A DNA stretch of 37,500 nucleotides from Porphyridium purpureum (taxonomy: Eukaryota; Rhodophyta; Bangiophyceae; Porphyridiales; Porphyridiaceae). Both the position numbers and the translations under genes were made by a program. Location: contig VRMN01000018.1 of the NCBI GenBank assembly GCA_008690995.1, forward strand, positions 1 to 37,500. Reading direction: 5' to 3'. The notes under the pieces are model-generated. The model was not told the origin of the DNA, did not search any database, and was given only the letters and a program-made list of their open reading frames with translations. Below are positions 1 to 37,500 of this stretch, piece by piece (position 1 is the stretch's first letter; each line of letters opens with the position of its first letter).

Positions 1-720
1 GACGACCACAGTCGAGTCGCTCGGGCTGACGGAGCAAGCTAAAGCTATGGTTGTTCACCTGGCATTTGACTCCCAAGAGCTGGTCGAAGCAAGTAACATT
101 GTCGCGAAGGGCACGCGGGAGAACGAGGACAGTAAGCAAATTTGGAACCGATTACAAAAGATATACTGGACGAACGAAAACGAGACCACAGCTTGGAACG
201 ACTTGGTTGAGATGAAGTATAGTCCAGGAACGGACTTCCATGCTCATTTAGAGCAAGCGCGCATCAAGGCAATTGCTACTGGCACGCCCGATCGAACTCA
301 AGTTGCCTTTATATCGCGAACGGTGCCACAAGGGCTGCGCGAAAGCATGGAAGCTGATATCCGAGCCACTGAAGATCCCGTGGAGTACGTTGCCAAGTTG
401 AAAGCCAAGTTTGAAAGGTACCCTGTTGTCGCGGAAGTGGTGGTCAAGTCGAATCAAGCAATCGAACGTTAGGATAATCGTCGCAAACCCGCAACATCGT
501 CACAGAAGCCTTTGTTTGAAAATATCTCGAGCCGACTGGACGTACGAAGTGAGCGCCCGGCGGACTGTCAAGGTGAAGGAAAGCCTCCAAACAAGACCAG
601 GTTTGCAGCACAACAGCCCGCCGAACGATTTCACTTGGTCGAGAAGACGAAGATGCACGCACAGCCGAGGCTCGCGGGGCAGATGGGGTGGCAGCATGCG
701 AGGCAAGAAATCATCCCAAG
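1..720 (+). mobile_element. LTR-retrotransposon gag relic (Copia-like), cut by window edge
   Basis: A reading frame open from base 2 to about 470 encodes a helical protein of the gag polyprotein type used by Copia elements. It has an IWNRLQKIY block, a conserved W-L-M spacing and an EYVAKLKAKFE block. The frame enters from outside the window, so the true start is not visible. Weak, broken similarity to the downstream part of gag continues to roughly 700. It is a fossil: I see no protease, integrase or reverse transcriptase after it, and no matching LTR pair. The family call rests on residue pattern only; Ty3-type gag is the alternative. Confidence 0.5.
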
Positions 721-1380
721 TCCGGCCAATCCTACGGGACAGTCCGGAGCGGGGCTGTCCAGGAACAAGCAGAGCGTTTCCGCTACTCCCGGCAGAATGG
801 CTTATTGTCACAAACGGAGCTTCCTTCTTTACTTTCACTCTCCTGCTCTACCTCCTCTCTCTCCTTCCAAGCCTTTTCTCTTCCTTCAGCTGGTGCTGGC
901 TCTGTTTTATACCCGCCTTCCGGCGCCGCAACGGCCTGCGCGGCGGGTTCAGCCCTCGGAATAACCCAATCCTGCGACCCTCAAGATAACTCAGCTATAT
1001 ATCGCAGTACATGTTGAAACTCCGCGCACGGAAAGAGCCACTTTTATTCCTCAAACAGCAAAAGGAGTCCCTTTACACCCCCTGGCGGCAAAAACATACG
1101 AACCTACCTCCTCGTCCCTACCTCACGCCGGCCGCTTTGCCTGCCCTGATACTTACGTATCACTCGGTCCACCGAATCGCCCATTTCTTTCACCTTGTCA
1201 CGCACGTAGACAATGATTCGCTGGACGCCTCGTGCACACTCTGCCGAAAGTACACCACCCACTGATTCCCACGCCAACAGTACACCCAACAACTGTACTT
1301 TTAGTACATTTAGCAACTGTTCTTCTGCGTACTCGCTGTATTGAGACCTGCATCAGATCGCTCGCGACAGATAAGGTGTG
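721..1380. other. Unannotated degenerate stretch
   Basis: No coding region is supported here. Short open frames occur on both strands but show no recognisable motif. Bases 1012-1291 begin TGTTG and end CAACA, which could be an old solo LTR, but there is no second copy and no target duplication. The stretch is AT-richer than the host genes to the right and looks like decayed repeat sequence. Confidence 0.4.
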
Positions 1381-1403
1381 ACCAAATAGGATAGGGGACA
1401 GTC
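1381..1403 (+). repeat. Left terminal inverted repeat of Tc1/mariner element
   Basis: Contains the 12-bp core GGATAGGGGACA at 1389-1400, repeated in inverted orientation at 2684-2695. The outer limit is approximate. Confidence 0.7.
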
Positions 1404-1453
1404 AAAAGTTTCAGAAAAAATAGTTAAGTAATAGTAAATTTTGATGTTTTGCT

Positions 1454-2666
1454 ATGAAAGTAGAACGGGCGGGGTTCGTCTGCAACGGTTACGACGAAAT
1501 TTGTGGCTCAAAACGGATACGGAACACTGTGTGGAAGCGAAATATCTCGGAAGTCGTCTGTTCAGAGCAAGTGGGAAAGTGCGGATCCATCGCAGCTCGC
1601 GAAGAGCTCCATTCTGACTCTATGGGGCGTAAGATTGGCCTTACAGGTGAAGAGAAAGGACGTACTCAGGGTCTCCGGGAGTCGTGCGACAGCGTGAGAG
1701 CCATTGCGACCAAAATTGGGCGCTCTAAGAACGCGGCTTTCCGCTAATTGTCGGCTCCAAACGACTACTGCCAGAAATATGCCAATGTGAACGCTTTAAA
1801 GCTGACTGAGGCGGTCAAAACGAAGATTTGTAACATTGCCAAGCTTCCGACCACTCACATGGCACGTCAGGTTCAAGCAGCTTTGCGAATTCCTGGAGCC
1901 TAATCAATCCAAAGTTTGACCACAATCAGGAAAGCAATGAGTGTCACGCATATATACCGCAAAATGCCAGCTTGTCCGCCACTGACACTTGACCACAAGC
2001 TGAAGAGGCTGCCCTTGGCCAGATGCCATCAGTTGGAACAGACAAATTGGGCCGCAAGTGTGTTCACTGCCGAAAAGAAGTTCAAGCTAGACGGACCAGA
2101 TGGTTTCCACAAGACGTGGTTTGAGCGTACGGTGGAAGTTCCAGACGTTTAGCCGCGACATGCTGGCGGGCGGCGGATGCATAGTTTGGGGCGCAATTTC
2201 TGCAAGAGGAAAGATTCACCTGCATCTTATTGAGGGAACGTTTACGGCTGCAAAATATGTTTCCATGCTTCGAGAGGACAATGTGCTGGACCGCTGCCGT
2301 CAGCTGGTGGGCCCGAACATGGTTTTTCAGCAGGATAACGCGCCAGTACACACAAGTCGCCCGGTTAAGAATTTCATAAATGATGAGAATATGGAGCGTC
2401 TACTCTGGCCAGCGTACTCGTCGGACTTCAATATTATCGAGAACCTGTGGGGGATACTAGTACGCAAGATTTACGAGGGTGCAAGGTAGTATCAGACGGT
2501 GCTGGAGCTCAAGAATGCCATTTTACTGGCTTGGGAGACTTTGGACCAGCCTGTACCGGCCAATTTGTACGTGTCTCTGCCAAACCGAATATTCGACTGT
2601 GCATATCTTCGAGGCGCGTACGTGCAAGGAAACCGCGACCAATTCCGATTTTCTATGGCTGAGTAA
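1454..2666 (+). pseudogene. Tc1-like DD34E transposase, broken
   Basis: The N-terminal part (from about 1622, MGRKIGLTGEEKG) looks like a helix-turn-helix DNA-binding region. The catalytic part has DGPDGF near 2090, the second acid in QQDNAPVH near 2335, and the third acid in IIENLWG near 2437. Exactly 34 residues separate the last two acids, the DD34E spacing of Tc1. In-frame stops lie at 1745, just before 1905 and at 2487. There is also one frame change near 2100-2150. The block that normally reads FSDEKKF reads FTAEKKF, so the first catalytic aspartate appears to be alanine. After the third stop the frame stays readable to the natural end at 2664-2666. The stop at 2487 replaces the Gln of the usual RQYQTV block, consistent with one C-to-T change. 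Inactive. Confidence 0.82.
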
Positions 2667-2680
2667 TGGCCAGAAATGTG

Positions 2681-2703
2681 CCGTGTCCCCTATCCGTTTT
2701 GAC
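2681..2703 (-). repeat. Right terminal inverted repeat of Tc1/mariner element
   Basis: Holds TGTCCCCTATCC at 2684-2695, the exact reverse complement of the core of the left arm, followed outward by GTTTTGAC, which partly matches the left arm. Confidence 0.7.
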
Positions 2704-2814
2704 TTACTTCACATTCCCTCTTCACCGGACCTCTATCCTTTTTATGGTAAAGCAGATCATTTTACTAGTAAACCTTGAAAAAGGGACTGTCTCGTAACCG
2801 ATTTGGTCGCACTT

Positions 2815-3538
2815 TACATTGAAAATGTTTCATTCAATGGCTTACCGTGGACCAGTGGTTTACGCGCCAGGGCTGTGTTGATAAGCGGGCATTCGAGTTC
2901 AGAAAAGTTGTGCAGGGATCGGGGAAGAAGCCGACGCGGCGCACTCTTTTTTCTATGGCCACCTTTCAGGAAGCTGGCAAACTAAGCTTCCTTTGGACGA
3001 GTTTGTGGTTTTGGTCAAGACACTACACTAAGCGTGTGGAAAATATTGCTACTTTTGGTCGGAAACGAGAATGTTTGCTTGTCCTTTCTGCTCACGCAAG
3101 TTTAAGGCGTGCTTGAGGGACTCTGCAGCCACGACCACATGCGTGCTGCATGCCGCAAGTGTGCTCTAGCATTATTGCGACGTTTCACAACTACTGCAGA
3201 CAAGCTTTTTGGGCAGCAGAACTCACCAACCAGCGTTTCTGCATGCCGGCGAATCAACAAGGCGCAATAAAAAAATTGAGAAAGCCTTATCGTCACAGCC
3301 AAATCAGACCCTAGTGGACACGCTGGTCCTTCGCACGCCCGTTTGAGCAATGGCATGATTCCAACATTAGGAGCCGTAAGCTCTCGCCATCGCCTCGGCC
3401 ATGGCCGCAAAAGGTCTGCTATCGCTCTTGCATGAACTCACTTGCTCCAAGTCTGTGACGAGGAGATCCGGTGAAGTAGTGAAAATTATCAATAGCAAAA
3501 CAGAGTGTCTTGCCATGGAATGAAACATTTTCGGTGTA
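2815..3538. mobile_element. Unclassified element bounded by ~27-bp inverted repeats
   Basis: Bases 2821-2841 (GAAAATGTTTCATTC followed by aATGGC) recur inverted at 3512-3532 with one mismatch in 21. The match continues outward with TACA/TGTA, giving arms of about 27 bp, 724 bp apart end to end. The interior has an open frame at 2847-3116 with no motif I recognise. No clear target duplication is visible. The arms are unlike those of the neighbouring Tc1 copy. Best read as a non-autonomous, MITE-like or decayed DNA transposon; an inverted duplication is the alternative. Confidence 0.55.
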
Positions 3539-4306
3539 TCTCTGTAACTTTATACAGATTTTGGTCAATCTTGACGCGTTTTGTCAATTTCTGGTTGTCT
3601 TTGTCTTTTTCTAAGTGAATTTGGTTGCTTTCATCGTTAACCCTAAATTAATTACTGGCATTCAGGGAAAGGATATGGTGCAACTGTTATAGCCTTCCCT
3701 TGTGGAAGATGCAGATGCGCAATGCGCACGTACCTAAAGAACTCAATCCTATTCAGACGAAAACTGAATTTCTCGAACAAATTCCTTTGTTTAACTCCAC
3801 ATCTCTACCGAACGAAACGAGAATCGAAGGTCAATGTCAAAACCAAACTACACATCATACTTCTCCTCTACTCTGCTCACTACCCTCTCGAAACCTGGCC
3901 ATGCGCGCCAAACTGCACCCCTTCGCTCTTGCAACCCTCATTCCGAAAAACTGAGAGGTTTCCAATAGTGCTCGCGCAAGCGAACGGTCAGCTCCCCTAA
4001 CCTTGAGAAAAACTGCCTTGCTTTTGCATCCGGTCGCAGCAAGGTCTTCCCATTATGAGTGCAGACGCTGGGGGTATGATCATCCCACATCTTCAACCAA
4101 AGCCAACACAGCAAATCAAGTTAAGCAAGGGTCGCGTCGAGACAATAACATATGCAAGAGGCGTGCCCCATGCAGAGGCAACCTACCGGTACATGCATGG
4201 GAGGGTAAAGGCCATGCCGACGTCGACGGCAGGAGAAGCTCGGCCAGCTTGGAGTGAGTGCGGCTGGCACTCGAAGCAGCCGCTCATCTCCGGTGCTTAC
4301 GGTTTT
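3539..4306. other. Left flank of chromovirus insertion; unrecognised open frame 4055-4306
   Basis: Nothing recognisable lies in 3539-4050. From ATG 4055 (MSADAGGMIIPHLQ) a frame is open up to the LTR boundary. The same frame resumes in phase at 11599 beyond the element and runs to a stop at 11926-11928. No family match. The last four bases, TTTT 4303-4306, are the left copy of the target duplication. Confidence 0.4.
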
Positions 4307-4504
4307 TGTCACGGGAGTAGCCCGTGTGTTAAGGAAATGATTAAAAAATAGCCATAGTCCGTGGCCGGATACCTGGTCGCGCCGGACCCACTGTACTGTA
4401 GGTGTACAAGGGGGCGCGTGGTAGGCCTGAAGGCCCCTACCCTTAGGGACCAGACGCGCGATGACCACCCAGTATGGAATGGGTGTACAGCCAGGAGGTG
4501 GCTG

Positions 4505-4526
4505 GAACCTTCTGGAAGGTTCTAGA
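4505..4526 (+). promoter_or_regulatory. Heat-shock-element array in LTR U3
   Basis: GAA (4505), TTC (4510), GAA (4515), TTC (4520) and a partial fifth unit GA (4525) alternate with exactly two bases between them. This is the nGAAn inverted array bound by HSF trimers. It lies about 50 bp upstream of the LTR TATA box. The same array recurs at 10715 in the 3' LTR. HSF binding is inferred from the consensus. Confidence 0.7.
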
Positions 4527-4576
4527 CTCAGCGACAGCAAGGCACTGTACCTCGGAGGTACAGTGGTCGCGATGGG

Positions 4577-4584
4577 TATAAAAA
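4577..4584 (+). promoter_or_regulatory. LTR TATA box
   Basis: TATAAAAA, the likely core promoter of the chromovirus; the identical site in the 3' LTR is at 10787-10794. Confidence 0.7.
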
Positions 4585-5383
4585 GACGCGCGGGTCGGCA
4601 ACCAAGGGGGGGAGAGGGGGGCCGGGAGACAGAAGGAGTAAGGTGGATCTAAGTAAAAACAGGTGTATTCAAGGAAGCGTGTTCGGGCCTTGGGTACCTG
4701 TTGAGGAGCGGGGTACAGCGGGAGTACAGCGGGGGTACGGCGGGGGTACGGCGGGAGTACAGCGCGAGCGAGCGAGCGGGGGGTTTAACGGGGAAGGTTC
4801 GCGGATGCCCTGGGGTAAGGCGTCGTTAGACGGTCCTTGTTCGGAAGCGGATCCGGGGGTGGTACGTGGGCGGGGGCGGATAAAGGAGTGATAGGCCGTT
4901 TGAAGCCGAAAGGTGAGGTAACCTCCTCCGGCTAACCCCGGCTGCCCACAACGCCTCCCCGGGTCCCGGATCACCGTAAAGTGTGGCCGAACGGGATCCC
5001 GGTTGGGCAGCGGACGCCTGGTTCCCCCGTTACGCGCGTCTTCCGTGTGTGTGCTTTTGGTTGGCTGTGCCTGCTCCGTGCGTGTGCTCTTGGTTGGCTG
5101 TGTCTTTCCCGTGTGCCTGCTCTTGGTTGGCTGTGTCTTTCCCGTGTGCCTGCTCTTGGTTGGTTCTGTCGGTCCCGTGTGTGGGTGCTCTTGGCTGTTC
5201 GCGTGTGAGCAGCGTGCGTGAGCGTCGTTGGTTCCGGGTTTCCTGCCTGCCGCAGGTCCAGTTGACTGCGGGTGTCTTGTGTTTCCTCTTGGTTGCGTGG
5301 ATTGTCCAGCTTGTGTGCGTGCGTGTGCCGCTTGGCTTGCTGTTGGGTGTGCCGCGGTGTCCTGGGCCAGCACGGTTCGTGAC

Positions 5384-5401
5384 ATAATTTCCGGAAATTA
5401 T
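5384..5401. promoter_or_regulatory. 18-bp perfect palindrome at the expected primer-binding site
   Basis: ATAATTTCCGGAAATTAT is its own reverse complement. Its first base is the last base of the 5' LTR, so it occupies the place where a tRNA primer-binding site normally begins. I see no TGG-initial tRNA complement within the next few bases. How the element primes first-strand synthesis is therefore unclear. Confidence 0.5.
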
Positions 5402-5563
5402 CTTCCAGGATTGCGTGGCATCTGACGTTGGTGCGAGAGAGGGTGGGGTGTGGACGTGAGATCGGTCTTGATCTTGGGCAAACTTGTGTCCACATTCTGA
5501 TACGTACGGTCACCGAGTGAAGGATTGCGAGAGAGGATTCGGAGCAGGAACGAAGTCGCAGAA

Positions 5564-6505
5564 ATGGTGCGTGGCAGGAAGACGACGATGGGCTCAGACG
5601 ATGCGCGAGAGCACGCGTCCTCGAGCGAGCTGGAACGTGCACAGGCTGGCGCGCTGGCACCAGAGCCGACAATGCCCACGGCTCGTGGTGACGAGATAGG
5701 AAGTCATGGGGTTGTGAGTGTTCAGCAGAAGGAAGAGGGTGTCCCCGCCATTGTGCGCGGCAAGATTCGTTCTCAACTGGGCCAGGCTATTTGTGACGCG
5801 GGCGTGCAGATTGAGAAGGCCGGTGATCCACTTTTTCTGACCGCCAAGATGGTCTGGTTCAATCGCCTGCGTGACATGGGAGAGGATCCAGACCAACATG
5901 TATCCTCGATTGATGCAGTTTTCCGCGGGGTGGGGCTGAGGAAATGCTACGAGGTCCTGTCGGAGTTGCACGGTGCAACAGCACAAGAGGCATGGGCGGC
6001 AGTGGCTGCTTACTTCTACAACAAGGAGCACGAGCGCGCCCTTCGTGCAGAGCATCACGATGTTGAGTATGTTATTGGCCAGGACCTGAAGAAATTCGTG
6101 GAGGTTCTGGAGGATCGCTGCACGGCTCTGGGAGAATCTGACACTCGCAAGATTGAGGCACTTACGTTGGCGCTTCCGAAAAACTCCGAGCTGCGTCGTC
6201 AGGCCAGGACGTACGGCATACAGGGGAACTGGACCTTGATGAAGACTGCTCTGTTGGAGGAGGCTGGTCAGTATGGAACCTTTGGTGCGCTTGGCTCGCA
6301 GTACGGTGTAAGGGCAGTGAGGAAGCCCGAGCGCGTGCACCATTTGGGTAACTTTGATGAAGCTGGGCTCCATGGGTTGAATCCTCGCAAGCGACTGGTC
6401 AAGTGCTGGGAGTGCCAGGAGCGGGGCCACGTTCGCATGGAGTGCCCAAAGTGGGAGAAAAATAAGAGGCAGAGGACCGAAGAACGCCAGACAAAAAACG
6501 AGTAG
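5564..6505 (+). CDS. gag: Chromovirus Gag (capsid and nucleocapsid)
   Basis: About 313 residues from ATG 5564 (MVRGRKTTMGSD). The long central helical region matches retrotransposon gag in character. A CCHC zinc knuckle, CWECQERGHVRMEC, lies near 6410-6452 close to the C-terminus, followed by a basic tail. Gag would form the cytoplasmic particle and bind element RNA. An upstream TTG at 5525 would extend the frame but is not a normal start. It ends in TAG at 6503, immediately after the frameshift heptamer. Element protein; looks whole. Confidence 0.88.
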   Translation: MVRGRKTTMGSDDAREHASSSELERAQAGALAPEPTMPTARGDEIGSHGVVSVQQKEEGVPAIVRGKIRSQLGQAICDAGVQIEKAGDPLFLTAKMVWFNRLRDMGEDPDQHVSSIDAVFRGVGLRKCYEVLSELHGATAQEAWAAVAAYFYNKEHERALRAEHHDVEYVIGQDLKKFVEVLEDRCTALGESDTRKIEALTLALPKNSELRRQARTYGIQGNWTLMKTALLEEAGQYGTFGALGSQYGVRAVRKPERVHHLGNFDEAGLHGLNPRKRLVKCWECQERGHVRMECPKWEKNKRQRTEERQTKNE

Positions 6506-6528
6506 CGGGGGGATGCGAAGGCCCCCCG
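6493..6528 (+). promoter_or_regulatory. Predicted -1 programmed frameshift signal (gag-pol)
   Basis: A slippery heptamer A-AAA-AAC lies at 6493-6499 in the correct gag phase. Six bases later a 7-bp G/C stem can form (6506-6512 with 6522-6528) around a 9-base loop. Pol lies in the -1 frame and is open across this point. This matches the arrangement known for retroviral and gypsy gag-pol frameshifting. Confidence 0.75.
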
Positions 6529-9500
6529 GAATCTGAAGAATTGTCGGAGGCAGTCCCACTGGGCTCGTATCCGTGGATAGACGTACATGCTGAATGGGGA
6601 GGTCTGAAGGTTCGGACTACTGCGCTGGTTGATACGGGGGCTTTATCCACGTGGATGAGCGACGATTTGGCTGACCGTCTTGGGCTTCTTCGCAGAAAGA
6701 CCCACACACAGGCATTGGGCCCAACCAATGAGGTGTTGGGGGAGGCCGAGGAGAGCGTTGCCGTAATTTGGGTTGGTGAGGGAATTCAGTCGGAGGAAAG
6801 CGTCTGGATTATGAGGAACCTCGGACCTGATCTCATACTGGGAATGCGTTTTCTTGCCAAGCATGTCAGTTACTTGATCCCGGGAAGGGGTCTGGGCCTA
6901 CGCTCGGGCGGATGGATTACTTTTGTCAACCGAGACGTTTCCATTGCACAGGAAGCCGTGTGTCATACATGCCTGGAAAGACACAGGATCCTGGGATCGA
7001 TGTATGAGGAAGCCAAACCCACGGTGCAGTTGGAGGCGGTGCACTATATTGCTGATGGAGCAGAAGTGAAGAAGCGAATCCAGGCCCTCGAAGAAAAGTA
7101 TGCAGGTCACAACGAGGCTGTTTGTACTACCATTGAAGCCAAGATCTTTGAGCATTTGGATGAAGCGCAAAGCAGGGAGATGAAAGGGCTCTTGAAGAAG
7201 TTTTGGGTTCTCTTCCGGCCGGAGCTGGGTAAGACAGACCTCGTCGAGCATACGATCCGCATCAAGCCAGAGCGTTTGGAGGATCTCCCCAGGGCAAAGT
7301 TACGTCGCAGGGCTCCTGCGGTGACGCAGGCTGAGCGCGAGATGGTGCAAGGGCTGGTCGCCCGAGGAGTGCTGGAGCCGAGTTTGTCAGATGTGTCGAG
7401 CCAGAATGTCATGGTCAAGAAGCCGAATGGCGGCTGGCGTCTGACGACAGACTTCCGAACGCTTAATGATGCGACTGTTAAAGATCGATATCCCATTCCG
7501 GACGTGGGAGAGATGATCGACTGGTTTGCATCGTGGAAGTTCAAGAGTATCCTGGATCTGAAGGATGGCTTCTTCCAGGTCCCTCTGGCCCCCGAGAGCC
7601 GACCATTGACAGCGATTATCACTCCGGACGGGCTGTTTCAATACTGCCGATTACCTCAGGGTTGCTGTAATAGCCCAAGTACCTTCCAGCGATTGACAAA
7701 TACGGTCCTGGGCCCGCTCAGGTACCTGAATGCATTGGTTTACATCGATGATTTGGCAATCGGGACAAAGACGTTTGAAGAGCACTTGCAAGCGCTGCAG
7801 CGGGTGCTGGAGCAATTCTGCGCTGCGGGCTTGGTGTTCTCATTGTCGAAGTGCAGATTTGGGGCTTTAAGGGTCGAGTTTCTTGGACATGATATCGGCC
7901 TGGACGGTATAAGGCCGAGCCAGAGGAAGACGGAGGCTGTGCGAGCATGGCAGGAGCCGAGGAATGCAAAGGAACTGCAGCAGTTCATTGGGCTCGTGGG
8001 GTGGTTCCGCAATTTTATCGAGGGATTTGAGGAAGTCTGCAGACCTCTTAGGGATGCTATGAAGGGCCTTCAAATCAACGCCAAAGGAAGCAAGTGGAAG
8101 AAATACCCTATGAACTCGGCGGATTGGCAGGCACGATTTGGTGAGCCTCAGAGTCAGGCGTTTCTGTCGCTTCGGGAAGCACTCAGTGATCCAGAAACTG
8201 GAGATCGAAAGGTTTTGGCTGCATACGACCCAGAAGCAGAGCATACGCTGTGGACAGACGCTTCTAGCACTGGCTTGGGAGCAATGTTGACGCAGAGGGA
8301 GGGTACTGGCGATCGTCCAGTGGCATTTTACTCGAGGCTTCTGAGACCGGCCGAGCAGAACTATACCGTGACGGAGAAGGAGTGCTTGGCCGCCATTGCA
8401 GCCATGGAGCACTTCAGGCATTACTTGTACGGCAAACGATTCGTGCTCATGACTGACCACAGCGCATTGAGCTGGCTCATGAGGCAAAAGGAGCCTCAAG
8501 GTCGGATTGCGCGATGGATTCTCAAGGTACAGGACTTCGACTTCCAGGTTCAGCATCATCCAGGCAAGGCGAATACAGTGGCAGATGCGCTTTCGCGTCC
8601 AGCTGTACGTATGAATGGGGAAGAGGCTCGGGTGGCGAGCGAGAGCAATAAGTCTGAGACTCTCAACAACACGAGCGAAATCGAGCTCATTGGACTGAAT
8701 GCTGTTGAGGATGAGGAAGTGAAGTGGGTAGTTCGGTTGGCTGAAATGCTGCAGGAAGAGATTCAGGGTCCAGCTTCGGGGGCCGATGGGGGTATGGTCC
8801 CTGTCACATCGGCCGGAGTGCGAGAGCTGCTGCTTCATACTGGCGAGCATACAGGAGCGAACGATGCGTACACACCACCTTCGATGGAAGAGATCGTGGC
8901 TGCATACGCAGACGACACGGACATTCAGGAACAGTTGAAGAATCTGAAAGCAGATAAGCCCGAATACACGTACCCGGAGTACACCGTTGATGAGGATGGA
9001 GTCATCTGGGCTATGCTTCGCGATGAGTCCAGGGTCGTGATACCAAACGCTCTGGTGCAGCGCGTCCTGCATGTGTATCACAGCACGCCACTTTCAGGGC
9101 ACCTTGGAATAGAAAAGACTGCAAAGCGGGTCTCGGATGCACGATACTGGTGGACCGGTTGGACGGAAGATGTTCGTCAGTTTGTTCTTTGTTGCCATGA
9201 GTGCTTTTCAAGGAAAACAAAGGCGCCCCCGAGAAGGGCTCGCATGCAAGTCTATCGCGCGGTGAGACGTTTCGAGATTGTCTCGATAGATGTTCTGAGT
9301 ATCACACCGACAACAACTCGCGGGCACAGCAAAGTGGTAATCATGGTGGACGCCTTCACAAAGTGGGTTCGTGCCCATGCAGTCAAGGATGAGACTGCGG
9401 CTACACTGGCACGTGTTTTCCTAGACGGTTGGGTGTGCGATTTTGGACCGCCAGAATCTCTGCTGTCCGACCGGGGACCGGGCTTTGTAGCCGACATCCT

Positions 9501-10278
9501 TTCAAAAATGTGTGAAAATCTGGGTGTAGGACGTATGCTTACGACAGCATACCATCCGCAGACGAACGGGGTTGTGGAGCGCTTCAACCAGACAGTGTGT
9601 CAAATGTTGTCGGCATACGTGTGTGCGAACGGAAAAGACTGGGATCGCTGGTTGCCGGTAATGGTGTATGCGTATAATACAGCCCGGCATGCATCCACGA
9701 AGATGTCTCCGTTTGAACTGTTGTATGGTGAGCCGGCGCGGGACTGGGCAAGTATGGCGGGACCCAGAGCTGTTGAACAAGCAGATGACCTCGCGAAGAA
9801 GCTTGCTGCATGTCACGCCATTGCCAATAAGAATGCGAAGATCGCACAGGATCGGTACACGAAGAACTATGATCGCCGAGTCAGGGAACATGACTTCAAG
9901 CCGGGCGACGTGGTGTACGTTTGGGCGCCGCCTTCAGGAGAAGGGCGCAAGCTGAAAAAGCCGTGGGTAGGACCACTATCCATCCTGAGAATGGTCGGGG
10001 TTCATGCAGTACTGTGCAGTGAAGGCCATCCTGACGGGAAGTTGGTCCACGTGAACCGGCTTGCTCGGGCCCACAAGGACCTCCTTGAGGCAAGTGGATC
10101 CCAAGTCTTGCAAGGAGAAGACGGCAGCTGGGCTATAGAGGCTATAGCCGGGGATCGGGTTGTGGGCGGACGCCGAGAGTACAGAGTTAGATGGCGAGGA
10201 CTCGGTAAACGTGGGGATACGTGGGAACCTGAGCTCGCATTGCCACCAATGATGGTGGCTGCCTACCGTGACGCGTGA
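6499..10278 (+). CDS. pol: Chromovirus Pol: protease, RT, RNase H, integrase, chromodomain
   Basis: About 1,260 codons in the -1 frame relative to gag, with no ATG near the beginning, so it is probably made only as a Gag-Pol fusion. Domains in order: aspartic protease with LVDTGALS near 6628; reverse transcriptase with YIDDLAIG near 7741; RNase H with WTDASSTG near 8251. Integrase follows, with an HHCC zinc-binding region near 9070-9215 and a D,D,E core (SIDVLS, SDRGPG, VVERFN). A GPY/F-like KPWVGPLSIL comes next. A C-terminal chromodomain with YRVRWRGLG and DTWEPELAL lies near 10180-10245. The chromodomain usually steers integration to particular chromatin. Looks whole. Confidence 0.95.
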   Translation, partial: RVAGGCEGPPESEELSEAVPLGSYPWIDVHAEWGGLKVRTTALVDTGALSTWMSDDLADRLGLLRRKTHTQALGPTNEVLGEAEESVAVIWVGEGIQSEESVWIMRNLGPDLILGMRFLAKHVSYLIPGRGLGLRSGGWITFVNRDVSIAQEAVCHTCLERHRILGSMYEEAKPTVQLEAVHYIADGAEVKKRIQALEEKYAGHNEAVCTTIEAKIFEHLDEAQSREMKGLLKKFWVLFRPELGKTDLVEHTIRIKPERLEDLPRAKLRRRAPAVTQAEREMVQGLVARGVLEPSLSDVSSQNVMVKKPNGGWRLTTDFRTLNDATVKDRYPIPDVGEMIDWFASWKFKSILDLKDGFFQVPLAPESRPLTAIITPDGLFQYCRLPQGCCNSPSTFQRLTNTVLGPLRYLNALVYIDDLAIGTKTFEEHLQALQRVLEQFCAAGLVFSLSKCRFGALRVEFLGHDIGLDGIRPSQRKTEAVRAWQEPRNAKELQQFIGLVGWFRNFIEGFEEVCRPLRDAMKGLQINAKGSKWKKYPMNSADWQARFGEPQSQAFLSLREALSDPETGDRKVLAAYDPEAEHTLWTDASSTGLGAMLTQREGTGDRPVAFYSRLLRPAEQNYTVTEKECLAAIAAMEHFRHYLYGKRFVLMTDHSALSWLMRQKEPQGRIARWILKVQDFDFQVQHHPGKANTVADALSRPAVRMNGEEARVASESNKSETLNNTSEIELIGLNAVEDEEVKWVVRLAEMLQEEIQGPASGADGGMVPVTSAGVRELLLHTGEHTGANDAYTPPSMEEIVAAYADDTDIQEQLKNLKADKPEYTYPEYTVDEDGVIWAMLRDESRVVIPNALVQRVLHVYHSTPLSGHLGIEKTAKRVSDARYWWTGWTEDVRQFVLCCHECFSRKTKAPPRRARMQVYRAVRRFEIVSIDVLSITPTTTRGHSKVVIMVDAFTKWVRAHAVKDETAATLARVFLDGWVCDFGPPESLLSDRGPGFVADILSKMCENLGVGRMLTTAYHPQTNGVVERFNQTVCQMLSAYVCANGKDWDRWLPVMVYAYNTARHASTKMSPFELLYGEPARDWASMAGPRAVEQADDLAKKLAACHAIANKNAKIAQDRYTKNYDRRVREHDFKPGDVVYVWAPPSGEGRKLKKPWVGPLSILRMVGVHAVLCSEGHPDGKLVHVNRLARAHKDLLEASGSQVLQGEDGSWAIEAIAGDRVVGGRREYRVRWRGLGKRGDTWEPELALPPMMVAAYRDA

Positions 10279-10497
10279 CCAGTGGCGGAACCTCGGACAC
10301 ACCGGCCGGGTGGAGGGCCACGTGGACGGACGTCCTCTTCGAGTACTTACGTTGCCAAGACGGGCACACGAAGCCGATGGCCAGTGCACGGGCGACATCG
10401 AGCTTGAGACGTGGATGCCGGACGCGTCAAGCATTGGCATGTGCTGTAAGTATGAAGTGACTCTCCGGAAGCTTCGGACCATGTGATACCTGACATT

Positions 10498-10517
10498 GGG
10501 AAGCGGAGAGGGTGGGA
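10498..10517 (+). other. Polypurine tract of chromovirus
   Basis: A nearly all-purine run (GGGAAGCGGAGAGGGTGGGA) directly abuts the TGTCACG start of the 3' LTR, the expected plus-strand primer site. Confidence 0.75.
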
Positions 10518-11594
10518 TGTCACGGGAGTAGCCCGTGTGTTAAGGAAATGATTAAAAATAGCCATAGTCCGTGGCCGGATACCTGGTCGCGCCGGACCCA
10601 CTGTACTGTAGGTGTACAAGGGGGCGCGTGGTAGGCCTGAAGGCCCCTACCCTTAGGGACCAGACGCGCGATGACCACCCAGTATGGAATGGGTGTACAG
10701 CCAGGAGGTGGCTGGAACCTTCTGGAAGGTTCTAGACTCAGCGACAGCAAGGCACTGTACCTCGGAGGTACAGTGGTCGCGATGGGTATAAAAAGACGCG
10801 CGGGTCGGCAACCAAGGGGGGGAGAGGGGGGCCGGGAGACAGAAGGAGTAAGGTGGATCTAAGTAAAAACAGGTGTATTCAAGGAAGCGTGTTCGGGCCT
10901 TGGGTACCTGTTGAGGAGCGGGGTACAGCGGGAGTACAGCGGGGGTACGGCGGGGGTACGGCGGGAGTACAGCGCGAGCGAGCGAGCGGGGGGTTTAACG
11001 GGGAAGGTTCGCGGATGCCCTGGGGTAAGGCGTCGTTAGACGGTCCTTGTTCGGAAGCGGATCCGGGGGTGGTACGTGGGCGGGGGCGGATAAAGGAGTG
11101 ATAGGCCGTTTGAAGCCGAAAGGTGAGGTAACCTCCTCCGGCTAACCCCGGCTGCCCACAACGCCTCCCCGGGTCCCGGATCACCGTAAAGTGTGGCCGA
11201 ACGGGATCCCGGTTGGGCAGCGGACGCCTGGTTCCCCCGTTACGCGCGTCTTCCGTGTGTGTGCTTTTGGTTGGCTGTGCCTGCTCCGTGCGTGTGCTCT
11301 TGGTTGGCTGTGTCTTTCCCGTGTGCCTGCTCTTGGTTGGCTGTGTCTTTCCCGTGTGCCTGCTCTTGGTTGGTTCTGTCGGTCCCGTGTGTGGGTGCTC
11401 TTGGCTGTTCGCGTGTGAGCAGCGTGCGTGAGCGTCGTTGGTTCCGGGTTTCCTGCCTGCCGCAGGTCCAGTTGACTGCGGGTGTCTTGTGTTTCCTCTT
11501 GGTTGCGTGGATTGTCCAGCTTGTGTGCGTGCGTGTGCCGCTTGGCTTGCTGTTGGGTGTGCCGCGGTGTCCTGGGCCAGCACGGTTCGTGACA
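10518..11594 (+). repeat. 3' LTR of the chromovirus
   Basis: 1,077 bp, the same as the 5' LTR except for one base in an A run near its start. It contains the same heat-shock-element array (from 10715), TATAAAAA (10787-10794) and 33-bp tandem repeat. Followed by the right TTTT target duplication (11595-11598). Confidence 0.95.
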
Positions 11595-12026
11595 TTTTGA
11601 AGCTGGTGCAAGGCAAGTCTACGCCTGTAGAGCACTCGTGCACTGTACTACGAGTATAGCTGTTATCCGCCAACGCCGCGAATACCTATTCTTCGCTGGA
11701 TCCTCATTAAGACCTCGCTGTGACCTTGCTGTGACCTTCGTGGAACCTTGTTGGTTCTGTCGAAAGAACCGCCTTCAACGGTCCAAGACCGCCTCTTTCC
11801 TCTCGCAAATGGCCGAAGGGCTGGCCACGACTTTGTGCACCGTGTCGATTATAATGGACAAGGTACCTCCAGGAGCAGATCGCAATGGCTCCCACAAAAT
11901 TGCTTCAAATAATCACTTTATCCTCTAAACCGCTTGAAAGAACTAGAAGGGAATATGAGATCGAGCGCAGCCACCAGCGTTTTCACCACCAAACGCCCGA
12001 GAAGACTGAGAGGGTCCAGTGCTACT
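11595..12026. other. Spacer between the two retrotransposons
   Basis: 432 bp that starts with the TTTT target duplication of the chromovirus and ends with CTACT (12022-12026), the target duplication of the next element. A frame open from 11599 to 11928 is in phase with the frame ending at 4306. No protein family is recognised. Confidence 0.6.
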
Positions 12027-12318
12027 TGTTACCAATGCTGTGCCTTTTACTCTGCTTCTTCTTCTTCTTACCTCTCCGAGCAAGACCTGACCGGCTAGTC
12101 CGGGCAGGCGCGTCGCCTTTTTATACCCTTACTTCCGCCAGGGACAGCAAGGCGCCAAGAGAAATGACAATGCAAATCATTGGCATTTCTGCGCGTGTCT
12201 AGAAGGTTCTGGAACCTCTAGAAGCTTCTAGAAACGGTTAAACGGTCTACCGGTTTAACGGCTTACCGGTTTCGGATTAACCGAACCGTTCTAGGTGACT
12301 GGGGTCGAACGGATAACA
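12027..12318 (-). repeat. 3' LTR of minus-strand gypsy element
   Basis: 292 bp. In the transcribed orientation it carries a TATAAAAA box (plus positions 12118-12125). Upstream of that lie two perfect GAA-TTC-GAA heat-shock triplets (12202-12214 and 12221-12233) and a cluster of AACGG/CCGTT repeats (about 12233-12290). It has one extra 16-bp unit relative to the other LTR. Confidence 0.93.
12202..12233 (-). promoter_or_regulatory. Two heat-shock-element triplets in LTR U3
   Basis: GAA 12202, TTC 12207 and GAA 12212 form one HSE. GAA 12221, TTC 12226 and GAA 12231 form a second. The half-sites within each are spaced by exactly two bases. They lie about 77-108 bp upstream of the TATA box in the direction of transcription. 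The other LTR has the same arrays at 17365-17377 and 17384-17396. Confidence 0.65.
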
Positions 12319-12333
12319 TCTCCCCCCCTCTTG
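12319..12333 (-). other. Polypurine tract of minus-strand gypsy element
   Basis: On the minus strand AAGAGGGGGGAGA directly precedes the 3' LTR, the normal plus-strand primer position. Confidence 0.8.
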
Positions 12334-12437
12334 GCTCGACGTCTCGGCGAGACTTCAAACTAAGTTGCATTCTTGGCTCGAGGAACCCGCGCTCCGGGAG
12401 AAAACCTCTGCCTAGCAAACTTTTGACAATTCCCAAG

Positions 12438-15400
12438 TCATTCAGAGTCAGACTCTTCGATAATTTTCAACAAGTCTGACTCAGAATTGGACGCTGGCAG
12501 ATCGTCGGGTACTTCTTCATCATTTTCCCCTGCCATGTAGTCTTCGCGTCCATAGTATGGCTTCAGATGTTGGATCGGAAAAACATCATGACAAGCCACA
12601 CCCTCGGGCAAAATCACTCGGTAAGCATGCGAGCTTACCTTCTCAATGACAGGCACCGGACCAAGAAACTTTGGTGCCGCCAAATCACTCTTGTTCGGCC
12701 GCAGTTGCGGCGCCGTGACCAACACTTGATCACCAACTTGAAACTCCCGGGCATCCTTGCTTCGATCGAAGAACTTCTGCATTCTCCCCTGGGCTTCGAT
12801 CAAATTGTCGCGGACTTCTTCATGGACTTTGCACAGGCGAAACCAGTGCTCCGCCATGTCCTTCGTTTGTCCGTCACGCGCAGGCCTCCACCCTTCGCTC
12901 GGTGGAAACCAAGGATCCCTTCCATACACCACTTTGAACGGCGCGAATCCAGTGGCACTGCTTGGTGCGGAGTTGTACGCAAACTCGTACAACGGCAAGT
13001 CTCGCACCCAGCCACTATTCGTCGCCATCAACTTGAGCATTTCCCGAATCACGCGGTTCACTCGCTCAGTTTGGCCATCTGTCTGCGGGTGGTTGGCGGT
13101 AGACATTGCCAACTTCATGCCCACCCGCTTGCTCAACTGCTGCCAAAACGTGGACGTAAACAGCGGATCTCGGTCCGACACAATCGACTTGGGGTATCCG
13201 AAACGGCTCACGACGTGCTTCACGAACAAGTCAGCACAACGTTTTGCTGTCAAGTCCTTGCGCGTCGGGATAAACAGCGCCATCTTCGAATAGCGATCCA
13301 CCACAGTCATGATTGCATCACAGCTGCCTTCGCTCCGAGGCAGCTCCGTCACAAAGTCCATCGAAATGTCGACCCAAGGTCCTTCTGGGATCGACAAGGG
13401 CTTCAGCTTTCCAAACGACCGATTCTCAGACTTTGTCACTTGGCATGCGTGACAAGTCTTCACAAAACGGCTCACGTCTCGCTTCATCTTTGGCCAGTAG
13501 AAGCGAGTGATCAAAGATGCATACGTCGTGTCGGCTCCACGGTGTCCTGCTGTCGGGATATCGTGGTGGAGCTGCATGACACGCTCTCTGAACTTCCTCG
13601 GCACGCAAACGCGATTCCTCAAGTACAAGAGCCCAGCTTCGGTTCGAAAGCCTTGGTGGGTCGGTAAATCCCCCATCAAAGCACCAAAGTCTGGGTCACT
13701 CGAGTACGAACCCACGAATGCCTGGAACCCCGCACCAAATTCATCACACCGAACTTGGTACTCTAGCGCATGCAACTCTGGCTTTCTCGACAAAGCGTCG
13801 GCCACCACGTTCGACTTTCCCTTCACATAGTCGATTGTGATATCAAACTCGGCTAAAAAGTCCAACCACCGTGCTTGCCGGCCATTCAGCTCCTTCTGCG
13901 TCATCAAATGTTTCAACGCCTCATGATCTGTATGAAGCACAAACTTTGCCCCGTACAGATAAGGTCGAAACTCTCGCAGACAGTGAATGACGGCCATGAG
14001 CTCACCTTCATAGCTGCTGTACCTGGTCTCTCGGTCCAGCAGCTTCCTCGACGTAAACGCGACCGGTCTGCCTTCCTGTGCCAGCCATCCCCCCACCGCG
14101 ACTTCAGAGCGGTCCGTGTACACCTCAAATGGCTTTTCAGGGTCTGGCAAGGCCAACACCGGCGCTTCCGTCAACATCCCCACAATCTTCTTGAAGGCCG
14201 ACTTGCCTTCATCTCCCAGTTCGATCAGCTGCTTCTTCGACTTTGTGTTCTGCAACAGCGAAGTCAGCGGCGCCACGACGGTAGAGTATCCTTTAACAAA
14301 CCTCCGAAACCAGTTTGTCATTCCCAAAAAGGATCTCAACTCCGTCACCGTCTTTGGCACTGGCCAATCTCTCAAAGCTTCCACCTTCCGTGGATCCATC
14401 TTCACGCAACCGTTGCCGACAATGTTCCCCAGGTATTCGACTTCAGAAACGAAGAAGCTGCACTTCTTGCGCTTCAACCGATACCCCGCCTTTTGCAAGC
14501 GCGACAACACTTCCTTCAGGACCTCGCCGTGCGACTGCCTATCCTTGGTAAAGACCAAAATATCGTCCAAGTAGACAATGACGGTCTTGTCCAGCAGATC
14601 TGCAAACAGCTCGTTCATGGCCCTCTGAAAAGTTGCCGGCGCGTTGCAAAGACCAAACGGCATCACACGGAACTCGAACTGTCCGTACCTGGTCTGGAAC
14701 GCGGTCTTCGGCACGTCCTCTCTCCGAACACGCAACTGGTGGTATCCCGATGCCAAGTCCAACTTTGAGAAACAGTGAGCTGCTCCCAGTCGATCCAGCA
14801 ACTCATCCATGTTCGGCAACGGATACCGGTCCTTCACAGTCGCGTCGTTCAACGCCCGATAATCGACGCACATCCTCATGCTGCCGTCTTTCTTCTTCAC
14901 GAACAGCACGGGTGCTCCAAACGGGCTCTGACTCGGCTGGACGAATCCCTTATCCAGCAAGTCATCCAAAGTCTCTCGGAGGACTTTCAACTCCGCAGGG
15001 CTCAGTCGGTAGACCCTGCCCACTCTCACAGGCTTCTCATCTTTCAGCCTAATCACATGCTCCACTGTTCGGCTCTCAGGCAGCCCTCGCGGCTCCTCGA
15101 ACAGACTTTCGAAATCTTTGAGCATCTTCTTCACAGAGTCATCTCCTTTGCGCTCCACTGAACAGGGCTCCTCCCTTCCTTTCAGCACGCCGAGGTAGCA
15201 CTCTTCTACCTCCTGACTCTTCAACAGCCGACGGAGCTCTTTCCGTGGCACCAGCATCTGCGTCATGCTCCAGGCCTTCTTCTCTCCGTAGGCCAACATG
15301 CCAGACTGCCAATCAATCACTGGGTTCTCCCGCTTCAGCCACTCCATGCCCAAGATTGCGTCTTGTCCCGCAATCCGGCAAATGGCAAAGTTAGCGGCCC

Positions 15401-15830
15401 CTGAGTACCCATCGCTCAGTTCAAACTTGACATTGGAAACTTCTCCGGCTGTTTCCAATACAGACCCATCCGCTAGGGTCACATGATCTCTCTTCCACGA
15501 CGCCTTCTGCTTCAGGCCGTCGGATTTCAGCACAAAGTCCACGCTCATGAAGTTGTCCGTCGCGCCACTGTCAATCAAAAACGTGGCCTCTCCGTCGGAC
15601 TTGTGCACTTTTCCTCGAACTCGAAGAAGCATGGCAGCTCCCATCCCTCCAAGTTCCTTGATCACGGGCTGATTTGCGCTCGAGTTTCGCCCACAAGGTT
15701 TCGGACAGCCAGACCTTGGCTTACCAAGGCCACCACAGCGGTCTTCATTGCCGCCCCTAGAGGTCTCGTAACGTCTGCGAGCCTCCTTTCCCTCTGACTG
15801 TCCGAGGAACCTTTTTACTCGAGCTCCTCG
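12438..15830 (-). CDS. pol: Gypsy Pol: protease, RT, RNase H, integrase
   Basis: About 1,130 codons downstream of the shift site, in the -1 frame relative to gag. In order: protease with FLIDSGATDNF; reverse transcriptase with VKKKDGSMRMCVDYR and YLDDILVF; RNase H with VYTDRSEVAVGGW; integrase HHCC region with HHDIPTAGHRG and CHACQ. The integrase D,D,E core is seen in DISMDFV, SDRDPLF and GQTERVN. The C-terminus has FLGPVPVIEKV followed by an acidic tail without a chromodomain. The frame remains open upstream over gag to about 15929, giving the overlap. Looks whole. Confidence 0.94.
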   Translation of the reverse strand, partial: RGARVKRFLGQSEGKEARRRYETSRGGNEDRCGGLGKPRSGCPKPCGRNSSANQPVIKELGGMGAAMLLRVRGKVHKSDGEATFLIDSGATDNFMSVDFVLKSDGLKQKASWKRDHVTLADGSVLETAGEVSNVKFELSDGYSGAANFAICRIAGQDAILGMEWLKRENPVIDWQSGMLAYGEKKAWSMTQMLVPRKELRRLLKSQEVEECYLGVLKGREEPCSVERKGDDSVKKMLKDFESLFEEPRGLPESRTVEHVIRLKDEKPVRVGRVYRLSPAELKVLRETLDDLLDKGFVQPSQSPFGAPVLFVKKKDGSMRMCVDYRALNDATVKDRYPLPNMDELLDRLGAAHCFSKLDLASGYHQLRVRREDVPKTAFQTRYGQFEFRVMPFGLCNAPATFQRAMNELFADLLDKTVIVYLDDILVFTKDRQSHGEVLKEVLSRLQKAGYRLKRKKCSFFVSEVEYLGNIVGNGCVKMDPRKVEALRDWPVPKTVTELRSFLGMTNWFRRFVKGYSTVVAPLTSLLQNTKSKKQLIELGDEGKSAFKKIVGMLTEAPVLALPDPEKPFEVYTDRSEVAVGGWLAQEGRPVAFTSRKLLDRETRYSSYEGELMAVIHCLREFRPYLYGAKFVLHTDHEALKHLMTQKELNGRQARWLDFLAEFDITIDYVKGKSNVVADALSRKPELHALEYQVRCDEFGAGFQAFVGSYSSDPDFGALMGDLPTHQGFRTEAGLLYLRNRVCVPRKFRERVMQLHHDIPTAGHRGADTTYASLITRFYWPKMKRDVSRFVKTCHACQVTKSENRSFGKLKPLSIPEGPWVDISMDFVTELPRSEGSCDAIMTVVDRYSKMALFIPTRKDLTAKRCADLFVKHVVSRFGYPKSIVSDRDPLFTSTFWQQLSKRVGMKLAMSTANHPQTDGQTERVNRVIREMLKLMATNSGWVRDLPLYEFAYNSAPSSATGFAPFKVVYGRDPWFPPSEGWRPARDGQTKDMAEHWFRLCKVHEEVRDNLIEAQGRMQKFFDRSKDAREFQVGDQVLVTAPQLRPNKSDLAAPKFLGPVPVIEKVSSHAYRVILPEGVACHDVFPIQHLKPYYGREDYMAGENDEEVPDDLPASNSESDLLKIIEESDSE

Positions 15831-16621
15831 TTTTTTGACTCCAGCGAGTCTCCCTCCAGCTGCTGAATAGTCTTCCTTGCCTCGGGACACTTCCTGGCGA
15901 TGTGTCCCGGCTTTCCACAATTCCAGCATTTGAGCTCGCTTCGAACACGCCTCTGACCCTGCACGTTCCCGAGCTCCATAGGGACAGGTCCTTCCTGCGC
16001 TGCACGACCGAAAAATGGCGTCCTCACACTTGAATCACGCACGCCGCGGGTCGCATGAATGGCGTCATCCACGACCACCGCCACCTGCGCAGCCTCCGCA
16101 AACGTACTCACTCCTCGCTTGTAAACTTCCAGGCGGACCTCGGGCTTCAGACCCCTCACAAAGCGGTCCATCATTTCTGCGTCCGACAAGTCCGGAATCA
16201 CAAGTGCCGCGTCCTGAAAAGCCGCCACATACGCATGGGCCGGGCCTTTCTGCGAAAGACGCGTCAACTTGTCCCTTGCACGCCTGATCGAATCCTGCGG
16301 CGTGAACCGAGCACTCACGAGGGCAGCAAAATCATTCCACGTCGTGGGGATCTCCTGCGGGTAGCGTTCGCAGTTTAGAACCCACCAATGAAGCGCCTCT
16401 CCCTCGAAATAGTCTGATGCCAGGTCCACAGCACGCCTCTCCGCAAGCAGACGTTTCTCCAAATCGTCCGGGTGGATGCTCTCCAACAGCCGGCCCAAGA
16501 TCTTCTTTCTCGCCTGGAACAACCACGTCTTCACAACCAGAAGGTCCCTCTTCCCGTCGAACCTCATCAGACGGGCCTCCTTCGGGCCACGTGGTCCCAG
16601 CGTCTCCGAATCAATCTCCAT
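15815..16621 (-). CDS. gag: Gypsy Gag with CCHC zinc knuckle
   Basis: 268 residues from the ATG at 16621 (MEIDSETLGPRGP). The reading frame continues upstream to a GTG at 16642, which is not a credible start. The central region fits the Retrotrans_gag family (ALHWWVLNCERYPQEIPTTW; RDKLTRLSQKG). A single knuckle, CWNCGKPGHIARKC, lies near the C-terminus. The end of gag overlaps the start of the open pol frame. Element protein; looks whole. Confidence 0.92.
   Translation of the reverse strand: MEIDSETLGPRGPKEARLMRFDGKRDLLVVKTWLFQARKKILGRLLESIHPDDLEKRLLAERRAVDLASDYFEGEALHWWVLNCERYPQEIPTTWNDFAALVSARFTPQDSIRRARDKLTRLSQKGPAHAYVAAFQDAALVIPDLSDAEMMDRFVRGLKPEVRLEVYKRGVSTFAEAAQVAVVVDDAIHATRGVRDSSVRTPFFGRAAQEGPVPMELGNVQGQRRVRSELKCWNCGKPGHIARKCPEARKTIQQLEGDSLESKNEELE
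15830..15836 (-). promoter_or_regulatory. Slippery heptamer for -1 frameshift (gag-pol)
   Basis: On the minus strand A-AAA-AAC lies in correct gag phase, five codons before the gag stop, and pol is open in the -1 frame. The downstream sequence can form only a short CGAGGA/TCCTCG stem, so the stimulatory structure is less clear than in the chromovirus. Confidence 0.65.
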
Positions 16622-17169
16622 GCTTTCTGGAAACAAGCACACTCAACGACGACAACGACACAAACCGCGAGTCTCCGCTGCTCACACTCTCGAACAGCTG
16701 CGCGCAACACGAACGGGCTTCGATTGCCCTCACGAACACAAATCGACACACGAAGCGGTCCTCTCACGCACACACACGCACAGCAATCTTCTCACGTACA
16801 CACGACAAAACACACAGCAATCCTCCTCTGTTGCGCTGGATGGGGAGCGGCCCGGGCCTTTGCACTGGGGCGGGGATTATAGATGCGATCTTGTATGGAG
16901 GTGTTCGGCGCCTACCTTCGCAAAGGTGGTCGTGCGACACTAGGATGAATCCTAGTGAAGGCTGACCGTTACGGCTCTTGCCTACTAATGCGTGCTAAGG
17001 CAGAGAGCGAGTCCGCCGTCAAGGCCTAGGCCTATCGTACAGCCAAGACTGAGACCCGCTTCCGCCCGTCGCACCCTCCGGATCGACTTACTCGAACCCC
17101 CTCACCCGCAGACTCTCCCACCCAGGCAACCCCAGAGAAACGCTAAGAGAACCTTAGAGCAACCCCAGG

Positions 17170-17187
17170 TAACCAGCGATGATACCA
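17170..17187 (-). other. Primer-binding site, initiator-tRNA-Met type
   Basis: Two bases inside the 5' LTR the minus strand reads TGGTATCATCGCTGGTTA. Its first eight bases equal the TGGTATCA that begins many tRNA-iMet primer-binding sites. The rest could not be checked against this species' tRNA. The tRNA-Met at 19889 in this window does not match it and is not the primer. Confidence 0.65.
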
Positions 17188-17189
17188 AA

Positions 17190-17465
17190 TGTTACCAATG
17201 CTGTGCCTTTTACTCTGCTTCTTCTTCTTCTTACCTCTCCGAGCAAGACCTGACCGGCTAGTCCGGGCAGGCGCGTCGCCTTTTTATACCCTTACTTCCG
17301 CCAGGGACAGCAAGGCGCCAAGAGAAATGACAATGCAAATCATTGGCATTTCTGCGCGTGTCTAGAAGGTTCTGGAACCTCTAGAAGCTTCTAGAAACGG
17401 TTAAACGGCTTACCGGTTTCGGATTAACCGAACCGTTCTAGGTGACTGGGGTCGAACGGATAACA
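17190..17465 (-). repeat. 5' LTR of minus-strand gypsy element
   Basis: 276 bp; matches 12027-12318 apart from lacking one 16-bp unit of the AACGG/CCGGTTTAA repeat cluster. Drives the element leftward. Followed by CTACT (17466-17470), the right target duplication. Confidence 0.93.
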
Positions 17466-17470
17466 CTACT

Positions 17471-18026
17471 AGTAAAGCACCTTTTACCGTACGCCTATGT
17501 ATCAGAGCCTCTGACTAAAACTCTACGCTACATTCCACAGAGCTGCCTGCTCGGTCCGGCTTAAGTACTTTCTCCCGAGCCTCGGACTTCTGCTCGCGTG
17601 CGGGTTTCGGACGGTGTTGGCGTTTGAACCCGGCACGTATTCGAAGTGCGGCCGTAACGGTTAATGGCCACCCGTAGTGGTTTCGAAAACATGCCTCCTT
17701 TCGCTGTACCCCGAACTGATAGTAAGTACAGCTTTGGGAGTGACAGGACGACCTTGTTTCTTCCACGAAGAAAGAAAAAGAAAGAGAAAGAGAAAGAAAG
17801 ATTGGGGCGTCGGCAGAACCCCGGAGGCAAATATGCGTCGCCGTTTTATTGGCAGTTGGCGCGCCGTCTCCGAATACTGAGGGGTCGCGCTTTCTGTGCC
17901 CCTTCACGTTCGAAACCGTGCCTTTGGTTGTTCGTCTGGTCGTTCCGCCAGAAATCGGCACGAATTCAACCGAATCATTCTGCGCCGTTCAACCGGTCGC
18001 CTCGACCCATGTCATTCTGTGGGCAG
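17471..18026. other. Intergenic, boundary of repeat-rich and gene-rich parts
   Basis: No gene is supported. A purine run of GAAA/GAGAAA units lies at about 17766-17803. Short open frames on both strands carry no motif. Confidence 0.5.
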
Positions 18027-18141
18027 ATTTCTCACACGTTCACTGTCATTTCTCTCATGTTGACTGTCAATTCTCTCACATTGACTGTCATCTCATGTTG
18101 ACTGTCATTTCTCTCACATTGACTGTCATTTCTCTCACACA
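18027..18141. repeat. Minisatellite, ~20-22-bp unit, about five or six copies
   Basis: Imperfect tandem copies of TTTCTCTCACATTGACTGTC, some with ATGTTGACTGTCA variants. The array ends about 40 bp upstream of the TATA box of the following gene. Confidence 0.85.
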
Positions 18142-18177
18142 GGTTTCCGTAATGCTGGTGAACACGGAACGGCAGTC

Positions 18178-18185
18178 TATATAAA
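18178..18185 (+). promoter_or_regulatory. TATA box of the oxidoreductase gene
   Basis: TATATAAA, 236 bp upstream of the ATG at 18421; position and orientation fit a core promoter for this gene. Confidence 0.5.
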
Positions 18186-18420
18186 GGCGTAGAAACCCAT
18201 GAGCAAGTTTGGGGGCAGAACGGAGGAGGGAGAGACGGGGAGAAGTGGGAAACGGAAGAGTTGAGGAAAGGAAAATAAAGGGAAGACAGGTTGGTAACAA
18301 CAGCACGGTCTTTCCACGGTTTGGGCGAGGAAAATCGTCTTGTCAGATTTAGAACGAGCGCTGCAGCGGTGGAGAGCGCGACCAAGTGCTGTGGGCCAGG
18401 ATTCGGCAGGTCATCGCGCG

Positions 18421-19431
18421 ATGAAGGCGTTTAGTTACTCTGAGTTTGGCGCTCCGGTTGATGTCATCAAAGCGGTTGATGTGGCGGTACCAGAGCCTGG
18501 GCCTGGCACGGTACGTGTCAAGATTGTGACGGCTAGTATCAACCCAGTCGACTTCATGGTGTGCAGGACCGGGCTCACGGCAGCTGGCTGGAACACTGCG
18601 CTTCCGTTCGTGCCCTTTTACGATCTATCCGGCACAGTGGATGCGGTTGGGACAGATGTCTCAGCTTTCCAGGTTGGCGACGAGGTCTTTGGCGTCAACT
18701 GGGGCCAAGGAAAGGATCAGCCCTTTGCCGTGCACGACGACGAATTTAACCTGGTGGGTGGCGCATGCGCAGAGTATGCGATCATGCCGGCATGCAAGCT
18801 ATCCCTGAAGCCCGCAGCCGTGTCACACGATGTCGCAGCAGCAGTCGCGCTGGTCGGCACCACGGCTTACCAGGCGCTCGACGTTTTGGGTGTGAAGAGC
18901 GGATCGCGAGTGCTCATTCTCGGCGGCGCGGGCGCAGTGGGTCAAATTGCTGTCCAGCTGGCCAAAGAGCGCGGAGCTTGGGTCGCCACCACGTGCAGCG
19001 GTCGCACGAGGGACTTTGTTTCGTCGGTTGCGAAGCCCGACATGATCATCGATTACAACGTCTCGAAATGGGATGAGATGGAGGAGATCAAGGGGTCACT
19101 CGATGCAGTGTTTGATGCCGTTGGCGAGAAGGATGCGTTCCCTCGCGTGCGTGACGGCAAATTAGTCCGTGAAGGCGGTTCATACCTGTCCATTGCGGGC
19201 AGGGACGTTGGGTATGATGCCAAGGCGCACCCAGGCTTCACGTACGCCGCGTGGTATTGCCTGAAGAACAGCCCGAAAGTGCAGGACGAGCTCGCCAAGC
19301 TTATTGCGGATAAGAAGCTTGTTGTGACGATCGAGGAGACATTCCCATTCACGCTGGAGGGCGTGCTGCGCGCTTTTGTCAAACAGGAGAGTGGCAAGTC
19401 AGTTGGAAAGAACATCATCAGCGTCTGCTGA
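18421..19431 (+). CDS. MDR-family NAD(P)H-dependent oxidoreductase (quinone-reductase-like)
   Basis: 336 residues. The start is ATG 18421 (MKAFSYSEFG), the usual first residues of this family; an upstream TTG-initiated extension is not credible. The N-terminal GroES-like fold (residues 1-125) includes SINPVDFMVCR and DLSGTVDAVGTDVSAFQVGDEVFG. The Rossmann fold follows, with nucleotide loop GGAGAVGQIAVQLAK at about 168-182. The structural-zinc cysteine cluster and catalytic zinc ligands of alcohol dehydrogenases are absent, placing it with zinc-independent quinone or enone reductases. Substrate cannot be told. No targeting peptide is obvious, so probably cytosolic. A TATA box and a minisatellite lie upstream. 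Confidence 0.88.
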   Translation: MKAFSYSEFGAPVDVIKAVDVAVPEPGPGTVRVKIVTASINPVDFMVCRTGLTAAGWNTALPFVPFYDLSGTVDAVGTDVSAFQVGDEVFGVNWGQGKDQPFAVHDDEFNLVGGACAEYAIMPACKLSLKPAAVSHDVAAAVALVGTTAYQALDVLGVKSGSRVLILGGAGAVGQIAVQLAKERGAWVATTCSGRTRDFVSSVAKPDMIIDYNVSKWDEMEEIKGSLDAVFDAVGEKDAFPRVRDGKLVREGGSYLSIAGRDVGYDAKAHPGFTYAAWYCLKNSPKVQDELAKLIADKKLVVTIEETFPFTLEGVLRAFVKQESGKSVGKNIISVC

Positions 19432-19871
19432 TCTAGGATGAGCGCAGGTGTCCAGTGTGTCCGTTCGAGCGGCCTAGACCGGACGGGGTACCGGGCGGTC
19501 AAGCGGCCGAACGGCTCGGGGCATAGGCGCATCGTCCGTGATCTTTTCCCATGTGGCACACGCGCATGAAAACGAAGTTCCTTGTGCCTGAATGTGATCA
19601 GCGCCGCGCAGGTGCGAGCGTTTGCAGGCCGCGAGAATCGTAGCCAACATCGTTTCGACGTGACGAGACGGGGTGGCGGGAGTGCTTGGAGGAGTGGTCG
19701 CGCAAAAGCATGCGCGTGAATTTGTGATACTTGGGAATGGACAGGCACTGCAATAAATATTGGTGTGGAGCACGCAGTGTCTGTATGCAAATCTTCAGCC
19801 GCCTCCGCGCGTAAAATACTCCCGCGACGCAGGCCACGCCAAGGTGAAAGCCAAAGAAAACGAGCGCGGCC
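19432..19871. other. Intergenic, no feature seen
   Basis: 440 bp between the oxidoreductase stop and the tRNA terminator. Open frames here are antisense continuations of GC-rich coding sequence; nothing else is recognised. Confidence 0.5.
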
Positions 19872-19877
19872 AAAAAA
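19872..19877 (-). terminator. Pol III terminator of tRNA-Met
   Basis: Six T on the minus strand, 11 bases after the tRNA discriminator base. This is the standard RNA polymerase III stop and supports an expressed tRNA gene. Confidence 0.8.
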
Positions 19878-19888
19878 TTCACTCCATA

Positions 19889-19978
19889 TGCCGATAGACA
19901 GGTTTTCACGCTCTCGCACTCGAACTGTCGACATTCAGCTTATGAGACTGACGCTCTAGCCAACTGAGCTATATCGGC
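19889..19978 (-). tRNA. tRNA-Met (CAU), elongator type, with 16-nt insert in T loop
   Basis: The acceptor stem GCCGATA (19978-19972) pairs perfectly with TATCGGC (19896-19890), with discriminator A at 19889 and no encoded CCA. The D stem is GCTC/GAGC with loop AGTTGGCTA. The anticodon stem TCAGT/GCTGA holds loop CTCATAA, anticodon CAT at 19944-19942. The variable loop is ATGTC. The T stem GACAG (19929-19925) pairs with CTGTC (19901-19897). The T loop begins with the canonical TTCGAGT (19924-19918) but is followed by 16 extra bases (19917-19902) before the stem closes. Without them the tRNA is a normal 74-mer. The A box TAGCTCAGTTGG is perfect and a T6 terminator follows. The exact exon edges can slide by up to two bases. 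Best read as an ectopic T-arm intron like those in Cyanidioschyzon; a pseudogene with an insertion is less likely because every stem pairs. Confidence 0.85.
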
Positions 19979-20220
19979 ACCGGTGGTCAGGGAGGGCAAA
20001 ATTAAAATATAATAACGCATATAACCACGGGTGCAGAGCGCAGGCGTTGACGATTGTGAGTTGGAGCAAGCGTGCGGACGCGCTAGCGTGGCTCCAGCGT
20101 CGATGAACGACAGGCGTGCATGAAAGCGCAAGTGGATGCGGAGTGACTGCGTGTAGCGTGGAGTGGCGCGCGCAGCAAGCACAACGACGTGCAGCGGGGC
20201 GCAGGAGAGGAGGGGCCACG

Positions 20221-21390
20221 ATGAAGGTGGTTGTGTGCGGCGAAGGCAATGCAGTGCATGTGATGATGGCTCAGATTGGCAGCGTGCCGGACGTGCAGCT
20301 GAGCGTGTTCGGGATGCTGCAGGGCGAACACTTGAAGGCCGAGCTGGCCAAGAATAGCAACCAGGTGGTGTGTCATAACCCGGACGGGTCGTCCACGACG
20401 GGCACGGTCAAGGAAGTGTCGCTCGATCCCGCACATGTCATCCCCGGCGCCGACTTGGTCTTGATTCCACTGCCTGTGTTTGCCCACAGGCCCTTCCTCG
20501 AGGCTATTCGGGACCACGTCAGCCCCGCTACCGCCATTGGTCTGCTGCCCGGCCAGGGTGGGTCGCAGTGGCTTGCAAAGAAGATCTTTGGTGATAAATT
20601 CAGAGACGTGACTCTATTTGGCACGGACAAATTGCCGTACAACGCGCGGATCGAGGAATTTGGCAAATCTGTTCGCCTCTTTGGGCTCAAGACGGAGCTG
20701 GGCTGTGCATCCATTCCGAAGGACAAAGACGCGCACTGTGCCCAGCTTATCAGCAAGGCTCTGGCCGGATTTGTCACGGGGAAACCAAAGGGCGAAATGC
20801 TGCACGTTACGCTGATGCCCGTCAATCAGTGCATCCACCCGTCACGCATGTACTCGCTGTTCCACGACTGGGACGGCAAGACGCCGTACGAGAATAACCC
20901 ACTGTTCTACGAGGAAATGTCTGAAGAGGCGGTCAAGATCATGCAAGGTGTGGACGATGACATCCAGAATGTGGCGGCCGGTGTCGACAGGGCGCTCGGT
21001 GCTTCGCTCGAGGTGCCGCGCATCCACCCCATGCTCGTTTCCTGGTATGACTCAGATCTCATTGGAGATGCGAGCTCTCTGCTTTCCTATTTCCGCACGA
21101 ACAAGGGCTATGCCGGCATCGGCACGCCCATGGTGCAGGTAGATGGGGGCTGGTTCCCAGACTACAAGAGTCGCTACTTCTCCGAGGATATTCCGTTTGG
21201 GCTGTGCGTGACGCGCGGCGTGGCCACGATGGTTGGAGTCGCCACACCGACGGTCGATATGTTGATCTTGTGGGCGCAAAATATTATGCAAAAGGAGTAC
21301 TTGAAAGATGGCGAGTTCTGTGGGAAGGACGTTGGAGAGACGTTTGCACCCCAGGCGTTCGGTTTTCACGACGTTCAAGAGCTCCTGTAG
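20221..21390 (+). CDS. NAD(P)-dependent opine (octopine/nopaline-type) dehydrogenase-like enzyme
   Basis: 389 residues from ATG 20221 (MKVVVCGEGNAVH); the longer frame upstream begins with GTG and adds an Arg/Ala-rich leader, so it is rejected. The start is a Rossmann strand with GEGNAVH at residues 7-13 in place of the GxGNxG loop. A second half is typical of the octopine/nopaline dehydrogenase family, with the conserved NQCIHPSRMYS (about 202-212) whose His is the expected catalytic residue. Such enzymes reductively condense a 2-oxo acid with an amino acid. The partner substrates are unknown here. It is divergent from the tRNA gene, with 242 bp between them holding AT-rich sequence (AAAATATAATAA near 20003). 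Convergent with the next gene. Confidence 0.78.
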   Translation: MKVVVCGEGNAVHVMMAQIGSVPDVQLSVFGMLQGEHLKAELAKNSNQVVCHNPDGSSTTGTVKEVSLDPAHVIPGADLVLIPLPVFAHRPFLEAIRDHVSPATAIGLLPGQGGSQWLAKKIFGDKFRDVTLFGTDKLPYNARIEEFGKSVRLFGLKTELGCASIPKDKDAHCAQLISKALAGFVTGKPKGEMLHVTLMPVNQCIHPSRMYSLFHDWDGKTPYENNPLFYEEMSEEAVKIMQGVDDDIQNVAAGVDRALGASLEVPRIHPMLVSWYDSDLIGDASSLLSYFRTNKGYAGIGTPMVQVDGGWFPDYKSRYFSEDIPFGLCVTRGVATMVGVATPTVDMLILWAQNIMQKEYLKDGEFCGKDVGETFAPQAFGFHDVQELL

Positions 21391-21497
21391 GTCAGGCCTC
21401 GGCAAAGCGACGACAATAGTGAGTAAATTGGTAGATAGAAAGCGAGGGAGGGTAGAGCCAGCTTGCGCACGCAAGACCCAACCATTTTTCGCAAAGG

Positions 21498-22280
21498 CTA
21501 CCGCAGCGACAGCTGGGCGGGATCTTCAAGCCGCACACAGCCTTCCGGCAGACTACCGAGCTCAATGTCTCCGAACGCGACGCGGTGTAGCCGGAGCGCC
21601 TGGCTGCCTACGGCCAAAAGCATGCGGCGCACTTGGCGGTTCTTGCCTTGCCGAATACCAATTTCAAGGTCTGTATTTTTGCCCCGAGTCGCAAGTACAG
21701 TTACGGTTGCTGGTGCGCTGATGCCCAGGCCACCGCTCATCTGCACACCGTTTCGCAGCGCCTCGAGCTCGGCGATCCCTAACTGGCCCGCTGCGTGTAC
21801 GAAGTACCTCTTTTGCACGGCAGCATGAGCAGATGGGTCTGTTGCTTGGAGCACCCACGGCGCATAGTTTGTGAACAACAGCAATCCCGTTGTGTCCAGG
21901 TCCAACCTTCCCAGCGTATGCCACATGTGCCTGTGCGCGCCATGCTTGACACTATTGCGCAATGCCGAGCTCTCCGAGCCGCGAATTCCGTAGCGCTCCA
22001 CTAGTGCGCGCTCAAAGTGTGCATACACTGTTTCGCGCCGCAGTTCATCTCTATGTGTGCACACGAGTCCCTTGGGCTTGTGGAAAGAAACGAGCAGCCG
22101 TGCCTCGACAATGTGAACCAAGGCCTTTCTATGTGCGCGTTGCGCGCGGGACCACGAGCGGCGCGGTGGTTGCGCACTCGGCTCGCGGGACGAACGCGTC
22201 ACGCAGACCATTTCTCGAGAGCAAGGTAGCGAGCTCGGAGCAGCGGCGCACACGCACATCCACGCGGCACACGCGGCCAT
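21498..22280 (-). CDS. Pseudouridine synthase, RsuA/RluB/E/F family
   Basis: 260 residues from ATG 22280. Residues 1-60 are a basic, Ser/Ala/Arg-rich leader that could be an organelle transit peptide; no S4 RNA-binding domain is recognisable. The catalytic domain starts near VSFHKPKG (64-71). It contains HTLGRLDLDTTGLLLFTN (121-138), in which Asp127 is the expected catalytic aspartate. It ends with EIGIRQGKNRQVRRML (206-221) and LHRVAFGDIELG. This family turns uridine into pseudouridine in rRNA of bacteria and organelles, so a plastid or mitochondrial rRNA is the likely target (inference). It shares a 299-bp divergent promoter region with the HERP-like gene. Confidence 0.9.
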   Translation of the reverse strand: MAACAAWMCVCAAAPSSLPCSREMVCVTRSSREPSAQPPRRSWSRAQRAHRKALVHIVEARLLVSFHKPKGLVCTHRDELRRETVYAHFERALVERYGIRGSESSALRNSVKHGAHRHMWHTLGRLDLDTTGLLLFTNYAPWVLQATDPSAHAAVQKRYFVHAAGQLGIAELEALRNGVQMSGGLGISAPATVTVLATRGKNTDLEIGIRQGKNRQVRRMLLAVGSQALRLHRVAFGDIELGSLPEGCVRLEDPAQLSLR

Positions 22281-22579
22281 CTCGCCAGGGTCTCACGCGC
22301 CGTCGCGCAGCGCTTGCACGATGGGACGCGCTCGCGCGCGAACCGTCCCAGTGGAAGGATAGCCGCGGAGAAATTCTCCGCAGAAACCGCGCCTGGACAT
22401 TTGCTTGCCACCATTTCCACCAGGCATACACGTTTCCGTGTCACGAAGCGTGCTGCCATCGTAAAACGAGGCTGTTTGAGTATGAGGGTATGCGCTGCGA
22501 GAGCGCGTGCTGGCGTGAGTGCCAACGCAGCGAGAGCGCATCCTGACGACGCAGACGCCTTCCAAAACAAGCACAGATC

Positions 22580-24232
22580 ATGGAGATGCCCGCAGCGCAG
22601 GCGCAAAGCAGCGCGCAGGGACAGGCGCCCGGGTCCGCGGCGGGCAGCGCAAGTGGAATCGAGAGGGTGCGCGTCCGCGTCAAGAAGCTGGCCGCTGCGA
22701 CAGCGGCGCAACGGAGCGCCGCGGCGACTGCGTCAGCGCGCGACAACGCAGTACTGGAGCCGGTCATGGGCGCGCATGATACAGTTCTCGACTTGAAGCG
22801 GTTCATCCAGGCACATGACATGGGTAGACCGGAGCTGAGCTCGCAGCGCTTGGTTGCGGCGGGTAAGCTGCTACAAGACGAAACCAAGCTGATCGATCTG
22901 GTTCCAGATAATCAGGCAGGGAGTGCGGAGCCGCAAGTGGTCATTCATCTCGTTGTACCCAGAAAGCACGGTGCGCACGGTGCGCCACTGGGGAACGGAC
23001 CTGCAGATAGTACGCAACGACAGCAGCCGCGCTCGGAGCCGCCTGCCACAGGCGCGGGCGCACCGTTTACCCCACTCGCGCCACCGGGCGCGGGCGTTGG
23101 GGTCCCATTTGTCCCGTTTATGCCCTTCGTTCCTGTCCAGGATCCCGCTTCTCAGTGGAATCACTTTCAACTTCAGAACCAACGTGCGAATGGCTCCGGT
23201 GGCGTACCTCCTGTGGACATGACCCACTGGATGCAGATGTACGTGCAGGTTCAGATTCAATACCAACAGCAGATGCAGCATCTTATGATACTGTACGCTC
23301 ACGCGCGAATGCAACAGGCCGCTGCCCAGAATGGTGATGCTCAGCCACCCGCGGGTGCAGTTCCTCGATCAGATGCCCCTTCGAACTCCTCGGGCACTTT
23401 GCGCGATCTTTCATCTGTATCCGCACCAGTGGCGCATCCGGAGGGGCTTCCAAGAAGTGTGGCGTCGCAATCGGCTCAAGATCCGGCGTTGGTTCGCGTG
23501 GGCACCTCGACAGGGACCGCCCCGCCTCGGCAACGACCAGTAGATCCTATGTCGAGTGTGGAAAACCAGGGACTGCAAGAAAGGCATCGGCATCACCAGG
23601 GACAACAGCAAGTGCAACCGCAGCCGCCGCCGCCGCCGCCGCAGCAGTACGAGGAGCAGCCAATGCGACAACATGCGCGTGTGCAAATGCATCAGCGTCC
23701 GATGGTACTTCGGTTTGAAATCAACTGGGCACTCATTCTGAAACTCGCTTTTGTTGTGTTCTTGATTGGACAGGAAGGACCACCGTGGAAGATCTTTCTC
23801 ATGTCTTTTGTGGCCGTCATGATATACATGTGGCAAATCGGGCGCCTGGCGCCTCTCCAGCGGTTCGTGGAGCAGAACTTTCCTAATCCAGCTCGCTTGT
23901 TTCCAGTGCTTCCGGATGGTGACCTGCCCCAGGAGAATCAGGGCCAGCATGGGCATGAGCAGCAGTTTCCTGCCAACGCACGAGAAGACAGAGGCGATGC
24001 CTTGCGTGCTGGTCAAGCCACGCCTTCTGCTGGAAGCCAAGTTGGACCCCCAAATCGGCCAAGCTTGTACTTTTTGTCCTTTTTCTACGGGCTCATATGC
24101 TCTCTGGTGCCTTCTTGGCGGCCACCGCGTGCTGCTGAAGCTTTGAGACCACCAGCGCATCCGGCGCCCGCGGGCGAAGATGTGAACGCAAACGCAAATG
24201 CTTTTCAAGAACACAGACCGCACGATGAATGA
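22580..24232 (+). CDS. HERP-like ubiquitin-domain ER membrane protein
   Basis: 550 residues from ATG 22580. A ubiquitin-like fold is suggested at about 28-127: ERVRVRVKK, then DTVLDLKRFI, LVAAGKLLQDETKL and PQVVIHLVVP, with a low-complexity insert after the first strand. A long Pro/Gln-rich region follows, with a CCG-repeat-coded proline run near 23628. Near residues 381-420 are two hydrophobic segments, INWALILKLAFVVFLI and FLMSFVAVMIYMWQIG, joined by GQEGPP. A third hydrophobic stretch, YFLSFFYGLICSLVPSW, lies near 496-512. This order (UBL, proline-rich linker, membrane hairpin, SLxPxW tail) is that of HERP/HERPUD proteins, which help ER-associated degradation through the Hrd1 ligase. The match is by architecture; the overall identity is not known. 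Confidence 0.6.
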   Translation: MEMPAAQAQSSAQGQAPGSAAGSASGIERVRVRVKKLAAATAAQRSAAATASARDNAVLEPVMGAHDTVLDLKRFIQAHDMGRPELSSQRLVAAGKLLQDETKLIDLVPDNQAGSAEPQVVIHLVVPRKHGAHGAPLGNGPADSTQRQQPRSEPPATGAGAPFTPLAPPGAGVGVPFVPFMPFVPVQDPASQWNHFQLQNQRANGSGGVPPVDMTHWMQMYVQVQIQYQQQMQHLMILYAHARMQQAAAQNGDAQPPAGAVPRSDAPSNSSGTLRDLSSVSAPVAHPEGLPRSVASQSAQDPALVRVGTSTGTAPPRQRPVDPMSSVENQGLQERHRHHQGQQQVQPQPPPPPPQQYEEQPMRQHARVQMHQRPMVLRFEINWALILKLAFVVFLIGQEGPPWKIFLMSFVAVMIYMWQIGRLAPLQRFVEQNFPNPARLFPVLPDGDLPQENQGQHGHEQQFPANAREDRGDALRAGQATPSAGSQVGPPNRPSLYFLSFFYGLICSLVPSWRPPRAAEALRPPAHPAPAGEDVNANANAFQEHRPHDE

Positions 24233-24384
24233 TTGTATCTGAATGACAGCCCGTGCGACTCTCTCCGTGTTTCCATATCCCACAAAAACAAAGTAAAGAT
24301 GAACTCGCCGCGGACCCAGCGAGAGCGCCAAGTCCACTGGTTGCGTGCATCACAGAAAGCCTGGGCGGCCATGCATAAGATTTA

Positions 24385-26307
24385 CTAGTGTGCGTTGTAT
24401 TCGTTCAAACGCTCTGGCTCGGCGTAGCATTTGTGCTTTGCTGTGCGGTGGCTTGCAACACTCTTGCCACATATCTCGCATTGCACATTCTGCACTCCGT
24501 CAGAGTGAAGTGACCGCTTGTGTGCGTGCAAGTTGGAGAGCACTGAAAAGGTCTTTCCACAATGCTCGCACACGAAAGGCCGTTTTTTCTCATGGACAAT
24601 TCTCACGTGGTCCTGCATGTGTGCTTTGCGCGAGAACGTGCGCCCGCATCGCTCACACGGAAATGAGGGCTTGGGCGTTGCTGAGCCCGGAGCATCCTTG
24701 GTTGACGCAATCTTCAGAACGCCTCTGTCTGTCCCTGGTGGAAGGTTCAACTGTCTTGCATCCGCGCGCCAGTTCTGCGTTGAACGCCGTGTGTCAGACA
24801 AGCCTTGTCGGTTGATATGTGTTTCGTCAGCAGCACAAGCGCTAGCCGTAGACGTTCCGACCAGCTCACTCTGACCACTCGATTCTGCGATGCGGCGCGC
24901 GGGAACGACTGCGGCATCTTGATCGGCAACTTGATCGGCATCTTGATCGGCAACTTGATCGGCAACTTGATCGATATCTTCACAAATATGTTTAGCCGGC
25001 AGCGCCATCAAAGGCGGACCTTTTGTCCTCACACCCGAAACTCGCTCTTCGTTCAGCCTGGCAGGCACTGCAGTCGCTCGAGAGTCAGGTAAACGTGGCT
25101 CAGGTGCAGACGGACTCAGTACAATGCTATCCGTATCTTCTGTGGAAATTCTTTTTGAATACGGGAGACAGTCGATGGCCACTGTCCGCCGATCTTCTCG
25201 CTTGGAGGACTCTTTGAACCTCAGTGGGCCCATGTCCTCGAAAACCTTGCCGCCCGCGCGACGAGAGGAAGGCGGATTTGATCGTGACTTGGCTCGCTTC
25301 CGCTTTGTGCCTGGCGTGGACGAAATGTCTTCCAGCGATGCCGGCGGCTCTAGCGCTAGGCAGAACGTTTCTAACTTTTTGTGAGGCAGCGAACACCCAC
25401 CAGGTTGACGCGGAAAGGACTTGAGGCACGCGTCCCGCACGAACAGGCTCTGAATGTCAGAGACATCCATTCGCTGATGGCAATGCTCGGCCGTGACGCG
25501 AATGAACGTTTTGGTCCGCACCACAGGGTGGAAGGCACGCGGCAGCTTGATGTTTGCGCCCACCATGTGCAATGCGTAATACAGCTCTTGGTCAAATCGG
25601 CGGGTGCGTTCGCACCTGTCGAGAAAGTAGCCTGACCATGTTTCCCAGCCGAATGCAGCGACCTCCGGACTGGCCCTCTCTGGCTCTGCATACGAGAGCA
25701 TCGTGGTCATTGTTTCAGGACATGTGCAGCGCGACCGATTAAGAAATGAGCACAGTCCGCAATCCGCGGCTTTGAATACCGAGACGTGTTGTGTGAAAGG
25801 AAGCTCCGAGGCAAAGACATGATCAATACTTTCGAGCAAGAAGCTGTCGACTTCTAGCCGGTTCGAGTGAAAGGTCCGTTGATTCATCAGTATCACATGG
25901 CCCGTGTCAAAGTGCGTACTGGTAAGGTGACCGAAAGCCGACAGACTCGGGCGGGAGAAGATGACCATTCTCGATAGCATATTTTGACGGCTTCCCTTGG
26001 GCAAACTGTGAAGCAAAAGTTCTCCCCAGCGCGTGCCCAGTAGCAACCCATCAATTTCGTGGTGCAGTAGGAAGGCGCAGTCTGGTACCGTGAAGGGTTG
26101 CGACGATGACGTCTCTCCTTTCGACTGCACAATGATGTTGTCGAACGCGCGCCGCTCCGGTATGTCCAAGCCGCTACCCAGCAGCCAGTGGCGCGCGAGC
26201 GGGAACTGAGCGAGACAAGTGAGCAAGTCTGCCCACCCGAGCGACGCCACGCTGCCCGCATCGCTGTGCATGGGGCTCCCGCGCCCCATGCGGTAGGTCT
26301 TTTCCAT
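24385..26307 (-). CDS. C2H2 zinc-finger protein, probable transcription factor
   Basis: 640 residues from ATG 26307 (MEKTYRMGRGSP); the frame stays open another 239 codons but would run into the cytochrome c1 gene and its composition there is non-coding. Three C-terminal fingers: CERCGRTFSRKAHMQDHVRIVH, CEHCGKTFSVLSNLHAHKRSLH, and a shortened CEICGKSVASHRTAKHKC (about 549-628). A basic run TKRKRAKSR near residue 370 could be a nuclear signal. A five-copy 12-bp repeat (24918-24970) codes a DQVADQVADQDA run. The N-terminal 350 residues, with CGLCSFLNRSRCTC, match nothing I recognise. Tandem C2H2 fingers make DNA binding likely; targets are unknown. Divergent from cytochrome c1. Confidence 0.72.
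   Translation of the reverse strand: MEKTYRMGRGSPMHSDAGSVASLGWADLLTCLAQFPLARHWLLGSGLDIPERRAFDNIIVQSKGETSSSQPFTVPDCAFLLHHEIDGLLLGTRWGELLLHSLPKGSRQNMLSRMVIFSRPSLSAFGHLTSTHFDTGHVILMNQRTFHSNRLEVDSFLLESIDHVFASELPFTQHVSVFKAADCGLCSFLNRSRCTCPETMTTMLSYAEPERASPEVAAFGWETWSGYFLDRCERTRRFDQELYYALHMVGANIKLPRAFHPVVRTKTFIRVTAEHCHQRMDVSDIQSLFVRDACLKSFPRQPGGCSLPHKKLETFCLALEPPASLEDISSTPGTKRKRAKSRSNPPSSRRAGGKVFEDMGPLRFKESSKREDRRTVAIDCLPYSKRISTEDTDSIVLSPSAPEPRLPDSRATAVPARLNEERVSGVRTKGPPLMALPAKHICEDIDQVADQVADQDADQVADQDAAVVPARRIAESSGQSELVGTSTASACAADETHINRQGLSDTRRSTQNWRADARQLNLPPGTDRGVLKIASTKDAPGSATPKPSFPCERCGRTFSRKAHMQDHVRIVHEKKRPFVCEHCGKTFSVLSNLHAHKRSLHSDGVQNVQCEICGKSVASHRTAKHKCYAEPERLNEYNAH
24918..24970. repeat. 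12-bp tandem repeat inside zinc-finger gene
   Basis: About five copies of a unit on TTGATCGGCAAC, in frame (multiple of three), coding repeated Asp-Gln-Val/Asp-Ala. Confidence 0.85.
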
Positions 26308-26841
26308 CAGCCGCTGCCGCTGCGGCGCGCATGCGTCCCTCGGCCACGCACGAGACCGGCCGGGGCGATTGCCCGGCAGCCGGACGCTAGTATTTGTCGG
26401 GGAGGCTCTTCTCCGCACCGCGCAAGCTGCCGACGCACGAGGAATGCATGAGCACACGCACGTGGCGGCTGCGGAACCGCCGCGCTGCGCGGCCACAGTG
26501 CACCTGCAGCACCCACAGCAGACAGACGCGCTGTACCGCCGCCTTCTGCGTGCGCTGTACCCCGCCTTCCGTGTGCGCTGTACCCCGCCTTCTGCGTGCG
26601 CTGTACCCTGCCTTCCGTGTGCGCTGTACCCCCCGTCTTCTGCGCGCGCTGTTTGGCGCTGTTTTGTGATTTTCCGAGGCGCCCCGCGCGCAGGCGGGCG
26701 CGCGTCAACCGGTGCGCTGTGCGCGTCTTGGTGGGCGGTAGCAGTGGAGTGTGTGTGCGGAAACGAGGAACGCGCGGGTGTGTGCTCCACGATTGTGCGC
26801 GCGCGGCGGCCACAAGGGAAAGCGGTGCGGGACGTGGGAAG
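26308..26841. promoter_or_regulatory. Divergent promoter region, zinc-finger protein / cytochrome c1
   Basis: 534 bp of very GC-rich sequence between two divergent ATGs. It contains the 23-bp minisatellite described separately. Open frames in it are a by-product of GC richness. Confidence 0.55.
26528..26655. repeat. 23-bp minisatellite, about 5.5 copies
   Basis: Units of GCGCTGTACCCCGCCTTC followed by TGCGT or CGTGT repeat in tandem, alternating two variants. It sits in the middle of the shared promoter between the zinc-finger and cytochrome c1 genes, about 190 bp before the latter's ATG. Confidence 0.9.
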
Positions 26842-27660
26842 ATGTGGGGTCGGCTTCGGTCGCTTGCGCGCGTCGCGGCGGGCGTGGGCGCGCTGGGAGG
26901 CGCCGCGCTGGCGGGCGGATCGGTGCTGGCGTCCGACGAGGTGCTGCCCATCGTGCACATGCACTGGCCGCACTCCGGGTACCTGGACTCGTACGACGCC
27001 GCGTCGATCCGCCGTGGGTATCACGTCTACAAGAACGTCTGCAGCTCATGCCACAGCCTCGAGGCCATTGCATATAGGAATCTCGTGGACGTGTGCTTCA
27101 CCGAGGAAGAGGTCAAGCAGATTGCCTTGGAGACCGATGTGGAGGACGGCCCGAACGATAAGGGTGAGATGTTCACTCGGCCCGGGAAGCTCTCAGACTA
27201 CTTCCCAAATCCATACCCGAACGAAGAGGCCGCGCGCTACGCCAACAACGGTGCTCTGCCTCCCGATCTTTCGCTGATCACCAAGGCGCGGCATGGCGGA
27301 ATCGATTATGTGTTTGCGCTCCTCACGGGTTTCCGTGATCCACCAGAGGGAATTGAATTGAGGGAGGGCCTGCACTACAACCCGTACTTCCCCGGTGGCG
27401 CGATTGGCATGGCACAGCCGTTGTACGACGAAAGCATCGAGTACGAAGACGGAACCCCTGCCACGCTCAGTCAGCTCGCCAAGGATGTGAGCACCTTTTT
27501 GGCGTGGGCCGCCGAGCCTGAGCACGACAAGCGCAAAAGAATCGGGGCTGAGTGGATCTCGGGTTTAACTCTGCTCGCGCTCTTACTCGTTTACCAGAAG
27601 CGCCTCAGGTGGTCGCTGCTCAAGAATCGCCGAATTGAGTTCCCGGACATGGGCAAGTAG
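26842..27660 (+). CDS. CYC1: Cytochrome c1, heme protein of respiratory complex III
   Basis: 272 residues from ATG 26842 (MWGRLRSLARVAAG). Residues 1-31 are a basic then hydrophobic mitochondrial presequence ending before SDEVLPIVH. The heme c site CSSCH is at 67-71 after RRGYHVYKNV, with the family's RPGKLSDYFPNPYPNEEAAR and NNGALPPDLS. The axial methionine is expected in GGAIGMAQPL (Met190). The C-terminal anchor ISGLTLLALLLVYQ (239-252) is followed by a basic tail. The protein carries electrons from the Rieske iron-sulfur protein to cytochrome c at the inner mitochondrial membrane. Full length, no intron. An upstream in-frame extension begins at a non-conserved site and is rejected. Confidence 0.96.
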   Translation: MWGRLRSLARVAAGVGALGGAALAGGSVLASDEVLPIVHMHWPHSGYLDSYDAASIRRGYHVYKNVCSSCHSLEAIAYRNLVDVCFTEEEVKQIALETDVEDGPNDKGEMFTRPGKLSDYFPNPYPNEEAARYANNGALPPDLSLITKARHGGIDYVFALLTGFRDPPEGIELREGLHYNPYFPGGAIGMAQPLYDESIEYEDGTPATLSQLAKDVSTFLAWAAEPEHDKRKRIGAEWISGLTLLALLLVYQKRLRWSLLKNRRIEFPDMGK

Positions 27661-27971
27661 TCACAGCGTGCTCCCGCGACTTTGCAAGTGCACGCATCTG
27701 TGGGAAGAGCGCTAGTCCCGTGGATGTTGAGAAGTCCCTGTTTTGTGTGTGAGACCTGTATTCGGGATGAAATGAAACGTGGAAAAGGAAGTCCAAGTCC
27801 CTAGCCTGCTTTAGGGGAGACAAAAGCGAGCGGCGCACGCCACTTTGTGTGGTTGTGTGTCCGAAGTAAGTCTTGTTCCGTCCATCCAGTACATATTTCC
27901 ACAATTCGCGTTTTTCTTTGATATCTCAGGTTTGTCCAGGTTAAAACTATTAATCTATTTCACCACCAGCG
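27661..27971. other. Convergent 3' intergenic region
   Basis: 311 bp between the cytochrome c1 stop and the kinase stop on the other strand. AT-richer near 27890-27960, where overlapping 3' ends are expected; no gene. Confidence 0.5.
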
Positions 27972-29027
27972 CTACGCCGTGCAACGCGAAAGAATATTGG
28001 CAGCTTCCTTCGCGGTTGGGCGGTCTTCAGGCTTCTTCTCAAGCATCCTCGCCAGCAGATTGATGAGCTCGATGGCCTCTGGCCTCGACTCGGCTTCGTA
28101 GGATTCGGACATTCCCGCGTAACCGATGCGACCCATCATGGCCTTGCTCTGCGACAGCCAAAGTAAGAGGTCATACCGGCAGTGCGCAAACTCTTCGCGA
28201 AACGCAGCCATACGCTGTGACGAGCTGAGGCCAGGAAACATGACGTACATTCCCACGAGCGCAATCGAGAAAATGTCAAAGCGCTCGCGCGCACGATTCC
28301 ACGAGTCAAGAGCCTGTTCTGGTGCCGCAAAAATGGGGTCAAAGCACACGATTTTTCCGCCGATGCGCGACAGGCCGCTGCGCTCGCACGCCGAACCAAA
28401 GTCAATCAGTTTGACTGGGAATTCACTGTCTCTGGTGACAAGCAGGTTTTCTGGCTTGATATCGCGGTGGATGATGTTATGCTTGTGCAAGTGGTCGGTG
28501 GCTGCGAGCAGTTGACTGAGCAGACTACGCGTGAGTTCAAACCGGAGCGCTGTGGAGGAAGCGCCCGGGCTCATCTTGACACCCAGCCGCTCGTACAACT
28601 CCTGCGGGCGGTGGTTGTCGAAAAAGGCCGCCAGCGTGAAGCTATCAATTTCGCGCCGAAACAGTAAAATGTTCTGCTTGCCTCCCGGGCGCTCGTTCTC
28701 TGAAAAGCCTAGGTACTGAGGCCAGAAGCGCGGCTTGTTTTGACCGGTGATGCGTGCGTACATCTTCATCTCGACCTGGAGCAAGTCCTCAGCGAGCGGG
28801 TGGTCGTTGGGCGACTTGATGACTAGCTCTGTTCCGTCGCTCACCGCGACGCCGCTGAACACATTTCCAAAACTGCCCGATGCCATGGGGCGCTCAATCG
28901 TGAACTGGTCTGCGGTGATCAGGCCAGCCATGCGCAGCGCCGCGCGCTTATCGCGCCGCGCGGGCCTCACTGGGCGCGCGACGCAAAGGCCTTGAAGGCC
29001 GTGACGATGCTCCGAGCCCGACGGCAT
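27972..29027 (-). CDS. Protein kinase, STN7/STN8-like
   Basis: 351 residues from ATG 29027 (MPSGSEHRHGL); an internal ATG at 28931 (MAGLITADQF) would give 319. The first 32 residues are basic and could be a transit peptide. Numbering from MAGL: glycine loop MASGSFGNVF (16-25), ATP lysine in ELVIKSP (39), HRDIKPEN (155-162), LIDFGSACE (175-183) and DPIFAAPEQ (198-206). The LIDFGxAC and DPxxAAPEQ blocks resemble the thylakoid kinases STN7 and STN8, which phosphorylate antenna and photosystem II proteins. The plastid assignment is inference; generic Ser/Thr kinase is certain. The reading frame stays open far upstream but there it is antisense to the DUF1415 gene and not coding. Confidence 0.78.
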   Translation of the reverse strand: MPSGSEHRHGLQGLCVARPVRPARRDKRAALRMAGLITADQFTIERPMASGSFGNVFSGVAVSDGTELVIKSPNDHPLAEDLLQVEMKMYARITGQNKPRFWPQYLGFSENERPGGKQNILLFRREIDSFTLAAFFDNHRPQELYERLGVKMSPGASSTALRFELTRSLLSQLLAATDHLHKHNIIHRDIKPENLLVTRDSEFPVKLIDFGSACERSGLSRIGGKIVCFDPIFAAPEQALDSWNRARERFDIFSIALVGMYVMFPGLSSSQRMAAFREEFAHCRYDLLLWLSQSKAMMGRIGYAGMSESYEAESRPEAIELINLLARMLEKKPEDRPTAKEAANILSRCTA

Positions 29028-29787
29028 TCTCGCCACCACCCCGACGGTGCTCACGCCACCGTGCGCGACGTGGCTGCCGCGTGCCGGCTCGCGCGGCGCT
29101 CGCCAGCAGCCGCACGCGCCGCCGCAGAGCCCACGAACATCACCGGCATGCTGCTCCGACCGTCCACGCACGCGCTGCCCATCCCGGCCTCCTGCCCTTC
29201 CCCGCCCGTCTGCCGCGCCCAGTCCCCCTCCACCTCCTTCGCCCACCTGCCCGCGCACACACCCGCATTCCACCCGCTGCGGAATCGCGTTGTGCGCGCG
29301 GGCGCGTGCGGCGCAGCGGCTGCTTGTAGCAAAACAGGCGCGCGCAGTGATCTTTTTGCAGTGCTGGCGGTTTGTTCTGGCGCTGCTATTTTTGTCGCAG
29401 CGTGTGGCCGCCAGCCACAACGCACGCGGCATTTGAAATGCGCACGCGCCCGTTGCAGAGGCGGCACTGTACCCCCGCGGCGCGCGGCAGCCGCTGTGCG
29501 TGTACGACGCGCCGCCCGCGCTGTACCGCGCGCTGCGGCTGCTGGTAGAACGCGCGCGGTTTGTGGTGATTCGCTGCTCGCCTGCGGGGAGCGGGTGGCG
29601 CGGCGAGACGGACGAACGGACGAACGCGCGGAGCGGCGCAGGTACGCCACCCGGCGCGAGATATGGACCGGGTTTGTGGTGTGTGGAAACGCCGCCCCGC
29701 TGCCGGCGCGATGCGGCGGCTGCTTGTTCGGCAGAACGCCTCGCTCCAGTGGGGCGGCGCCGCGCGGCGCCGCGTCGTGGCGCCGCG
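29028..29787. promoter_or_regulatory. GC-rich divergent promoter region, kinase / DUF1415
   Basis: 760 bp with high CpG content and open frames in nearly every phase, none with a recognisable motif. Probably holds both promoters; no TATA box is evident. Confidence 0.45.
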
Positions 29788-31101
29788 ATGCGCGCGCCGC
29801 GCGAGTGGCTCGTGCGGCGCACGGGGCGGCTGCGCATGTCGCACAGTGCCCCAGACGCGTCCTCTCGCGTCGCCGCGGCGCGCCAAGTCGTCGACGTCGA
29901 CGCGTCGCGCCTCGGAATCATAGATGTCATGCTCGCGTTCTGGAACGCCGTTGTCGCACTGTCCAAGCAGCCGGAAGCTGTGCCAGACCTGGTTGCCCTG
30001 CAGGTGCACGGCTTCCACGAACTCAGCGGGAACTTGAGCATAGTGGACCGCCTGTGTGGGTACTTGAACTCGTGCTCTGAAGTGTGCGACTCGTTTGGCT
30101 CGCACATCACGTTTTCGATGAACCACCCCAAGGCGAGCGAGCACCATCGCGTCGCGCCCGTCCCAACTTTGGTACTGAAGAAGCGACAGTCGGCGGCTGC
30201 GTCTGGTGGTGACGCGCCGTCCGACGATGCACACGACGACTGGGACGACTGGGAGGATGATGAGAATTCTGTGCTCTCCAAGTACGCGCACCTGCTGGGA
30301 GACCACGCAGCCGACGCATCTGCGTCGGGGCTCAGTTCAGGCCGCGGGGAAAAGGAGCTCTCACCAGAGCACTTGCTGGGACCCGTGCCTGAATCTGAGC
30401 AGGAAATCTTGCAGAAGACATTCGAATGGGTCCAGGCTGTGATTGTCGACCTGGGTGTCTGCCCATTTACGAGCTCGTCGGCGTCTCGTGCCGGGGTTCC
30501 CATGGGTGAGGTGAGATACGAAATCGTTACGCAGTCGACGCCAGAGGAAGTATTTGCTGCATTTTGGCGCGAAATCGAGCTCATGCAGAAGACGGACGAG
30601 CGTGCACTAAGCACAACTTTGATGATCACCCCTAACTTCTTTCAATACAACGCCGAGGGCTTCGACTCGTTTTGTGCAACCTTGACGAGTGCATTGACCG
30701 TGCTAAATGTCCAGAAGGACGTCCAGCTTGTGTTCTTCCATCCACTCTACTGTTTCCGCGATGGGGGTAACCGATTCGGAGAGAGCAATCAACGCGGGGC
30801 GACAAGTGAAGACGCATCGTTGACGCATGACACGGTCGCGGCCAACTTTGCCCGCCGCTCTCCGTTTGGTATGATCAATCTGCTGCGCACGCCGCAGGTG
30901 CGAGCTGCTCAGCGCGTCATCCCGACGGGGCTCGTATACAAGCAGAACGATGATACCATGCGGAGCATCGGTACGAGTGAGCTGACTCGCATGCTGCGTG
31001 AGCGCGACTGGTCCGCGGTGCGCGAGCGCAGGCCCGTCGATCGGCGCTCAAATCTGGTGTACGAGGCGGCAGAGAAGTTCCGCCGTTCGCGGAATGAATA
31101 G
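29788..31101 (+). CDS. DUF1415-family protein with acidic N-terminal extension
   Basis: 437 residues from ATG 29788 (MRAPREWLVRR), the first in-frame ATG; the next ATG, at 29836 (MSHSAPDAS), is a possible alternative. The C-terminal half (about 204-415) is the DUF1415 fold: TFEWVQAVIVDLGVCPFT, then GEVRYEIVTQ, STTLMITPNFF, VQLVFFHPLYCF, RRSPFGMINLLR, and DDTMRSIG near the end. DUF1415 proteins are widespread in bacteria and algae and have no established reaction. The N-terminal half contains PEAVPDLVALQVHGFHEL and a strongly acidic linker, DDAHDDWDDWEDDEN (about 148-162), neither of which I recognise. No membrane segment. The cellular site is unknown; the basic first 16 residues may be a targeting peptide. 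Confidence 0.75.
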   Translation: MRAPREWLVRRTGRLRMSHSAPDASSRVAAARQVVDVDASRLGIIDVMLAFWNAVVALSKQPEAVPDLVALQVHGFHELSGNLSIVDRLCGYLNSCSEVCDSFGSHITFSMNHPKASEHHRVAPVPTLVLKKRQSAAASGGDAPSDDAHDDWDDWEDDENSVLSKYAHLLGDHAADASASGLSSGRGEKELSPEHLLGPVPESEQEILQKTFEWVQAVIVDLGVCPFTSSSASRAGVPMGEVRYEIVTQSTPEEVFAAFWREIELMQKTDERALSTTLMITPNFFQYNAEGFDSFCATLTSALTVLNVQKDVQLVFFHPLYCFRDGGNRFGESNQRGATSEDASLTHDTVAANFARRSPFGMINLLRTPQVRAAQRVIPTGLVYKQNDDTMRSIGTSELTRMLRERDWSAVRERRPVDRRSNLVYEAAEKFRRSRNE

Positions 31102-31199
31102 GACCACGACACATGCACGGCGAATACCAGCAAAAATCGGGAAAACAAATGGGAAACGAGATGGGAGGAGAGCATGAGACGAACAGCATAACGACGTGG

Positions 31200-31949
31200 T
31201 CACGGTGCGCCAGGTGAATTTACATCATGACTGTTCGTGTCAGAAGAAATATGGTGTGTGTGCGCAGTCTCAAATAGCGCCTCGATGTGGGCTTGCACTT
31301 CCTCGAGCGCATGACATCCATTTGTAGGCGCCTCTTCGTCGCACATGGTGTCGTCGCTGCCACTAGTTTCTGAGTCAGGATTCAACGCTGCCATCTCGCA
31401 CATCTGCTTAAACAATTCTTGGAGCGCGTTTTCGTCCACATGTCCATGCTTCATGGTGGTCAGCATCATGACCATTTCCGGCACGCAATCACCACTCACG
31501 TCTGCCTGGTCGAGACTTCGCTGCACCTGACAATAGACGCACGGCAGCGCGCACACTTGACCATCTCTCGACAGTGCATGCAGATTGATGCACCTGTACG
31601 GAATCAGGACCTGCCAGACTGCGACGTCCTCCTGCATCTGCGCGGACGACGTGTGATGCGCACCATGCAGCCACTCGAGGCCGTGCTCAAGGAGCCTCAG
31701 AGCTCCCACGGCCGCTGGCTCGTCCGAGAGCTCCAACCTTACCTCGACGTGCTCATAGCGTGCGGGCAAGGCGGCCGGTAGGCTCACGGCCTCCCGTTGT
31801 CGCACAAGTTGCACAGCTCGCAGAGCGGAGGAATCGTTGCTGTTGCTGTTGGTGGTGGCAGCGGCGGTCGCGACCGGGAAGGCACCTTCCTGCATTGGGA
31901 CCTGCTCTGGTTCCGGCCCAATCTGCGTTCTGCTGCCCCCTATCCTCAT
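31200..31949 (-). CDS. pICln, methylosome / snRNP assembly chaperone
   Basis: 249 residues from ATG 31949. The PH-like domain (about 75-145) contains GALRLLEHGLEWL and the family hallmark INLHALSRD (121-129), followed by a CVYCQVQ strand. The C-terminal part has ALQELFKQMCEMAALNPDSE (about 175-194), matching the conserved MCxxxALxPD segment of pICln, then an acidic stretch. In known systems pICln holds Sm proteins and presents them to the PRMT5 methylosome for snRNP assembly. The Ser/Asn-rich N-terminal 70 residues are extra. It shares a 107-bp promoter with the divergent asparaginase gene. Confidence 0.8.
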   Translation of the reverse strand: MRIGGSRTQIGPEPEQVPMQEGAFPVATAAATTNSNSNDSSALRAVQLVRQREAVSLPAALPARYEHVEVRLELSDEPAAVGALRLLEHGLEWLHGAHHTSSAQMQEDVAVWQVLIPYRCINLHALSRDGQVCALPCVYCQVQRSLDQADVSGDCVPEMVMMLTTMKHGHVDENALQELFKQMCEMAALNPDSETSGSDDTMCDEEAPTNGCHALEEVQAHIEALFETAHTHHISSDTNSHDVNSPGAP

Positions 31950-32056
31950 CCAACTGAACCGGTCCCGTGCGTGCGCAAGAGCGTCTCAGCGCGGAAGCGC
32001 CGACATGTGGGTTTCGCGGGCGGCGTTCGGAGCTCGCGAGTGAGGAGGGACAGAAG
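31950..32056. promoter_or_regulatory. 107-bp bidirectional promoter, pICln / asparaginase
   Basis: The two ATGs face apart only 107 bp from each other, so both transcripts must start in or very near this stretch. No TATA box is seen. Confidence 0.5.
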
Positions 32057-33202
32057 ATGCCGACGGTCGTTGTGCATGGCGGCGCCTGGGCGATTCCGGA
32101 TGAGCTGGATGAGGACAGCCTGCACGGCTGCGTGACAGCAGCCCGTGTGGGTTTGCAAACGCTGCTGCAGCGGACGGAGGTCACCATGCATGCGTCATCT
32201 CAGGCCACGGACAGCGCCGCGCTTGACGCGGTGCAAGCGGCGGTGGAGGCTCTTGAGACGGATCCGGTATTTGACGCCGGAGTGGGATCGTGCATGAACG
32301 AGCTGGGGCAGGTAGAAATGGATGCCGCCATCATGGATGGGGCTACCTTGCGTGCCGGCGGGGTGGCGGCAGTGAGGAACATTGAGCACCCTATCGCACT
32401 CGCACGAGACATAATGGAGCATACGTCGCATTGCTTTCTGGTGGGCGCTGGCGCAAACCGATTTGCAGACGAGCGCGGCTTCCCCACGCTCTCGGACAAG
32501 CAGCTGGCGTCGGACGAGTCGGTGCGTGAGTTTGAGGCATTCAGCTCGTATGGCGGTGTGGTGAGTGAGCTCTTCAATAGGCCGGCGCCCGAGGGACATG
32601 CGCCTATACAGCCTGTTCAGGGGCACGACACCGTGGGCGCTGTAGCGGTCGACGAGCACGCAAATGTAGCGGCCGCGACAAGTACCGGCGGCATCACGTT
32701 GAAAATGGCCGGCCGAGTCGGTGATTCGCCAATTGTGGGTGCGGGTTTGTACGCAGACAATGAACTCGGGGCAGCATCTACAACAGGTCATGGAGAAAGC
32801 ATCATGCGCGTGTTACTCGCACTCGATGCTTTGCGCCGGGGATCCCGCGTTGCGCTGGCGCACATGGATCGACGAACGGGAGGCGCCGGGGGTGTCATCA
32901 GTATTGATGCGCAAGGTCGCGTTGCCCTCGCGCACACAACCACGAAGATGGCGTGGGCGTGTGCGACGACAGACGCTGAGGTTGCCGCCATGTTTGAGAA
33001 GCTGCCCATAACGGAGTACGCATGGCAACATGACAAGAGCGACTCTGCCGGACAGCTACCTGCCGGATGCTTCGTGTATGGCGGCCTGCGCCTTCCCATC
33101 ACGTCCGAAACGCCGCTGCCTCTGCCCCCTGCTCCTGAACAAGACGGCCATCCCGGCAGAAAACCGGTGCACTGGTGCTGTTCCAGACTAGAAACGAGCT
33201 AG
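32057..33202 (+). CDS. Isoaspartyl peptidase / L-asparaginase (Ntn-hydrolase)
   Basis: 381 residues from ATG 32057 (MPTVVVHGGAWAIPD); the frame upstream starts with GTG and is inside the shared promoter. Family blocks: VVVHGGAW, VFDAGVGSCMNELGQVEMDA, RAGGVAAVRNIEHPIALAR. The autoprocessing site is GHD-TVGAVAVD (189-198), where Thr192 becomes the N-terminal nucleophile of the beta chain. Substrate-binding residues sit in TSTGG, AGRVGDSPIVGAG and ASTTGHGE. The enzyme is cut into alpha and beta chains, then hydrolyses asparagine and beta-aspartyl dipeptides that arise from protein ageing. The Cys/Pro-rich tail after residue 350 is extra. Probably cytosolic. Confidence 0.93.
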   Translation: MPTVVVHGGAWAIPDELDEDSLHGCVTAARVGLQTLLQRTEVTMHASSQATDSAALDAVQAAVEALETDPVFDAGVGSCMNELGQVEMDAAIMDGATLRAGGVAAVRNIEHPIALARDIMEHTSHCFLVGAGANRFADERGFPTLSDKQLASDESVREFEAFSSYGGVVSELFNRPAPEGHAPIQPVQGHDTVGAVAVDEHANVAAATSTGGITLKMAGRVGDSPIVGAGLYADNELGAASTTGHGESIMRVLLALDALRRGSRVALAHMDRRTGGAGGVISIDAQGRVALAHTTTKMAWACATTDAEVAAMFEKLPITEYAWQHDKSDSAGQLPAGCFVYGGLRLPITSETPLPLPPAPEQDGHPGRKPVHWCCSRLETS

Positions 33203-33577
33203 CGCCCTTTCCTGCGGTCTGCGTGACAGTCCTGTTCTAGCACTGGAAGGCGAGGAGCACCGCTGTTTATTTCAGCTGACCGTTTCCGCGCGCGTGCTCA
33301 GCTCCCTGTGTCCGCATGGACCATCACGGTGCGGGCTGGCACGGAGTCGGGGCTGCGAGGGCACACTCGCCGATTCCGCGCGCACGCGCGTGCTGTTGCC
33401 CGGAACGGGCGGAACCCTAAAGGTACAGTGCTGATTTTGGTGTGTTCTGATCATTTTTCACCTCCTTTGTATCGCCACCGGGCGGGCACGTGCGGCTGCG
33501 CGTCGGCCGCGCACGCGCACGCATTGGGACGCGCCGGCACGTGGAGCGCTCGCGCGCGTGTGCGTCGTGCGGAGAAC
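33203..33577. other. Intergenic between tandem genes
   Basis: 375 bp; includes the 3' region of the asparaginase gene and the promoter of the next. An AT-richer patch lies near 33420-33475. No ATG in frame with the next gene occurs here. Confidence 0.45.
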
Positions 33578-34858
33578 ATGAACAGAACCGCCGGCTGGCT
33601 GATGCGCGGCGGCGGCGGCGGCCGCCGCCGCAGTGGTTGGCTCCGTCAGCTCACATCGGGGATGCGTGGCGCGCGAACGGGACATTTCCAAGCGGTCCTT
33701 GCGCCGGCCACATACGCGCGTGCGTTTTCGCTTGAGCGCGGGGTGCTCGCGCGCACCCGGATGCGCAATGCGTGTGCACAAATAGAGGCGTGCAGAAAGA
33801 GTGTCGTGTGCGCGTTCGAGGTCAGGCATGTCCACCGGGCGATTCAAAGGTACGCCTGGCAGAATGAAGGCGCGAGAACGCTCTACTCTGCCGGAGCGGA
33901 CACAGCGACCTCGTCGCATCAGTCCCACGTGACACATGACACGAGCTCCGAGTCATCTGCCGCGCAGTCGGGCCACCGCGGGTACATCCCGTACGTCACA
34001 TATCAGGACCTGGACCACTTGCTCAGGAAGCGTGGGTATGGCGGTTATACTTTTTTCCAGCTCTTCGTGGGCCTGTCGGTTGCGTCTGCAGCCGGTGTGA
34101 CAATCTTTTGGGGCCGCATCAAGCTGTGGGGCGCCAAGGAAAGTGCAGACGTGGCGCGCCAAACACTTGAAGATGAAGAGCTCAAGCGTAAGGCGGAGGA
34201 TCTTGCCAAGCAGGTCGCAAACACGTTGCTGTCGGACGAAACGACATTTGTCGCGATGCAGCGGCTGATCATGTCAGTGCTGACAGACCCGGTGTCAGCC
34301 GCTAGCGCCAAGGAATTTACAACGGACCTGTTGACGCGTCTTTTGGAGGATGAGTCTGTCAAGACACACGCTGCCAAGTTCGTGGCGGATGTGTTGTATT
34401 GGGATGTAGTGCGCAAAGCCAGCGCTGATCTGGCGGTTTGGGTGCTGGAGCGCGACTATGTGATTGCAAAGGGGCAAGAATATGCTGGTCACGTTCTCCA
34501 GGGCGACTGGACAAGGCAGCAGGGAAAAGAGTATCTCACGTGGGCCGCCGTTGAGGCGCTCAAGTCGGAAGAAACACGTCTCTGGGCAAGCGACGTGGCG
34601 ATGCACGTGCTTGCAGACCAGGCTGTACGGGACCTTGCTGCCGAGGCCATGTGGAATGCCACGAAGAATGGAGTGTTGTACGGCATGTGGCTAAAGAATA
34701 GCAAGGCGACGGGAGGCACCTTGGAACCTGGAGGCAACGCAGCGGACGTGAAAGTGGTAACTGATGATTCATCGGTGATGACATCACAAGAAACACAGTC
34801 CAGGGCAGGCGCAAACTTGAACTCTGGTCCCAACGCAGCGGCGCGGGACACGCTTTAA
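33578..34858 (+). CDS. Single-pass membrane protein of unknown function, likely mitochondrial
   Basis: 426 residues from ATG 33578 (MNRTAGWLMRGGG), the first in-frame ATG. Residues 1-70 are rich in Arg, Gly and Ala with no acidic residue until Glu53, as in a mitochondrial presequence. After GYIPYVTYQDLDHLLRKRGYGGYTFF comes one hydrophobic segment, FQLFVGLSVASAAGVTIFWG (about 155-174). The remainder is alpha-helical. It seems built from repeats of about 35 residues, such as DETTFVAMQRLIMSVLTDP, DESVKTHAAKFVADVLYWD, EETRLWASDVAMHVLADQ. I recognise no family. The topology suggests a helical domain anchored in an organelle membrane. It is the only gene in the same direction as its left neighbour. 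Confidence 0.65.
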   Translation: MNRTAGWLMRGGGGGRRRSGWLRQLTSGMRGARTGHFQAVLAPATYARAFSLERGVLARTRMRNACAQIEACRKSVVCAFEVRHVHRAIQRYAWQNEGARTLYSAGADTATSSHQSHVTHDTSSESSAAQSGHRGYIPYVTYQDLDHLLRKRGYGGYTFFQLFVGLSVASAAGVTIFWGRIKLWGAKESADVARQTLEDEELKRKAEDLAKQVANTLLSDETTFVAMQRLIMSVLTDPVSAASAKEFTTDLLTRLLEDESVKTHAAKFVADVLYWDVVRKASADLAVWVLERDYVIAKGQEYAGHVLQGDWTRQQGKEYLTWAAVEALKSEETRLWASDVAMHVLADQAVRDLAAEAMWNATKNGVLYGMWLKNSKATGGTLEPGGNAADVKVVTDDSSVMTSQETQSRAGANLNSGPNAAARDTL

Positions 34859-34894
34859 TTTATAAATACCACCATGCTGTCACAAACTCTCTGC

Positions 34895-37018
34895 CTAGAA
34901 GTCGCTTGACAAGAACGCGTGCAATTCGTCGAAAGTGTTGAACTCGTGTGTGAATCCTAGCGTGAGAATCTCCACACTTGACGGTGGCTTCATGGATACA
35001 CTGCTGCGCCCAGGAGGAATTAAGTTCAGCAGGCTGCGCGCACATTTCACCAAAACACGCCCAGACTCGACTTCGACGCCCTGTCCAGCAAATCGCTCGC
35101 TCTGCGCAGAAACGGCTTCGACTTGTACTGCCAAGTTCGCCGCCGGGATCGGAGTGAGTCCTACCTCGTGCTCGGCGTGAAATCCGGGACATCGAGCATC
35201 TCCGGAAATGCTCGGTGGATCGCAAAGGCCGCGTTTAGCGTGCTGTCCGAGCAGGTACTGCAGGGTCGCGCGTAAATACGCAGCTTCCATTAAAAGCAGC
35301 GCTCGCAGAACGGACAAATGAGCTCGCATATTACGCGCATACTCTATGCCTCCTCCCCCATGGTCCGGCGCGATGCGGAGAGATGCCGTGATCTGCACGC
35401 AGTGAGAAAGCGCAAGCACCATCTCATGCAGAGTCGACGCGTCGACAAGCGCAATGGACGCGTGTTGGTCCGCCCTAACTTTGGCCGTGTCGTAGGCTCG
35501 GTGGATCACAGCGCGCCGGGAGTAGACTTCGATCGAATAGTTGCCCTCCAGCACAGGGCACTTTTGCATGATGACTAGCCGGTGCACGAGGAGCATGGCA
35601 TAGTGCGCAATAAGCTTGACCATGTGCAACGCACCGGCTCGCGTAGGCCGCGGCACGGCACCTGGTTTCACACCTTTCCGCAGCGAGTGACTCAGCTGCT
35701 TTATATCGATCAGCAATTCTTCAATTGCCGTGCTCAGCGCACCTTGAGCTGAGTCTGCTCCCCGTAGCGGGCAGCACATTAAACACGCGTGCAAAACATA
35801 CAAGATGCGAAGACGTGCGCACAGTGAGTCAATATACGTGAAAAAGCGTCCAGGTAGCGCCTGCATGTGTGGCTTATCTGGCTCGCCCATCCTGCGAAAG
35901 GAGCGAGCGAATGCTCCCATCGACCACGCGCCGCCTCGGTCATCAATCACGAGCCTCCCAGCCGCCGTGATCGCCGCCCACACAGTAAACACGGTCGAGT
36001 TGGGTTCCAGTGCAGCAAGATGGATGATGCGCTCCCATGTCTGGTGCGAAGACTTGATGCTTGCGAGGCTGCGCTGCGTGTCCTGCGCTGCTTGGATGAG
36101 CTGAGAGATTGCATCCTCTCCCATCGCACCCAATATGCCGTCGTCCGACGCCTTGGGCGTCACAAAATACCACGGCGTCTGCGCAGATGAAGATGCAGAG
36201 CTAGAGTACTCACTCTCTGCCTCTGCATTCTCGGACCTCGTTGAGTTCGTCGACTTGATAGGCACCGGCGCTGCTACGGGTGATGAAGAAAGCTGCTGCT
36301 GCGAAGACCGTGTCGAATAATTACTTCCTCTGGTCGACAAGACGTTGTCGCGAGACCATAAGTCCTGGGCTGAAAGACTGCTTGTCGGGGCCAAAAATCC
36401 ATCTCGTGTAGAAGTCAGCATGAGAGTCTTTTGGTTCGCCTGGCTTGCCGATCTGGTGCTCTCTGTCTCTGGTGCGACGCGGGGCTTGAAAAGGTCCCGC
36501 AACTCGGACTCCGCGTTGTATGCACGATTCGGACGCGCGTCCGGGTTCAATTTCATTTCGCCGCGCGCTCGATTTGCGGCGAGTAGCTCTGCTTCGTTGC
36601 GGCCGGATGCCGAAGCTGAGACAGACGAACTAGGCACATCGTGATCCTTTGAGCGGTGATGGCGATGAGGGCGATGATGACGTTGATGACGATGATGATA
36701 TTGATCCTCGTGTTCCCTACTTGACGACGGCTTTGACTTTTGCGAATCAGCATGCCTTTGGTGATTGTTACCCGTGTCGAACAATACGGCGAGCTCGTTG
36801 CTCTTTTCTTTCTGCATTGCGGACACGGGCGCAGAGGCTGTGCCTGTGTTGGGCGCATTACCACGGACTGCCTTGCGCTTCTGACGAGTAGCTTCCCACT
36901 CTGACTCGTCTTTAGTGCTCTGACCGTCACCCGGTGACTTGGCTGACCTAATCACTGGGGATGATGAACTGCTTGCTCCCGCAAAGAGTTCGGCCAGTTG
37001 TTCAACTTGCCGATCCAT
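34895..37018 (-). CDS. Large protein of unknown function, low-complexity N-half and helical C-half
   Basis: 707 residues from ATG 37018 (MDRQVEQLAELFAG); the frame upstream has no conserved features and is rejected. The N-terminal 300 residues are Ser/Gln/Arg-rich and disordered, with a His-rich run (about 103-126). They carry a short motif three times: QLAELFAGA (8-16), ELAVLFDTG (75-83) and ELRDLFKPR (172-180). The C-terminal 400 residues are helical, with SQTPWYFVTP, TWERIIHLAALEP, FFTYIDSLCARLR and GNYSIEVYSRRAVIHRAYDT. The helical part recalls an ANTH-like membrane-adaptor domain in general layout, but I could not confirm any hallmark residue. No membrane segment. Convergent with the membrane protein, only 36 bp between stops. 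Confidence 0.6.
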   Translation of the reverse strand: MDRQVEQLAELFAGASSSSSPVIRSAKSPGDGQSTKDESEWEATRQKRKAVRGNAPNTGTASAPVSAMQKEKSNELAVLFDTGNNHQRHADSQKSKPSSSREHEDQYHHRHQRHHRPHRHHRSKDHDVPSSSVSASASGRNEAELLAANRARGEMKLNPDARPNRAYNAESELRDLFKPRVAPETESTRSASQANQKTLMLTSTRDGFLAPTSSLSAQDLWSRDNVLSTRGSNYSTRSSQQQLSSSPVAAPVPIKSTNSTRSENAEAESEYSSSASSSAQTPWYFVTPKASDDGILGAMGEDAISQLIQAAQDTQRSLASIKSSHQTWERIIHLAALEPNSTVFTVWAAITAAGRLVIDDRGGAWSMGAFARSFRRMGEPDKPHMQALPGRFFTYIDSLCARLRILYVLHACLMCCPLRGADSAQGALSTAIEELLIDIKQLSHSLRKGVKPGAVPRPTRAGALHMVKLIAHYAMLLVHRLVIMQKCPVLEGNYSIEVYSRRAVIHRAYDTAKVRADQHASIALVDASTLHEMVLALSHCVQITASLRIAPDHGGGGIEYARNMRAHLSVLRALLLMEAAYLRATLQYLLGQHAKRGLCDPPSISGDARCPGFHAEHEVGLTPIPAANLAVQVEAVSAQSERFAGQGVEVESGRVLVKCARSLLNLIPPGRSSVSMKPPSSVEILTLGFTHEFNTFDELHAFLSSDF

Positions 37019-37500
37019 GACGGGCGGGGACCGCGCCGACCCACAAAGTGAATTTTTCCGCCCGGCAGACAAAGAACAAACGCTCCAGAGTTTGCGCGCG
37101 CTAAAACGCCAAACCAACGACCGCGACCGTATAAAGCTCGTCTCCGGTGCCGAGTGGCGCGCGCCTTCGCCCAAATGTTCTCCACGCACACGTGCAGCGC
37201 TCCTGCTCCACGGTACAGTGAGCTGCGTGGTTGTGTTCAGCGGAATCAGAAAAGGGGACGGCGTTCTTGTTTTGGTGAGAGACTTGGCGAGGGGAACGGA
37301 CGTCAATGGACCATGCCATGAGCATCGCCACCGATCCGCGCTGTCTGATGCGCGAATCAGCTTTCATCATTCGTGCACTCCGAGTGCGCGTGGCTTGAGT
37401 CATCGACACTCTGTATCACTCCGGCGTGCGATCAAGCAGGGAACGCTCGAGCGTCCTACGCAGAGGCCGTGATGATGTTCCCTTGAGGAGCGGCCCGGTG
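37019..37500. other. Upstream region of the last gene, to window edge
   Basis: 482 bp, probably promoter of the minus-strand gene at 37018. Open frames on both strands show no motif. A plus-strand gene could begin beyond the edge. Confidence 0.4.

Follow-up and report, generated by a model that had tools for sequence, protein, structure and literature searches.

A nuclear elongator tRNA-Met gene with a predicted T-loop intron in the red alga Porphyridium purpureum

Introduction

Can a nuclear tRNA gene whose T loop is split by an insert still be a working gene, and if so, where would the insert be removed? These questions are raised by a locus in a 37,500-nt stretch of the genome of the red alga Porphyridium purpureum (contig VRMN01000018.1, positions 1 to 37,500; here called the window), where the body of a tRNA-Met(CAU) gene contains 16 surplus nucleotides in its T loop. 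An earlier note, made from the sequence alone, had read the insert as an intron and had asked how TFIIIC could recognize a broken B box. Our search of the literature on ectopic, permuted or nuclear tRNA genes in Porphyridium found no report, though an earlier one may exist.

Results

The gene body occupies positions 19889-19978 on the minus strand of the window. It comprises 90 nt including the discriminator base A73 and reads GCCGATA-TA-GCTC-AGTTGGCTA-GAGC-G-TCAGT-CTCATAA-GCTGA-ATGTC-GACAG-TTCGAG[TGCGAGAGCGTGAAAA]C-CTGTC-TATCGGC-A. Its identity is indicated by the stems, the anticodon, the Rfam tRNA model (RF00005) and a single BLAST place in the genome. The acceptor (7/7), D (4/4), anticodon (5/5, one G.U) and T (5/5) stems all pair, which confirms the pairing and the 16-nt T-loop insert described in the earlier note, and the anticodon loop is CTCATAA. 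RF00005 scores the locus at 35.2 bits (cut-off 29) and skips the T arm. ARAGORN calls no tRNA on the uncut precursor; it calls tRNA-Met(cat) in all seven forms that lack 16 T-loop bases, in line with the earlier claim that such a removal restores a 74-nt tRNA with a 7-base T loop. Because ARAGORN missed this gene, red-algal tRNAs can escape standard finders. The gene carries G1 and U54, which we take to mark an elongator-type rather than an initiator tRNA. It is not circularly permuted, since the 3' half lies directly downstream of the 5' half.

The insert can be taken out in more ways than the three cut points proposed earlier. Eight 16-nt deletions preserve both stems and a 7-base T loop (seven scripted ones and the placement of the earlier note, with the loop TTCGAGT), and five of the eight, made after position 56, 57, 58, 59 or 60, leave a consensus-like T loop. 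In the minimum-energy fold of the precursor the T stem is kept, UUCG (54-57) pairs with UGAA of the insert, and the three bases AAC bulge out on the 3' side. Pair probabilities are 0.93-1.00 for the T stem and 0.72-0.83 for the 4-bp helix. On the 5' side of the site one base is unpaired in the minimum-energy fold and two or three in alternative folds, as judged by eye. A fold with the T stem, a 4-bp helix and a 3-nt 3' bulge arose with 41 of 5000 random genomic 16-mers put in place of the insert. A partner for UUCG by itself is easily had, as 3.5% of genomic 4-mers and 6.1% of shuffled inserts can pair with it, and the whole precursor exceeds its shuffled versions in stability only moderately (z of -1.68), 11 of 200 of them being equally good.

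The Met junctions therefore match a bulge-helix-bulge or relaxed motif, by virtue of the T stem, the 4-bp helix and the 3-nt 3' bulge; we call it relaxed on its 5' side because the minimum-energy folds of Met and of the permuted Lys gene described below lack a clean 3-nt 5' bulge. The tRNA-splicing endonuclease cuts each bulge behind its second base, and so the intron is predicted to lie at 59/60, where its removal would leave the T loop TTCGAGC, which is identical to that of the uninterrupted Lys(CTT) and Ile(AAT) genes. In this register, chosen by the bulge-helix-bulge geometry of the folds, the 5' exon (19919-19978, minus strand) holds positions 1-59, that is the 5' strand of the acceptor, the D and anticodon arms, the 5' strand of the T stem and TTCGAG; the predicted 16-nt intron TGCGAGAGCGTGAAAA covers 19903-19918; and the 3' exon (19889-19902) holds positions 60-73, namely C60, the 3' strands of the T stem and the acceptor, and A73. 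In geometry, position 59/60 in the 7-base T loop mirrors 37/38 in the 7-base anticodon loop: each falls between the sixth and seventh bases of its loop, and the base after that closes a stem of 5 bp. We favour 59/60 as the best-supported cut position over the other registers, which were judged by geometry alone; this falls short of proof, because other registers also yield acceptable T loops. The earlier note was right about the T-loop site and less so about the register, which it placed after position 60, while the fold favours 59/60. An intron in the T arm of a red-algal nuclear tRNA, as that note had proposed, is the best reading of the locus. The genome encodes a splicing endonuclease: two genes carry the catalytic domain of tRNA-intron endonuclease (PF01974), one of them, on contig C11, named Sen2 by NCBI (Sen54 and Sen15 fall outside this count).

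The signals around the gene were then compared with those of other tRNA genes. The A-box region TAGCTCAGTTGG is present, as is the T6 run reported before, a candidate pol III terminator at 19872-19877 (minus strand) that begins 12 nt past the discriminator base. Moreover, a TATA-like element, TATATT, is found at 20006-20011 (minus strand) and begins 33 nt ahead of position 1. An exact TATAWW lies between -55 and -16 in 11 of 15 tRNA genes, Met included (TATATT, -33), and at 26 of 4972 flank positions in the controls, with the caveat that motif and interval were chosen after some upstream sequences had been seen. It is absent in the other 4 of 15, and a one-mismatch form occurs at 14.6% of control positions. 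A run of four or more T within 45 nt downstream was seen in 14/15 genes, a count made without a control. In this survey the permuted gene was counted from its 3' half; Ser(TGA), which was found later and has TATATAAA about 60 nt upstream, is outside the 15-gene TATA count. The upstream TATATT and the downstream T6 suggest a working pol III gene.

The B box corresponds to positions 52-62 (excerpts of PMC3978253), and an intron at 59/60 would therefore displace its last three bases. In this register it is interrupted after position 59 and is not whole as a signal; the earlier note had put the break at its last base. The likely answer to how TFIIIC would read such a broken box is the upstream TATA-like element. 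A search for the TFC3-type domain PF04182 gave no match, which is a weak negative given a control set without eukaryotes. A Tau95/TFC1-like domain scored 27.5 bits (cut-off 23.7), or 24.8 bits over the whole ORF; the UniRef name of this ORF starts with 'Transcription factor IIIC subun', its NCBI name is hypothetical, and the only relative listed is the protein itself.

An intact elongator tRNA-Met elsewhere in the genome (22.16 Mb, 46 contigs) would speak for a pseudogene, a check that the earlier note had named. None was found by BLAST and pattern searches, which were non-exhaustive. BLAST of the 90-nt gene against its own genome returned the self-match only. The 17-mer of the anticodon arm, with up to 3 mismatches, occurs at 28 places, as against 28 in the reversed control, and among these CTCATAA and a full stem coincide, by eye, at the Met locus only. 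One of them, C1:2128178, has a CTCATAA loop with 4/5 anticodon-stem pairs; neither it nor two further anticodon-arm places match the tRNA models, and in two of these three places inspection by eye shows no D arm. For the pattern AGC-N6-CTCATAA-N7-G-N-C, one mismatch being allowed, there are 142 places compared with 77 in the control. The 100 places listed of the 142 include all 6 exact ones: among the exact places the stem can pair at the Met locus only, and of the listed places with one mismatch, 10 retain CTCATAA and none of these can pair the stem (both by eye).

The 13-mer GGGCTCATAACCC, an anticodon pattern of initiator Met, was found at 34 genomic places, as against 0 in the reversed control. 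Four of the 34 were viewed as possible initiator tRNA genes (L082-L085, near position 1501) and are not tRNA genes. These four copies have the 16-mer GCTGGGCTCATAACCC in common, three with one flank and one with another. Copia elements have a primer-binding site for a half tRNA-iMet, and by analogy the GGGCTCATAACCC copies may be such a site. Separately, the window contains two Ty3/gypsy-type retrotransposons (4344-11424 and 12027-17465), each flanked by near-identical direct repeats; both encode protease, RT-RNaseH and integrase domains, and one of them a chromodomain.

The Met gene is one of 16 tRNA genes that we met in P. purpureum, a biased sample in that only 63 of the 475 candidates were scored in the genome-wide search with the Rfam model. 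Seven look free of inserts, Lys(CTT), Phe(GAA), Arg(ACG), Gln(CTG), Ala(CGC), Leu(CAA) and Ile(AAT), and Arg(TCT) has an insert in the anticodon loop only. Seven are disrupted outside 37/38, and one (L051, C43:432778) was left without a class. Besides Met, the disrupted genes are Gly(CCC), with a 13-nt insert in the D loop; Ala(TGC), with 20 nt in the D arm; Ser(TGA), with 27 nt in the D arm and 41 nt in the anticodon arm; Gly(GCC) (L012), with about 15 and about 28 nt in the same two arms; Val(CAC) (L049, C43:1558148), with about 38 nt in the anticodon arm and about 20 in the T arm; and Lys(TTT), which is circularly permuted. The insert boundaries in these other genes are read to within a few bases. 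Disruptions of the T arm concern 3 of the 16 genes (Met, Val and Lys). In Val(CAC), where the roughly 20 extra T-arm bases go together with a C at position 54, a UUCG-type helix at 59/60 was not found.

The searches differed in what they recovered. The uninterrupted Ile(AAT) scores 59.5 bits on the Rfam model, yet it is absent from the list of the genome-wide Rfam search. A custom covariance model was built from seven tRNAs, two of which are not among the 72 sources searched. With E values of up to 1 allowed, its 16 matches, in which some loci are listed twice, comprise 5 of the 7 founding tRNAs, Ile(AAT), five disrupted genes that score 20-30 bits, and two weak matches. Leu(CAA), Ser(TGA) and Gly(GCC) were not recovered, though their loci are among the sources. 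A pattern for an intact B box occurred at 40 places compared with 38 in the reversed control, and among the 30 with loci the T stem is complete in 5, of which 3 belong to tRNA genes. When 3 mismatches were allowed, a D-arm pattern gave 42 places as against 54 in the control, its best matches including real tRNAs. A shorter version matched at 4 places, and 3 of these fall in tRNA genes that the Rfam search had listed before. A further D-arm pattern hit one place that is not tRNA-like. Finally, a tRNA-His called by ARAGORN at 26455-26529 of the window is probably false, because it lies inside a zinc-finger ORF and is missing from the Rfam list.

The permuted Lys(TTT) gene lies on the minus strand of contig C2 at about 2091234-2091334 (L013, L046), with its junction at 59/60. 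The 5' half (positions 1-59) ends soon before a T5 run, and the 3' half (from C60 on) sits upstream of it, with 27 nt between the two, behind the TATA-like element TATATATA. When joined, the halves pair throughout, in the acceptor (7/7, three wobbles), D (4/4), anticodon (5/5) and T (5/5) stems, and ARAGORN calls tRNA-Lys(ttt). None of 20000 random 100-nt stretches contained a fitting 3' half. In the predicted fold of the linear precursor the leader CGAA pairs with UUCG and the three bases AUC bulge out on the 3' side, with no bulge opposite. The comparison with Cyanidioschyzon merolae drawn in the earlier note, which pointed to its ectopic introns and permuted tRNAs, is apt. In that alga, too, the Lys(TTT) gene is permuted at 59/60.

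Discussion

We conclude that the Met locus is very probably a working nuclear elongator tRNA-Met(CAU) gene whose intron would be spliced at 59/60. Based on sequence and predicted folds, we infer the following course of events. Pol III would be recruited mainly via the upstream TATA-like element and would terminate at T6. In the transcript, UUCG of the T loop is predicted to pair with UGAA of the insert, leaving the AAC bulge at the T stem, a short unpaired 5' stretch and a small hairpin cap; the 5' side differs among near-equal predicted folds. The tRNA-splicing endonuclease would cut at AG^U and AA^C, and ligation would yield a functional 74-nt tRNA with the T loop UUCGAGC.

Could the tRNA instead work unspliced, with a T loop of 23 bases? 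We regard this as extremely improbable. A standard T arm is needed for elbow contacts and elongation-factor binding, and the gene has retained U54, U55, C56, A58 and an exact T stem, consistent with selection for a normal T loop. A different splice position, such as 56/57, 57/58 or 58/59, which would give TTCAAAC or TTCGAAC loops, appears unlikely. Canonical-looking T loops do arise from several of the 16-nt deletions, and non-canonical positions of the 56/57 type are known in archaea (excerpts of PMC4090602). However, at 59/60 the T stem and the 3-nt 3' bulge match the endonuclease motif. The halves of the permuted Lys(TTT) gene of P. purpureum meet at this position as well, and so do those of permuted genes in both C. 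merolae and Thermofilum (excerpts of PMC3978253).

The insert might also be a small insertion that broke the gene, with the true elongator tRNA-Met encoded elsewhere, perhaps in a permuted or multiply interrupted form that would escape our searches. Short insertions in the D and T arms of eukaryotic tRNA genes are mostly found in one of many synonymous copies and are supposed to mark pseudogenes (excerpts of PMC4090602), and our genome searches for an elongator tRNA-Met were non-exhaustive. Nevertheless, we consider a pseudogene quite unlikely: all stems still pair, TATATT and T6 are retained, BLAST with the 90-nt gene returns only itself, and the Met locus alone among the 28 anticodon-arm places combines CTCATAA with a full stem. 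An isolated pseudogene is made less likely by the other disrupted tRNA genes of the genome.

If the locus is indeed an intron-containing gene, the highly disrupted tRNA system of C. merolae extends to a second red alga. P. purpureum thereby becomes a further system in which to study the age of permuted and ectopic-intron tRNA genes, the reading of a T-loop site by the endonuclease, and the question whether tRNA genes with a TATA-like promoter can do without the internal B box. More speculatively, disrupted tRNA genes might be an ancestral, retained trait of red algae and not an oddity of the hot-acid Cyanidioschyzon. The permuted Lys(TTT) gene would then predate the split of the lineages, and TATA-driven pol III transcription would have made an intact B box dispensable, letting T-loop introns persist even in what is apparently the only elongator tRNA-Met gene. 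We put this forward tentatively and with more doubt than conviction.

P. purpureum is mesophilic and belongs to a different lineage from C. merolae. The two share being red algae with disrupted nuclear tRNA genes, an upstream TATA-like element and a permuted Lys(TTT) gene with its junction at 59/60 (for C. merolae, Table 1 in the excerpts of PMC3978253); this permutation may reflect either shared ancestry or convergence. In C. merolae, nuclear tRNA introns occur in the D, anticodon and T arms alongside permuted genes (excerpts of PMC3978253 and PMC9602550), and Ile(UAU) has a T-arm intron (excerpts of PMC9602550). According to the excerpts of PMC3978253, homologues of TFC1 and TFC3 were not identified there, and TATA-driven, TFIIIC-independent transcription was proposed; in P. 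purpureum, in contrast, a Tau95/TFC1-like domain is detectable. The nucleomorph of Guillardia theta also has T-arm introns, whose excision was confirmed by RT-PCR for some, and its elongator tRNA-Met is among the genes with three introns (excerpts of PMC4090602). That genome, however, belongs to a relict nucleus with insertions of 3 to 24 nt and T-arm introns of 3 nt (same excerpts), whereas the Met gene of P. purpureum has one 16-nt insert and resides in a free-living nucleus. In archaea, 59/60 is among the non-canonical intron positions and the same bulge-helix-bulge logic applies (excerpts of PMC4090602), in another domain of life and with another endonuclease architecture. Ectopic and T-arm tRNA introns thus have precedents in C. 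merolae, in Guillardia nucleomorphs and in archaea, and the Met gene of P. purpureum would be a further case of this known kind, in a lineage for which our literature search found no report.
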